A stretch of 64,000 nt of DNA, taken from contig NC_018396.1 in the NCBI RefSeq assembly GCF_000208865.1, positions 3,157,101 to 3,221,100 of the forward strand, in the 5' to 3' direction. The DNA is from Neospora caninum Liverpool (taxonomy: Eukaryota > Apicomplexa > Conoidasida > Eucoccidiorida > Sarcocystidae). The position numbers were made by a program, and so were the translations under genes. The notes below the pieces were generated by a model that saw only the letters and a list, made by a program, of their open reading frames with translations, searched no databases and was not told the DNA's origin. Position 1 is the first letter of the stretch, and each line of letters begins with the position of its first letter. Below are positions 1 through 64,000 of the stretch, in pieces.

Positions 1-1822
1 AGTCGAGGGCGAGGAGTCGGTTGGTGTCGAAGCGCGCCTTCGCGACGCGCGTCTGCAGCCACTCGAGCATGTCCTCCACGGTTCTCTCTCCGCTGTAGAC
101 GAGGGGTGGGTCATGTTTCTTTCCGTGGGGGAAGAGGAAGAGCGTCGGATAGCCCGGAACCTTCATGCCCGGCACCTCGTTGCGTGTGGCGTCGATCTTC
201 GCGATGGTCACGCCGGGGACGTCTCGGAGTCGCGCTGCGAGTTCCTTGTACGCCGGCTCCAGTTTCCGACAGTACCCGCACCAGGGGGCGTAAAACTCGA
301 TGAAGACGTCGCCGTCGGCGTCTTTGACAAGCTGTTGAAAGGTCGAACCCACGACGGTTTTCACAGTGCCGCGCGGTTCTTCCTCGTCGCTGACCGCCTC
401 AGACCGGAAATACGGCTCTAGTTTCCGACCGACAAAGTCGTCGAAAAACGTGGAAACGACCGACGGCGACAGCGTGCGAATCGGCACTCGCGCCTGCCCT
501 GATCTGCCGGAGCTTTTCTCCTCGGGCCTGAACTTCAGGGCGGGGTGATGCGGTCCCTCGCTGTCGGCGTTCACGGACATGATGCGAAGCGCAGGGAGCG
601 CGTCTTCGTCGACGCCGAGCAGTTCGAGCATGTGTTTCTCGAACGGAGAGTTCACGCCGCACACGGTCGCGAGGAGCGACTGGCGGTGCTTCCGGGCGCC
701 CTGGAGGAACGCGCGCACGACGGGGTCCGTCGAGGTCTCGGCCTCGACAGCTGCGAGCGCGTTCGGATTCGCCTTGGTGTCCACGATGAGGACTGCCTTT
801 GGGCGCGGATCGGTGAAGAAGTTCTCTGGCAGGCGATCTGCGTCGAAGATGGAAATGAGCGGGAAGCGGAATCGGCCGACAAAGCTCGTGAGCGCCGCGA
901 CATCCGAGGGGTTCCCGGTGTACAGGTGGACGTCCGGTTCGTGCGCGTGCTTGGAGAAGACGGCGATGAAGGGCGGGTTCGCGAGGCGTCGCTCGACGTC
1001 TGCAGGGATCTTCCCCTTCTGGAGCCGGCGAATGTGCTGGCGGAGATGGTCAATCAGTTGGGCGTCCTGGACGTGGCCGAAAAAGACGTCCTCGCCGAAG
1101 CGCCGAGCCACCGAGACGTACGCATTCGCGTCGAATCCGCTCGAGTTGAACGCCCCGACGATGACCAGGTGACCGTGCTCGCGGTTGGACATCATCTCGT
1201 CCAAGTGCTGCGTGGAAGTGAGCGACTTGTCGCGGTCCAGGCGCGTCTCCACCCAGTGAACGAGGTGGGTGCGGTGCCGACGGCCCTGGTACGGCTGCCC
1301 GCGCCCATCGATGAAGAATTTGAGCGTCGGGAATTCGCGGATGTCTTCAAAGTTCGCAATGTCCTCTTCCTCCACCGAGTCGACGAGGGCGAGAATCACC
1401 GGCGGTTCGTGGTGCGCGAGGATCTTCGCCGCCGCGTGGAACTCCGGCAACGTCGCCTTGGACCAATAGCACCACGGTGCGTAGTACATGACCAAGACAA
1501 ACGGATGGGAGGCGAGAAACTCCTTGTACGTCTCCAGTCCAGACAAGGACATCGCGCCGCTCTCGAGCACCTTCAGCTTGTTTTCCCGCGTCTGTTGCTG
1601 CTGCTTCAGACTGTAGCTCTTGGTCGACTTGTCCGAGGCAGCGTCGCCGGCTCGGGCAGCCTCGTCTTCCGCGTTCACGACGCCCGCCTCTCGCGCAGCT
1701 GCCGAGACACCCAGGGGCGACGGGAAACGGAACAGAGTGGACGAAGCGCGGGAGGCCGGCCCCGAAACGCTCGCGGAGAGCGCGAAAAGGAGCGCAAGGA
1801 CGCCGAACAGCGCGCCGGCCAT
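1..1822 (-). CDS. Protein disulfide isomerase family protein (partial, runs off the left edge)
   Basis: The reverse strand is open from the ATG at 1822-1820 to the window edge without an intron (about 607 codons seen). The N-terminus is a clear signal peptide (hydrophobic stretch at residues 4-19, ending ALSASVSG), so the protein enters the ER. Thioredoxin-like domain a holds YYAPWCYWSKA, so its active site is C118-Y-W-S121 with Ser in place of the second Cys. The second catalytic domain holds YAPWCGYCRKLEP with an intact C515-G-Y-C518. Both domains keep the Pro loop (EFPTLKFF and PGYPTLFLF). The roughly 350 residues between them fit non-catalytic b and b' domains, giving a-b-b'-a' order. Family knowledge says such enzymes form or isomerise disulfides in secretory cargo. 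The C-terminus, including any ER-retention signal, lies outside the window. It is not the classical CGHC/CGHC PDI. Confidence 0.9.
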   Translation of the reverse strand, partial: MAGALFGVLALLFALSASVSGPASRASSTLFRFPSPLGVSAAAREAGVVNAEDEAARAGDAASDKSTKSYSLKQQQQTRENKLKVLESGAMSLSGLETYKEFLASHPFVLVMYYAPWCYWSKATLPEFHAAAKILAHHEPPVILALVDSVEEEDIANFEDIREFPTLKFFIDGRGQPYQGRRHRTHLVHWVETRLDRDKSLTSTQHLDEMMSNREHGHLVIVGAFNSSGFDANAYVSVARRFGEDVFFGHVQDAQLIDHLRQHIRRLQKGKIPADVERRLANPPFIAVFSKHAHEPDVHLYTGNPSDVAALTSFVGRFRFPLISIFDADRLPENFFTDPRPKAVLIVDTKANPNALAAVEAETSTDPVVRAFLQGARKHRQSLLATVCGVNSPFEKHMLELLGVDEDALPALRIMSVNADSEGPHHPALKFRPEEKSSGRSGQARVPIRTLSPSVVSTFFDDFVGRKLEPYFRSEAVSDEEEPRGTVKTVVGSTFQQLVKDADGDVFIEFYAPWCGYCRKLEPAYKELAARLRDVPGVTIAKIDATRNEVPGMKVPGYPTLFLFPHGKKHDPPLVYSGERTVEDMLEWLQTRVAKARFDTNRLLALD

Positions 1823-2630
1823 CTTGAACAATACGGTGTGGAGAATGGGTGAAAAACACGAGTGGCGGAAAACGGGGAGAGAATCTCGGCCACGGGGGAA
1901 AACTGGGGAAACGGACGAGCGACCGCCGGGTACGCCTGAGACAAACAGACGGGAACGGGAGCGCGGCGCGCTGGCACGAGGAACGAGAAAAGTGGAGACA
2001 CAGACGGGAAACCCCGAAAAACAAGGGGAACGATTATTTTGCACGACTGGCAACGCCTCGCTTCCGAATTTTGGATTCGACGCTCCCCTCTCTCTCTCTC
2101 TGCGACTGGCTGAGAAACAGCCAAAAAAAGACCCCAGACCGCCCCCGGCATGCACGGGGGGGAGCGAAAGATTTCGACGTAAAAGATACACCTTGAAGCC
2201 GAGGAAACGAAAAAAGGCAGAAAGGAAAATTGCACACAAAAAGGCAGCTAGCGACACCCTGGCACCGACCGCGGATGTGCACTAGGAAGAGTACATCTGT
2301 GCCTTGCGACAACCCCAGCTTCTCCACGTGCTCCAAGTCAGTTTACAGCTGCCGATTCCAGAGCCCTCGAGAGAAGCTCAGAGGTGCTGTCCCACTACGT
2401 GAACAGTCCGCGGAACGGTTTGCGCGCGGCGGAGAAACGCGTTTCGTTTGGAAATTTGCGACGATTCGTTTGTTCTCGGCGGCCCAACTCTGCGCGGGAA
2501 AACGACGAACGCCCGGGAAATGTGCAAACAGCTGAGTTCCAATGTGAGACGGCTGCAGGAGGGACGGCGGAGGCGCTCGACGACGGGCAAAAGGCAGCCA
2601 GCGGCAACGCGTGACAGAGGAAGCCTTAAT

Positions 2631-3090
2631 AGAGACGGGCCAGTTAAGGAACTGCCGACAGAGGAGCGCGTCTGCTGCCTCTATGGTATGAAGACATACA
2701 CGCGAGGAAGCGCCGCCGAACTGGAGATACAGTATATACACGCCGTCCGCGGCCCACAGAGACTCCCCGGAAGCCAGACAACACAGCGGTTTTTCCTTTT
2801 TTTTAGCGATGCTCGTATGTCGCCAGAGAAAACAGAGACGCGTGGTTTCGGCGAAAAGATGTGAGAGGAAAGCGAGAACTACTCTCAGGCGTCTCGGCTA
2901 AACACACACGGCGCGGGCGGCGGGCCCCCAACCAGGCGCAAGTGGTGAAGGCGCCTCACCGCGCGATATCTCAATGACAGCACAGAAACTTTGTCGATGG
3001 CACAAGCGCATTCGTCCCGAACGGAAGTTTCTCTGGATTGTTTTGTAGCGTGACGCACGAGGATTTGAAAGGATAACTAGCGCAGAGACG
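2631..3090. promoter_or_regulatory. Candidate promoter motif cluster (AGAGACG x3)
   Basis: AGAGACG occurs at 2631-2637, 2834-2840 and 3084-3090, about 0.8-1.3 kb upstream of the PDI start codon. This matches the WGAGACG element reported as enriched in Toxoplasma promoters. Three copies in 460 bp are suggestive only. The motif is short and the transcription start is unknown. Confidence 0.25.
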
Positions 3091-4722
3091 GATAACGTCA
3101 GTCAGCCCAAGGCTCTTCGGCCCTCGTTGACCTTGAGGCGGGCCATCTCTTCCTGCCGTGGTGTGTGATCTTTCATGGAAAAAGCAATCGAGAGAAGAAA
3201 TGAGGAAAAAGTACACCCCAGGAGAAGGGAGTTGCTCTGGGACAGGCGAGACAGCGACGAAACCTCCTAGCTCCGACAACAGGCAGCAGAAGACGCGAAG
3301 GAAGGAATCCTGAAGGGAACGAACCCGTCCCTAACTGTTGGCTGTGCACTTCAGTTAGCGAGGACTGAGCAGCGGGACCTTTCAAATTCTTTCCCTGCCT
3401 GCATGTAGGCAGTCGTGACTCGGCGGCCTGCGGTCTCGCGGTTCCCTGAGCTCCACTGTTCAGTGCGCAATCCAACGGCCGAGCGTGCGAAGCTTCACAA
3501 TAAACAGCTGTCGAACCCGGCAGCGACACGCCTGTATGCCTGTATGTCTATAGCCACGAGTCATCTGCCCTTGGCAGGAGCACTGGAATCGAAGGCACAC
3601 TCATCAGACCGGACGACAACCCTGACTGCGTCTCTCTCAGCTCCTGCCGGCGCCAATGAGAATCCCTGGGTCGCGTCTGTAGGGTACTTTCGAACCGTGC
3701 AGGGATCAAGCGCCAGCCAGCAGCTACTACACGAGAACAAACCGAAGCCTCTTCAATCGCATCTCTTCTGTAGCGGGGCCAAACGTCGACGGCAGAGGAA
3801 ACTGGGTCTAGTCAGGCACAGACAAAGAATCGTATGACGCCAGCCGCCTGAACCGTGGCGTGTTTGTCGGGGTACCCCTGAGTTTAAATAACATAGACGC
3901 TCGACGTATTCGCGCGTGGCTTTCAAGAGTTTATAGACTTGCCGGTTGTTCGGGTGACGCACTCTGCTGGACAGAGGATCGTGGGCACAGGCGTTTTCCC
4001 ACGCGTTCTCTGCGACGAGTGGAGACACGTGCTTGTCTAGGCAAGCGTAGCAAGCGAGGTGCGAGATCTGTATTTGGAGCCGAGGAATCTGTAGTGTATC
4101 TGCGTCTGCCGCGTGCACCCTGATGCTCCGTACCCCACTGCAAAGCGTGGATTAGAGGTAACGTGACAGAAACGAGTGGAAACGAACAGTAAGGAAAGAC
4201 CAGTCGAAAAAGCGTGGTAGGTCTTACTCGCACGGCAAACTGGGTGTGCGTACAAGTCTACATATGGCCTATCCACGCTTCGAAATCTGAAGTGAACAAC
4301 ACCAGTCGCCGTCTCGGAAGCGACACAGAATCGGTGAGGCTACTCCAGGATTTGTGTGCGGCGCATCTGAGGCCCACACGACTGTCTTGCAGGCGGCGCC
4401 GCGTGGCCTGTGTGTCTTGCTTTATTCGGCATGCGCTCCCAGTTTCATTCGAATTTCTGTTCCTTCGTCTGACATAAGAAAAAAGACACGGAAACAACGT
4501 CGAGACATCTCTTTCGTTCCTTTCCGCTCAAAGCGCACGCACACGCCTCGCCCAGTCCACACCCTGCGCGTCTTCACACATCTCACGTGGACGTCTAAAA
4601 GTGAAACGTCCCGGAAGCACTTCCGACCCTTCCTTGCACCGCGGAACAAATCGAATGTTGACAAAGACTTTCGAGAAAGTTTTAAGCCTGAGAAGAGCGC
4701 GGACTAGGGTCACCAACTTAGC

Positions 4723-4723
<1 letters not shown>

Positions 4724-4759
<36 letters not shown>
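4724..4759. repeat. (TA)n microsatellite
   Basis: An uninterrupted run of alternating T and A, about 36 bp, lies just downstream of the AP2 gene. Confidence 0.95.
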
Positions 4760-4766
<7 letters not shown>

Positions 4767-4861
4767 CATGTGCACCTCTCTGCGGAGACGCGTTTCGCAT
4801 TTAAAGATACACTGACAAGAAGAACGGCGTCTCTGACCTCCCCGCCCCTCTTCGGACCCAG

Positions 4862-7800
4862 TTAGCTTTCTCGCGGGTCTCCTCCTGATTCGTGGCCTTT
4901 CTCCGCGGACGCGTCCGCCTCGTCCACTCTCTGCACATGGTTGGCAGTCGAGGCAGGCTGGTTGTCTCCCTGGTCCCCGTTTTCGCTTCGTGTGGCGCCG
5001 AGAGCCCCGAGCCGTCCCTTTTCTTCGCGTTGCATTTTCTGGCGCTTGTTGGAGTCGACCAAGATTTGCCTGTAGAATCCACTCTGGACGAGTGCGTCTC
5101 GCAAGCTGCCCAGCTGGAGCTCGAGGAATTTCACGACGAGCCGCAGGCGACTGGAGGGCGGCAGGTCGCTGGGGAGAATTTGTTTCTGAATGCACTCGCG
5201 AAGGATGGCCAGGTGTTCGTGGAGTTCCACGGCCAGGCGCGCGGACTCGATGTACACCATGTGCGACGCCACAAACTCCGCCAGCAGTTTCCGCAGCGCC
5301 TTCAGCTCCTCGGACGCCTCCGGCAACGACGTCGGCTCCAGATCGGATCTGTCGCCCCCGTCCTTCCGCTCCGCATCGGCCTCTTCGCCGTCAGTCTCTT
5401 TTTTTGTGTTGTCGGCCCCAGCGACCGCTGGAGCCTCGGCGTTCACCTTCCGGCCTTCTCCCGGGAGTCCGGCGCAGCCGCGGAGGGCGGAGTCTTCGCC
5501 AGGGACCACGAGGGCGAGCACGCAGTCGATGCCGCCGCTCCGGATGTTCTTCTCCAGATTGTGCAGCAGTGTCAGAAGCACGGCTTGGTAACACGGCAGC
5601 AAGAGCGTCATGTCGTCGCCCTGACTCGCCCCCGAGTTCGACTCCTCGAACATCTGAAGCAGCTCGACTTCTTGCACCTGCTGGCGCCTGAGCTGAACAG
5701 CCATCTCGTACGCCTCCTTCACGCCCGCGTGGGGAGAGAGAGACGGCGCCTCGTCTTCCTTCTTCTCCTTGCACAGCTTCTCCTCCTTCTTGTCGTAAAA
5801 ATACCTTCGCTGGTTCCGGTAGTACACAGCCCACCGCCGGCTCTTCTTGTCCCGCGACACGCCCTTTATCACCGGCAAACTCACTTCTGGACAGTCCGGC
5901 AGCACGTAGTACTCGACTGGCGGCGACTCCGTGCCTGTCAGGCCTTGACCGTCGAGCTGAGCACAGAAACAGCAAACAACGCGCACACACCGTCGCCGGG
6001 GAAACGGTAGGGACGAGGAACGAGGGAAAACCTCTGCGGATTCCAGGGAAACGTCGACACCATGCAGAGCCACGTCCAGAAAAAACGCTCGACCCTGGTG
6101 CACAGGCTGGCGCGACCAAACTCCGTTTTCGACAGTTTTTAAACACGCCCAGAACAGACGCGCAAAACGCGCCGCTTTCCACTCGCCTTTCGTCCCCTTC
6201 TCGCGCGTCCTTCTCTCTTCCTTCTCCTTTCCTCTTCCTTCTATCTGCCTTCTCTCTTCTTCCTTCCCTCTTCCTCTTCCTTCTCCTTCCCTTTTCCTTC
6301 TCGCTTCCCCTCTGGCTTACTCCTGGCAACGGCTCCTTGACGGGTACAATTTCTCCGTCCTCGAAGACGCCGGGCTTCGCCGCTTGCTGGACCACGTCGC
6401 AGGCGAACCGGTAGCTCTTGAAGAAGCCCCAGCGCCGGAGAGGAAAGCGCTTGGTGATCGGCACTGTGCTGTCTTCTGTCTCCAAGTACCGAGCCAGGAA
6501 CTGGTACTGGTGGGGATCGTAAACCACACCTGGGACAGGGGGCAGCTGGGCAGCACGCGCCGCCAGGGACACGAGACGACTCCCTGAGAAAGGAGAAGAA
6601 ACCCAACACGAACACGCGCAGGCGAAACCGGAAAAGTGTGGAGAGGAGCAAGACAAGGGATCAAGAAGTGGAGAAGCGGCGACAAAAGAGCGAGAAGCCC
6701 CCTTGGTTGCAAGAGAGGCGAAGCAGAAGTGAGTGGGGAGGTGAAGAAGAGGAAGAAGAGGAGAATCGGCGCCCACCAATGAACGCAAGAGACGGCAAGC
6801 CAGAAAAGAGAAAACAGACGCCACCAAGAAGACCCTCTGTGAAGGACATGTTGAAGCTGTCTGCAGAGAAGCGTACAGGCCAACAAGGTGACCGACGCTT
6901 TCCTTGGGAACGGCCTCGACACACGTTTGCACATCTACATGTGCGTACTATGCATGATTTGCATGCCGTACATGTAAATCCTGTTCCGATACCATGAACG
7001 TGCCATATATGTATATGCACATGCTTTGATACGTTTGTGTGTGTGTGTGTGTGTGTACGGAGCCGTCTCTCACGGAGAGAAGGCCTTAGCTGGCGAGCTT
7101 CTCTGACGACAGCGGCGCAATTCTGCTTTCTCCTGCATGTTTTTGAGACACCTACCGTTGGTTGTCTTTGGAGCAGGCATGAGGAGGGCATCGACCAGAA
7201 GACGATGAAGGCCAGCGAGGCCTTCTTGTTCAATCCACTTGAGCACAATGTGTCCGCCTGTTCGGTCGTCTTCGTCTTCCCCACTGTCTTCGCCTCTGTC
7301 TCCCTTTTGCGCTTCGTCTTCCTCTCTCTTTTCTGCCGACTCGGCCCCCGCACTCGCTGACTTGCTCCTCGGGTCTCGGCACTTCCGGGACGCGCGCCGC
7401 TTTCTCTCGTCGCCCCACAAGCCTGTCCCTGGGCACATTCGAGGAGCTGCCGAAATCTCAATCTGTCGCAAGCTGACTGCGGGGACGGCGCACGGCATCG
7501 CTCCGAAAACCTTCTGCTGCATAGTCTGTCCGACTCCTGGTCCTCCCGGCGCCATCCCCATATGGGGGGTTCCGGCGCCGCCAGGGGTCGCGCCCCCGGG
7601 CCCCGGGACGGACCCCACCCCGGGGGCGACTGCCAGGGGCATCGGACCCGCGGGCACTGGGCCAAGTGCCCCGTTCGGGCCGGGAGTCCCCATTTGCGGG
7701 TGCATCGGCATGGCACCCTGGGGCACAGGGACGACGGGGAACACGGGAGAGGCGCCGGGGGCAGTCGCAGGCTGCAGAGGCCCAGTGCCTCGCGCGTTCA

Positions 7801-8470
7801 GCGAGGCAGAAGGATCGAAGGGGGCGGGACCGCTGAGAGGCCGGTACTGCGAAAGGAGGAACTGAGAAGACGAGAGAGGCGGGGGCTGCGAATGACTCAC
7901 GTTGCCGCTCCCGACCGAAGAGGAAAACGCCGCCAGCTGCTGCGCAAAGGCAGCCGACCCCACCGCGGCCGTCGAGAGGTTCACAGAGGGTGGAGACATG
8001 TTTGGGTGGGCAGAAGACTGGACAGGGGCCGAGTGCATCGGCAGAGGCGAAGGAAGGTGTGGATTCTGCGTCATTTGCGCAGTCAACGGGGGCCCTCCCG
8101 GACCCGGATGGGTGTCGCCCACGAGGCCGCCGCTCCCGGCCTGGCCAGGACTCTGAGACGCATGGTGAAAAGAAGAGTTCATGAAGGTACCAGACTGCGA
8201 CGCTCCGTCGGCAGCCATTGCTGGAGGCCCCTGCGGCGCAAATGGCATTCCTCCCGGATATCCAGGAGCCATGCCGTCCGGCGCGCCCCATCCGAGGGGC
8301 GACGCGCCCGCGCCGCCGTTGGGGACCTGTCCGGACTGCGCCATGTTGCCCAGGGAGGCAGAGGAAGCAAGGAGCGAAGAGTCGCAAAGGGAAGATCCTC
8401 CGGAGACAGGAGAGCTATGTGGATTGCCTGAGAGGACGCCGTGCCCGTCTGACGAAGACATGTCAGCCAT
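4862..8470 (-). CDS. AP2/ERF-domain (ApiAP2) transcription factor with ACDC-like C-terminal region
   Basis: Model: 8470-7156, 6583-6321, 5956-4862; 890 aa. The introns have GTAGGT...CAG and GTAAGC...CAG ends, with phases 1 and 0 matching. Exon 1 (residues 1-438) starts MADMSSSDGH and is disordered, rich in Pro, Gly, Ser and Met. Exon 2 (438-526) holds a compact well-conserved-looking block (YDPHQYQFLARYLETEDS, then RRWGFFKSYRF). Exon 3 carries an AP2 fold at about 555-617: KGVSRDKKSRRWAVYYRNQR for the beta sheet, then GVKEAYEMAVQLRRQQ for the helix, with a charged insert of about 15 residues between them. After it comes TLLLPCYQAVLLTLLHNLEK, like the AP2-coincident (ACDC) domain. A charged linker and a second helical part (residues about 740-800) follow. 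ApiAP2 proteins bind DNA and control stage-specific transcription in the nucleus. I do not assign it a numbered AP2 name. Confidence 0.85.
7034..7056. repeat. (GT)n microsatellite
   Basis: An alternating TG tract of about 23 bp lies inside intron 1 of the AP2 gene. Confidence 0.9.
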
Positions 8471-11346
8471 CGTGGCGGGCGTCAGAGTGAATCATTGGAA
8501 ACCGCAGGGAGATTCTCGTGCGGACAACGACGCCCACGCCGGAGAGGCGAGCACGAGAGAAAACAGAAACAAAGGCACGGCCGTTTCTTCCGAGAGGACG
8601 CGCGGGCGAACAGAGACAAGGCAATAGAAAAACTCGAGTCAGAGGGCTGGAGGAGACGGTCAGCGAAGGCGACGCAGCGGCGCCGGGCATCGCTTCGGCA
8701 AAAATCCAGAGGGGGGAATTCGATGCGGCACAGATGTGGGAGACGAAGCGGGTAAACTGGGAAAAAACCAGGCGGGAAACGCAAAAAAAGACGGAAACGG
8801 AGAAACACGGTACGGCTGGCGGGCGCGCCGTGGCGGGAAGGCGTCAAACAAACTGCGGGTACACGGACTGGGGAAACGAGGGAAGGACAGGAAGGAAAAA
8901 GACAGCCGCTAAGACAAACGTGAAGGGTGAGCAGGTGGAGAGGAAAGAGGGAAAACGACAAAGAACTCCGGAGACAGGTCTTGCCCTCCAACTCTTTTTT
9001 TCTTGCCCACGCGCGCAGAGACGACAGGCCGAGCAGATGGCGGCCAAGAAGTGAATCGTCGCTGTTAGTAGATCAGCGGGAAATTGGGGAAAATACGGGA
9101 GATGCCAAAGAAGACAGGACCGCAGAGCTCCGAGGAAACGGAGCGCAGAAGCAGGACGCGTGCTGCAGTGCGAGAATCTCGAAGATTTTCCACCGGAAAA
9201 ACGACGCAGGCCTCCCCCGGCGTATAGCCACCTCTTTATAGAGTTCACGGTAATCGAGAGAACCTAAGAAGATCGAAAAGCTACTCCGCTGAGGAAAGCT
9301 GTTGCAAACTGACCGATGACTGAAAAGCACGCCGTCCTACGCGCTTCTGGGCCACATGCAACCGTCACACAACATCAACCCAGGACGGAAACTAGAGACA
9401 CAGGCCGGTCTACATGCACCCAGGGAGAGCGACGGTCTCGTCTTTGTGGAGAGAAATCGCGGGAAAAGGGACCTCTTGTTTTGAATGCGGAAAAAGGACA
9501 CGGTGGAAAAAACTCACGGGAAACAGAGAAAGAACCCCCCGAAAAGGAAAAGTTGAAAGCAGATGCAGAGAATCCTCCCTCGTGCCGAATACTGGCAGTG
9601 TTCCTTTCCCGCTTCCCGGCGTATGCAGGCCGCCTCTCTTTAGCTAGCACCGATACGGATTTCCACGGAGATGTGTGAAGCCGAGCAACTGAGCCTGTAG
9701 AGAGGCTTCTGAGCGTTCTTTGCCGTTTCCTTCAAGTTTCCATTCCCTATCTGTGAATCGGAACGAGGGAAGGTTTATACGGTGTTTCACGCGGTGACCT
9801 CTCCGGACTGGTCTGAACTGTCCGCCCTGCGAAAAAGAACAGTTTGCGAGTAAGCCGTTTTTAGCTGTCTTTCCGCTTACACACAGCTTCACTCACAAAT
9901 CCAGTAGCGTTCGGATTGGAATTGGCAACGCCACCCAGAGCTTCGTTCGTGATGGCTTCCAAGAACTGAACGGCAAACGCGAGTTGTCCGTGTGTATGTG
10001 TGTGTGTGTAGACTGTACACGAGGTGTGCCACAGAGAGAGACATGCCATGGTTGTTTTGCGGAGCTTTGATAACAGGGAAGAGATTAACAGAGCAGCGCG
10101 GAGAAGAAATGCATCATGTGAAGTCGAGACGGGATTGCTTTTGGTGTCCGGGAATAGCGCGGCTGCAGGTATAAAACGCAGCTACCCGGGGGATCTTCAG
10201 AACTCACTCTTTCCGTAGTACGAGAAAGCTACGTACAGTTGTGTTAGCTGTGTCTGAAGGAAAGAACTGCCTGGTGTGAATGTCGGAAATATCCAAGAAA
10301 TCCAAGTCCACCGACACCTGTCTACCTGGAAGGAAGCCGGACGTAGAACGCAGTTTGAGCTGCCGGCAAGACAGGGAACGGGGTCTCGTGACAGCACGCG
10401 TGAAAGGAAGCGAATCCGGCACACAAATGTGTTTACCATGTAAAAACAGTCTGCGTGAGCGAATCTGAGGAGTAACTAGCGCGCGTGTGTGACGCCGTTA
10501 GGCCCAACTCCAGCGTGGCCGCAGTGACACTGGGCGGGAAGCCCCGGTACCACTGCATAGTTGATTGCTATTTTAGGTTCGATGGAACTCCGAGAGACTG
10601 CGAACTCCTGTGGGTTGTTCTGCTCGCTGCATAAAAAGGAGAAACTCTCCTTTTCCAGGCTCAGAAAGTGTGGCAGCCGCGCGTGCCTGCTGACACAACG
10701 TGGCTTGGCGGTACATCGGCACTCTCTGTTTCCACAGCAGTCTTTTAGTGCCCAGAAGTTTCGGGCTTTTCACGTGCGTACTCAATAAAGCACTTGCCTT
10801 CTCGATCGCGTGCACGACGACTCGACTTATCCCCCTGGCAAGGCAAATAAACAAGCTGACGACATTTTAAGCACGGGAGAACGCTCCGTCCCTAATTGTG
10901 GCACATGTCACCTCTCTCGCGTAGTCTGGTTTCCCCCGTCGCATCTGGCGGCTCCAGGCGCCCCGCGCTCAGCTCTCGCAAACGCGCCTACAGCCCCACA
11001 AAAGCGACAGCTTTTTGAGGGAAGGCAAGCACCTAAAGGGTAGAAGATTGTTTCTCCACTGCGCCGCCTCGCAGCGCCTTCACCTGAGAAGGCGAGTCGG
11101 GCGACTGTCCAGGCCTGCTAAGCGTGCAGTTCCTCGCGATTCCCCGGAAGGAGCGTCGGTCCTCAGAGAAAGTCGCGTTTGACCGTTGTGTGTCTGTGCA
11201 TGCGGCCAGACGTTTGGAACCCCAGCGTTGAGAGAAAAGCTAGCTCGTCCCGCTGAGAACGGAGTTGGCGCATCTGGACTACGAAAAGTCATGCTATCGC
11301 AACTTTGCCGAGCGAGACGTGCACTGCTATGGCTTCTCAGTGATTG
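8471..11346. other. Divergent intergenic region between the AP2 and IQUB genes
   Basis: This shared upstream region of two divergently transcribed genes presumably holds both 5' UTRs and promoters. An AGAGACG promoter-type motif is at 9017-9023, about 550 bp upstream of the AP2 start codon. Open frames are short and without domains. I see no RNA gene. Confidence 0.55.
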
Positions 11347-13534
11347 ATGGAGCGTTCCTTTCACATTCTCGCGAAAGAAAACGAGACGTTTGTGGGGCGT
11401 CCGATGGCAGCGCGGCAACCCGCAGCCAAAGGGTTTTCCCCCGTCCCTGCAGTGGCTGCGGTCGTGGAGCCAGACGACAGGAGCGCAGGGGTAGTGGTTG
11501 AATGCCTTCTGCATCCGACAAACAGCTGGAGACGGCGCCGGTATCCTCTAGCGACAACTTTATCGCAACTCGCATCTGAAACGGAACAGGCTCTCGCGCG
11601 CCCCGCAAAAGTCGTTTCGATTTCCCGGCGTGCCGACAAGAAAGGCCTCCCCAGCGCTCCATTGCCTCTCACCGCTGACCTCAGATCTTTGGGGGCAACG
11701 GCGGGGGGTTACATGATTCTGGAAGTCGCGTTGAGAAGGACAGATGAAGACGGAAAGGAACTTGGAGAGGAAGACGGCGCCCGGAACGCGGAGGTGGGAA
11801 ACGCAGATGAGGCAGCGGCAAAGAAGCGTGCTGCTCTGGAAGAAAACTCGGAAGAAAACGGGAGGGAACACAAACCGAACCAGGTCGAAGATTGTCAGTT
11901 TGTTCCAGGGCGTTCTGTAGGCGTGCCCTCAGCACTCACCATTGCGATTGAGAGATGGAGAGCGTTCTCGTCAGGTATCGTCCTCGCACCTCTCTCACAC
12001 TCATATAATTCTGTAGCTCCCTGGCCTATACCAGAAAGCGACGCGTTTCTCGAGATCGTATCCGTGTAACAGGTACTTCCGTTCCTTCCCTAAAGCGTGT
12101 AGCACGTGGCTGAGAGCGATTTTCGTGCAGTCTAGTTGAACCTCATCTGCTGGCAGGAGTACATATGCACCGTTGCTCCTCGTCAGCGCTGCCTCATTTC
12201 CTGTGTCCTCGCCTTCTGGCTGCCTTAGACGAAGGCTTCCACTGATTTGGTTCCTGCTCTACTGCTGGGCTTCGCCGTGCTGCGTAATACACACGCTTGA
12301 CAAAAATGGCCTGATCCCTGCTTTGCGCGAAAAACGGTTGAGGTGTCTTGGTAAACGCTCAGTCTAGTCTGCAGTGTAAGCGTCGCCATGCCTGACACCC
12401 TTTCGCACAAGAACGAGCAGCGACATCGCTCATTAGCATCTGTGGGTTTCCGTCATGTTCGAATCAGAATCCGTTCTTGGCGTTGCGCCTGGTGACGAGA
12501 CGGCAACGCACTGCACGGCGGGCGCGCAGACGGTTGCGAATGCGGCGTCGTCCTTGCCGCCAAAGACCAAGTTTCACACGGAGACGCAAACGCGCCGCTG
12601 GCACACGGAGGGCGTGCAACTTAAGCGAGAAGGCGCGGTTCAGATGGAGAAACCGGGGTTGTCCATCGCCCAGAAGCACGACAAGACGATGTACCCGAGA
12701 CCGTACTTCACCGCCGACGCCCTGGACGCCTTGAAGGCCGAGAAGGCAGTCATCGTGCAAGCTCACGTACGAGGCTTCCTGGCACGACAAAAAGCATCAA
12801 AACTCCGGCGTGCCAAGCAGGAAATAATCGACCGCGAAGAAGAAGAGAAGGCTGCCGCAAAAAGAGAGCACGAGATGCGGCAAAAGCGCCTCCGGAATCG
12901 ATGCCAGCACCCCGAGACCTACGCGGATTTTGCCGTTCTGTACCAGGAACTCGAATCCTGGAGAGTTCAAGAGACTGCACGCATTAAGCACACCTTTGTG
13001 AGCGATGTTCATCGGCGCCAAGCCTTCAAGGAACTGCTCCACAGAGAAACAGATCTTTTGCAGCATATTGAGGAATTGAAGTTGCAGGCTATGAAGGAAA
13101 GTCGCAAAGAAAAAAAGCTACATTTCCTGGAGACCACGGCTAGACCCTTTGCCTGGGCTTGCCCGTCGACAGGCGACGTCATCACTGTTTTCACCCCCGA
13201 AACCATGTGGGCAGAGGAACTGCGGAAACTGTACGTGGACCTCGAAAACCTCGCAGTTGACACAGCCACTCGACTTGAGATCCTTCATCGCCTTCAAGCA
13301 ACCGTGGCAAATGCAGCGCCAGGCCGCGATCAGAAGCGCAGGCTGAAGACAGTGAGTCTCAACGAGGAGATCGTCGAGCTCTGCCGACGCGAAATCGATT
13401 GCCTCCGCCGCGGAACAACACAGACGGCCAAACTCAGTGGTCTTAGACAACGTCTCTCTCACGCGTTCTGGTACCTTTTGCAATCTCCTGCCTTTAACCC
13501 ACAAGCCGCTCGCTACCTGAAACTCCCCGCGTGA
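11347..13534 (+). CDS. IQUB: IQUB orthologue: IQ-motif and ubiquitin-like domain protein (flagellar)
   Basis: Model: 11347-11974 and 12468-13534; 564 aa. The intron is 493 bp, phase 1 on both sides (TCAG|GTATCG, ATCAG|AATCC). Residues 49-129 form a ubiquitin-like fold (VVVECLLHP...YPLATTLSQL...LRSLGATAGGYMILEV). The splice joins IAIERWRAFSS to ESVLGVAPGDETATHCTAG, matching the 'ER...LGG...T' block of animal IQUB. An IQ motif follows at about 302-322 (AVIVQAHVRGFLARQK). The rest follows IQUB closely to its NPQAARYLKLPA end (EDF/ADF-LY-LE-WR, LYxxL, EIxELxxREIDxLxRG, LSGLRQRL). Known IQUB is a radial-spoke-associated axonemal protein, so here a role in the microgamete flagellum is inferred. The animal protein continues for over 200 residues beyond this point; here a stop follows LPA. 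The first ATG after an in-frame stop was taken as the start. A 5' exon cannot be excluded. Confidence 0.88.
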
Positions 13535-14452
13535 GATCCCAAGAGAAAGTGTTCTCATTCCCTCACTGCTTTTGCCTCTTTTTTCCATTTAAAACGAGGG
13601 AGGACACCGCTGAGTGCGTCGCCAGGCTGGTGAGGTGAGCTACAGTTTAGCCGCGAATTTCTAGAGAGAGGCAGACAACCGCGCTCTTTTTAGGATTGCT
13701 GTATCTGCGTACAAGCGATCCACGATCCAGCAAAACGGGCTGCAGAGCTGCCGTCTCTTCCATTAAACACAAGCACGTCGCTCCGTTGGCATGGAGAAAC
13801 ACGGAAGGAATGAACTGTTTTACTCGGGACCGAGACCTGTGCAAGCCTGACAATTTTCTTGCCGATTGACAAGGCGATATATCCACCGTAACTGCTGCAT
13901 TTTTCACACCTCCAAACACCAAAAGAGAATAAAAACTTCCGCCCTCTCTCGTGGTGTCTCCGTCAACCACAAACAGTTGCACGCATCCACACACGCAGAC
14001 TACCACCTAAAAACATGCGATGCGTTGGACTTATCCGCGAGAAATCCGCGACCTCCTCACGCCCCAGGCCCTCTCCGGAGAAAGGGAACGGCCAACGAGC
14101 CGGCACAGAAGCGATGTCGATCGGAAAAAGAATATATGAAACGTGGAACCTCGCTGTAGCTTCACACGAGCTAGGAATGTTCTATAAGGGCGAAAAACGA
14201 GACCTCAGCGTCGCAGATATGCTGCGCCACTCATCCGTAAAGCGTTTCTCTCTTTGTCCTGGTTCTCCACTTCCGCTCACCTCTTTTGCTGTCTCGCCCT
14301 TCCACGAGAATGCCACATACAAAAAGAAACTGAAGCACTTGCTGCATCGGCACGCCCTCCCTGTGGCTTCACTCCAACTCCTCCAACAGACACAAGGTGG
14401 TAAAAATTAAAACGACAGCCTGAGGCCGTGCTACCGACCTGCAACCGTTCGC
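13535..14452. other. Convergent intergenic spacer
   Basis: About 0.9 kb between the stop codons of two convergent genes, expected to hold both 3' UTRs. No coding or RNA feature is seen. Confidence 0.6.
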
Positions 14453-14979
14453 CTAAACATGCTGGTGTTTTGCGTCAGACGGCGTGTCCCTCCCCGACAC
14501 CTGCGTTGAACGCCGTGCCAACCGGAAATGGAAACACAAAAGGTGAACCTTCTCGGCGGCCAAGAACGGGGCCGAGTACTGGGTCAGAAACTGCCAGTAC
14601 ACCGGCGACGGCAATTCACGCTCCCCGTTGAAACCTGCTGTCGGGTTTAATCCAGGGAGACGGGGGAGATGTCGCAACCGAAGGAAATAGATTGCTTTCC
14701 CCGCCATCCTGATTTCCATGTCATATTTCACCATTGCCCCTCGACCCTCCTTGAGCGGGACGAGGACAAACTAAACCTCGTCTGCATGCACCCCGCCGCG
14801 CGTTCACCCGCGCCGCCACCCCTTTCTCCTCTATTTCCAACATATACACATCCCTCCGTATACGCATTTTATGTGTGCGTAGTGAGATATGAAGAAGGAT
14901 CCACAGGAATGCGCACATACATACACACTATGTGCATGTGCATACGCCTACACGTGCATCGACATACATTTAGTTATGT

Positions 14980-15020
<41 letters not shown>

Positions 15021-16313
15021 CGTTCATACATTTCCGCGCACATGCATCGCTCGACGTTTCTCGAAAAATGCAAGACTCCTGCAGCACCTCCCACAGGAAA
15101 TAGAGGAATGAAACCCAGGGAAGCCCCTCGATGAGCTGTTTGCGTAGTTGCATGGCTACCCAAACGCATCGTGTTTTGCGTGTATGCACAGAAGACACGG
15201 CAACGCAGGCTTCCTCGAAACACGTGCCGACGGCCAGAGGAATGCGACCGTGCCAACCAAGAGTTGTACCGAGTTCGACACACCTGCGCAGACTTCAGCA
15301 ATCTGAACAATTGCAGCCACTGCGTTTCTGTTCCCTCTTTTCTCGGACGCGTTCACCCGCTTTCAAAACGGCGGTCGGAGCACAACCCGGGACGCGTTCC
15401 GACACAGAGGACAAAGAGAAATGACCGAGACAGACGGATAGCAATAGATACGGCAGAAAGGGAGGGCCCGAGACGGAGATGACGCGACAGGCGCATGACA
15501 ATTCGAACAGAGCAAAGTGCCTTTCTGCTGGGTCACCAAAGCAATATGTCTTGAATGGCTAGAAAGGCCTCATTTCTCTTCCTCTCGTGTGGCGACGGTG
15601 AACTCGGCCGCCATTCCCTTTTTCGCTTGCTGGGAAACTCAAGTCGCTCGTGGGTTCTTCACCTCCATGCACCATTGCTCGTACCACTGCTTCCTCCACA
15701 ACTACACACAGGAACACCACGTAGAGGTGCACACAAAAAAAGAGATACATGGATCTCCATCGGCCGATTTCAGAGGCGCCTCACGCCCTTTTACAAATCC
15801 GTAAATGAATATTCGACATGTGTGCCTCAACATACATGAACGAACACCTATTTATATTACATTTATGCTGATGGGTTTGGTAGATGAATAGGCACACAAA
15901 CGCGATGCAATCAAGTACGTGTATGTGCGTGGGTGGTATGCCGGTGCATAAAGACATCCGCACATGCACGCACACGCTCGTCTCCCTATCTCCCTCTATC
16001 CTTGTGTCTCTGATTTCGACACATGCATATCGCATGCAGTCTGTGAATGTCACTTTGCGCCTCCATCGCGTGATTCGGAGAAAGGAAAACACCAAGACCC
16101 ACATCGTCAAAGATCTCCGCGACCTTCTCGGGGTATCGCCTTATACACGGAGAAAACTCCTTGATCGTGGAGTGCATGAACTTCAAGAACCGGTGTTTAA
16201 AGTGGTGAACCATGTGCCACGCCCGGACCTGCTGACCACAATGCTTCCCTGAGAGCAGAGAAACGCGCACGGATACAGCTATGAAAAAACTCCACACTCA
16301 CGCTTACGCACGC

Positions 16314-16344
<31 letters not shown>

Positions 16345-18252
16345 GTTCATAAAGATACCTATATATACATACACATATGCAGAAACAAATATATCAGGGA
16401 GACGGATCTAAGTCTCGATGTGTATTTGAATTTTCTGATTTCCGTGTGTCTTCCCGGGTGAAGGCAGTTCCGTCGGGTATCTGCCCCTGACCACGCAAGA
16501 CTGTTTTGAGGAAGCAGCGAATGCCCACTGAGGGAAAAGAGCTGAAGAGGAACGAAAAAGAAAACGCACCTACGGCGAACTCCAAGACACCTGGGCAAAT
16601 AGGCTGGTTCTCTCTTCCTCGTCTCCCGCGATAGCGCTTCGCTGTTCACACAGGCAAAACTTGACAGAGGAGAACCTTTGCTCTCGCAGCTTCAGAGATA
16701 GAGCCAGGGAAACGAGAGAAAGGTGTACGAACCGCCTCAGAGAGAAAGAGGGGAGGAAACAAGAGAACGAGAGAAAAGCAGACACAGACGAGAAGACAGA
16801 GGCCAGAGGAGAGACAGCGGACACCGACATGGGGCGAGAAGGAAACGAGGGTGAGAGCGAAGAGCCAGAAAGGGAACTTACTTAGTTTCATTTCTTCTGC
16901 CTCCTGCTTGAGCAAGTCCCACACGGGATCTGAAAAGGAGAGAGCCGTGAGAAGCGAACCCACGCAAAAAGGACACTTTTGCGTGAGCGACAGAAACGGA
17001 AAAAACCCGCATGCACCGACTTGATTGCGACAGATTTGCCCTCGGAGGGGCACGCGTCTGCTTACGGGCTCACACGAATGCGTATGACACGTTTGTTTCG
17101 CATGCACGCGTAAATACCCATTCACATACAAAAAGAACTATATGCATATGTATATGCAGGTGCATGCACACATGCGAAACGCATCCACGCAGGCAGACAG
17201 GGGTCTTGGGAGAAGAGAGGAAACACGAAAGACAGAAAAGGAGGAAACGCGCGAGAAAAGAGAACGGTCACCAGTGGGGGGACGCACGGAGAGAAGAGAA
17301 ACTCGAGCAGAGAGCAGAGACACTGGAGGAACTACAGCAGACAAAAAAGAAGAAAGAGGAGACGGAAGACCAACCCGGGGGCGGCGAAGGCGAAAAGGAA
17401 ATGGAGCCAAATCAAGAACGACTTGCCTTTCCTTGACTGCTCGCAGGCCTTCTGTTGGACGGGGTCTGGTCGCAAAATAAAACAAAGTGAAGAGCAAAGA
17501 AGAAGGATTCAAGAACGAAACTGCAGTACACCGGAGACATCCCCTGCTGCGGCAGGCCCCCTCACGTGTCCGAACTTGTCAGACGGACGTTTCGACGCAC
17601 AGATGCGGCCGGACAGCAAAGGGCGAGGAGCCCATAAAAAAAGAGAAAGAAGGAAAGGCCCGACAGAAGACAGAAAAAAAGCAAAGACAAGAAACGCGAC
17701 AGCGTTTCTTGTCTTTGCGACTGTATACCGGGGAATCGAATCGGAGGATGCGACTTTCCCTAGAAAGAACGAAACTCACCGGGAGCATATGGGAAGGCAT
17801 CTCGCCCGAGCCACGCGAGACCATTGGCCACGTGCCACTCTCCCAGTTCCCCTTGGTAAAGAAGATCTAAGAACACGAAAGGCAAACAGCGCTTGCCAAT
17901 GCGACGTCAACATACAAATACTCCGATGCATATATATATATATATATATGCGTATACGTGAGGTACGCATCTCCATACGCACATGTTCAGAGTATGTCAA
18001 AGACAAGGTGCAGGGGAGTTGCGTGGAACCGCACTTGTGTATTGTGTCTAATCACGAATCCCTACGTTGGGCACAGATGCATGCACATATAATCACTTGT
18101 GTTTTTGTATGCACGAAGAAGTACGCCACCGTATCGCGTTATACGCCTACGCACGGTGAGAAAAGGACCAGACCCCGAACGCGAAAACCACGTAGACACA
18201 CGAATATCTTTGCACGTATATCCACACATATGTGCACATAATATATAAATAA

Positions 18253-18289
<37 letters not shown>

Positions 18290-21200
18290 TGAACATAGCT
18301 TCTGGAGCATGAGTCTTAGGACGCTAATGTGTTTATCGATGACGTAGACATGTCTTTACGCCACCACGCCCAAGTCGAATCGGCGCATATATATCAAGTA
18401 CAAGTGAAGAGCCACTTGACACGTAGATGGACGGACGGGCGTATCGCCTTATATACGGAGATGGTGGGTGTTACCTGAATCGTACACAGGCCCCTCGAGA
18501 ACTACGCAGTACCGTGTCCCCTTCATGCGCCCACAGACGACACACCGCAGCGGAGATCTGTAGAAAGAAGCGCAAAGCGAGAAGAGAAGAGGCGGAAAAG
18601 GACACCCGGAAAGCCATGAGGAGTGGAGAGAGAGAAGGCAGCAGAGAGCCGACAAGCGCACGAAGAAGAGAGAGTGGGGCGCGGAGAGCTCCACAAGGAA
18701 GAAGCCCCCGAGACGACGGAAAAGAAGGAACACGGGAAAAACGTGGAGGGGAAGACGCGAACTGAGACGGGAGGAGAGAGAGGCTGGACGGCGAGAGGAA
18801 GCAGATCAGAAAGCACACAAGAAGTAGAAGTGAAGCGCTAGCGGGGAACCGAGAGGAGACCCTGAGGCCAGCCTCCCTCACACGGACACCTTGGGAGAGG
18901 AAACGCCGGCCCCCTTTTCGTGTTTAGAAGCTGAGGCCATTCCGTGCGTCGGAAAGTTGGACAAAAAACTGGAAAAAGCACCTCGGCTTAGAAGCCGCAG
19001 TGTAGAGGCGCTGCGCAAGGCGAGCTGCGCAGACGGCTAGGGGGGGGATCCTCGGGCCAGAAGGCGTTCACTTTTTTTTTTGCCTTCGCGACACACGCAA
19101 CACACGTTTCCCAAAAAGAGATCTCCAGCTGAGAAGGAGAAGTCTGGTACACACGAGCGCCGCGGGGCCTCAGCACCCGCGTGTCTCGGGAATCCCTGCT
19201 TTTTCGACTCGACTCCAGAGATGCTTCGTTTCGCCCTGTAGCTGGTGCGAACTTTATTCCGAGACAGAGACAAACGCAAGAGAGAAAAAGAAAGGCCGAG
19301 AGAGGAAACGAGAAACCACGAGAAACAGCGAAGAAGGGAACACGACCTACTGAGGCGCCATGTCGACTGTCTTGTCTAGCTCGCGCATCGTGCACACCGG
19401 ATGCTCCTTCAAAATGAATTTTAGCCAAGTAGGAAAAGCGGTCGTCTCCTTCTGCAGCGAGAGGACAACTCGGAGAAAACACACACACAGCGCATGTCGA
19501 AGCGCGCCCCCCCTGGACTCTGTCGCTTCGCCCCGTCCTCAGATCTGCATATGCGCTGAAAAAGGTGAAACGTTTGAAGCTCGGACTCACCGTTGCACGC
19601 ATGACTGGCATAAGGCCCTCGATTTTCTTCACTGCCTGAGAACAGGGAAAGACCAAGACAGAGACTGCGCTCCCACGAGGCGCAAACGTCTCTGTTTTTC
19701 GTAGCTGCTCTTGCCATTCGCGATTCGCGAGCAGACTTCGCAGAGAACGGAGCTTCCACATAAACGAGGGACGCGGCGAAAACGCGGTTCCCCCCAAAAC
19801 GTTAAAATCGGCAGTCTTACCGTCAGAAAAAAATCCCGCGGCAACTTCCCTGAGGATGACACAAGACCAACCGCCTACAAGCACGCGCCATTCATTTACG
19901 TCTACGGACTGAGTGTATTTACAGATAGATACATCTGGACAGCCGTCCAGCAACAAAACACCCAGTAGTCGCATATGTACATGCATGCATATTCATGTAC
20001 ATATACATATATATGCGTGTATGTATGTGCATCCATTCACACACTCAGCGGGACAGAGAAATACGCCTCCATATATCGAGATACATACATATAGACGTGG
20101 CTGTAAGGAGATACACGGATATGAACAAACGCGACATCACACAGCCAAACCCGTCGCAAGAGGCATCGATTCAGACCTCCCACCCTCTTCCTTTGCCTCC
20201 CTTTCTGCTGGTCCCTTCTGCCTGCGTTTGGCCCTACGCGTGTGCCACGTCTTCGGCATGCATGCGGCGCGGCGGTCAGCAGGTCCAGTGGGGAAGGGAC
20301 AGTTCAGCGTCGGCGACAAGAGCGAGAAGACGAGAAACTGGACATATCGCGCAAACGCCTGGTCCAACTTTAGATTTTCCTCCTGCAACAAACACCACCG
20401 CGGCAAGTAATATACGCCCCACATATATACACACATGTGCAGAGGAATAACTGAATGCATCCATGCACGTGCAGATACATATGGCGACTCATGTCCACGC
20501 CAGTCATACAAATATATGTATATATATACATATATATATATATATGTATATGTAAGTATCTGTATGTGAAATGTCTGTGTAGATGGACTGCACGTGCAGA
20601 CATATAATGCAGAAAGGTTTGTGCACGCGGATGTGAGGACATACAGGGGTGATCTTATTTTTGTAAATGTCTCGAGAAACGCATGCGAATCGCGAGGCCG
20701 GCGCGTCAAATGAAACAGCAGAGACGCGAAAAGGAGTCAAGTAGGGGCAAACCGTACAAGGATTAATTATGTCCATTTGTGCATCTCAGCTGTGATACTT
20801 GGTTATGTATTATAGATGCGAACTTCCCGGCTGTCCCACTTCCTCTCTCACCAACTTTTGGTCGGATTCTCTCTTCACTCGGCGCTCATAGCTCGCACGC
20901 CTCGCCAACTCCTGTCCCGTGTCCAGTTCTTCCTCCGAGTCGGCGAGAATTTCTACAGAGAGCGGCCAGCAAAGCCCGGGCAAATCAAAAGAAAACGGAG
21001 AAGGCGAGAGCGCACAGAAAAGAAAGTGAAAAAAGAGCCGGCTAGTCTCACGTTGGAAGGTGCGAGGGAACGGCTGACATCAAAGCGAGCGTCAATCACG
21101 GAGAGGGAGCGAGACACGAACACAGATCAAACGAAGAAAAAGAACGAGAAACGCCTAGACATTAGGTCGACGTGTGAACTCTTTCCTTAAAGGCATAGCA

Positions 21201-24200
21201 AACTGAATCCAGCACTTTCGCTATCGGGATATCTTCTCAGTTCCCCTCCCCCGGCACGTGAGGCCGGGCGAGAAGAAGAAAAAAGAGAGAGAAGAGAGAC
21301 AGAGACGGGGAAGGACAGACGAGAGAAAATCTAAGATCTCTCTGAGCATACCGTCGCTCGCGTCGTCTCCAGTTGGTTGTTCTTCTCCCTCTCCGTCTTC
21401 GACAATAAAGTCGCTTTCTTCTTCTGCGTCGCTCCGAGAGACGCTGCGCTCCGCCTCACGCTGGCGCCGTCTCCCTCGAGGACACATGTCGCTCGCGAAG
21501 GCGAGGAACTGAGGACACGCGAAAACCCTCAACCGTAAACACGCTCGACCGAAGCAAACTTCGAGCTGCGGCGAGACATTCGAAACCGAGCCACCCTCGA
21601 GGGGAGAACCGCGAACGGACGAAGCAGGGAAGACAAAAGGGAGAGAAGATTATACTATATAGCCAAATAATAACCCATCCACTGACTACATTTCGAGTCA
21701 TAAATTGTTGACGAATCAACAAACTGGAGTCATATCCAGTATCCTAGCTACTATAATGTCTCTGTTTATTCGATTTGAGATATTGGGGATCGCGGATCAT
21801 TTGTACGCAGACAGATGAGAGGAATATCGGGCAACCGCGAGAGGGTGAAAAGAGAGACAGAAGACCCGCAGTCGGAAGAGGCGACGCGAAGAAGCAAATC
21901 AAAAAACCAGAGGACGTAGAGACGACGAGAAGAGACGACGGAGAGAAGCCAGGGAAGACGAGAAACAGAACGAGAGCGACAGACGGGGAAAGAAAGGAGC
22001 ACCGGGAAGACTACGAAGAAGTGGAACCAGAGCCGAAAGGGGGGAGAAGAACTACTCAAGTCGAAAGAACAAGAAAGACAGCACGGAAACCGACAGGATA
22101 TCTTTGAGAGTCGTACCCGGTACCCAGGAGTCGGCCGCGCTCCGCTGCCTCGGCGACGAAGATGTTCTGCACCACGAGAGCCAGAGAAGGCAAGCGCCGT
22201 CGTGACGCCACGAAACGCCAATGCATGTATCGTGCATGTATCCGGTCAGCCAACGGGACGTCGGTACACAACGGACGCGTACCAGATGCGCGTACAAGAC
22301 TGCGCAGGTGGAAGGTAGGCTGAGAGGAAATGGGTGCGTCGAGGCGTGCGCGAAACCCGAAATGGATGGGCAAAAGACTTCAAGATCATAAAGCATGTGA
22401 CGCGTGACCGTCGCAACTCCAGACGGAAGGACGATGGCGCAGAACGTGCAGAGAGGCACATATTCACAGGTAATCACCTTTATAAACATACACGTCATAT
22501 AAATAACGACATATATAGAGTATGTGTAGACGGAGAGATGCCTATATATGGATCCATATAGGTAGGCACATCTATGTAAAGATATGTCTGGAGGCAGAAG
22601 AGAAGGAGGAAAAAAACAGAGCGAGACAGCCATGGAGGGGAGAACCCCGGCAGACACATCGAGGCAGTGACGCATGGCCAGAAACGTTTGCTTCTCCACG
22701 CAGAACGGAGACAAAAGTTTGATGGAGAGGACGTCCTAGGCAATCTGCCCACTTACCCCCAGAGTTTGATGGTTCCTCGGCCTCTTCGTTTTCTTCCTTC
22801 TGGACTTCTTCATCCTGAATGTCGACGCCGATGTGCGCGAACCGAGCCCTGAGCGAGTTGCGTTGAACGCGTTTTGTAAGCGCCGACAGGCGACTCTTTC
22901 GAATTTCGAGCGCGTCCCTCCATTCGCGCTCTCTCGCATCTTCATCCATCTTCTGCTCTTTAGCAATCTTCTTCTCTTCAGCCATCTTCTTCTCTTCAGC
23001 AAGCTTCTTTTCTTTCGCGAGCTCTATCAGCTGTTGCCTGTTCGCTGCGGCGGTTCCACTCAGACCCCGGCCCCCGCTTCTTCTGCTGTCAGCCTCGCTT
23101 CCCTCGCGAACCCGAGCTCCGGCGCGACGCTCCTCCTTCCTCTTCCCGACTTTCCTGCGGCACGTACCCCCCAAGAGCCGCCTCCGGACCGTCCTTTTCG
23201 TCTCGTCTCCTCCACCGCAGGTCGACGGTGCGGAAGAGAGCGAAGTTCGCGAGCTCAGGCTCCAGACTGACGTCGACTCTGACTCACTGGTCTTCTCTCC
23301 CTCTCTGTCCCCTCTCTCTCTCTCCTTCTCGTCTCTCTCCTTCTCTTCCGCTCCGTCTTTCTCCTTTTCCTCTCCCGCATTTTCCCCCTCTCCCTCTTTC
23401 TCTGTCAACCTTTCGCTCACGGAAGTGTCTCTGCTGGGGGTCCTGATCGGCCGCACGAGTCTCCTGCCGGGTTTCTCGCCGAAAGGAGACAAAGAAGAAA
23501 CGGGAGAACCCAACGAGGGAGAGGCCTCCGAAGAACAGACGAGACTCGCTTCCGGCTTTTCTTCCTCGCGTGTGTCGGGGAGCTGTGGCTGGGGAGTTGG
23601 CGAGGTCGGCACGGCGCGTTTCAGGCGCTTCCAGGGTTTCGGAGGAGTCTCGCAAAGGCCGATTTTCCCCTCGGCAGCGTCGCCTTCTTCGCGGGGCCAT
23701 GCCGGCTTTTTCTCCTCGGCTGTATGGACAGCATCGCGCTCGACAGACGACGAAGGCGACAGCTGGTGCACTCTGAGTCGGCGCCGAATCGGCTCGAGCG
23801 AAGAGCACGGGGACACGCGGGTCTCCATGTTGGCCGGTTGCTTCTTCCGCTGCTGCCGCCGCTGCCGTTTCCTTGCGCGTTTCTCCCGTCGCCTCCTGTC
23901 CACTTCAGGGCGAGAGAGTCGCAGAATCTTCTCCCGCTCGTCTCGACACTCCCACGGCGTCCCGTTTCGCCACGACGCTGGCCCTCCTCCGAGAGGGCGA
24001 GCAGAGCGACGCCGCCCACAGCGGCAGAGCACGAAACCTGCCTCAAGAAAGAGGCCTCGCGGTGGCGATCGCCAGTGAGCATGCGCCGGCTTCCCTTGCC
24101 GATGACGTCGCGAGCTTCCATTCCTTTTCCCCAGAGGCCGCGCGAACGAGGGGCTCTCCTCAGAGGGCCCGCCGGACAAACCGCAGCCGTCTCCTGCGCC

Positions 24201-25061
24201 TTCCCTCTGTGTGCCCAACAACGTATGCCTGAAAGGCAAATGACGAAGACCATCCCCCGCCGAAGAAGAAAGGGAAGTAAAGGAAGAAGAAACGGCAGTC
24301 AGGGAAGAAGAAGAGAAGGAGGTGAGGGAAGAAGAAGAGAAGGAGGTGAGGGAAGAAGAAGAGAAGGAGGTGAGGGAAGAAGAAGAGAAGGAGGTGAGGG
24401 AACAAGAAGAGAAGGAAGTCAGGGAAGAAGAAAAGGCGGTAAGAGAAGAAGAAGAGAAGGAAGTCAGGGAAGAAGAAAAGCACGGGGGAGAAGAGGAAGC
24501 CGTGGAAGAAGAGGAAACGGACGGAGCAGGAGACCTGCCACGAAATGGTTTCCTTTTCTCTTCTTTGGGCGCCCAAGGAGCGTGAGAGGACGAAGGGAGA
24601 CACGAGGGCGGATGAGGGCGGTTTTCCGGGTTCGCTATCCACGCCGACGGCGGGGGCTGCAGTGGACGAGGGCCAGGCAACACGGATTTGCGCAGGATCT
24701 GCGTCGGAGAGGAAATGTAGGTTTCTGCATTTTCGTGTAAGGCCGAAAAGAATGCGGACGGCTCCAGTTCGTTCCTCGAAAGAAGGCGAAAAAGCCCCTG
24801 CGCGGCGCCTCCATTCAAAATACCATCTGGACACCTTGTCTCTGAGAGAAGGCCGGGCGGATCGGCGCACGGCACACGCGGGTCACCTCCCGATGGACCT
24901 GGGAAAAGCGACCGACAAAACAGTCCAGTCTCGGGTTTTCTGTCCTTTCCAACTTTTCCCAGACGGCAGCCCGCCAGTCCGCCTCGAGCGCTGTCGCGCG
25001 AAACTTGACACGGTGTTTGCGCTACGGCGGTTCGCACGGGATGGCAGCGCGGTTGATCCAT
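14453..25061 (-). CDS. DUF4211-domain protein, 17 exons, 1188 aa
   Basis: Exons (minus): 25061-22757, 22166-22117, 21508-21352, 20952-20852, 20382-20344, 19874-19821, 19635-19591, 19451-19351, 18557-18475, 17866-17780, 17465-17427, 16929-16882, 16641-16570, 16248-16103, 15701-15663, 15302-15284, 14634-14453. The total is 3567 nt and all phases agree. Exon 1 (768 codons) is disordered: a Ser-rich repeat at about residues 195-260, Lys/Glu-rich tracts, then the coiled stretch KEKKLAEEKKMAEEKKIAKE. Exons 3-14 give a DUF4211-like domain (about 820-1110). It holds an acidic SDFIVEDGEGEE entry, PTWLKFILKEHP, the paired-Cys CVVCGRMKGTRYCVVLEG followed by PVYDS, and FAVGKHCGQQVRAWHMVHHF. This is the C..C / G..C...H..H pattern of the family (fungal proteins, animal PRR12 and QSER1). 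Function is unknown; a nuclear role is inferred. Least certain are the exon 5 donor (20344 or 20332), exons 15-16, and the exon 17 start (14634 or 14637). Confidence 0.75.
14984..15017. repeat. (TA)n microsatellite
   Basis: A pure TA run of about 34 bp in the last intron of the DUF4211 gene. Confidence 0.95.
16313..16341. repeat. (TA)n microsatellite
   Basis: A pure TA run of about 29 bp in the intron between exons 13 and 14 of the DUF4211 gene. Confidence 0.95.
17930..17949. repeat. (TA)n microsatellite
   Basis: A TA run of about 20 bp in the intron between exons 9 and 10 of the DUF4211 gene. Confidence 0.9.
18257..18287. repeat. (TA)n microsatellite
   Basis: A TA run of about 31 bp in the same intron (exons 9-10) of the DUF4211 gene as the tract at 17930. 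Confidence 0.95.
20511..20546. repeat. Interrupted (TA)n microsatellite
   Basis: A TA-rich tract with ATGTA and TACA interruptions in the intron between exons 4 and 5 of the DUF4211 gene. Confidence 0.9.
21645..21722 (-). pseudogene. cob: Nuclear copy of mitochondrial cytochrome b (NUMT fragment)
   Basis: On the minus strand this AT-rich island translates as LIRQQFMTRNVVSGWVIIW followed by LYSIIF. From established knowledge this is the C-terminal part of coccidian mitochondrial apocytochrome b, with apparent V-to-L and M-to-I changes in the WxYSxIF part. Similarity stops abruptly at both ends, where GC-rich nuclear sequence resumes on the left. The AT-rich DNA continues to about 21780 and may hold a second mitochondrial piece that I cannot identify. 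The fragment lies inside intron 2 of the DUF4211 gene, on that gene's transcribed strand, and is non-functional. Coccidian genomes are known for abundant short organellar insertions of this sort. Confidence 0.85.
24275..24490 (-). repeat. Coding minisatellite, about 24-bp unit (Ser-rich repeat)
   Basis: On the plus strand a unit close to GTGAGGGAAGAAGAAGAGAA plus GGAG repeats in tandem with small length and sequence changes. On the minus strand it encodes repeats of SSSSLTSF in exon 1 of the DUF4211 gene, with variants such as SSSLTAF and SSCSLTSF. All variation keeps the frame open, consistent with a translated tract. Confidence 0.9.
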
Positions 25062-25271
25062 GTGAGCGAAGGAAACGAAGCGGAGGCTCTGGCTGCCGAA
25101 CGGAACGTACGAGAACACGCGGAAAGTCTGTGTGTGCTGTCGCAAGAGGGGTGAAGGTGAGCAAAGAGAACGGTGAAAAGGACTCAAAGAGGAACTAGCA
25201 GTCAGCTAACTGAAAAGCTGTCGCGCGACCGCGTGTGCACGACTCTCTGCGCCTCCCCCCAACCGGTCGTC

Positions 25272-25338
25272 GAGACAGTTCTTTGTATTACATTTTATAC
25301 TGCCTTTTATAGGTTGTATTACAACAGTTTTACACTGT
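25272..25338. other. AT-rich island, possible second organellar insertion
   Basis: About 65 bp of strongly AT-rich sequence (several ATTACA/TTTTATA stretches) sit abruptly in GC-rich DNA upstream of the DUF4211 gene. The abrupt edges resemble the cytochrome b fragment at 21645-21722. I cannot match it to a mitochondrial gene, so this is a guess from composition. Confidence 0.25.
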
Positions 25339-26249
25339 CGAGGCGGAAAGGGCTCGGAATCCCAGAAGAAACAAAAAAGCTACGATATCGAGGGGAAACT
25401 GAACGCGGGCCGTACCCTTCCACATCGAAACGAGGATGTCTGAAGTCTCGCGGATTTCCGTCCAGCTGTGTGCAGAGCAACCGTGATGAAGAACCCAAGG
25501 CACGCGGAAGGTTTGAAGTCTACCGTTTCCCTCTGCAAGACACTGAGCAGTAAGGTAGTTGCGAGACGCGGGAAAACGAGCTCCTCTCTCTTTACGCAAC
25601 ACGACTTTCCGCTTCTCGTTGTCGGAAGCCAAGTGTCGTTCGAGAAGGAAGAGTAAGAGGGCAGAGAACTGGCGGTAGAACAACCTCGTGGACAAGAGGG
25701 AATCCCTGCAAACAATTTGAAACGGTAAGAGCGAGCAACGTCAGCAAGAGCGTGAAGCGAGTCCGGCTCCGTTCGAGGGGCCTAAATGGTGTGGTGTACG
25801 CGATTGGTTGCGAGGCCTCAGTACACACGGACCCAAAAAGTGCTTTGAAGCCATTCCCTTTTGGGGGAGTGGACTTTCGCGACAGCCATCTGCCAGAGGA
25901 CACGAGCGGGGGGAAACAGGAAAGCAGACTGGAGGTAGCGAGGCTGACCGCCGCTCACGCAAGGAGAGGCGCTTTGTGCGGGAAGGGGAATGTCAGTGGC
26001 GTCGCGGGCTTCTCGTGTGACTTACCCGTCACCCTTTTTCGGCCCCCGGACAGAGAGACACCAAGCCAGCAAAAGCCGTTGAAATGGTTCACGGCGGAGA
26101 CGGAGAGATGAATTGGAGCGCATGAGTCCGACAGGCCCCGCGAACTCGGAAGAGAAGGACATAACCACCTGGCCGATTTAACACGCGTGGCCGGTTGCTC
26201 CCCCTAGAGAGCAAGCAAAACGAGGCTCCATCGTCCAGGAGCGCTTTCG

Positions 26250-26267
26250 CCCCCCCCCCCCCCCCCC
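26250..26267. repeat. Homopolymer C run (18 nt)
   Basis: Eighteen consecutive C residues. This could be a real hypervariable tract or an assembly-length uncertainty. Confidence 0.95.
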
Positions 26268-28289
26268 GTTCTCGTCCCGCCCGCTCGAGATCAGTTTTCC
26301 CTTTTCTCTGGAGAAAAGGGTTCAAAGCAACAGATGTGCCGGTTGGAAGACGAAGCCTGCGCCGTGAGCTTTCCCCCGTTCGCCTCGGACCTTCGCCGCG
26401 CCCCATCTTTCCCATTTTCCGCAACCGACCGCCGGTTCTGGCATGAGGTCAACAAGAGGTCCGATCAAACACCCCTCAAAATCACACTCTCTGAAACACA
26501 GGACCAACGAGTTTCTGCGCACCCGCAGCAGCAAACGGCATGGGAATCGCTCCGTTGAACACTAGCTTTCTGGGGGGTTTCCTGCGTCGCGAAAGGAGGC
26601 AACCGCCGTAGCTCCATCGATATCTGGGAAGGGAGCAAAGACGAACCAAAGAAAGCCTTGCATGCCGAATTTAGTCAACCCACAACCTACAATGTGAGGA
26701 CGACAACCCGGTAACGGAAGCAGTGATAGGGATAGTGGAAGGGGGAATGTATACGAGTATAACCTGCACGGACTAGAGAAGACGGGATGTAGAAGCATAC
26801 ACATGGATACTTGGAGATCTGTACAGATGGGTACACAAATTGAATGACGATACATATTTATATAAATCAACATAGAGTTAAGTGGATACACACGAGAGGA
26901 GGGAAACACGTAGGGACTGAGGAGTACAGATGCATTTCGAGTTTTCGGAGTGGAAAGAACGGATATGGAATCCTCTGTGGAGAGTCCAGTTGTATGGTTT
27001 GCCCGACCTAGATCAACAGAGCCGTGTGCTACGCGGAAAAGAGCGGATTCCCCTGGCGTGCCGATGAAGAACAGAAAATTCCGCAGCTCTGTGAGTAGCT
27101 TGGGGATTCAATTCTTGGTGGAAAAGTGGACGGAGCCCCTTCCGCTTCAGCTGTTGAAAAGTCCTGATTTCCAGCTATTTTTTTTCGGAATACAGCCAGA
27201 CCTGGAATGCCGGTGAACAGCCGGTGCCCTCGTGGCGTCACCGTCCGTGTCTTCCCTTCGCTTGCCTGTGTACAGTGAAGGACTGCAAGATTTCCGCATC
27301 TGCCAGACATCGGGTCTTTGTACTCGAGTTTCGTGTCCCTGTGGCCTTGTCGAAAGGTTTCCTGTTCGCATACATCCAGTTCGATGGTCCTACGGACTGC
27401 CAGCCCAGGTCGAACTACGAGTGTGTCTTCAGTGCAAGGACCTCGAACGAGAGGAGTTTCAAGCGTGTTATAGGCATGCGATTAACGAGTTGGATACAAG
27501 TCAACAGAGCGCAGATGATTCAAGCGTTAACCTTCAGAGCGCTTGTCGCGGCTATCTGCTTGGGTTCGTACCTACGCAACGCGTGAAATTCACTAGGCTT
27601 CCTACATCTTAACCACTTCCTCCTTTCTGTTCGAAGGAGAACTAGGTCGCTTCACGCCCATGTCCTTTATCGTTTTGCCGATTGTGGCGGTCCCTTGAGC
27701 AGAAGCATTCAACTTTAAACAATGGGTCAAAACGAGAGCGGCCGAGCGTATGAATGTCTTGTTGGGACGCGTCCACAACGCATGCACAGCGGCGACACGC
27801 TGCCGCACATCGAACGGCGGTCCGTTTAGGTTCTTAGAGTCTGGGAGTTTCTTTCATGATTGGAAAGATCACGAGAAAGAAAGGCGAAAAAGCTGTATTT
27901 ACTGTTGGTTGCTCTCTCCTCTAACTTTCGCTGAGTCGACAATCACAAAACACTTCATTTCCAGTCGAACGGTAACGTCACCTCGTCGCATTTAACGGGA
28001 ATGTCGGGGCCGTTCTTTTTTCGAGCATTTCTTGCATGCCAATCTCTGCGTCGTCCGGTGTCTCCATATCGCTCTCTTTCCTTCTCTTTCCGTCCCGGTT
28101 TCCCCCCCCTGTGTCTCACCGGTCCTCTCTTCTCTTTCCGCTCGTTGATATTTCTCTCTCCTCCAATTTTTCTTCGGGTGTAGGCGCTTTTTCTTCGCTA
28201 CCGTTCTGGATCGTCTTTGTCACCTGTGTTGGCTCTTCGTGGTTGGCGGTGCTTCCCCTCTATCCGTTTCTTCGTTTTTTACGCACAGA

Positions 28290-28971
28290 ATGGCCTTCGA
28301 AAGCTTTCGCCGATTTGATCCTGAACGCCCGAACTACCGCTACTTCCCCAATCGCACGCGAGCGCAGACGGCGTGGCTGTCCTGGGGAGTTTTTGCTCTT
28401 GGTGGACTCGTTGGTCTCCTCTATCTGAAGTTTACCGAGTCGAGGCAAGAGGACTTAGCTCGCCAGTATACCGAACTGTCGCAGCAGGGCGGCGTGACCC
28501 AGACGGCAGTCAACCAGGTCAGCGGGAAGAACGAGAAAAGGAGACCAGAAGGATATAGAAGTGCATGACGTGGTTGTTGCGGAGAGGAGGAGAGGGAAAG
28601 TTGGATTGAGTGGCTCAAGCGTCACGAACAAACAACCCGTTGCAAAACTCGTAGGGTGTGGTTCTGTAGGTGCTTGTATGAAGGGCGCGAAAACACAGTG
28701 GAAAAAGAGAGGAATTAGGTATATGAGTGAAGCTATTCGTGCAAGCACGTACCTGTGTGTCTCTGTGTATCCTACTGTGTTTGCTTGTGTGTCGGCGATT
28801 CATAACTGTGTGTAGATTCATGCCAATGTGTCTTTTTTCGGGATCTCTCTTTCACTCTCGCAGATTCAGAATCAGAACAACTACTTCCAAGGAGTGCTCC
28901 AGAACGCCCGTCGTCGTGATCTCGGCCTTCCCACCCCTAGGGCTTCTCTTCGGATTGAAGACGAAGAATAG
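28290..28971 (+). CDS. Small single-pass membrane protein, 111 aa, two exons
   Basis: Model: 28290-28517 and 28864-28971. The intron is 346 bp, phase 0, CCAG|GTCAGC...TCGCAG|ATT. The start ATGGCC sits in a good context (ACAGAATGG). The protein starts MAFESFRRFDPERPNYRYFP and has one hydrophobic helix at about residues 29-47 (WLSWGVFALGGLVGLLYLKF). A polar, Gln/Asn-rich segment (QGGVTQTAVNQIQNQNNYFQ) and an acidic tail ending RIEDEE follow. There is no cleavable signal peptide. Size, the short Arg-rich front and a central helix resemble small accessory subunits of mitochondrial inner-membrane complexes, but I do not recognise a family and that placement is inference. Clean splice phases and the sharp composition change at the exon ends support a real gene. 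Confidence 0.75.
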
Positions 28972-31666
28972 TCAAAAAACAATTTTTTGTCGGGAAAACA
29001 TTCTTTGTGGTACAGGCATACAGTGTTCCCCTCTATGGTGCGCAGAAACCTGATTTTTTTTTTTGCGAACAGTCCTCTTCCATTCGTTGCCTTGCAACGC
29101 AAACATTTGCAAACGCAGCCTGAGAACAGGAACTGCATTGTTCTCTCAAGATTTTCCCTCTTTCTGATCGCAATAAGTCCAATAGGAAGATCAACTAGAG
29201 GTCTTGGTGTGGTGAATCTGAACGCCAAATATATTTATCTCTATATGTGCCTGCCAAAGTTCTCGATTGATTGGATGGTAGAGGAGTAAGGGGCTCGAGA
29301 AGTAGAGATGGTTGAACGAACACATGGATCGGCCTTTCAGCAGCGTAGGAGGTGCAAAATATACGTATGCAACAGCAGAAGAGGGCGAAGAACGAAGATT
29401 ATATGTGTTTATAGCGAGGCAGATGTGGACGGACACATGTGCGTGCATTGCGGAGAGACCAGAGATGAATGGAGTAGAACAGACGTCACCAAGATAATCA
29501 CTACAACACTCTGTTCTGTTTCTCCGGAACCTTGCTACCCGTTTGCGTTTTTTTTTCCTAGCCGGCAAACCCTTCTTTTCAAGAGAATCCAACTTCCTTG
29601 ACTTGGAACAAACAAGTCGAATTTGGTACTGAAAAAGGGGCAGCGTGGCGGTCGATTCTCGGAGGAAAGTGACGATCTGCACTGAAACGGCCACAACTGT
29701 TTTTCTTTCCGTACCCTTCCTGGATCCGGCTTCGGAGCGCAAAAAATGCCGCGTCAGCATACCTCATTGGTTCTGGATTGTTAGCCATTTTGCTCGTCTT
29801 TCGCCGTTCAAATCTGCGAAAGCACGAGAGAACCCACCCAAAGAAGATCGCCGCGAATGACGGTGTTTCCTCCGAAGAAAAACGAAGCTACAGTTCGTTT
29901 TCTTGCTCTTTCTAGGTGCGACGGACAAAGTACAGGAGACGATAGCAGAAACGATGGAGAAATCAGGCAGATAAACTAGGCTTCTTAGCACTAACAGAAG
30001 TTGTGACACGGGCAAACACACAAGCGGCTCTCTTAGAAAAGCGTGCCTACGGAGACGACACGATGGAATGAGATAGGCGTCAGAAGCCGCTTTTTCATCC
30101 TACCTTCTGGATTGACGGTGATGTCGCTTCTTTGTGTCCATTCTTCTTTATGTTCATTCATCTTGGTCTCCATTCCACTTTTACAATTTGTATCAGCTTC
30201 TCCTTCCCGTTTTCGGTCCCTTTAAGCGTGTTCGCTTCTGCTGTCCCTCTCTGTCACCTGAGTCCAGGCTGTCTCCTCTCTTACCCTATTCCTTTTTCAG
30301 GGTGATTGCCTTTGGCCCCTCGAATGTTTGAATACCAAACAGCAAGCAGAGCCTATACTCGGAAGAAGCGCCTCACCACGAACGCTTCCTGTCGAAGACA
30401 CACGTAGAGGACGGCTTGGAGCCGTGAGATTTCCCGGAGAACCGCTCTTCCACAGAAATCTACTGGACGAGGGAAAAGCCAGCAGCCTTTGCGGGCCCAG
30501 AACCAGTCAACTGTATCGAGGGGTTTTAAGTGCATTTACCTCGAGGCCGCTGTGGGCGCCCCGGCGCCCCCTCTTTGGGTTGCCCCGCTTCCCGCTGAAG
30601 ATTAGTTTTTTCGATCAGCTACTTCAGTGATAAGCCAGTAGGAAGGCAGGTCAAGAGTGGATCCACGACGAAAAACCCGCGCTCGTGTTTTGCGGGGAGC
30701 TCTGTGCGTAATTCCCTTCCTTCTGCTCTCAGAATCTTCGTTCTTACTCAAGTATCAGCCAGCTTTCGACCGGTGTGTCACGTCGCCGCAACAAATAGAT
30801 ACCTCACCCCGGCAGGGAAATTGGCGCAGGGTTTTCCTCTTGACGATCCAACCAAAGTTTGAGAGACACAGTAAGGCACATATGAGGGAAGGCCCTTAGG
30901 ACAAGAGCCGAGCTGCGCTCTGCGATGCTCACTGCACGACGGGACTTTTTTGGCTCTGCATTGCACATGCCACGGACCCGCTGTGCTCTCTCCCATCATT
31001 GCCACTGACAGAGAAGCTGCTTATAGAAGGTCATCCCTTGGCGAAATACCATGGACACGCCCATCCCCCAGCTATATCGGCGTCTAATGCCCAGAACTGT
31101 TGCTCTCCCTCTTACTCGTCTCGGTGTTTCCCTTTCTTCTCGAACAAAAATGTCCCCTCTCCTTCCCGCCACAAAGCCTTTTCCGGACGCGTTCTCCTAT
31201 TGACCCAACCGCGCGTTCTATCGCAGTCTTTGTCATTAACTACCGGTCGTGAGAGTGGAACAGTGTAGAGCCATCGACAATGCATACGCGGCAAAAGTGT
31301 CCGGTCCGTGTTGCAATCACGCAGGCGTTCACATTTCACAGAAGCGTTGTACAGACGAAGAGAGGCCCCCTGTGTGAAAGTGGGTAATCTAGAAGACAAG
31401 GAAAACACTAGAGAAAGAGAACATTCTCCTCCCATGAGCGCTTTTCACACCAGAGCTCTCGTGTCAACCGTGAGACCTCTCCTCTCAGCTTCTATTCTTG
31501 CGCAGGATCCCTTTCTCAGTTCCTCGGTGCCAGCGGAACGGCGTCGGTTTGCCTTTTCTGCTGCCCCTCCTCTTGCTTTTTGCCTCTGCGTTTCCACTGC
31601 TGTCGAGCAGACGTGTTCATTGCATTCTCTCGGATCGAACAAACGCTCTTCCGTGTGACTCTCATC
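28972..31666. other. Intergenic region
   Basis: About 2.7 kb between two plus-strand genes: the 3' UTR of the small membrane protein gene and the upstream region of the type I membrane protein gene. Frames such as 29191-29760 (minus) lack any domain or splice support. No RNA gene is seen. Confidence 0.5.
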
Positions 31667-33856
31667 ATGACAAACTGGAGGAGACTCCGAGCTCCCGAAC
31701 GACAGAGAGCTCTCAAGTTGTTGTATCTCCTCGCTCCCTATCTTCTTTTCTGCGGTGTGACGATTCCGCGCTGCTCCGCGAGCTGTAGCCTCTCTTGTGT
31801 GAAGAGAACGCAGGCAGAAAGGACCGAAAATGAAGCTGCGGCTTCACTGCCGTCGTCCGCATCCACTAGAGACTCGCACGTTGCGTCATACGGCTCTGAC
31901 CTCCGTGCCCGTGCGACCTTCCTCTCTCCTTCCGAGGAACGCACAGCAGCCGATGAGGGAGAGGCAGAACTCGGAAACGGTGAGGCGAGAAGAGGCGATG
32001 TAGATTCAAAAGCAGACTTGGGGGAGAAGTCACACAAGAACGGCTGCCTCCTCTTGGGGGCCGGGGCGCCCCCTTGCTGCAGAACATCATCCTGTGGAGA
32101 TGGTCCACAGGTTGGTCAAAAAACCAGTCGCGACCGACAGAATCTCTCCTCACCTCGCGACGCGCCTCCGGCATCCCAGGCAGCAGCCTTGCCAGTCTCG
32201 CCTCGTTCTCTGGAGGCGGTGGAGTCCTCTCCAGATGTGCTGCAAAAGTCGGAAGAAATCGCGCAACCTACCGACAAGGATGCAGCCGAGACAGCGAAGG
32301 AAAAGGGAGCACAGGCAATCGGTTCTCATTCGCATCCCGGCAGACAAAAGAGAGACACTGAGAGGCCAGACGCGCCGCAGGCAGCCGAAGCCACAAGGAA
32401 ACACCTGACCCCTTCAGGGGAGGTTGCGAGCGAAGCGTACAGTGAAAGCGCCCCGATCCCGGCTAAAAACCTCACACAAGAGAGCGGCATCGAGTCAGCT
32501 GGACACGAGAAACACTCGGGCGGCCAGGGAAGTGGACCAGGGTCTTCTGCAGCGTCGGCTGAGAAGGCAGACTCCGCTTCGAAAACGAACGGGAAAGGCG
32601 ACAGCTCTCCGCTGGCGGGGCCTAAAGAAGAGTTGCGTTCATCCGAGAAGCGTTTCATGCAGGTCGCCTTGCCTGCCGTCGAGGACACGGAGAGACATGC
32701 GCTGACTGACGGCGCAACGAAGCCACAGAGCACCATTTGGGAGAAAAGAGGAACAGACCGGATGCCCAAAGCTAAAGACGGTGCGCCGTCCTCGGCCTCA
32801 ACGTCTTCTGGAGGGTTCCCCATGCCTCTATGGGTTTTAATGGTTTCTATTGTTGGTTTCGTTGCCGTGGCGGCGGTGGGCCTTTTGGTTGTGTTCGTTT
32901 TTTTTCGAAGCCATCGACTGCGCCACCGAAAGAAGCGAGAGGCGAAACTCATGCTGAGGAAAATGATTCGCTCGAATTCTGTCCCAACGCCTGAACTGGT
33001 ATCTCGGTATGCGCGAGAAATGCGTGAGGAAGACGGCCCGGGAGAGAGGCGGTGCTCACTGCCGCAGTCAGGCGGGGGGAAGGCTCCTCTGCCGCCTCCG
33101 CACGGTGTTCCTGCGGCCCCAAAGAAGCGCGCTGGAGTCTCCAGGACGGGTTTCGCCAAAGGCGTCAAACTCCCTTTTCGCAGTCGAAGAAAACTCTCTG
33201 GAGTCGCGCAGGGAGCACCGTCAGGAGAAGCGCGCGAAAGAACGCTATCGACGTCTTCTTCTCTCTCCCCCTCGAGGCCTGTATCGGGTGTCCCCGACGA
33301 ATCGCTTCCTAGGGCGTCAGACCCTCGCCTCATGCCGGGGGGAGTCGTTCCAAGCGGTTGGAAGAAAGCGGGAGACTCGCTGGGTTTCTTTTCGTTTGCC
33401 TCTAGGGAAGGGACAGCAGAGATTCCCTTGTCTCCAGCTGGCGTGTTAGACGTGCCGGAGGTGCGGAACGAGTTTGCATCGACGCCTTCACCGCAAGAAG
33501 CAAAGCGCGGCAGGAACAAATGGGTCGTTGTCGCGAGACATCAACACTTGTTTCACCCTCCACAGAATAATCTGGGCAATCTCCGGAACGATCGAGACGA
33601 CGCTTGCTGCGGTCGCCAGACGTGGGCGAGTGAAGTCGCTGAGGATGCGGGATGTGGCGGCGCAGGAGGCCTCGAAGACCCCTCTGAAGGTTGGTCCAGT
33701 GACATACCGTCTCACATGATGCAAACCGCCATCCACAGAGAGACAGAGGTGATTGATGAAGACGCCATCGTTGAGTTCGATGCAACGGTTCCACTCGAAA
33801 ATACAGACGAGGGCGAGGCAGGAGAAGACGAAGACGGGAGCGTCGACAGGAAATAG
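31667..33856 (+). CDS. Type I single-pass membrane protein, 729 aa, function unknown
   Basis: A single open exon. The frame stays open upstream to about 31580, but the first ATG is at 31667. It opens a signal peptide: basic MTNWRRLRAPERQRA, then hydrophobic LKLLYLLAPYLLFCG at about residues 16-31. The luminal or extracellular part (about 40-385) is low-complexity, rich in Ala, Ser, Glu and Lys, with a few Cys near its start (CSASCSLSC, CCRTSSC). A strong transmembrane helix at about 388-412 (WVLMVSIVGFVAVAAVGLLV and on to FFR) is followed by a basic stop-transfer stretch (RSHRLRHRKKREAK). A cytoplasmic tail of about 310 residues, with basic and acidic patches, ends EDEDGSVDRK. No known domain is seen. 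Topology suggests a secretory-pathway or surface/organelle membrane protein; which compartment cannot be told. Confidence 0.8.
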   Translation: MTNWRRLRAPERQRALKLLYLLAPYLLFCGVTIPRCSASCSLSCVKRTQAERTENEAAASLPSSASTRDSHVASYGSDLRARATFLSPSEERTAADEGEAELGNGEARRGDVDSKADLGEKSHKNGCLLLGAGAPPCCRTSSCGDGPQVGQKTSRDRQNLSSPRDAPPASQAAALPVSPRSLEAVESSPDVLQKSEEIAQPTDKDAAETAKEKGAQAIGSHSHPGRQKRDTERPDAPQAAEATRKHLTPSGEVASEAYSESAPIPAKNLTQESGIESAGHEKHSGGQGSGPGSSAASAEKADSASKTNGKGDSSPLAGPKEELRSSEKRFMQVALPAVEDTERHALTDGATKPQSTIWEKRGTDRMPKAKDGAPSSASTSSGGFPMPLWVLMVSIVGFVAVAAVGLLVVFVFFRSHRLRHRKKREAKLMLRKMIRSNSVPTPELVSRYAREMREEDGPGERRCSLPQSGGGKAPLPPPHGVPAAPKKRAGVSRTGFAKGVKLPFRSRRKLSGVAQGAPSGEARERTLSTSSSLSPSRPVSGVPDESLPRASDPRLMPGGVVPSGWKKAGDSLGFFSFASREGTAEIPLSPAGVLDVPEVRNEFASTPSPQEAKRGRNKWVVVARHQHLFHPPQNNLGNLRNDRDDACCGRQTWASEVAEDAGCGGAGGLEDPSEGWSSDIPSHMMQTAIHRETEVIDEDAIVEFDATVPLENTDEGEAGEDEDGSVDRK

Positions 33857-36800
33857 CGGCACAGATGTGAAGGAGGGAGAAGCGGCGGCAGGAGACGAAG
33901 GCCGAGACAGTGGAGGAAGGAAAGGAGTGGAGAGATTCGCTGTGATAGATCTCTTTCTCACTGGCGCAGCTCGTGGACATATCCCCGAACCAAGACGCCT
34001 CCTTCACACGGGTTACGAGCACGTCTCCACGGACGCATGCTGAGGGCAATTTGGTACTGTTAATTGATGGAGACAAGAGGCAGGCATGTGGAGGAACACA
34101 AGGGGAACACAAATGGAGGAAGGTTCTTGTGTGGTCCTCGCCAGGGGAGGGCGATCGAGAGATGGGTCAAACACATCCTGTGAAAAGGCCCCCTTCTCCA
34201 GAGCCGTCGTTTTTGCTCGCTGTCGCTCGCTCTCACTCCTTTTCCTTATGGCCTTTCGCCTTCACAAACCAGGTTTGAATCCGCGTTCACTTTGCCCTCT
34301 TATATGAGGATGGGCCGGGAGAGCGCCAGCGTGCCCCCCACGACGGCAGCAAGAAAACGCAAAAAGCGTGCGGGTTCAGTCGCAACTCGCAGAATCTGTG
34401 TTTCTGCTGCATTACCACTAATCTACAGTCAAAGAAACACATGCAACAGGATGTGTAGGCAAGGGTTTTCCGCCCTCTCCTCCCTTTCAGACGTTTGCAA
34501 AAGACGACCTTCTGCCTTTCAGGATCCTTGTGCCTGCTTCAAACGGTTTTCCTCATGCTAACAGGTTTGTTGTGACGAAGTGTTAGTGACGCTTCGGTGC
34601 TCGTGTAGCCTCATGTTCGCCCCAGGAGAAAACATGTCGTCTCTACGTGATTCCTGTTTTTGCACGCCGCCTTTATGGTCTTTACACTCCCCCATAAAGA
34701 AAAGTTTTTGCCTCATCTTGAATTTTTCCCTCTGCTGTTCTTAGACCAAATGGGAGGTCCACGACTTTGGTTGACCCCTCTCGTGGTGCAAGTGTAAAAA
34801 CTTCATTGATTCCGAGTGGTTTTTGCTTCCTCGCAATATCTTGTGGTGTTCCGTTCATCGCCCTTGTGTTCTCCACCGTGGGGAAAAGACAGAGACCGGT
34901 CTTGTGTTTTCAAACGCAGCTGTTACCCGGCCTCTTCTCTCTGAGGACTTGGTCTGTAGCGAGAGCTGTCGTTCTCTTCTTCTCGGATACATTGTAGGTA
35001 ACAGCAAGTAGATATCTGATAGATACAGCCTCTCGCATCAACAAGGAAACTTTAGGCGTAAACCGTAGTCTCGGACGTACACAGATGGGAAGCGGCCAAG
35101 TGGTCACGCCCAACACTACCTTGTACACCAGCCTTCCAGTTTTCTAACACAAAACCTGACAACTCGATGGGGGGCTTCTCTGTCGCACGAAACGCTTTTC
35201 GACTCGACTCTTTTCGGGGGTTCCATTCCTTTCGCCGTCACAGCGAAACCCTGACGGTATCCCGTTCACGAAAAGCGGAAAGTGTTTGGCGTACCCCTAC
35301 GCATCGCCAAGTGAACGTCGGCTGACGTATTTTCGGCGTCAGTCGACTATTCCACGTAACATTAAAGTACGTGCAAGCCAGAGATGAGAGCTAACGAGCA
35401 GATGTGCTTGTTATCCGCAACGGTAGTAAGGGCTTCGACGCCTTCGTTCTAAAACAGACCGGTAGTCATCTGCACCAGTAAACTTCGTGACTCCAACAAC
35501 GACAAAACGACTTAACTCGGAGAAGGAAAACAGACGCACTCCTTTCTCGTGCCATCAATTCGGATGCTACAACCTTGAACGGAAAATATAGGGTTTTGAC
35601 GAGCGAAGGAAAAATCGATACGCTGGAGTGGCATTTCCAGCATCCAAAACACCTACACGGCGGCAAGGCTTCTTCAACGATAAGACGGGGCGAAACGGGG
35701 CTGACAAGGTAGTTGCAAAAAGAGGTTGCCTTCGCTGGGAGGCTGATTTGCCTCTGAAACGGATAGAGCGAAAGATGGTTGGTTCTAACGTTCGCTTGCT
35801 CGGATCCAGCAAACGACGTTGCCACGCCCGGGGGGTTTTCGTATAGCGGTGAGATTGTAAACTTTCCCAGTGGAAATATTTCGGAGCTACACCTGTTTTC
35901 TGGAAGAACATACTTTATTTGCGATACGGGCGAAATCGTTTTGTGAGTCCCCAGCGACTAACGCGAAATTTGAGTGAGGAAAACAGGGAAATGAGTATTC
36001 GCCCTCGACAAGAGTGCGAAGGAGCCAGCGAGAAAGGGAATTACAGGAAGGGCTGAGGGAAGAAGATACGACACAAATTCACTCGTCTACACAAACAGTT
36101 AGGAATAAGCATGGCGAGGGGTAGAAAGAGAACGGAAAAAGCCGATGCGTCGGCCACGAGTTGATACAAAACGTGAATCCAGGCGCTCCGTTCTCACAGT
36201 CGGGTAGATGATCGTTCGCTTCCGCAGCTGGTGTTTCCCCGACGAACACGAAAACGGAATGGAACCCCAGACTTCAACACTTTTCGCTGCTCTCGGTTCG
36301 CCACCTCAAGATGAAAGACATCCAACACGTGATTCCCTTTGTCTACAATGTGCCCGTTGGTATCAGCCTTCCTTGTTTACCTGAGACTACAGCATACAGC
36401 CCTGGCGCCGCCCCAGATTCCGGCGAACTCTTGCCGGTGGGGCCGTTACCTTCACAAAACAGAAAAAGCGCCCTCTGGAGCTCTTGTCGTTCCAAGTCCT
36501 TTGAAACTACGGTGCCTCCATATATGCCATGATGGCCCCAGGAACGGCAAGGTACTTGAACCCTCCCTTCAAAAGGGAGACTCGAACAGGTGTCGTTGAG
36601 GAACGGGCTATGCCAGGCGTTCTGGTCGTGACCGCTCTTTTTTTCACCAGCACATTGACTGATTGGACCTGGCATGTCTTGCTCGTTCTCCTGAGTGTGC
36701 CAAAGTCCCCTTCGCTTTCTCCCAATCGCTACGGAACGAAGCACGGGTTCCTCTCCCGTCTCCGAAGAAAGGCCCTCCCGGTTTTAAAGAAGGTTGAAGA

Positions 36801-37086
36801 GAACTTTCGATAGCCTGCTGACGGGAGAAAGCCTACCAGAACCAGTGATACCTAGGTGACACACACCGAGTCCTCTTTCACTTCTATCTGGGTGAATCGT
36901 CACCTCCGGGGTCCCACACAGCGGATTGCTGCACACCAAAAGCGCTTCAGTTTGTCTCTGCCTGTCTGACCACCGCTCAGACTGTTCACCCACAAGTCAA
37001 AGTTCGTTAGACTGTAGACAATCCCCAGAAAAGGAGAGGGTTGTCGGAGCAGAAACCTTCCAGGTGTAGAAATACGAGTGTACGGA
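33857..37086. other. Convergent intergenic region
   Basis: About 3.2 kb between the stop codons of convergent genes. Only short frames without domains are present. A sequence resembling a tRNA B-box (GGTTTGAATCC at about 34272) has no partner A-box or cloverleaf around it. Confidence 0.55.
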
Positions 37087-40000
37087 TCACAGGACGAGTC
37101 CTTTCACATCAGACCCCTCGCCGACGCCTCGGACTCCGAAAGAAAAGAATCTGTCGCCCATCGTGCAACTTGACAGCGACTTTGAGATATCTCGAGATTT
37201 GTCTTGGGACTGGTACAGGATACTTTTCTCAAAGGGCTTCTTCGGCCCGGTCTTTTCTGGTTCCGGCGGCACTTCTATCTTCACTGTCGCCGGTCGTCCT
37301 TCCATGGGGACTTGGTTTCTGAAATTCTGAAAGGAGGCAGACACCCACACACCAGAAAAGCACGACCCGGCCCGAAATAAGTGTGCACGGAGCGGAACAC
37401 AGAGAATGGGATGAGAAGAATAGCATCGAATCAGAGGCGTCTCCGACGGAGACACTGGAACTGGTAACCTCCGCTCGGCAGTTGGAGACTCCGCGCAGCA
37501 ACTGAATTATGGGAATGGAACTGGAATGATCAAACCTGCGGCATTCGTGCCGGGTCGCAATGGTCTCTCAGCGGGAGTCAGCCGCGAAACTCGAGAGCCA
37601 GGCAAAAACACAGGAAGATGAGATATATGCACGTCAAACGAGCTGAACATTCTCGAAACAAATGCTTTGCACCAGAAGACACAAATGGCGACGTCTGGAC
37701 GTACAAGTTGCAGAGTTCAGGTGGTCCCCGCTTTCTGCCGCCTCAAGCCCCGACCTGAGATAAGCTAAGCTGCCGGAATGCAGTCGAACGACGGCGCCCC
37801 CATTGCATATCTGCACTCAACACCTGTACATCGTGAGGGCGCCGTGTTTCGTGTGCTTCCTTACCGAGGGGACATCCCACTGTAGTCCCTCGTAGACCCA
37901 CACGGGTTTTCCAGCCTCCCGTTGTAGGTGCCAGTACTCGAGAACTTGGATGTCCGTTTGATCAAAGATGCAGTTTTCTGTTTCGCGCTTGACAGCAGCA
38001 ACGCTGTCTCTCAGTTTCTGAGGGATCTTGCAGATGTCGTTGACGTCTGGGACAAGACGACCGCACACTTCCCTGAATTTTCTGGTCATCCACGAGTCAC
38101 CCTTTCCTTCCTGGTGTCTGAGCGCTCCGCCTTCGGGGCCCTCGCCACAGGGCCCGCCGGTCAGGTAGTCATCTCCGTCCCATCCAGCGTAGTACTCTCT
38201 GTAAGCGTCGGGATCGAACCACAGCCCGCCTTCAAACGCGTCGCTGTGCCGTGCATCCTCGAGAGACGCGCCGCCCCACCTTTCTTCGTCGAAGGACTCA
38301 ATACTCCCACGGCTATATCTTCGACCGGCTGCAACGGGCGAGAAAGGCACGGCGTTCTGTGTCGGCGCGTCCTGTGACGAGCCCAGCTCGTTCGACTCTC
38401 TGGCCCGACGTTTTAAATTCTCGGTACCCTTCCCTTGGTGAATCGACCAGGAATCGAGCGATCCCGCAAAGCGTGAAAATACTCCCCTATTGCCGAGGAT
38501 ATCCCAATCCTCTTCAGACGGGCAAAAGAGTGTCCCACCCCTTTCGCGGTCTCGACCACATAGGTCTTCGCTCTCAAGTTCTTCGCTTTTCTTCTTGTCG
38601 GGTTTCTTCACTTCCAGAGTTGAAAGAAGCGGCGTCTTCCTCCGATCCCAGGAAGGCCGCTTGATCGGGACGTGCGCCGTGATCAAAAAGTCCTCAAGCC
38701 TGGAAGGAATGCGGACGTTCTCGTCCTCGACTGGGGCCCGACTGTAACCTGAGGGAGGCTCGGCATTGAGAGCCGAGAGCGGAAAGGGAGACGGTCTGGG
38801 TCGACATCCAGAACAGGACTGGACGCACTGACCCAAGACCCCGATGTGGCGCTCGATATCCGTGCCGTCCAGGAATGCGGGATCGTAAAAGTTCCTCGAC
38901 CCTTCATAGCGCACATGCATTCGCGGCGGGGGCCGAGCAGACGCTTCACCACCCTCACTGTCGTCAGGCGCCACGTCTTTCTTCGGCGGACCGCCCACGG
39001 CCTGCACAGGCAAGGTCTTCCTAACCAAGGTAGCGCCGAGCGGGGATTCGTCGCCCGCGCCCTGGCCCCAACGGCTTTTCTCGTCGACTTGCCGGCGGAC
39101 AAAAGCGGTCGGGACGGACGCGGACCACGTGCGCCGTGTATAGACAGCCAAGAGCTCGTACAGCGTCTTTGTCGCGATAATCCGGTCCGCGCCGAACACG
39201 TCTTCCGGCGAAGGCCCCTGCCAGTAGTCTGCCTCGTCGAAGCTTTCCTCGTCCCCCTCCCGGTCGACAGTCGCAGGCTTCGTGAGCCGCATACGTTTAA
39301 CCAGGGTATCTGAACACGTCGCACAGAGGGAGGAAAAAGCCGAGAAACCGTGTATGATCCTAGCGCTGAGCAAAGCATCGAACGAAGCGAGACGTACTCC
39401 ACCGCGTCTGAAATCAAGAAACCGAAAGCGTCACGTCGTCGAACCCCGCGCTCACGAGTCGGCATCCTCTCATGTCCGCGCGGGGTGCGTACGTAAGCAT
39501 GTGGTACCGGCGTGTTCACGCCTGCCACTGCAGCCGTAGAACAGTATCCGTGAAGAACTACGCAGTGCTTGGCCTTCCAAGCGTAGAAACGCGTCCTTTG
39601 GGCGTCCGCACTTTTTCGTGCATGCCCTGGGCAGTTCCCGCCGGATCTCTCCCGTAGGCACCATACGACAAAACGTCTTGCGTGAAGTTGCAGATATATT
39701 CGAGACTCGAGGGCCGCAAAGAGTCCTGTGATAACCTCCCGCGCTGTCTTCGTTTTTCTCTCCCCTCCTGTCTGTGAGGCAATTTCTCTGCACCGTGCGC
39801 GCGGTCCGCAACCGGCATGCGCGGTTTGTCCCCCGTTGACAAAGTATTCGTGTCCAGCTGTCTCGCAGCCTCTCTCGCACCTCGACCGGCGCCCACCCCG
39901 AGAGTTTGTCGGCACTTGCGCCTCCTGCGGGCCCTCGAAATGTCTCACCTTTGTCCTCGATTGCCCAGTTAGCCGGGACCAGATCTTCGCAGGCTTGGAG

Positions 40001-40471
40001 CACTCGCCGATGCCAGCGACGGGACAAGGCACGCAGCGGATCGCGTAGGGAGCGCTCGATGTCCCCGTCCATCTGACGGCGCGCCTCTTTATCTGCCTTG
40101 ATTTGAACTTCTTCCATGGACTCGACGACGGACTGGACGCGTTTCCGGAAGCTCTGCAGAGCCGCCCGTTGCCTCCTGACCTCCTCCCTCACCGGGTTTC
40201 CCAACGCACCTCCGGCGGTGGAGGTCGTCCCGCTTGAACGCGACTGCGTAGAATCCAAGGAAGGATTTCTGGTCCTTTCTGAGTGCTCGAGTCGGACACG
40301 GACAGGCATGCGAAGCGGCGCACCTCCCGCGAGACCAGGCTCCGGGCCCGAGGTGTCCGTTTGGCTCGCATCGCCTAGATCCAGAAAAGAAATGTGCGGA
40401 CATCCCCTGTCCTCCTCAGTTCCACTCGAGGTTCCGGAACCTGTCCCGTCTTCTCCCGAGGCGGAGAGCAT
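37087..40471 (-). CDS. Conserved-looking protein of unknown function, 735 aa, three exons
   Basis: Model: 40471-39949, 39309-37865, 37326-37087. Introns have ACAAAG|GTGAGA...TTCAG|ATACC (phase 1) and CCCTCG|GTAAGG...TTTCAG|AATTTC (phase 0), and the total closes at 2208 nt. Exon 1 ends in a helical, charged region (EEVQIKADKEARRQMDGDIE, then WHRRVLQACEDLVPANWAIE). Exon 2 begins TLVKRMRLTKPAT and has an ordered-looking start (RIIATKTLYELLAVYTRRTW), a long acidic/polar middle, and an ordered end (VLEYWHLQREAGKPVWVYEG). Exon 3 is short and basic. No signal peptide or transmembrane helix is seen. I do not recognise a family. The ATG at 40471 is the first in frame. The frame is open somewhat further upstream, past a possible splice acceptor (GCGTAG|ACAG), so an additional 5' exon is possible. 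Confidence 0.7.
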
Positions 40472-43400
40472 CCCGGTGGACAGCTGTCTACGCGACACAA
40501 AACGGAAAACGTAGGCAGGGGAGGTGTTTGCCTCCTAGTCTACTGCATGCGGGGTACGGGGGGTTCCCGTAGCTGGAAGCCAGCGTGGCGGGTCAGCAGG
40601 AAGAGCACAACCTCCGCGAAGGCAAATGACTCCCAGCTTGGAGTTCGCAAAAGGTCCGCGCCGAAAGAGGCAAACAGGCAGCAGGCGGGGCGGAAAGGCC
40701 GTGCACCCGCTCTTTTGAGACACGAGAAGAAGTCCCTTGACTGGGAATGCGCTCACACAGGAAAACAGGACCCTACAAAGTTCCTGTCAACGGGAAGAAA
40801 CGAAAAGAGCCGGCAGAATATGAACCGACTCACGGTGCAATCAAAACGGGAGGGGAAGGAACGGCGCTACGGGAGAGAAACGAACCTGATGGAGGCGACA
40901 CGGCAACCTTGGTTCCGAGGAAAAGGGACAAAGAAGACAGCGGAGCCCAAGACAAGGGAGAAAACCGCACACTGCATCAAGAACAGGGAAGAAAGAAGGG
41001 ACTCGACCCTCGGCCACGCGTACATTCTAGCGGTCGCTTGTCGCGGCAACTGCTGTCCTGCGGAGACTCGGGTTGGGGACGAGCCCTGGGATGTCGCGGA
41101 GCGATATTTTTTCACCGACGGTTATTGGTAAGGCTTCTTGCAAGAACTGTTTGCCGAGAAGATCCCCGAAAAGGCGCAGGTCCTTTGTTTGCCGCGTGAA
41201 GCGACCCGTGACCGTTTAGTTGCCCTAGGCCACGCCTTGGCAGATTTTTGCCTCGCCCGCGCGTTTTTCTTTGTGGAACGCGGCAAGCGAACCCCGCATG
41301 AACACCTCTCCCTGAGGAACGAGCGCTCGCCTTTTCGTCTTTCCAAGGATTTGGGGGAGAAGATGAAGCCACGATGTGTACTGAGAAAGAGCAAAGGAAG
41401 AGGCGAAAAGGATTGAAAGCCGCACGCAGCCGTTGACCCTTGAGAGGCGGAGGGTGAGGTGGACTCAGGTCAGAACAGCCTGCTTGCCGTGCGTGACACA
41501 CACGGCGAAATAACGAGAAAACGCGAGTTACACCACCGTACTGGGAATCGGGTTTCCTGCAAAATCTCTCTTTTCGACGCCCTTTCCTGAGGAGGGCGAA
41601 AACCCAACGCCTTATACGCCGTCGATTCAGAGGCGAAAATCGACAAACCTGCGCACAGAGGCCAGCTGCTCGTGCGGCTCGGAGCGCAGCGGCTAGCTGC
41701 CTAACAAAGAGGGGGAGTTCCTGAGTGTCGCGGACGGCGACGCACCCCCTCGTGCGACGTCTTCGCCACAGATTCGCCAACTTGGCAGTATCTCGAATCC
41801 CTTTCCCTGAGCCTGGGTAGGGTCTGATTCGCCGGAGTGTTTGAGGCACAACGCGGGATGTACCAGAAAGAGCGAACCGTCGAAAAAAGAACTCCCCCGG
41901 CGGTTTGTTGTATACGGGTAGGGAGAGAGGGCTCTCTCTCCTTCGGGGAAAAAACCAAATTGAATATCTCATGACATTCGTACAGCTTGTATGCAAATGG
42001 TGGTTTCTCAAGAGTCCGCTGGACACCACGATAAACTCAATGCACTTCACATGATGGTCATGAAAAGCACAATAGAGCTTATGGATGAAGAGGACGGTTA
42101 CCGGAACAGGGAACAAGACACTCTCCAGTAGACCGACAAGCTTTCTGGACGGCCATCAGATTCGCTGGCCTTTTCCACTTCACACGCCTGCTCTTGTACA
42201 CTCACCACCACACGCCTGGGCCGCTGCTCACCTGTGCTTCCTGGTGGCGCTGCATTTCTACGCTCTTTTGTTCGATTTTCGAGTCGCGAAGCCCGATTCG
42301 CTTTCGAGGCTTTTCCTCCTTGCCTAGTTCCAGCCCGCCCGTGGCGTGTTCAAACCCTGATCCCCGGAACCAAAACGAACTGGCGTTTCTCAGGTTCGTA
42401 CGAACACAGAGTCGAACTACGCATTCTCACTCTCATCCGCGAGGCCAGTGTTTCGCCGCGAGTCTGCGCGGCACGCTCTTTTCGTGTGTAGAGATTCCCC
42501 GGAATTTCCCCTCTCTTCGCCAGTGTAGTTCGTCCGCACAGCTGGGAGCCTGCTTCGCCCGGCTCCACCGAACCCCCCAGGTCAAACTGCGGCTTTCTGT
42601 TGCTCGTGACGCCTGTCGACGCCCCGAAACTTGAACATCCACCGTGGAATTCACGTGGAAAGAAACGGGAAACAACAACACCTGTGAAACGCCAGACCTC
42701 TGCTGAACGACAGAGACATCGTGGACTTAAAGACCCCCTCTCGCTCCAGCTCTGAGACACACTCGCGGTCGCGTAGCATAAAAGTTTTTTCACGCGTAAG
42801 GCGCTAAGCGGTCCACAGCTGCCACGTGCTGCCAGAAATGCTACAAATTGCTGCTGAACATAGCAGAGTTCGGCAGCCTCATTTCCCCCCCAACCGCCTC
42901 TCCTTAGAGTGGTTTCTACTCAGCCCCGTAGAGTTGCTCCGGGGACTGTAGACAGTTTTCGGGGAACTCCGGGTGACTGTCTCTGCCGTCGGAGGTTCGT
43001 CTCGGAGAAAGTGCCTGAGAGGGGCCGAGCCTACTCACGCGTTTTGCAACGTTGACGAAAGGCAGCATACACCAGTTTCTATCCAAACAGCGGGGAAGGT
43101 AGGAAGTCGCTTCATCGATGCCTGCCTTTCAACAGACCACATTCCTTCCGTCGCCACTATGGTAGAGTATCTGGAGAGCACCTCCTAGGAGCTACAGGAA
43201 GCCCAGGAAAAGCCTTCTCAGCTGGATGTGTGCATTCGAAGCCGAGTGTCTCTGGAGGCTGTGTCGTAGCGTTTTGAGAAATGACATCAGTCTGTTTTGA
43301 AACAGCAACGTCAGCGAATCTTTTTTTGGGAAAAGGCATGCTTCTAAAGTTCTTGGTTCCAGCTGCGAAAAAGGCGCCTCGGCAGCAGCTCCACCCTACG

Positions 43401-44317
43401 CATTTTCGAACAGTGAGTGCTCCCACGGAAATTGCGCTATTGCAAATGTCGGACCCACCTGCACTCAACATAAACTTCATTCGATTGTCTACCACCCACA
43501 AACAGCCCGCACTTCGGCCCTCGGTGCCTACTGAACCTGCCTCCGTTTTCCCATGCAGAAACAGAAAACGGGAAAGAAGCTTCATTACGGCTAGCCACGG
43601 GAGGCGCGAAGCAGCAAAGCAAACTCGCACGTCTCTGGCGGTCGCCTCAGTGCCACGAAACGCAGTGACCGTCAGACCGTCTCTTCAGCGTAGCGCAGGA
43701 AACGCACTCTCAGGTCCCCGCCTTCCGCTTTCTTTCACCCGGCCCGGGAACTGTCCCTTTCGCTCCCTTACCACATCTCCTCCCCCTTCTCGCCCAGGAA
43801 ATGTCGCTTCATTCCCTTCCCTCTCTTCTCTTTGTCACCCTCTGCCCGCTTATCTGTGCTCCCCTCCCTTTCCGCCGTCCTATCTTTCCGGACGGTCTGT
43901 TTTTCTGTTCCCCTGTTGCCTCGTTCCCACGTATCCCTGTCCTTTACCCTTTGTAGATTCTCGCGCCACTCCTTCGCACGCGTTTTGAGTTCATTCGAAC
44001 CCATCGACAAGTGGTCTCTACCTTATGCGGAGAAACCCCCAACGCCCGCACACAAACGCTAGCCCCCCCCTTCTTTTCCTTTCCTGACTCTATCGAAGGC
44101 TGCGCCGCAACGCCGGTCCACCTCCGTGGACAGCTGAAAGCCGACGAGTAGCGTCTCGGGGACTCCTCTCGCCTCTCCCGCTGTTTGTGGCCTGCCTGCG
44201 GTGGAGCCCAACGCGCCTGTGCCAAGTATGCCTGTAACCGCCGTCGCGGTGGGCGTGGAGCCCAACGCGGTCGCAGGGAGTCTTCGATGTGAAGCACAGT
44301 CACCTGCGCCGGTGCGG
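40472..44317. other. Intergenic region between the 735-aa gene and the CBM48-PP2C gene
   Basis: About 3.8 kb: the upstream region of the 735-aa gene and the 3' UTR of the phosphatase gene, both on the minus strand. Long but domain-free frames occur (40394-41131 plus, 41112-42116 minus, 43281-43988 plus). They lack signal peptides, motifs and convincing start contexts. A 15-bp direct repeat GTGGAGCCCAACGCG lies at 44201-44215 and 44255-44269, with a diverged inverted copy near 44328-44345. Confidence 0.5.
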
Positions 44318-47300
44318 TCAGATGCTGGCGCGTTCGGCTCTACCCTCGACCTCTTCCCCACGAGTCACCCAGCAAGCAACAACGGTAATGTCGTCCATCT
44401 TGCCGCCCATAAAGTGTGTGTTGGCTCGCCGCGCGTGTTTCATGAACGGCGTCTTCGCCAGGGGGCTGCGGCTGCAGGAACACCCGCGAGAGGACCAAGA
44501 CACACACACGAGCGTCTCCACATGCGCTTGGCTTTCCAAGTTCGATTTTGAATTTTCACAGATCACCACCGCTCTGTATCGATGCCAAAGGCCCCCCGGC
44601 TACGTGTGATCGCTACCGTCGTGCGCGCCTCCTCGAAGCTTTTGTCTTCTCGTTCTCTCTGACTGCCTCTCTCGCGCGTACCGCCTACTCATTTCCGTCA
44701 CAGCCTCCCGTCATCACGTCGCATTCCGCTCCTCCCCTTCCCCCAGTCTTCGCTGGGTCTTCGCGGCTCATCTGTTCTCCCCCCTCTTCCTCGCCCTACC
44801 TCTCTATCTCTCTCTGTGCACCTTCCTCTCTGTAACCTCTCTGCCTCTCTACCTTTTACGCCTCTGTCTCCATCTCCCCCCAGCGCCTCCCTTTCTCCTC
44901 TCTCCGTCTGCCGTGCACTCTGTCTCTTCCCATCTCTCTCCTCTCGGGCCTCTGCACCACCTGGCCCCTCCGCTTTTCGTCCTCACCTTTTGTAGGCAGC
45001 AGCTTCGGCGACGGCGGCGGCGACCGCCTGTGCGCTCGTGGCTCGGGCGGTGTCCCCGAGGACTTCTGCCTCGTAGGGACTGAGCGCGAGGTTCGCCAGG
45101 GCGCAGATTTCGTAGTCGAACAGGTTGTCGAAGACGCCGTCTGTGCCGAGAAGCACAAGGTCACCCTCCTGGGCGTGGACGGAGTACGCCTGGGCCATGT
45201 CAGGAGTGTCTTGCGGGAGCATGGTGGCGTTTCGCAAGACGCGAACCAGCGTCTCTTTCCCCTGCGCAGCGAGGGCCTGGTACTCGCTTGGCCGAGGCAA
45301 GCAGGAGAGCTGGAAGGGACAGTTGAACTGGTGTTGCTGCTCCTGGGACCGATGCGCACACGTCATGCGGCAGAGGCGATGCTCTCGACGCAGGACCATC
45401 ATCGCGCTGTCGCCCAAACTCGCGATGCCGAGACGCCCCCTCAAGCCGTCCAGACACACCACGAGGGCTGTCGAGCTGCCGAAGCTGCGCGCCTCCTTGA
45501 ATCCTTCCCTCAAAATGCGGAGCGCCTTCCTGGCTGCTTCGTCCACGCGCCCGCCGGACACCGCCCCCTCAGACGACGCCACACACGAAGTGGGCGTCGC
45601 AGGCAAATCGGCAGACACACAGGAGACCGGCGGCGACGGAGAGAAGCCCTCGGGCGAGCGCGGACACGGCCGCTTCCCCCGCGCGCCCGCGTCCTCGCCT
45701 TTCCCCTCGCCGACACTCTCTGTAAGAGGCGGGTCACTGCATGCAGCCTCGCCAACAGGCGGCGAAGAGGGCGAGGCTGGCCTCGAGCCGTCTCCGCCCC
45801 GAGGCCCCTGCGAGAACGCGAGCGACGACGCTCTCTCTGCTCCTCTCTCCGCCGCTGTCTCGGCCTCTCCGCTTCTCCGCACGGCTCCACCCCCGGTTCC
45901 TCCACGGCCTCGTCCGTCTCCGGTTTGCTCGCCGCGGGGCGACGCCAGTCCCTCTGCTCTCCCACCGGCTGCCTCTGCGTCCTGGAAGTCGCGGAACCAA
46001 GGCTCCGCGACCGCGGCTCGCCAACAGCCGACCATCAACTCCTCCGCAAACATGCGCGGGTTGAGGCCGAAGCTTTCCCATTCGCCGACGCCATCTGCGA
46101 CTCCCACGCAGACGGCGGCCGCCGCCGTGCTCACGCCCCTCGTGTCTCTGCTTCGGGGCGGTGCCGCGAAGGGTGACGTGGAGTGCGAGCCGGAGAGACT
46201 CTTGTTCCCCACCTCAGGAATGAGCGAAGAGATCTGCTCGGTAAGCCGAGCGTCGCCTGGACCCGACGCAATGAAAAACGCGTCTGCTCCTCCACTCTCC
46301 AGCTTGTCAGGATGCGGAAGCATGTAGGCCCCGCACTGGAGACACAGGCGCTGCGCCCGTCTCTCTTCGAAACCAGAGGCGCTCTCCTCTCTGCTCTCCT
46401 CCCTGCTTTCTTCGCCGCTTTCTTCGCCGCTTTCTTCGCTGTCTTCCTGGTGTTCTGCTGTCTGGAGCGCTTCGCGCGTCCTCGCCGCCCTGGCGTGCGT
46501 GCCGTCTTCACAGGTGTCTTCGTCTCCGCCCTTCCCGTCCGTTAGTCTGCGTCGCCTCGAGCCTGGCCTCCACTGCGCCAAGTCCCCGCCGGTTTTTTCT
46601 CGCTCTGCATGCGCCTGGGTGAGCTCGAGGAGAATCTCGGGCCCGTGGAGGTGCGCCAGCACTTGCGCTGGCCATGTCGACTCCTGCGTGGTCGTGCCTC
46701 TGCGCGTGGAGCCGTCACCCTGGGGCGTTCCGCGGAGCGGCACAGACCCTCGCTCAGAAGCGGAGACAGAGCGGAAGACGCCGCCTGGGCCCAGAGAGAC
46801 AGTGGAAGGGCGAGTTTTCGGAGAACGGAGACTGCCGACGGCCTCTGACGCCGAAGCTCGCCCGGCAGCTTCTGCATGCGCGGGACTCGCGCCAGCGACG
46901 CTGCTCAGCGCAGCCTTCAGAGAGGCTGCGGCCTCGAGCGAAGCCAGAGACGCATGCAGCGGAGAGGACGGAAAAGAAGTCGAGGACAAGGCAGATGCAC
47001 AGAACGAAGCGAAGACGCCGGACGCCTTCGGAGAGGAAACAGAAGAGCACGGGGGAGAAGCGCTTGCCGCTTCCGGCGAGGGCAGAGGACGCGCGTGGCG
47101 GAGGGCGTGCGAAAGCGAAGGCGCGTGAGCCTGAGAGAAGAGAGACGGATGCGAGGAAAGACGACGAAAAGGATGGGACTGATCGAGGCAACAAACAGAC
47201 TCGATATCTTTAGTTCCTCGAGAAAGCGTCGGAACTGCAAAAGTATCGAGAAAGGACGCGGTCGGCTCTCCTTTCCTCGTAGAGTCTCTGTCGGAGTACA

Positions 47301-50300
47301 CACTCGTCTTTCTAATGGACACAGTTGCTCTCCAACTCTATGCACACTTGTCCCTCCCACGACCGTGGCCCCTGTCTTTTTTTCTTTCTCACAGAGGTTC
47401 TGATCTCGCAGTCTCCCTCCCTGCAGGGGCTGCTCCCTCCGTGCCTCTCCGCCGCCTTCCTGTCTTGCATTGTCTGCGCCCCGCCAGGCCCTCTCCCGTG
47501 AAGTTGCCTCGCACTCTCTCCTTCTGCGTCTTTTCTCGTTCTCTCTTTCGCATTCCTTCTGGCCTTCTTTCCTCCCTCTCCTTTCTCTCTGCAACGCTTC
47601 TCGCTCCTCCCTCGCCGTGGATTTTCTTCGGGTCCCCTCTTTCCCGTTTTTTCGTCTTCTCCCCCAAATCCTCTTTTTCTCACCCCGTTTCTCGTCGTCT
47701 TCCCGTCGCCAACACCGCCGGCGCCCTCGTCTGCGCCCATCGCCTGGCGCCCGTCCGTCGCTCCTTCCTCTTGTCGGCCTCTGCGTGGCTTGGAACACCC
47801 CGACATCGTGGCCTCGTGGAATAGCGCACGTTCGCGCTCTCCTTCCTCCCCCTGAGAAAGGTGCCCCGCCCCGCGTGTGTCTCCCGCTATCCCGTCGGGC
47901 TCCCGCCGACATTGCCTTCCCCAGGCCGTTGCGGACCCTGAACAGCCTCTCTCGCTTGCTCGGGCTCGGCCGCCTGCAGCCCCTCCGACGTCTCTGTCGC
48001 CAGCGCACGACGGAGGCGCGGGAGTATTCCCGTCTTCTGGGACTTGCCTCTCCCGCCTCTGAGAGCGCGAGCTCGGTGTGTGCCTGCCCTGCGAGCCCGC
48101 ACTCCGCAGTGGCTCCTTCTCTTCCCCCCCCTCTCGCGATGAACGCGCACACAGCTGGTGCATGCAGGCAGGTGAAAGCTCGCGTGTGGGAGCGCCAGAG
48201 GAAGCGGAGGAAGCGGAGGAAGAGGAGGAAGCAGAGGAAGCGGAGGAAGAGGAGGAAGCGGAGGAAGAGGAGGAAGAGGAGGAAGAGGAGGAAGCGGCGG
48301 GGCGCCTGCGGCCATTCGCCTCCGAGACATCGGAAGAAGCTGCGCTCCCGGACACACTGGCGGCGACCGAGAGAGGCGAAGAAGAAAGGGAAAACAACGG
48401 CGACAGGCCGTGGTACAGAAGCTGGACGTTGAAACCTCCCCCGAGAAGGCCCCGCGCAACAGACCCCAAAGTTGTCCCTCGCTCCGCCGTACTGGCAAAA
48501 GACAAGGCAGCAGAGTGAGAAGAGGAAGAAGGAGAGGGAGAAGGAGAGAGAGAAGGATAGAGAGAAGGAGAGGGAGAAGGAGAGGGAGAAGGAGAGGGAG
48601 AAGGAGAGGGAAGAGACTGCATGGTATTTTTGTGGGGAGGCAGCCTCACCGTGTCACGTCTGGGGCTGTCTCGTGGCTGCGGCATCTCGTTCGCCTTCTG
48701 TGTTTGCGTTCCTTTTTCCACTCGCGAGGAGCAGTCTTCTCGCGTCTCGTCCTCTTCGCAAGAAGTGCAGGCGTCGACTAAGCAGCGGTCGTACGAGTAG
48801 AAGACGAACCGGTTTCTCTGTCTCGCGTGCTGCGACTCTCCCTCGGATTCAAGTTTCCTGAGTGTTTCGTCAAAGTTCGGGTAGAAGCAAGCGGAAGACA
48901 TGGCGAGCGCAGAAGACAGCTGCAGCGTCGGCGAGAAGAAGGAAGAGCTCCGGTAGGAGACTTCCCAAGACTCAGCAGCCGGCGGAAAAGAAGCCGGCGA
49001 ACGCGACGGGTTGTAAGTCGTCGGACGCAGCCCAAGGGAGGCCTCGCGGGACGCGCAGCCTGCATCAAGGCGCGAGGCGGCGCCCGACTTGGAGGGCGGT
49101 CGACATCGAAAGAGGGCCGCGACGTTGTTCAGGTTGCCGTTGCCGTCCTGAGCGAAGACACAGGCAAGACGCCCAACGGGGGAATGGCACGCCGACAATT
49201 TCAAGCCCTCCGAGAACGAGGAGATCTCCGCAGTGCAGTCGAGAGAGCGTAGAGGAAAGAGGGGATGGCGGTTCCACGAGCAAGACGCACGGACCACCGT
49301 CGAAAGAGAGGAGAGCAGAGGTACGCGAGATGAACACACACACGGCGGAAGAGAGAGACAGAAAAAGAGAAAGACAAGCAGATGAGAGAGAGAGAGGGTA
49401 GAACTTAGGAGAGACGCCGGGAGGCGAGACAGTCGGAGGCCTTCCGTGCGATCTTTCCTGCAGTGGTCTCTGGTGTATCCTTACATCTCGTACGGGGAAC
49501 GCGTGGCTGCATCTCCACTCGCCATCGACAATGAACTTGAACTGAAGGTGCAAAACTGCGAGGCCGTCGCCGCTCGCAGCCGCGACCCAAACCGGCGCCG
49601 TGGAGTCCGCTTCGGAGGACGATGGGGGCGCCTCGGCGTCTCGCAAGGAGGGGAGATCTCCGTCTTCCCGTTTCGTCGCACTCGTCCACTTGGACGCCGA
49701 AAAGAGAGACGCAAAGGACAACAGCGAAGCCTTCTCTTTTCCGTCCCGGCTCGGTAGCCTCTCCGTGGAGACCGGCTCTCCGCGGTGCGCCTCGCTCTCG
49801 CAGGAAGTGTCTCTTTTCCTCTCCTCGTTCCCAGCCAACCCGCGTCGTCAGCGATCGCAGAGATGCGCCGTCTCGCTCGCTCCCGCGCCGGCGCGTGCAA
49901 AAGGGCGGGGGAGAAAACCTCCAGCAGATTCAAACGGAAACAGCACTCGCCCGGGTGCCAGGACAGCCGAACTCGCTCCGCCCACGGCGGATCCGAGAAG
50001 GCGCCCGCCACCTGAAGGAGAAGAGAGGAACACCGCGGACCCGAGCGCGAAACGCATGAAACGAGACGCGGAAGCAGACCGAGCTGAGAGGCGTCGCTCC
50101 TTCTTCGCTGCGGGCAGAGAACTCCGCAGCCCAGGAACACACGCTGGAGACACACTGGACACCGAATCCGTTCTTCGAAGACACAGCAGACACAGCTGAA
50201 ACACTTGCTCCCGTGCATCGACATCGCAGCACACGTGGGAAGGACAGCCGAGAACCCTCGGAAAAAGGCAAATCCTCACCTCAACGACTTCCGCACCGGG

Positions 50301-53300
50301 TTCTGTCCAGCGGACGATGAGTTCGGGTATACGTACACCTCCACCTGGCGCTCCTTGTCCGCGTGGTCCCCGGCCTTGCGCGGAGTTCGCTGACTGCCGC
50401 CCTCCCGCTCCGCAGCCTCCACCCGTCGCTCCCTGTCCGGTATCGCACGACTTGTGATGCTGTGGATCCCGCCTCCTCTCGTCGCCGCCAGGGCCCGGGG
50501 CAGCGCGCGCCTTCGGAACTTCCTTTTCTGTCTCCGCTGCATGCGAGCGAGCGCTTTCCGTCGACGGCACTGGACGAGCGGGCGACGCGGCACACTGACA
50601 AGAATCAGAAGGCGGAAGCGGCTCTGAGAGACCGTCGGCAGGCGGAGGAGTAAATCCCGGCTCCTGAGGCGCATGAGGCAAGCACAGGTGCACGCGTTCC
50701 CACCTCTTCTCTGTCTCCGGGTCCTCCTGTCCTGCCTCTTCCCGCTTCCTTCCAGGTGAAGCCGATGAAGGAAGCGAACACGCGGCAACGGCACTTCTCA
50801 AAGCAGCGCTTTCATGTCTCGTGGCATGCGGAGACTCTTCGCGTTGAGTCGCTTGTTCTTCCTTCGCCGGTCCTCCTCGCTTGGCGTTTGGATGGGCCTC
50901 GGCATCTTGCAGAAGCATCTGTTCACACACGCTTGTCTTCTCTGTTGATTTGCCTCGTTGATCTTCTTCCTCATACCGCAAAGAGCGAGACACGTCAGCG
51001 TTCGACTGGCTGACGGTTTCCACTCCCTTCTCCAGCAGACCCGCCGGGACGGTCTTCGCCAGTTTCGGAGTTCCATTCAAGTTCCTCGACTCGACCAGCT
51101 TGCCTGTGTCTCCTTTTCCCTCCTCTCCCACCTCCCCCTCGAGTTTCGTCCCTTCTGTCTCCTCGGCTTCTTCTCGAGAAGAGGGGGTCTCCTCTTCCAC
51201 CACACCCTGGAGCCTGCTTTGACCCTGCGACGAGTCGAAAGGCCTGCTCTCACGTGCCGTCTTCTCCGGGCCGTTCGCCTCCACTGCGCGCTCTCGCTTC
51301 CCGTTTGAAGTCTCAGCTCCAGCTTTTTCCTTTCCTCCTTGTGCTCTGGGACTGCCTGTATCTCCTCTAACTCCCGTCAAGTGAAATGTTTCCTCTTCTT
51401 CACTCTCGGGCAGCGTGGATACTTCAGCCTCGACCTTCTCTGGAGGTTCTCCGTCGGTGTCAACTCTCGTTTTCTCCTTCTCCCGCATAACACGCGGGCC
51501 TCCCTCCCTCTCGCTCTGCTCTCGGGCTCCATCCTTGCCTTCCGTCCCGCTTTCTTTCCTCTCCGGCGTGTCCTCGACCTTCTCCTTTGCGTCTTCCACC
51601 TTCGTCTCCGTCCTCGCTGGATGCGCCTCCTCGCGATTCACGCCCCTCACTCGCTTCCTCTCACCCTCCTTCGCCTTCTCGTCGCCTCCCGGTCTTTCGC
51701 TCGTGTGCGTCGTTTCCTTCGCTTGCTCGCGGAGCGTCTCTCGTCCGCTCCCTCTCACTCTGGTGTTCCCCTGTGCGCCTCCTGAGGGCGTCAGACCCCC
51801 CCCGACCGCTTCGTCGCCGACATCAAAGGCCCTCGCTGTCTCCGTGTCTCCGTTGACGCTGAGCCGCGCCGGTGCGCTCCCGAGGGCCCCCACCGCGACT
51901 GGAGGCCCAAGTCGCCTGCCCCGGGCACTGACGCCTGCGCTGCCCCACGCGGGACCCTCCGTGGAAGTCCTCACGAGACGCCGAGAGAGAGGAGAAGCAG
52001 GAGAAGCGACCGGAGAGGAGGCAACGCGCCTGTTCCTTGCGGCCCGCTCGCGTCCTCGTGAGGAGACAGTCTCTTCTCTCTTCCGCTCTTTCCAATCGCG
52101 GCAGCTCCCGCCGCGGAAAACAGATTCTCGCGTCGAGGTGAACGTGCGGCGACCGCCCCTCAAACGACCGGAGGGAGGCAAGGAAACGAACGCGTCGGTC
52201 GGCTCGAAAGACACATTTCCGTGAGTTGAAAACGTCCTCTCTGGAGCGCTGGAAGGCGACGCTGTCCCGACGCCGGGGGGCATAATCCCTTTTTCTCCGT
52301 TTTCCCCATTTCCCCCGTTTTCCGCGACTTCCTGGCCATTCTCGGCAGTGCGCAACAGAAGCGGACGCCAGGGTGCTCTCACATGGCAGGACTTGGGCTC
52401 TTCCGCATCTCCTACGTTCCTCACACATGGCGCGCCTCCGGCCCCAAGAGGCAAAGAAGCGGTGTCGCCGCCACTCACGCCGTGTGGGTCTCCGCCAGCT
52501 GTACCGACACTGGAGTGTGACTTGGACTCTTCAGCGCCGTTTCGACTCCCCGCGAACTCCACCTCTGGCCGGCTCTCGCCTGTATCTCCCTCGAAACCCT
52601 CCGTCCTAGAGGCAGGAAAGCGAGGACTCTCGCCTCCTAGCTGCTGGGAAGAGGAAGCGACCGAGGAGCCCGGAGTGCGCCTGGCACGCCGCTGTTCAAA
52701 GAGAGAGTAGAACCTCTCCAGCTTCTCTGCAGTCTCTTTGGGGATTCGGGTTCTCTTCCCGACGTCGCCCACGCAGACTGAGCAGGAGGCGCCTGTTTCT
52801 TTCCCTCTCCTCGCGCATGGTTCTTCCTCGCCAGTTGCCCCTCGAGAGAAACGGCGAGAAGAAGGGAAACCGGAGGACGGGGAAGCAAAAGCGAGAGACG
52901 AAGAAGGGCCAGCCACAGGTCTGCCACGGGTTCCAGTCGCCTTCGCGTGGCCGAGCTCGTTGGCTTCTCGTGAGTCCCTTTCCTTCCTAGCATGCGGCGA
53001 GTGAAGCGCCAGAAGAGAGAGAGAAAACGGAGAGGTCGCGTGCGTTGCCTCGGCTTCCTCCTCAAAACCTGTCCGTCTCTGAAAACGATTTTTTGTCTTG
53101 TCGTGGAGACGCTGAAGAAACCGAAGCATGGAGAGGGCGTGGTTCAGCATTCTCTCATGCTCGCGCTCTGCCTCCGAACGCAAAGACGAGACGGACGAAC
53201 CGGACGCAGTGTGGTCTCCAGAGCCGGGAGGGGTCGCAGGAAACCGTCGATGCCTCTCTTCGTGTCTTTCTCCATCGCTCTCCAGTTCTCTCTCCATCTC

Positions 53301-54950
53301 TTCGCCGCTCCTGTGTACGAACACCCAACTGCTGGCTTCGGCCGTCGCGCTGGCCGCTGATCGAGCCTTCCTCTCGAAGGACGAAACCCGCGTTGCTCCT
53401 TCTCTTTCTGCCTCTCGGCCCCAGCTCCCTTCCCTGTTTCCGAATCCTCCTGGGTTCATGCAGGAAGAAAACGGTTCGTCCTCGAAGTCCTGTCGCACCT
53501 CCGTCTCCTTCCCGGCACTGCCCGCCCGCTGCGTGGCAGCGTCTGCCTCTGCGCGCCGCATCTGACTTTGACTCGAAACCGAGGCCACAGAAGAGACAGA
53601 AGACACAGACGAAGCGAAAGCAACGGACGCCGAAACCGATTCGTCGTGTGGCATCTCGCCGACGGAAGAAAGGGTTGATAAGGATGTGCAGGCACTGACG
53701 GTTTGCGCCATGTCTTCTCCGTCCGTGTCCTTCTCTCTTCCACACGCAGACGCAGCTGGCAAGCGAGGCCGACCCTCTCGTGAGTCATCCTCAGCGACTG
53801 CGAGGCCACCGCTCTGGCGACTCATCAAAGCATCTAGACTGGACGGACTCTCCGCCTCTCGCGTTTTGCTGGCAGCCGCAACAGCCTCGTGCGACAGGTG
53901 CGCTCCGCACGCAGCGACAAAGTGGGTTGTTGAGAATCGAAACTCGGTATCCGTCGCGTTTTCGCTCCCCCGTCTGCTCGCCGCATGCCCGGCATCTGCG
54001 CTTTGTGTCTTGGGTGCTGGTCTGGCGAGGCAAAAAGACGAAACAGAGAGACACGGAAAGCCTGTTTTCCCGGCTTGGCCTTCCCTCTCCTTCCCGCTGG
54101 AACGCGCCTCCCTGTCGTCCATGTTTCTCCTCGGATCCGCCCCGTTTCCCTTCTCCGTTGTCGGGTCCTCGCTGAGCTGCACAGTATCTCGCGTTTCTTC
54201 CTCGTGTGGAAAGGCTGAGACACGCACTAGCTCCGCGTCACCTCCCTTCACGGCCGTCGGCCTTGCACGCGGTCGCCCGTCGCACGAGAAACCCTCTTCC
54301 CCGCGTCCGCTCGTGGCGCGCTCTCTCCGGCTTTTGTTTGGTTGCGGCCACAGGGTGAGATTCGCGACGCCGGTGACCTTGCGTGCTTGGCGGCAGCTGG
54401 TTTCTTCCGCCTTTTCTTTCACAGAATTCTTTCCCCCAGAGCGTCTCCTATCCGGCCTCTGGGTCAACGACCCCAGATTGCGAACCTGCAAACCTCCGGC
54501 TGATTCGAGATTCCCCGCCTCTGTCTCTTCGCTGTCACTTTCGTAAGAAGGTGAACCTGCTGCTCGCGCCTTCTTGTGCAAAGACATGCTCTCTCTGCTG
54601 TTCTTCCCGTCCACAAACGGGGTTCTAGTTGTCAGAAGAAGCGCCTGGTCACTGGGCGTGGCTCTGTCCCTCTTCCTGCGCCTCACGTCTCGCTTTTCTA
54701 AAGGCCCGTTCGCCTTCTTCTCGCCCCTTCGCTCAGCCCCCGGAGCCGTGGCAGACAGCCGAAGTGAGCACTTTTGTATTGGAGCGGACGGGGAGACGAG
54801 GGGGAGGATGAGACTGGACAGCGTGCAGGCAAGACGCAGGGGAGAAGGCGAAAAAGAGGGGAAATCGGAAGAAGAACCACAAGTCTTCGAGCGTCCTATT
54901 GACGTCGGACCCGCCGCGCCACCCCCGTTCGAGACACTGGCCGTGTGCAT
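44318..54950 (-). CDS. Giant CBM48 (glycogen/starch-binding) - PTC7-like PP2C protein phosphatase fusion, 2957 aa
   Basis: Exons (minus): 54950-50280, 50011-49919, 49541-49485, 49147-47393, 47130-44987, 44471-44318; 8874 nt, all phases agree (0,0,0,0,2). Exon 1 gives 1557 mostly disordered residues. CBM48 (about 1542-1622) is split over four exons: PELIVRWTEPGAEVVE, VAGAFSDPPWAERVRLSW, FKFIVDGEWRCSHAFPVRD and DGNGNLNNVAALF, the AMPK-beta glycogen-binding pattern with the KFxVDGxW core. A linker with poly-Ser and Ser-Pro tracts follows. The PP2C domain (about 2460-2957) has PTC7-type motifs: GGADAFFIA, GVADGVGEWESFG, GSSTALVV, ASLGDSAMMVLR, SQEQQHQFNCPFQLS, GDLVLLGTDGVFDNL and GGKMDDITVVACWV, so the metal-binding Asp residues are present. 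Inferred role: dephosphorylation at amylopectin granules. Donor GTTTTC after exon 2 is weak, and the exon 3 start could be 49555. The exon 4-5 junction (47393/47130) decides whether this is one gene or two. Confidence 0.72.
48198..48297 (-). repeat. Coding GGAAGC/GGAAGA-type repeat (poly-Ser tract)
   Basis: Purine-rich GAGGAAGCGGAGGAAGAGGA-type hexamer/nonamer repeats run on the plus strand. On the minus strand they read as a Ser homopolymer with a few Ala residues (exon 4 of the CBM48-PP2C gene), between the CBM48 and the phosphatase domain. Six-frame openness is expected here, so the reading rests on the flanking frame. Confidence 0.85.
48517..48612 (-). repeat. Coding GAGAAGGAGAGG repeat (Ser-Pro tract)
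   Basis: Tandem GAGAAGGAGAGG units on the plus strand, encoding alternating Ser-Pro on the minus strand in exon 4 of the CBM48-PP2C gene. A GAGAAGGATAGA variant interrupts the array. Confidence 0.85.
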
Positions 54951-57900
54951 TTGGGTTCTCGCAGCGAGAGGAAGATTTGCGAATCAGAGGCAGATGCGAG
55001 ACAATGACTCGGCACCCTCTCCTGGTTTTCCCAGTTACCAGACCAACCGTATGCAAGAGCCCCTGTCCTCTCTCTCCCCTGCTTCCCTTCACTTCCCTCC
55101 GAATGGTGTCGGGCTTTGTCGCAGTTCGAAAACCGAAGTAGAGACGGGGCGGGGACGAGCGACCACGTAAAAGCAAACGGAAAGGGAGAGGCCCGAGGCG
55201 AGAGGGAAAAACTGAAACGTGAGAAATATGTGTATGGCTACACGTGCTCGTGCCGATACACGAAGATATGTATACGTGCAATGCACAAGTGGGTCTACGC
55301 ATAGACGTGTAGAGTTGCGCGTGAACTGTTCCGTCTCGCTCGACAGCTGTCCTGCGGGAAACACGGCCTCAGGAAGCGAGGTGCTCCGTATTTGGTGCGT
55401 TCGGGGCGAGAAATGGAAGCAGCAGCGATAACGAAAAGGACTCTCAAGACCAGAAGAGCGGTCCCGGCAAACGCACAAGGACCCGGCTGAATGGTCGGGG
55501 TGTCGCTGCGATGTTGATACACTTCGCTCAGAGTCGAAACGCTCAATTTAGCGTAGGAAAATTGAAACTACGCCAACACTGCGCAAGAAAGAACACTCGA
55601 GCGAGAGAATACAGACTCCTAGGTCGTCTTTCATATCCGGAGAATCCTGATCTTCACGAAACAATGGACCATACTCACCTAGATACGAAATGTGTGAACA
55701 TATCTTGGTGCATAAAAACTTTGTTCTCCGTTGCACAGACGTCAGGTATTAGTACATGCGGGCACACAGCTTGCCATTGAGGCAGCGTCCGGCGGCCTCC
55801 AAGGAGCACAAAACGCAGAAGCATGCTCACGCATGTTACAGCTACTATTACCAGAACACATCTACGTTACGTCTCCATTATTCTTGACTGTCCAGCACGG
55901 AAACGATGCGCTTTCAGACACCGAAAAACGGCAATATATCGGCAAAAGCGTCATCCTCTCTGCCCGACACACTGATACCTCGTCGCAGTACACACGCCAC
56001 AGGCGAGGAATTGTGTGTAAATAGCGACTGATGCGTTCTCAGACAAAAAGGCTCGCGAGCCAAACCAAACGCCTTCCACACATGCGTAGCCATTGAAGTC
56101 TGACATCCATTTGGCACCCTAACTGGACGTATCTTCTCTCTTTTCTCGACCGAAAGTTCAACAGAACTGAAAGAGTTAATTGCATATACGGGCGAACGCC
56201 GCAGGCACTCGGATCTGGAGAGCTGCCACGGCTGCCTATTCCTTTTACCACGGAAGGCCTCAAGTTGACCCTACGCAGTGAGGGTGTGCATCTGCGATCG
56301 TCTCCGTTTCTTCTTGATTCCACCGGAAGCACGCTTCAGGGTGACGGTTCAACCTCACGGTCACAAAAGCCGCCACGAGAGGCAGACTCCTAGAAGCTCG
56401 GTGTTGCGGGTGCACAGCAGCAGAACCAATGTGACTTTGAGTTGATCCAAAACCAGAGGTAGGAAAAAAAAGGGACTAACACTGCGCTGCTGGGGTCACT
56501 TGCAACCGCTGCCAGCTACACAGTGCGTGCACCGTCTAGCATCCAGCTGCAAACGCACGGGAATCCAAACGCAATCGCAGGCCGAGAAACCGATAACGGA
56601 GAGGGCGCCCACTACGCGAGGCAAAAAGCGAAGAGACGCAAACCCGCATGCTCGCCAGGTAGACTCGGGCAAAAAGGCAGAGGTGCGCGAGACGAGACTG
56701 GGCCTTTTGGCCGGGAAAACAAGGGTTGACTAGATGTTTTGTGGCTAACTAACCGGGAAGACGGCCAAAGTCAGTCCAGGGATGCAATTTCAAGACCGAT
56801 TCACGTCGTCAAGAGAAATAGAAAGAGAAAGTTAGATCGGCAGGCTCAGCAGCGGAAAGAGGCACGAAGCAAGCGGCAAAAAATGCCGCGGGGTGACGGG
56901 CGGTTAGACTCTGGAGAGTGTCACCGTCCGGCCCGCCATCGTGTCATGGGGACAGGGCGCGATAAGCACAACCCGGAAAATGAAACGCAGCAAGAAGCGT
57001 GCTTGTCATTAGAACAGGTTATCTGGGAGAAGTAAGGCCGAAGAACCCCGCGGAAATTGTTGCGGATTCGTGCATCTCGTGCAGCGCGATGACTGTCCCG
57101 TGAGTTTGTTGCCGCACACTGCTGCAGAAGGCCACCTGCAAGAACAGTCACTATTCGCGCGATTTTCGATCCCGCGCCCCATACCTGGCGCGCTACCAAA
57201 TATCTGGGGCAGAGAGGGGTTTCTTATTCATTTCGCGCCGCGTATACGAACGAAGTGTAGCACCAGTGCTGTCTGCATTCCTAAATAACTTTTTAAATCC
57301 GCAGCCGTGAATGCATCTTGCCATACGCACACGCTGTATGTACACTTCGGAGTGAAAAGCACGGCACGGTTTTCTCCAGGGTCACTTGACACAAACTCTC
57401 CCGCGCAGTGCTCGCCTGGTCGTGGGGGAGCGTCCCGCTGAATGCGGGCGGCATTGCACTGACCTTCAAAACGTGGGTCGTGGTTTGGCGCGCTCTGTTC
57501 CTGCGACGTTATCAAATGCCATAACCCGCAGCTCTGCGGCCGGCTAAGTCATCGTTTACGGTTGTGGGAGAATATGGTACAGTAGCAGTGTTTTTTTGCA
57601 AAAAGAGCAGGCATCCACAGGGGTAACACTGCAACGATCGGCTGCTCGGAACCGTCGAACCGCTGCTCACAAGGCGGGGAACCAAGCCACTGAAAACAAC
57701 AGCTTTTTCTGTCAGCGATTCTGTGCGAAGATGACCTCCAGATACGACGAGTGCTTCTAACTGATGTCTGTCTCAGATGAGTGGTCCCGAGCAGCCTTCC
57801 GTGACGACTGACCGCTGACCTCGTATGGGAGCTGCGGTGTCACTTGTTTAAGCTCTTGTCCGTTTCCGTCACCGCTTGGAAACCGGGGAGGGGCTGTATG

Positions 57901-60236
57901 GCGCGGCAAGAATCGCGTCAACTTTGAACGTGCCCAGATCACTTTAGCTACTAACTCCGGGCACGACATCAAAAGTAGTGGGTGGGGCGTCTGCCAAGCC
58001 ACTCATATGAAGACGTCAGCAGCCGTGATATCCTGACACTCATCCAAGCAGTACGCGCCTATCGGACAGTCACACAGATTTTGTTCGAACGCACCACTCC
58101 GCTCAAATGAGGTCGTTTTGTGTCACCCCGACGGTTGAAGAGACACACAGGCCTGGCTGTTGCACGTAGCTACTGTAAGTCTACCTGCACCGCTACAGAT
58201 CAGTTGTGCAGCTATGGCGTCCGTGAAATGTTTCCCTGAACCGAAACTTGAAGAACCCTCTGCTTACTCGATTCATGGTGCACTCCTAGTGGCTTCTATG
58301 GCCGAGTTGACGTGGGGCGGGGCGCCACGAAACATGCCGGGCATTCACGAGTGTGGCGGGAGAGGGGAAGAGCCGGATAACCTGGACGCCCGGCCGCCAA
58401 GAAGTACGTTTCCCTGTCTGCTGTACTCCGGGGGCTCATGAATCAGCACGAGGCACGTCCGTACGAGGCAACTCCACGTGTGACTCTCTCAGTTTCGTAG
58501 GCTTCACCGGACGCAGCGGGTTGGGGCGCGTGCCTGTTTCTGTGTTTGAAACCGGGACGTCTTCGTTGACAGGAGCGCAGCCATAGAGAAGCAAAGCTCT
58601 TTGCAGCTTGCTCTGAGACGATACCTTCGCCAGAGAAGGACGGCGCAGCTGAAGGATTCCTGTGTGAATGTCTATTTATTGCACGGCCCCCTGAATGCGA
58701 AGCATTTGTCTGTGTCGGTTCATGCGTGATTGGGCAGTGACGCGTTCCAGCAGAGAATTCCGTAACACCAGGCAGCAGAACGGTAGAAAGAATCTGAGAA
58801 TTCCGCACTCGTCTGCTTTGTCCACACTCTGTGATTTAGGTGCTCGCCAAGATTTTAGGCCTTCTATACCGGTGTGAACCAGCCTTCCGCCCTTAATACT
58901 GCGGACTCGCAATTCCTACGTGCGTCATGTTTGTCGGCATGTCACCATAGCGATGCAGTTGGAATATAGAATTCTTCGTTCTCATCTTCACGGCTGGACA
59001 TCACACGATGCGGTTGCCAAGCCAACGCAATCAGGGCTGAGCAGTTTTGAAGCGGCGGCGTCACGAGTATGTAGCTCTATAGACGCTCCCACGAGCGTAA
59101 CAGGCATTACTTGCAATCATCCTATCATGTGTTCGACAGCTCGTCTTTCTTTTCCCGTGGACGGACGCCCCAAATGTCAAGCGGGAAAATCGAATCTCAA
59201 AGCAGCAGTTCCCTGCCTATGGAGACCTCGCACCAAACCTCCACCAGCCAGAGCAGAGTTGGTTTTCATTATCAGATTGCCAGGATCAGAAGCAGTCAGC
59301 CGTTCTCTGCAAACAATCAGATCCGTAAGAAGCTAACTTTAACCTGCTTGGAAAGGACTCTGCCCTGTTGTCCAACAACATAATAAAGCAAGATGTGGTT
59401 TTCAAGAAACTGACGATCTTGCCGACGAACAAAACCGATCCTAAATCGAGTGATTTTTCTTGAAGCCGCAGCACCTCTCATGACGACTGTACAAATTAAA
59501 AACCAACAGAAGCTTTTGCTTCCCCCCATCCATGGGGGTGATCAACAGCAATCGATGCAGCCCCTCTAAATCTAGGTCTAATAGATAGGTTTCTATTAAA
59601 TGCAGTACGTGTTTCACCAAGCCACGAGAACCGTACCGCGAGCCTAGTAACCCCGGATCAGCCTCCTCGCCTGTGGTTCGGTATATCTAGCCCACAAGGA
59701 ATGCCCGAGACCGAGGAAGAGACCAACACCCTCCCCGATCGCGATGTCTTTCGAAAGAGAAAATGGACTGTTTTCATGGGAAATGGTGCTCATCGACTTT
59801 CCGGGTTTGTTGACTGGAGGTATGGAGGGTGGACTATGTAATCGAGAGACATCCGTCTGGAATGCGCTAGGCGTCTCCAGGCGCATGCCACATGCAATCC
59901 ATTGACCCAGTAGCGTTTTCAGTCTGTGTGCTGGTTCTTTGGCAAACGCGCGCGTTCCATTTCGACACCGACACCGCAATTACAGGAAGAAATAAAGTGC
60001 AACTTCTTCTCTTCAAAGACGAACAGAGGTCCGCGACAGTTGTGGTCATTCCTGTTTTCCGTGCCAGTATATTCCGGAAATGTGTCTTGTGACAAGTCGC
60101 TGCCCCTCAAGTGTTCGTCGTCCTTTCAAAATGCACCTGCCTTCCTCCTTTTTCTTCAATTCTCTTTCTGCATTTTTCTTTCCCGCCGGTCTCTCCTGCT
60201 TCAGTCACTCTGTGAAAACCGGCTGCGTGTGGTCCG
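54951..60236. other. Large divergent intergenic region (CBM48-PP2C and EF-G genes)
   Basis: About 5.3 kb between two divergent start codons, the longest gene-free stretch of the window. Frames are short (the best is 58920-59336, plus, 138 codons) and show no domain, signal peptide or splice-supported extension. A TGAGACG promoter-type motif is at 58614-58620, 1.6 kb upstream of the EF-G start. An unrecognised small or non-coding gene could be here. Confidence 0.5.
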
Positions 60237-63200
60237 ATGCGTAGGCGAGAATTCCGCCCGCTCCGGGGCACACAAGCCCCGTCAGCGGGGCCCCGGCCGA
60301 CAACTCTACCAAAATCGTGCAATTTGTTTCGCAGTTTCCTGTTCTTTTTGAAAAGTACACAAACGCGTTTTCTCTTTGTCGCGTACGGCCTCTTCCTGCC
60401 TTTCCTGACAAACTCCGGCCGTGCATACGAGGCCCTCTGGAGCACGGGCTCGCCAGTAGGCGACCTCGACTTGTCCCTCAACACGTCTTGCTCTGTCCCG
60501 TCCACTCCTCCGAGTTTCCCTTCGGTTCCTCATTCTTTTGCAGTTTCCTCGAACTCTCTTGCTCCACCGCCTCGTCGCTTTCCTCCGAAAAAGCCCTTCC
60601 TTCGCGCAGGCGAATGGAAGAAACGGCGGCGTCTGCCGTCGACCGCCCCGCCGGCTGCCGCGTTTCCCCGGTCTTCCTCTGTCTCTTCATCATCTCTCGA
60701 TTGTTCTCACGTTGACACTTCTTCATTTGATCTCCTTCGGCCAGAAAACCCGGCAAAAACATGGCGATCCTCGAAACTGGTGCGGGCGGCGTTTGTGGCG
60801 CCGCACTCGCCGTTCCCCACCGGCGGTCTGCGCAGTTCGGCGCAGCATCTTGTGCACCGGGCGCGCGCGCGCGAGAACTCTCCACTTTCCTCTCCACGGT
60901 ACGACGTCTCCGCTCCAAATCCGCTTCCTGCGGTGTCTTCCTTTCTGGCGCGTGTCTCGCCGCGTCGCAAACTCGGCGCTCCGTCGGAGTTGTCCCCGGG
61001 CGCGGACCGCGCCGCTCCCTCCCCGCGACCTGTCGTCTCGCCCTCTTCGCTGAACTCCTCGCCGTCCTCGATTTTTTCCTCGGCAAACGTGACGGTTCCC
61101 CTCTCGCGGTACCGCAACATCGGAATCATGGCGCACATCGACGCGGGGAAGACGACGACGACGGAGCGCATTCTGTTCTACACGGGAGTGTCTTGTCGCC
61201 TCGGCGAGGTCCACGACGGCGAGGCGACCATGGACTTCATGGCTCAGGAACGCGAGCGGGGCATCACCATCACCTCAGCTGCCACCACGTGCTACTGGGA
61301 AGGCATGCGCAAAAACTTTGCGCCTCACCGGATCAACATCATCGATACGCCCGGGCACGTCGACTTCACAGTCGAAGTCGAGCGCTCGCTCCGCGTGCTC
61401 GACGGGGCGGTGGGCGTCTTTGACTCGGTGGCAGGCGTCGAGCCGCAGTCGGAGACCGTGTGGAGGCAAGGCAACAAGTTCGCGATTCCCCGACTGGCGT
61501 ACGTGAACAAGATGGACCGCCTCGGTGCGGACTTTTGGGGATGTGTCCGGCAGATTCGGCGGCGTCTGGGGAGCAACGGGGTGCCCGTCCAGCTGCCAAT
61601 TGGGAAGGAAGTAAGTTTCCGCGGGGTCTTCGACCTCGTGCGCATGCGGGCGATCTACTGGGACGAAGACTCGCTCGGCTCCACCTTTGTGGAAACGGAC
61701 GAAATCCCTGAGGAAATGAAGGCGGAGGTGACGAGACACCGCGCCCGGCTGCTCGAGAAGGCTGCGGAAGGGTCCGAGGAGCTTATTGCCAAGTACCTGG
61801 AGACCGAGACGCTGTCTGAAGAGGAGATTCGCTTGGGGCTGCGCCTGCAAACCCTAAAGAACCAGCTGGTGCCGATCTTTTGCGGCAGTGCGTTCAAAAA
61901 CAAGGGCGTGCAGGCAGTCCTCGACGGCATTCTCGACTACCTCCCGTCCCCACTGGAGGTCCCGCAGCCCGCCGAAGCGATCAGAAAGATCCATGAGGCG
62001 ATCCCGACAGCGAAGGCGAACCCTGCGGACGCGCCTCTCTCCGCGCTCGTCTTCAAGATGGCCACGGATCCGTTTGTCGGCGTGCAGAACTTTGTGCGCG
62101 TGTACACCGGGGAGCTCCGCCCTGGCAACGTCGTGATGAACGCGCGAACGGGGAAAGAAGAGCGGATTCAGCGGCTTGTTTTGATTCACGCCAACGCGCG
62201 GAAAGACGTCCCGAGTCTCCGAGCCGGCGACATCGGCGCGGTTCTCGGCCCGAAAGACTTCCTCACCGGGGACACCATGTGTGAAAAGAAACACCCCGTC
62301 CACCTGGAGCCGATCGAGTTCCCGGACCCAGTCATCAGCTTGGCCGTCGAGGCAAAGTTGCGGGCTGAGCACGACAAAATGACGTCTGCGCTCTCCAAGT
62401 TGTCGCGCGAAGACCCGTCGCTGAGTATCACAGTCGACCGCGAGACCAAGCAACTGATTCTCGGCGGCATGGGCGAACTGCACTTGGAAATCGTCCTGGA
62501 CCGCCTCAAGCGGGAGTTCGGCGTGGAGGCGACCTCTGGTGCGCCGCAAGTCGCGTACAGGGAAACGATCACGGGCTCCGGGACGGGGCGCGGCAAGTAC
62601 ATCAAGCAGTCGGGGGGGCGTGGCCAGTACGGCGACGTGTGCCTCACGGTCGAACCGCTCGAACGTGGCTCGGGCAACCGTTTCGTGAACGCCATTCGTG
62701 GCGCCGTGATTCCCAATGAATTCATCCCCGCCGTCGAAGCCGGGGTCATGGAGCAGCTACAGAACGGCGTCCTCGCCGGCTACCCGCTCACAGATGTCCA
62801 AGTCACCGTGTTCGACGGGACGTACCACGCCGTGGACAGCTCCGAGCTGGCCTTTCGCATCGCGGCGTGTCTCGCGCTGAAAGACGCCGCGAAAAACGCC
62901 GGACTCGTCCTCCTCGAGCCCATCATGGCGCTCCACGTCATCTCGCCACAGAGCTACGTGGGCAGCGTGATTGGAGACCTAACGTCGCGGCGCGGCATCG
63001 TCCAGCGCGTGTCCAGTCAGGAATTCACCGGCACCGCAGGCGACGACGCGTACGACGGAGAAGGCGAGACCTCCCGCGGCGCGCGAGACGAAGGAGACGG
63101 AATCACGGAGGTCGACGTCCTCGTGCCTCTCGCAGAAATGTTCGGATACACGACAGTGCTGCGCTCGCTCTCGCAGGGCAGAGCCACGTCCACGATGCAA

Positions 63201-63284
63201 CTCGCCAAGTACATGCCCACGCCCAAGCACATCGAAGAGCACCTCGTTGCGCAGCGAACCGGAGCAGCGACTGCCAGCAAATAA
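60237..63284 (+). CDS. fusA: Elongation factor G with N-terminal targeting leader (probably apicoplast)
   Basis: Single exon, 1015 aa. EF-G is the GTPase that drives tRNA-mRNA translocation on bacterial-type ribosomes. The catalytic part begins at about residue 290: [20 protein letters not shown] (G1), [10 protein letters not shown] (G2), DTPGHVDF (G3), [10 protein letters not shown] (G4), [10 protein letters not shown] (G5). [10 protein letters not shown] in domain IV and a C-terminus ending in TPKHIEEHL follow. The [15 protein letters not shown] switch region is of the plastid/bacterial type, not the mitochondrial EFG1 type. The first 290 residues are an extension with a hydrophobic segment at about 45-58 ([13 protein letters not shown]), then GRA and a long Ser/Pro/Arg-rich, acid-poor stretch. 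That fits a bipartite apicoplast leader, although 44 residues precede the hydrophobic core. The ATG at 60237 is the only Met codon before the GTPase domain. A small acidic insert ([20 protein letters not shown]) lies near the C-terminus. Confidence 0.93.
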
Positions 63285-63564
63285 AGAGGACTCGCGAGGG
63301 TGGAGACGCCAAAGCACAGTTGGTAGGCGTCGAAAAAGGCTTGGGGGGTGACACGGACAACGGGCGCAGAAAATCCTGCGCGCGAAAAAAGGCGACGGCT
63401 GCAGTGGCAGGGAATGCGCGAACACGAAGTGGGGAGAGTGTCGGAGGGCGGTCTGTCTGTTAATACGAGAGATAAGAGTAATCCATGGATATTACGCCTA
63501 GAGCATAACCGCTGTGGAATACCCTTAGTGCAGTAGGACATTGAAATCCAACACTTTTAGCTGT

Positions 63565-63981
63565 CTAAAGCAGTCCAGTGGGGTAAAAAATAACACCCAA
63601 GGGGGACTCTGGTGTGAAGCGGGGTTGTTGTAAAAGGGACACGGGGCTTTCCGGATACAGTGCCGTCTGCGGCGTGCACCATTCCCATCCAGAGAAGCAG
63701 GGCGTGTGGCGGCGTCGAGCAGAGATGTTTTCATAGGATGACCTCACAGCACAGGGACGCCTTTGCCGCGGGGAGTTCCTCTCGCCCATCAGCCTCAGTC
63801 GACAGTTTCTTCTCGGTTTCCCGTGCCTTGTCGGGTTTTTTCCCCTCGGAAATGGTCCACGATCGGCCGTGCCCCTGGCGTCGAGCTGTATCTCCACGCC
63901 CGTGACCTCCGCGAAGTCAAAGAGGGCGTGTGGAACCGAGACTGCGGTCTCGATCCTAAAAGTGGGGACCGGGACGCTGCC
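63565..63981 (-). CDS. Possible terminal exon of a gene extending beyond the right edge
   Basis: On the minus strand an acceptor-like GCTCTAG|GGCAGC at 63982-63984 opens a frame of 138 codons to a stop at 63565. Its first 40 or so residues look protein-like (VPVPTFRIETAVSVPHALFD, then FAEVTGVEIQLDARG) and carry the codon bias of the window. The rest is basic and less convincing, so a donor may lie inside. No domain is recognised. The placement would make it convergent with the EF-G gene, 280 bp away. Confidence 0.33.
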   Translation of the reverse strand, partial: GSVPVPTFRIETAVSVPHALFDFAEVTGVEIQLDARGTADRGPFPRGKNPTRHGKPRRNCRLRLMGERNSPRQRRPCAVRSSYENISARRRHTPCFSGWEWCTPQTALYPESPVSLLQQPRFTPESPLGVIFYPTGLL

Positions 63982-64000
63982 CTAGAGCGCCTCCTTTGGC

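Follow-up and report, generated by a model that had tools for sequence, protein, structure and literature searches.

The window analysed here is a stretch of 64,000 nucleotides, positions 3157101-3221100 of Neospora caninum Liverpool contig NC_018396.1 (contig C12), and it holds a minus-strand gene model in which a CBM48 carbohydrate-binding module (Pfam AMPK1_CBM) and a PTC7/PBCP-type PP2C phosphatase domain share one predicted protein. The parts are known and the pairing, CBM48 with PP2C, is new; as judged by comparison with relatives, the fusion is very probably real. The product is probably a very large Ser/Thr protein phosphatase of PTC7/PBCP type, tethered to glucan and acting on granule-bound enzymes. 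Computation supports the fusion and its conservation, shows that the motifs for binding and for metal are intact, and predicts the folds in relatives; glucan binding, activity, granule location, substrates, regulation and opposition to the kinase CDPK2 are what we only infer. The features of the model are as follows.

50280..54950, minus strand: exon 1, long, mostly a low-complexity N-terminal region, no Pfam family
From 50339, minus strand: start of CBM48, the final 20 codons of exon 1 (GVRIPELIVRWTEPGAEVVEV)
49919..50011, minus strand: exon 2 of the six-exon model, CBM48 stretch VAGAFSDPPWAERVRLSWHPGECCFRLNLLE; the similarity to T. gondii continues to 49877
49542..49918, minus strand: 'intron' of the six-exon model, coding in the T. 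gondii, Hammondia and Besnoitia models; CBM48-splitting insert, in two frames here
49485..49541, minus strand: exon 3, CBM48 core FKFIVDGEWRCSHAFPVRD, holding the ligand-site K and W
47393..49147, minus strand: exon 4, with the CBM48 end (DGNGNLNNVAALF, to 49109), conserved blocks and a Ser/Pro-rich linker
44987..47130, minus strand: exon 5, carrying a linker and the bulk of the PP2C domain; first in-frame ATG at 46323
46621..46707, minus strand: conserved linker element TRRGTTTQESTWPAQVLAHLHGPEILLEL, an LRRxxS/T-type motif and a WP helix
44987..46335, minus strand: first part of the PP2C catalytic domain, with a low-complexity insert between motifs
46296-46273, 46101-46078, 45417-45403 and 45144-45124, minus strand: PP2C motifs, respectively the GGADAFF region, VADGVGEW, LGDSA and TDGVFDN
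44318..44471, minus strand: exon 6, PP2C C-terminus with GGKMDDITVVACWV and the stop; DDIT at 44395-44384

The six exons join in phase, as the earlier note had claimed, and translate to 2957 aa with zero internal stops. Exon 1 begins with MHTASVSNG, similar to MHAASESNG in the T. gondii counterpart (P0001), and no Pfam family was identified in it or in the exon-4 frame in a scan of four window pieces at E up to 10, the N-terminal part of exon 5 lying outside these pieces. After CBM48, exon 4 presents the conserved blocks YNPSRSP, FFSP, FYPN and FVFYSYDR and then the Ser/Pro-rich linker. Its donor, 47392 or 47683, is uncertain: each is in phase with the acceptor at 47130, the second (..KTTRNG) is closer by eye to KKTRNA of T. 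gondii, and in the alignment with relatives, where the longer exon 4 was used, the KTTRNG and KKTRNA stretches are unpaired. The fusion is kept under both donors. The earlier observation was upheld for the exon joining, both Pfam domains and the late ATG of the PP2C frame, and it failed for one intron, between 49918 and 49542. In searches of the genome (57.5 Mb, 14 contigs) with PF16561 and with PF00481 (39 matches, 50 candidates scored) the window gene was absent from the matches listed, and no annotated N. caninum protein was named among the matches listed in three protein searches.

The AMPK1_CBM profile (PF16561), which the earlier note had proposed to search, scored 48 bits on the six-exon splice (cut-off 26.8, E 1.5e-12; Pfam, model pieces) and 38.8 bits in T. 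gondii with the insert present. The intron 49918-49542 as drawn was rejected, the relatives being coding there and a conserved CBM stretch being lost. In the alignment the matching stretch is coding in the gene models of T. gondii, Hammondia and Besnoitia, and tblastn of the T. gondii protein identified the window as coding-like at 49969-49877 (frame -1) and at 49817-49485 (frame -3). The conserved end of the latter stretch (VWVAAASGDGLAVLHLQFKFIVDGEW) includes a CBM part absent from the six-exon splice, which drops the conserved ..AVLHLQ directly before FKFIVDGEW. This alignment and tblastn result make an error at exon 2/3 of the 2957-aa model very probable, and its CBM48 is too short because the splice removes the conserved stretch. 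In the six-exon model 22 residues separate PPW from the Lys; most relatives have 30-36 residues there, Rhytidocystis has 100 and 118, T. gondii and Hammondia have 133 and Besnoitia has 163. Taken with the coding sequence of the relatives, this spacing indicates that CBM48 in the window's lineage is, on comparative evidence, interrupted by an insert that measures roughly 100 residues or more. What connects the two frames in the window may be a shorter intron, for which 26 frame-keeping GT-AG choices exist, or a sequence difference.

Two Trp, one Lys and one Asn, which we take to be the glucan-contact residues of CBM48, are all present in the window. The second Trp and NN are kept in 28 of 29 CBM48 domains, a comparison in which the search pattern required the Lys; the exception is the Vitrella paralogue P0007, lacking the second Trp, NN and the linker pattern. 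The two folds come from models of relatives only, for which AF2 was given homologue subsets of 46 and 38 sequences. The CBM model of Cyclospora matches an AMPK beta-2 CBM structure solved with bound sugar, LSF1 comes closest to the Chromera CBM among PDB sequences, and in Rhytidocystis, with a similar insert, AF2 puts confident strands on both flanks of the insert. The rows listed by VIA-align were PP2C rows, and among the best 50 rows of Foldseek on the Rhytidocystis model all were of PP2C type, so the fold of the split CBM is read from strand order and pLDDT only. Alternatively, the CBM48 may have lost glucan binding and have become a protein-protein or regulatory module. This would be in keeping with the loss of the binding residues in P0007, with an insert that could hinder folding and with a Cryptosporidium andersoni protein without recognisable CBM, but the near-constant second Trp and NN and the confident strands around the Rhytidocystis insert make it rather unlikely. 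Delivery of the phosphatase to the polysaccharide granule, as the earlier note proposed, is plausible since the predicted contact residues are kept and the Cyclospora model matches the sugar-bound domain. A second copy of the window CBM48 was not found in the genome; a separate two-exon CBM locus lies on contig C10 and is taken to be AMPK beta, as we infer.

PP2C is a protein Ser/Thr phosphatase fold. The Pfam PP2C profile passes narrowly on the window model, with 22 bits against a cut-off of 20.3, and in three of five relatives (27, 23.6 and 23.8), T. gondii (20.0) and Chromera (16.7) being below the cut-off. The five metal-site motifs (D of GG.DA.F, ADG, GDS, TDG and DDIT), said earlier to be all present, are indeed intact in the window and in the rest of the 11 sequences chosen from 102 for this check. 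The models of relatives present a PP2C fold, the closest match of the domain is PBCP (6ae9), and other PP2C matches in the genome are weak, the best having 65 bits versus 406 for the window's own. No dual-specificity phosphatase (DSP) family was identified in the four window pieces (E up to 10) or in five relatives (E up to 1), and an AMPKBI domain was not listed, at E up to 1, for the whole proteins of T. gondii, Besnoitia, Rhytidocystis, Chromera and Vitrella (P0007).

The frame that carries PP2C opens at 47337, and the earliest ATG in it, at 46323, already falls within the start of the domain (CGAYML at 46335), which bears out the claim that this frame has no ATG upstream of the domain. Further upstream is the linker pattern, LRRxxS/T followed by a WP helix, identified in 19 of 102 sequences versus 10 of 4900 shuffled ones, the pattern having been drawn after seeing the sequences. 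Its carriers are the window, T. gondii, Hammondia, Besnoitia, Eimeria, Cyclospora, Rhytidocystis, Polyplicarium, Cardiosporidium, GHVP, GHVN, Chromera, Cryptosporidium andersoni and two Vitrella proteins; in Platyproteum a close variant, LYRITS..WP, is present, and two carriers, P0016 and P0021 (the latter C. andersoni), have no CBM match. The absence of an ATG before the domain, together with a conserved element upstream of it, places the coding start further upstream, in another exon. Both domains are also joined on transcript-assembly proteins of Rhytidocystis, Polyplicarium and Platyproteum (Trinity- or TSA-style names), with GHVP as a fourth, and these joined proteins and the upstream coding start make the fusion very likely. 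The alternative is that two adjacent genes, one for a CBM48 protein and one for a PP2C, were wrongly joined: in the window the fusion is read from a gene model, transcripts coming from relatives only, and exon 4 ends in sequence with two possible donors. This reading was rejected as highly improbable, since conservation begins upstream of the earliest ATG that a separate PP2C could use and since gene models and transcript-assembly proteins of many relatives have the two domains joined.

Several known systems share one part with the fusion protein. The PTC7/PBCP-type phosphatases (PBCP 6ae9, plant PP2C 55/80) have its PP2C type, but for the plant matches listed the precomputed Pfam column shows no CBM. 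In plants, CBM48 is found in the SEX4/LSF1 group, in which the catalytic part is a dual-specificity phosphatase N-terminal to the CBM, whereas in the window gene a PP2C follows the CBM. The beta subunit of AMPK is a kinase subunit without PP2C. Its AMPK-type CBM, as described for TgAMPK-beta (TGGT1_268960) in a portion of PMC9880002, is common to the window gene. TgLaforin resembles the window gene in a CBM interrupted by long linkers, a split CBM20 according to a section of PMC9254107, but it has CBM20 and DSP instead of CBM48 and PP2C. CDPK2 of T. gondii, placed in glucan metabolism by the same section, likewise unites a signalling enzyme with a starch-binding module, being a kinase with CBM20 whereas the window gene encodes a predicted phosphatase with CBM48.

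A glucan phosphatase, dephosphorylating the polysaccharide itself in the manner of SEX4 and laforin but with PP2C replacing the DSP, would agree with the CBM48 of the SEX4/LSF1 group, with LSF1 as nearest PDB sequence to the Chromera CBM and with the reversible glucan phosphorylation reported for T. gondii in that section of PMC9254107. Against it, the fold is that of protein Ser/Thr phosphatases and nearest to PBCP, the window pieces and proteins scanned have no DSP family, and a laforin is reported in T. gondii and a putative one in N. caninum (sections of PMC9254107 and PMC2714694); we consider it unlikely. In the favoured reading, a glucan-tethered protein phosphatase, the CBM48, located N-terminally and split by a probably disordered insert, would tether the enzyme to storage glucan (amylopectin), the LRRxxS/T site and WP helix before the catalytic domain would probably act as a phospho-regulated adaptor, and the PP2C would dephosphorylate on the granule enzymes of amylopectin synthesis and breakdown, as a counterpart of the CBM20-bearing CDPK2 and possibly opposing it. 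The LRRxxS/T site looks, in our view, like a site for basophilic kinases such as those of CDPK or AMPK type, and a kinase site of this type is a lead suggested by the motif. PP1 and PP2A already affect amylopectin or polysaccharide levels in T. gondii (a section of PMC11414933), so an opposing role of this PP2C may not be needed. More tentatively, the protein may be part of an ancient alveolate phospho-switch on the granule, in which the CBM48-anchored PP2C opposes glucan-anchored kinases (CDPK2, CBM20) and is switched via LRRxxS/T. Such a switch, retained in chromerids and coccidia alike, would add a third route to those of laforin and SEX4 by which a phosphatase was joined to a starch-binding module.

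How coccidia switch between building and using amylopectin is a question linked to cyst persistence. A phosphatase with its own starch-binding module, also in photosynthetic relatives, would name a partner for CDPK2 and a new mode of coupling signalling to storage glucan, and a split CBM48 would mean that TgLaforin, with its split CBM20, is no isolated case. No paper on a CBM48 and PP2C fusion was found in full-text literature searches, nor among the papers listed by broader ones, the scope of which left most subscription papers outside; the terms CBM, PP2C, PPM and laforin are absent from PMC9729606, and Table 1 of PMC8785970, with 17 phosphatases, includes no mass near the 329.6 kDa computed for T. 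gondii P0001. Databases carry the fusion proteins with labels such as 'PPM-type phosphatase domain-containing protein', and as far as seen they are listed but not described.

The distribution of the fusion was followed with three protein searches, all of which scored only candidates sharing most words with the query. With residues 1520-2957 as query, three proteins were listed, from T. gondii (3050 aa), Hammondia (2449 aa) and Besnoitia (2906 aa). PF16561 is present in each of them, and the source of the Hammondia protein flags it UNVERIFIED_CONTAM. A query of 1862 aa that comprised the bulk of the PP2C part and covered proteins of about 1024-3258 aa gave these three, two proteins from Rhytidocystis, and those of Chromera velia and Vitrella. 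The GHVS accession belongs to Rhytidocystis sp. ex Travisia forbesii (a section of PMC7522995). The third search, covering about 482-1535 aa, gave 98 matches. These include fusions from Polyplicarium, Cardiosporidium (partial), Platyproteum, four Eimeria and Cyclospora, and also metagenome proteins of about 500-620 aa. Within the lengths covered, Plasmodium, Babesia and Theileria do not occur among the named matches listed (from 98 and 7). AMPK1_CBM matched (E up to 0.1) in 30 of the 47 relatives scanned (P0001-P0048 without P0041), and wherever both positions were read the CBM is N-terminal to PP2C. The same domain order, which the earlier note suggested looking for in other coccidia, is predicted in Toxoplasma, Hammondia, Besnoitia, four Eimeria and Cyclospora; a coccidian feature is too narrow a description, the fusion being present also in Chromera, Vitrella, Polyplicarium and Platyproteum. 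A correlation with starch is not a clean test because the Cryptosporidium andersoni protein (P0021) keeps PP2C and the linker motif and has no AMPK1_CBM match.

The tree comprises 62 PP2C domains of the 102. It separates 47 rows, with every named apicomplexan and chromerid, from 15 others (14 outgroup rows and P0048) with support 100/98; some of its long branches (P0044, P0046) are uncertain. Toxoplasma, Hammondia and Besnoitia form a group with the window (100/100), which in turn joins Eimeria and Cyclospora (99/96). On the tree the CBM label needs 6 changes, at least 3 of them forced by starred branches, versus a mean of 21 in shuffles, and so losses or gains of the CBM took place several times. 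A single early gain followed by several losses would fit, and several gains instead of one would be compatible as well. The distribution suggests that the CBM48-PP2C fusion is older than previously assumed and may be an old enzyme of alveolates.

The gene encoding the predicted CBM48-PP2C fusion protein was absent both from the 39 PF00481 matches, after an exon-by-exon search of the whole genome with 50 candidates scored, and from the 4 PF16561 matches of an exon-by-exon whole-genome search; plain family scans of this DNA therefore miss it. The matches listed in three protein homology searches named gene models from Toxoplasma, Hammondia and Besnoitia, but none of those listed was an N. caninum protein annotated for the gene. 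Two other AMPK1_CBM loci of the N. caninum genome are as follows.

G000:C12:1080020-1080154, AMPK1_CBM match (27.4 bits, profile search of the genome), in the long ORF 1057-3027 of locus L004
G000:C3:1183405-1183527, second half of AMPK1_CBM (YKLVVDGEWVCVADAPKQIDSLGNENNFLQV), in the short exon-like ORF 1498-1926 of locus L003

By eye, the long ORF of L004 looks like a glycogen debranching enzyme.

In P0040 (Vitrella brassicaformis) a tandem pair of CBM48 precedes the linker motif and PP2C. The Cryptosporidium andersoni relative (P0021) retains the LRRxS-WP linker and PP2C, with no CBM match in the Pfam scan, even though amylopectin is stored in this genus. P0044 and P0046 are CBM48-PP2C proteins on long branches, and in the former an IQ-like stretch, judged by eye, lies ahead of the CBM. 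A Pfam IQ match was obtained in one of the 47 relatives scanned. Exon 4 of the N. caninum gene contains simple-repeat tracts, Ser/Pro and Ser/Ala, at 48200-48620 of the window.
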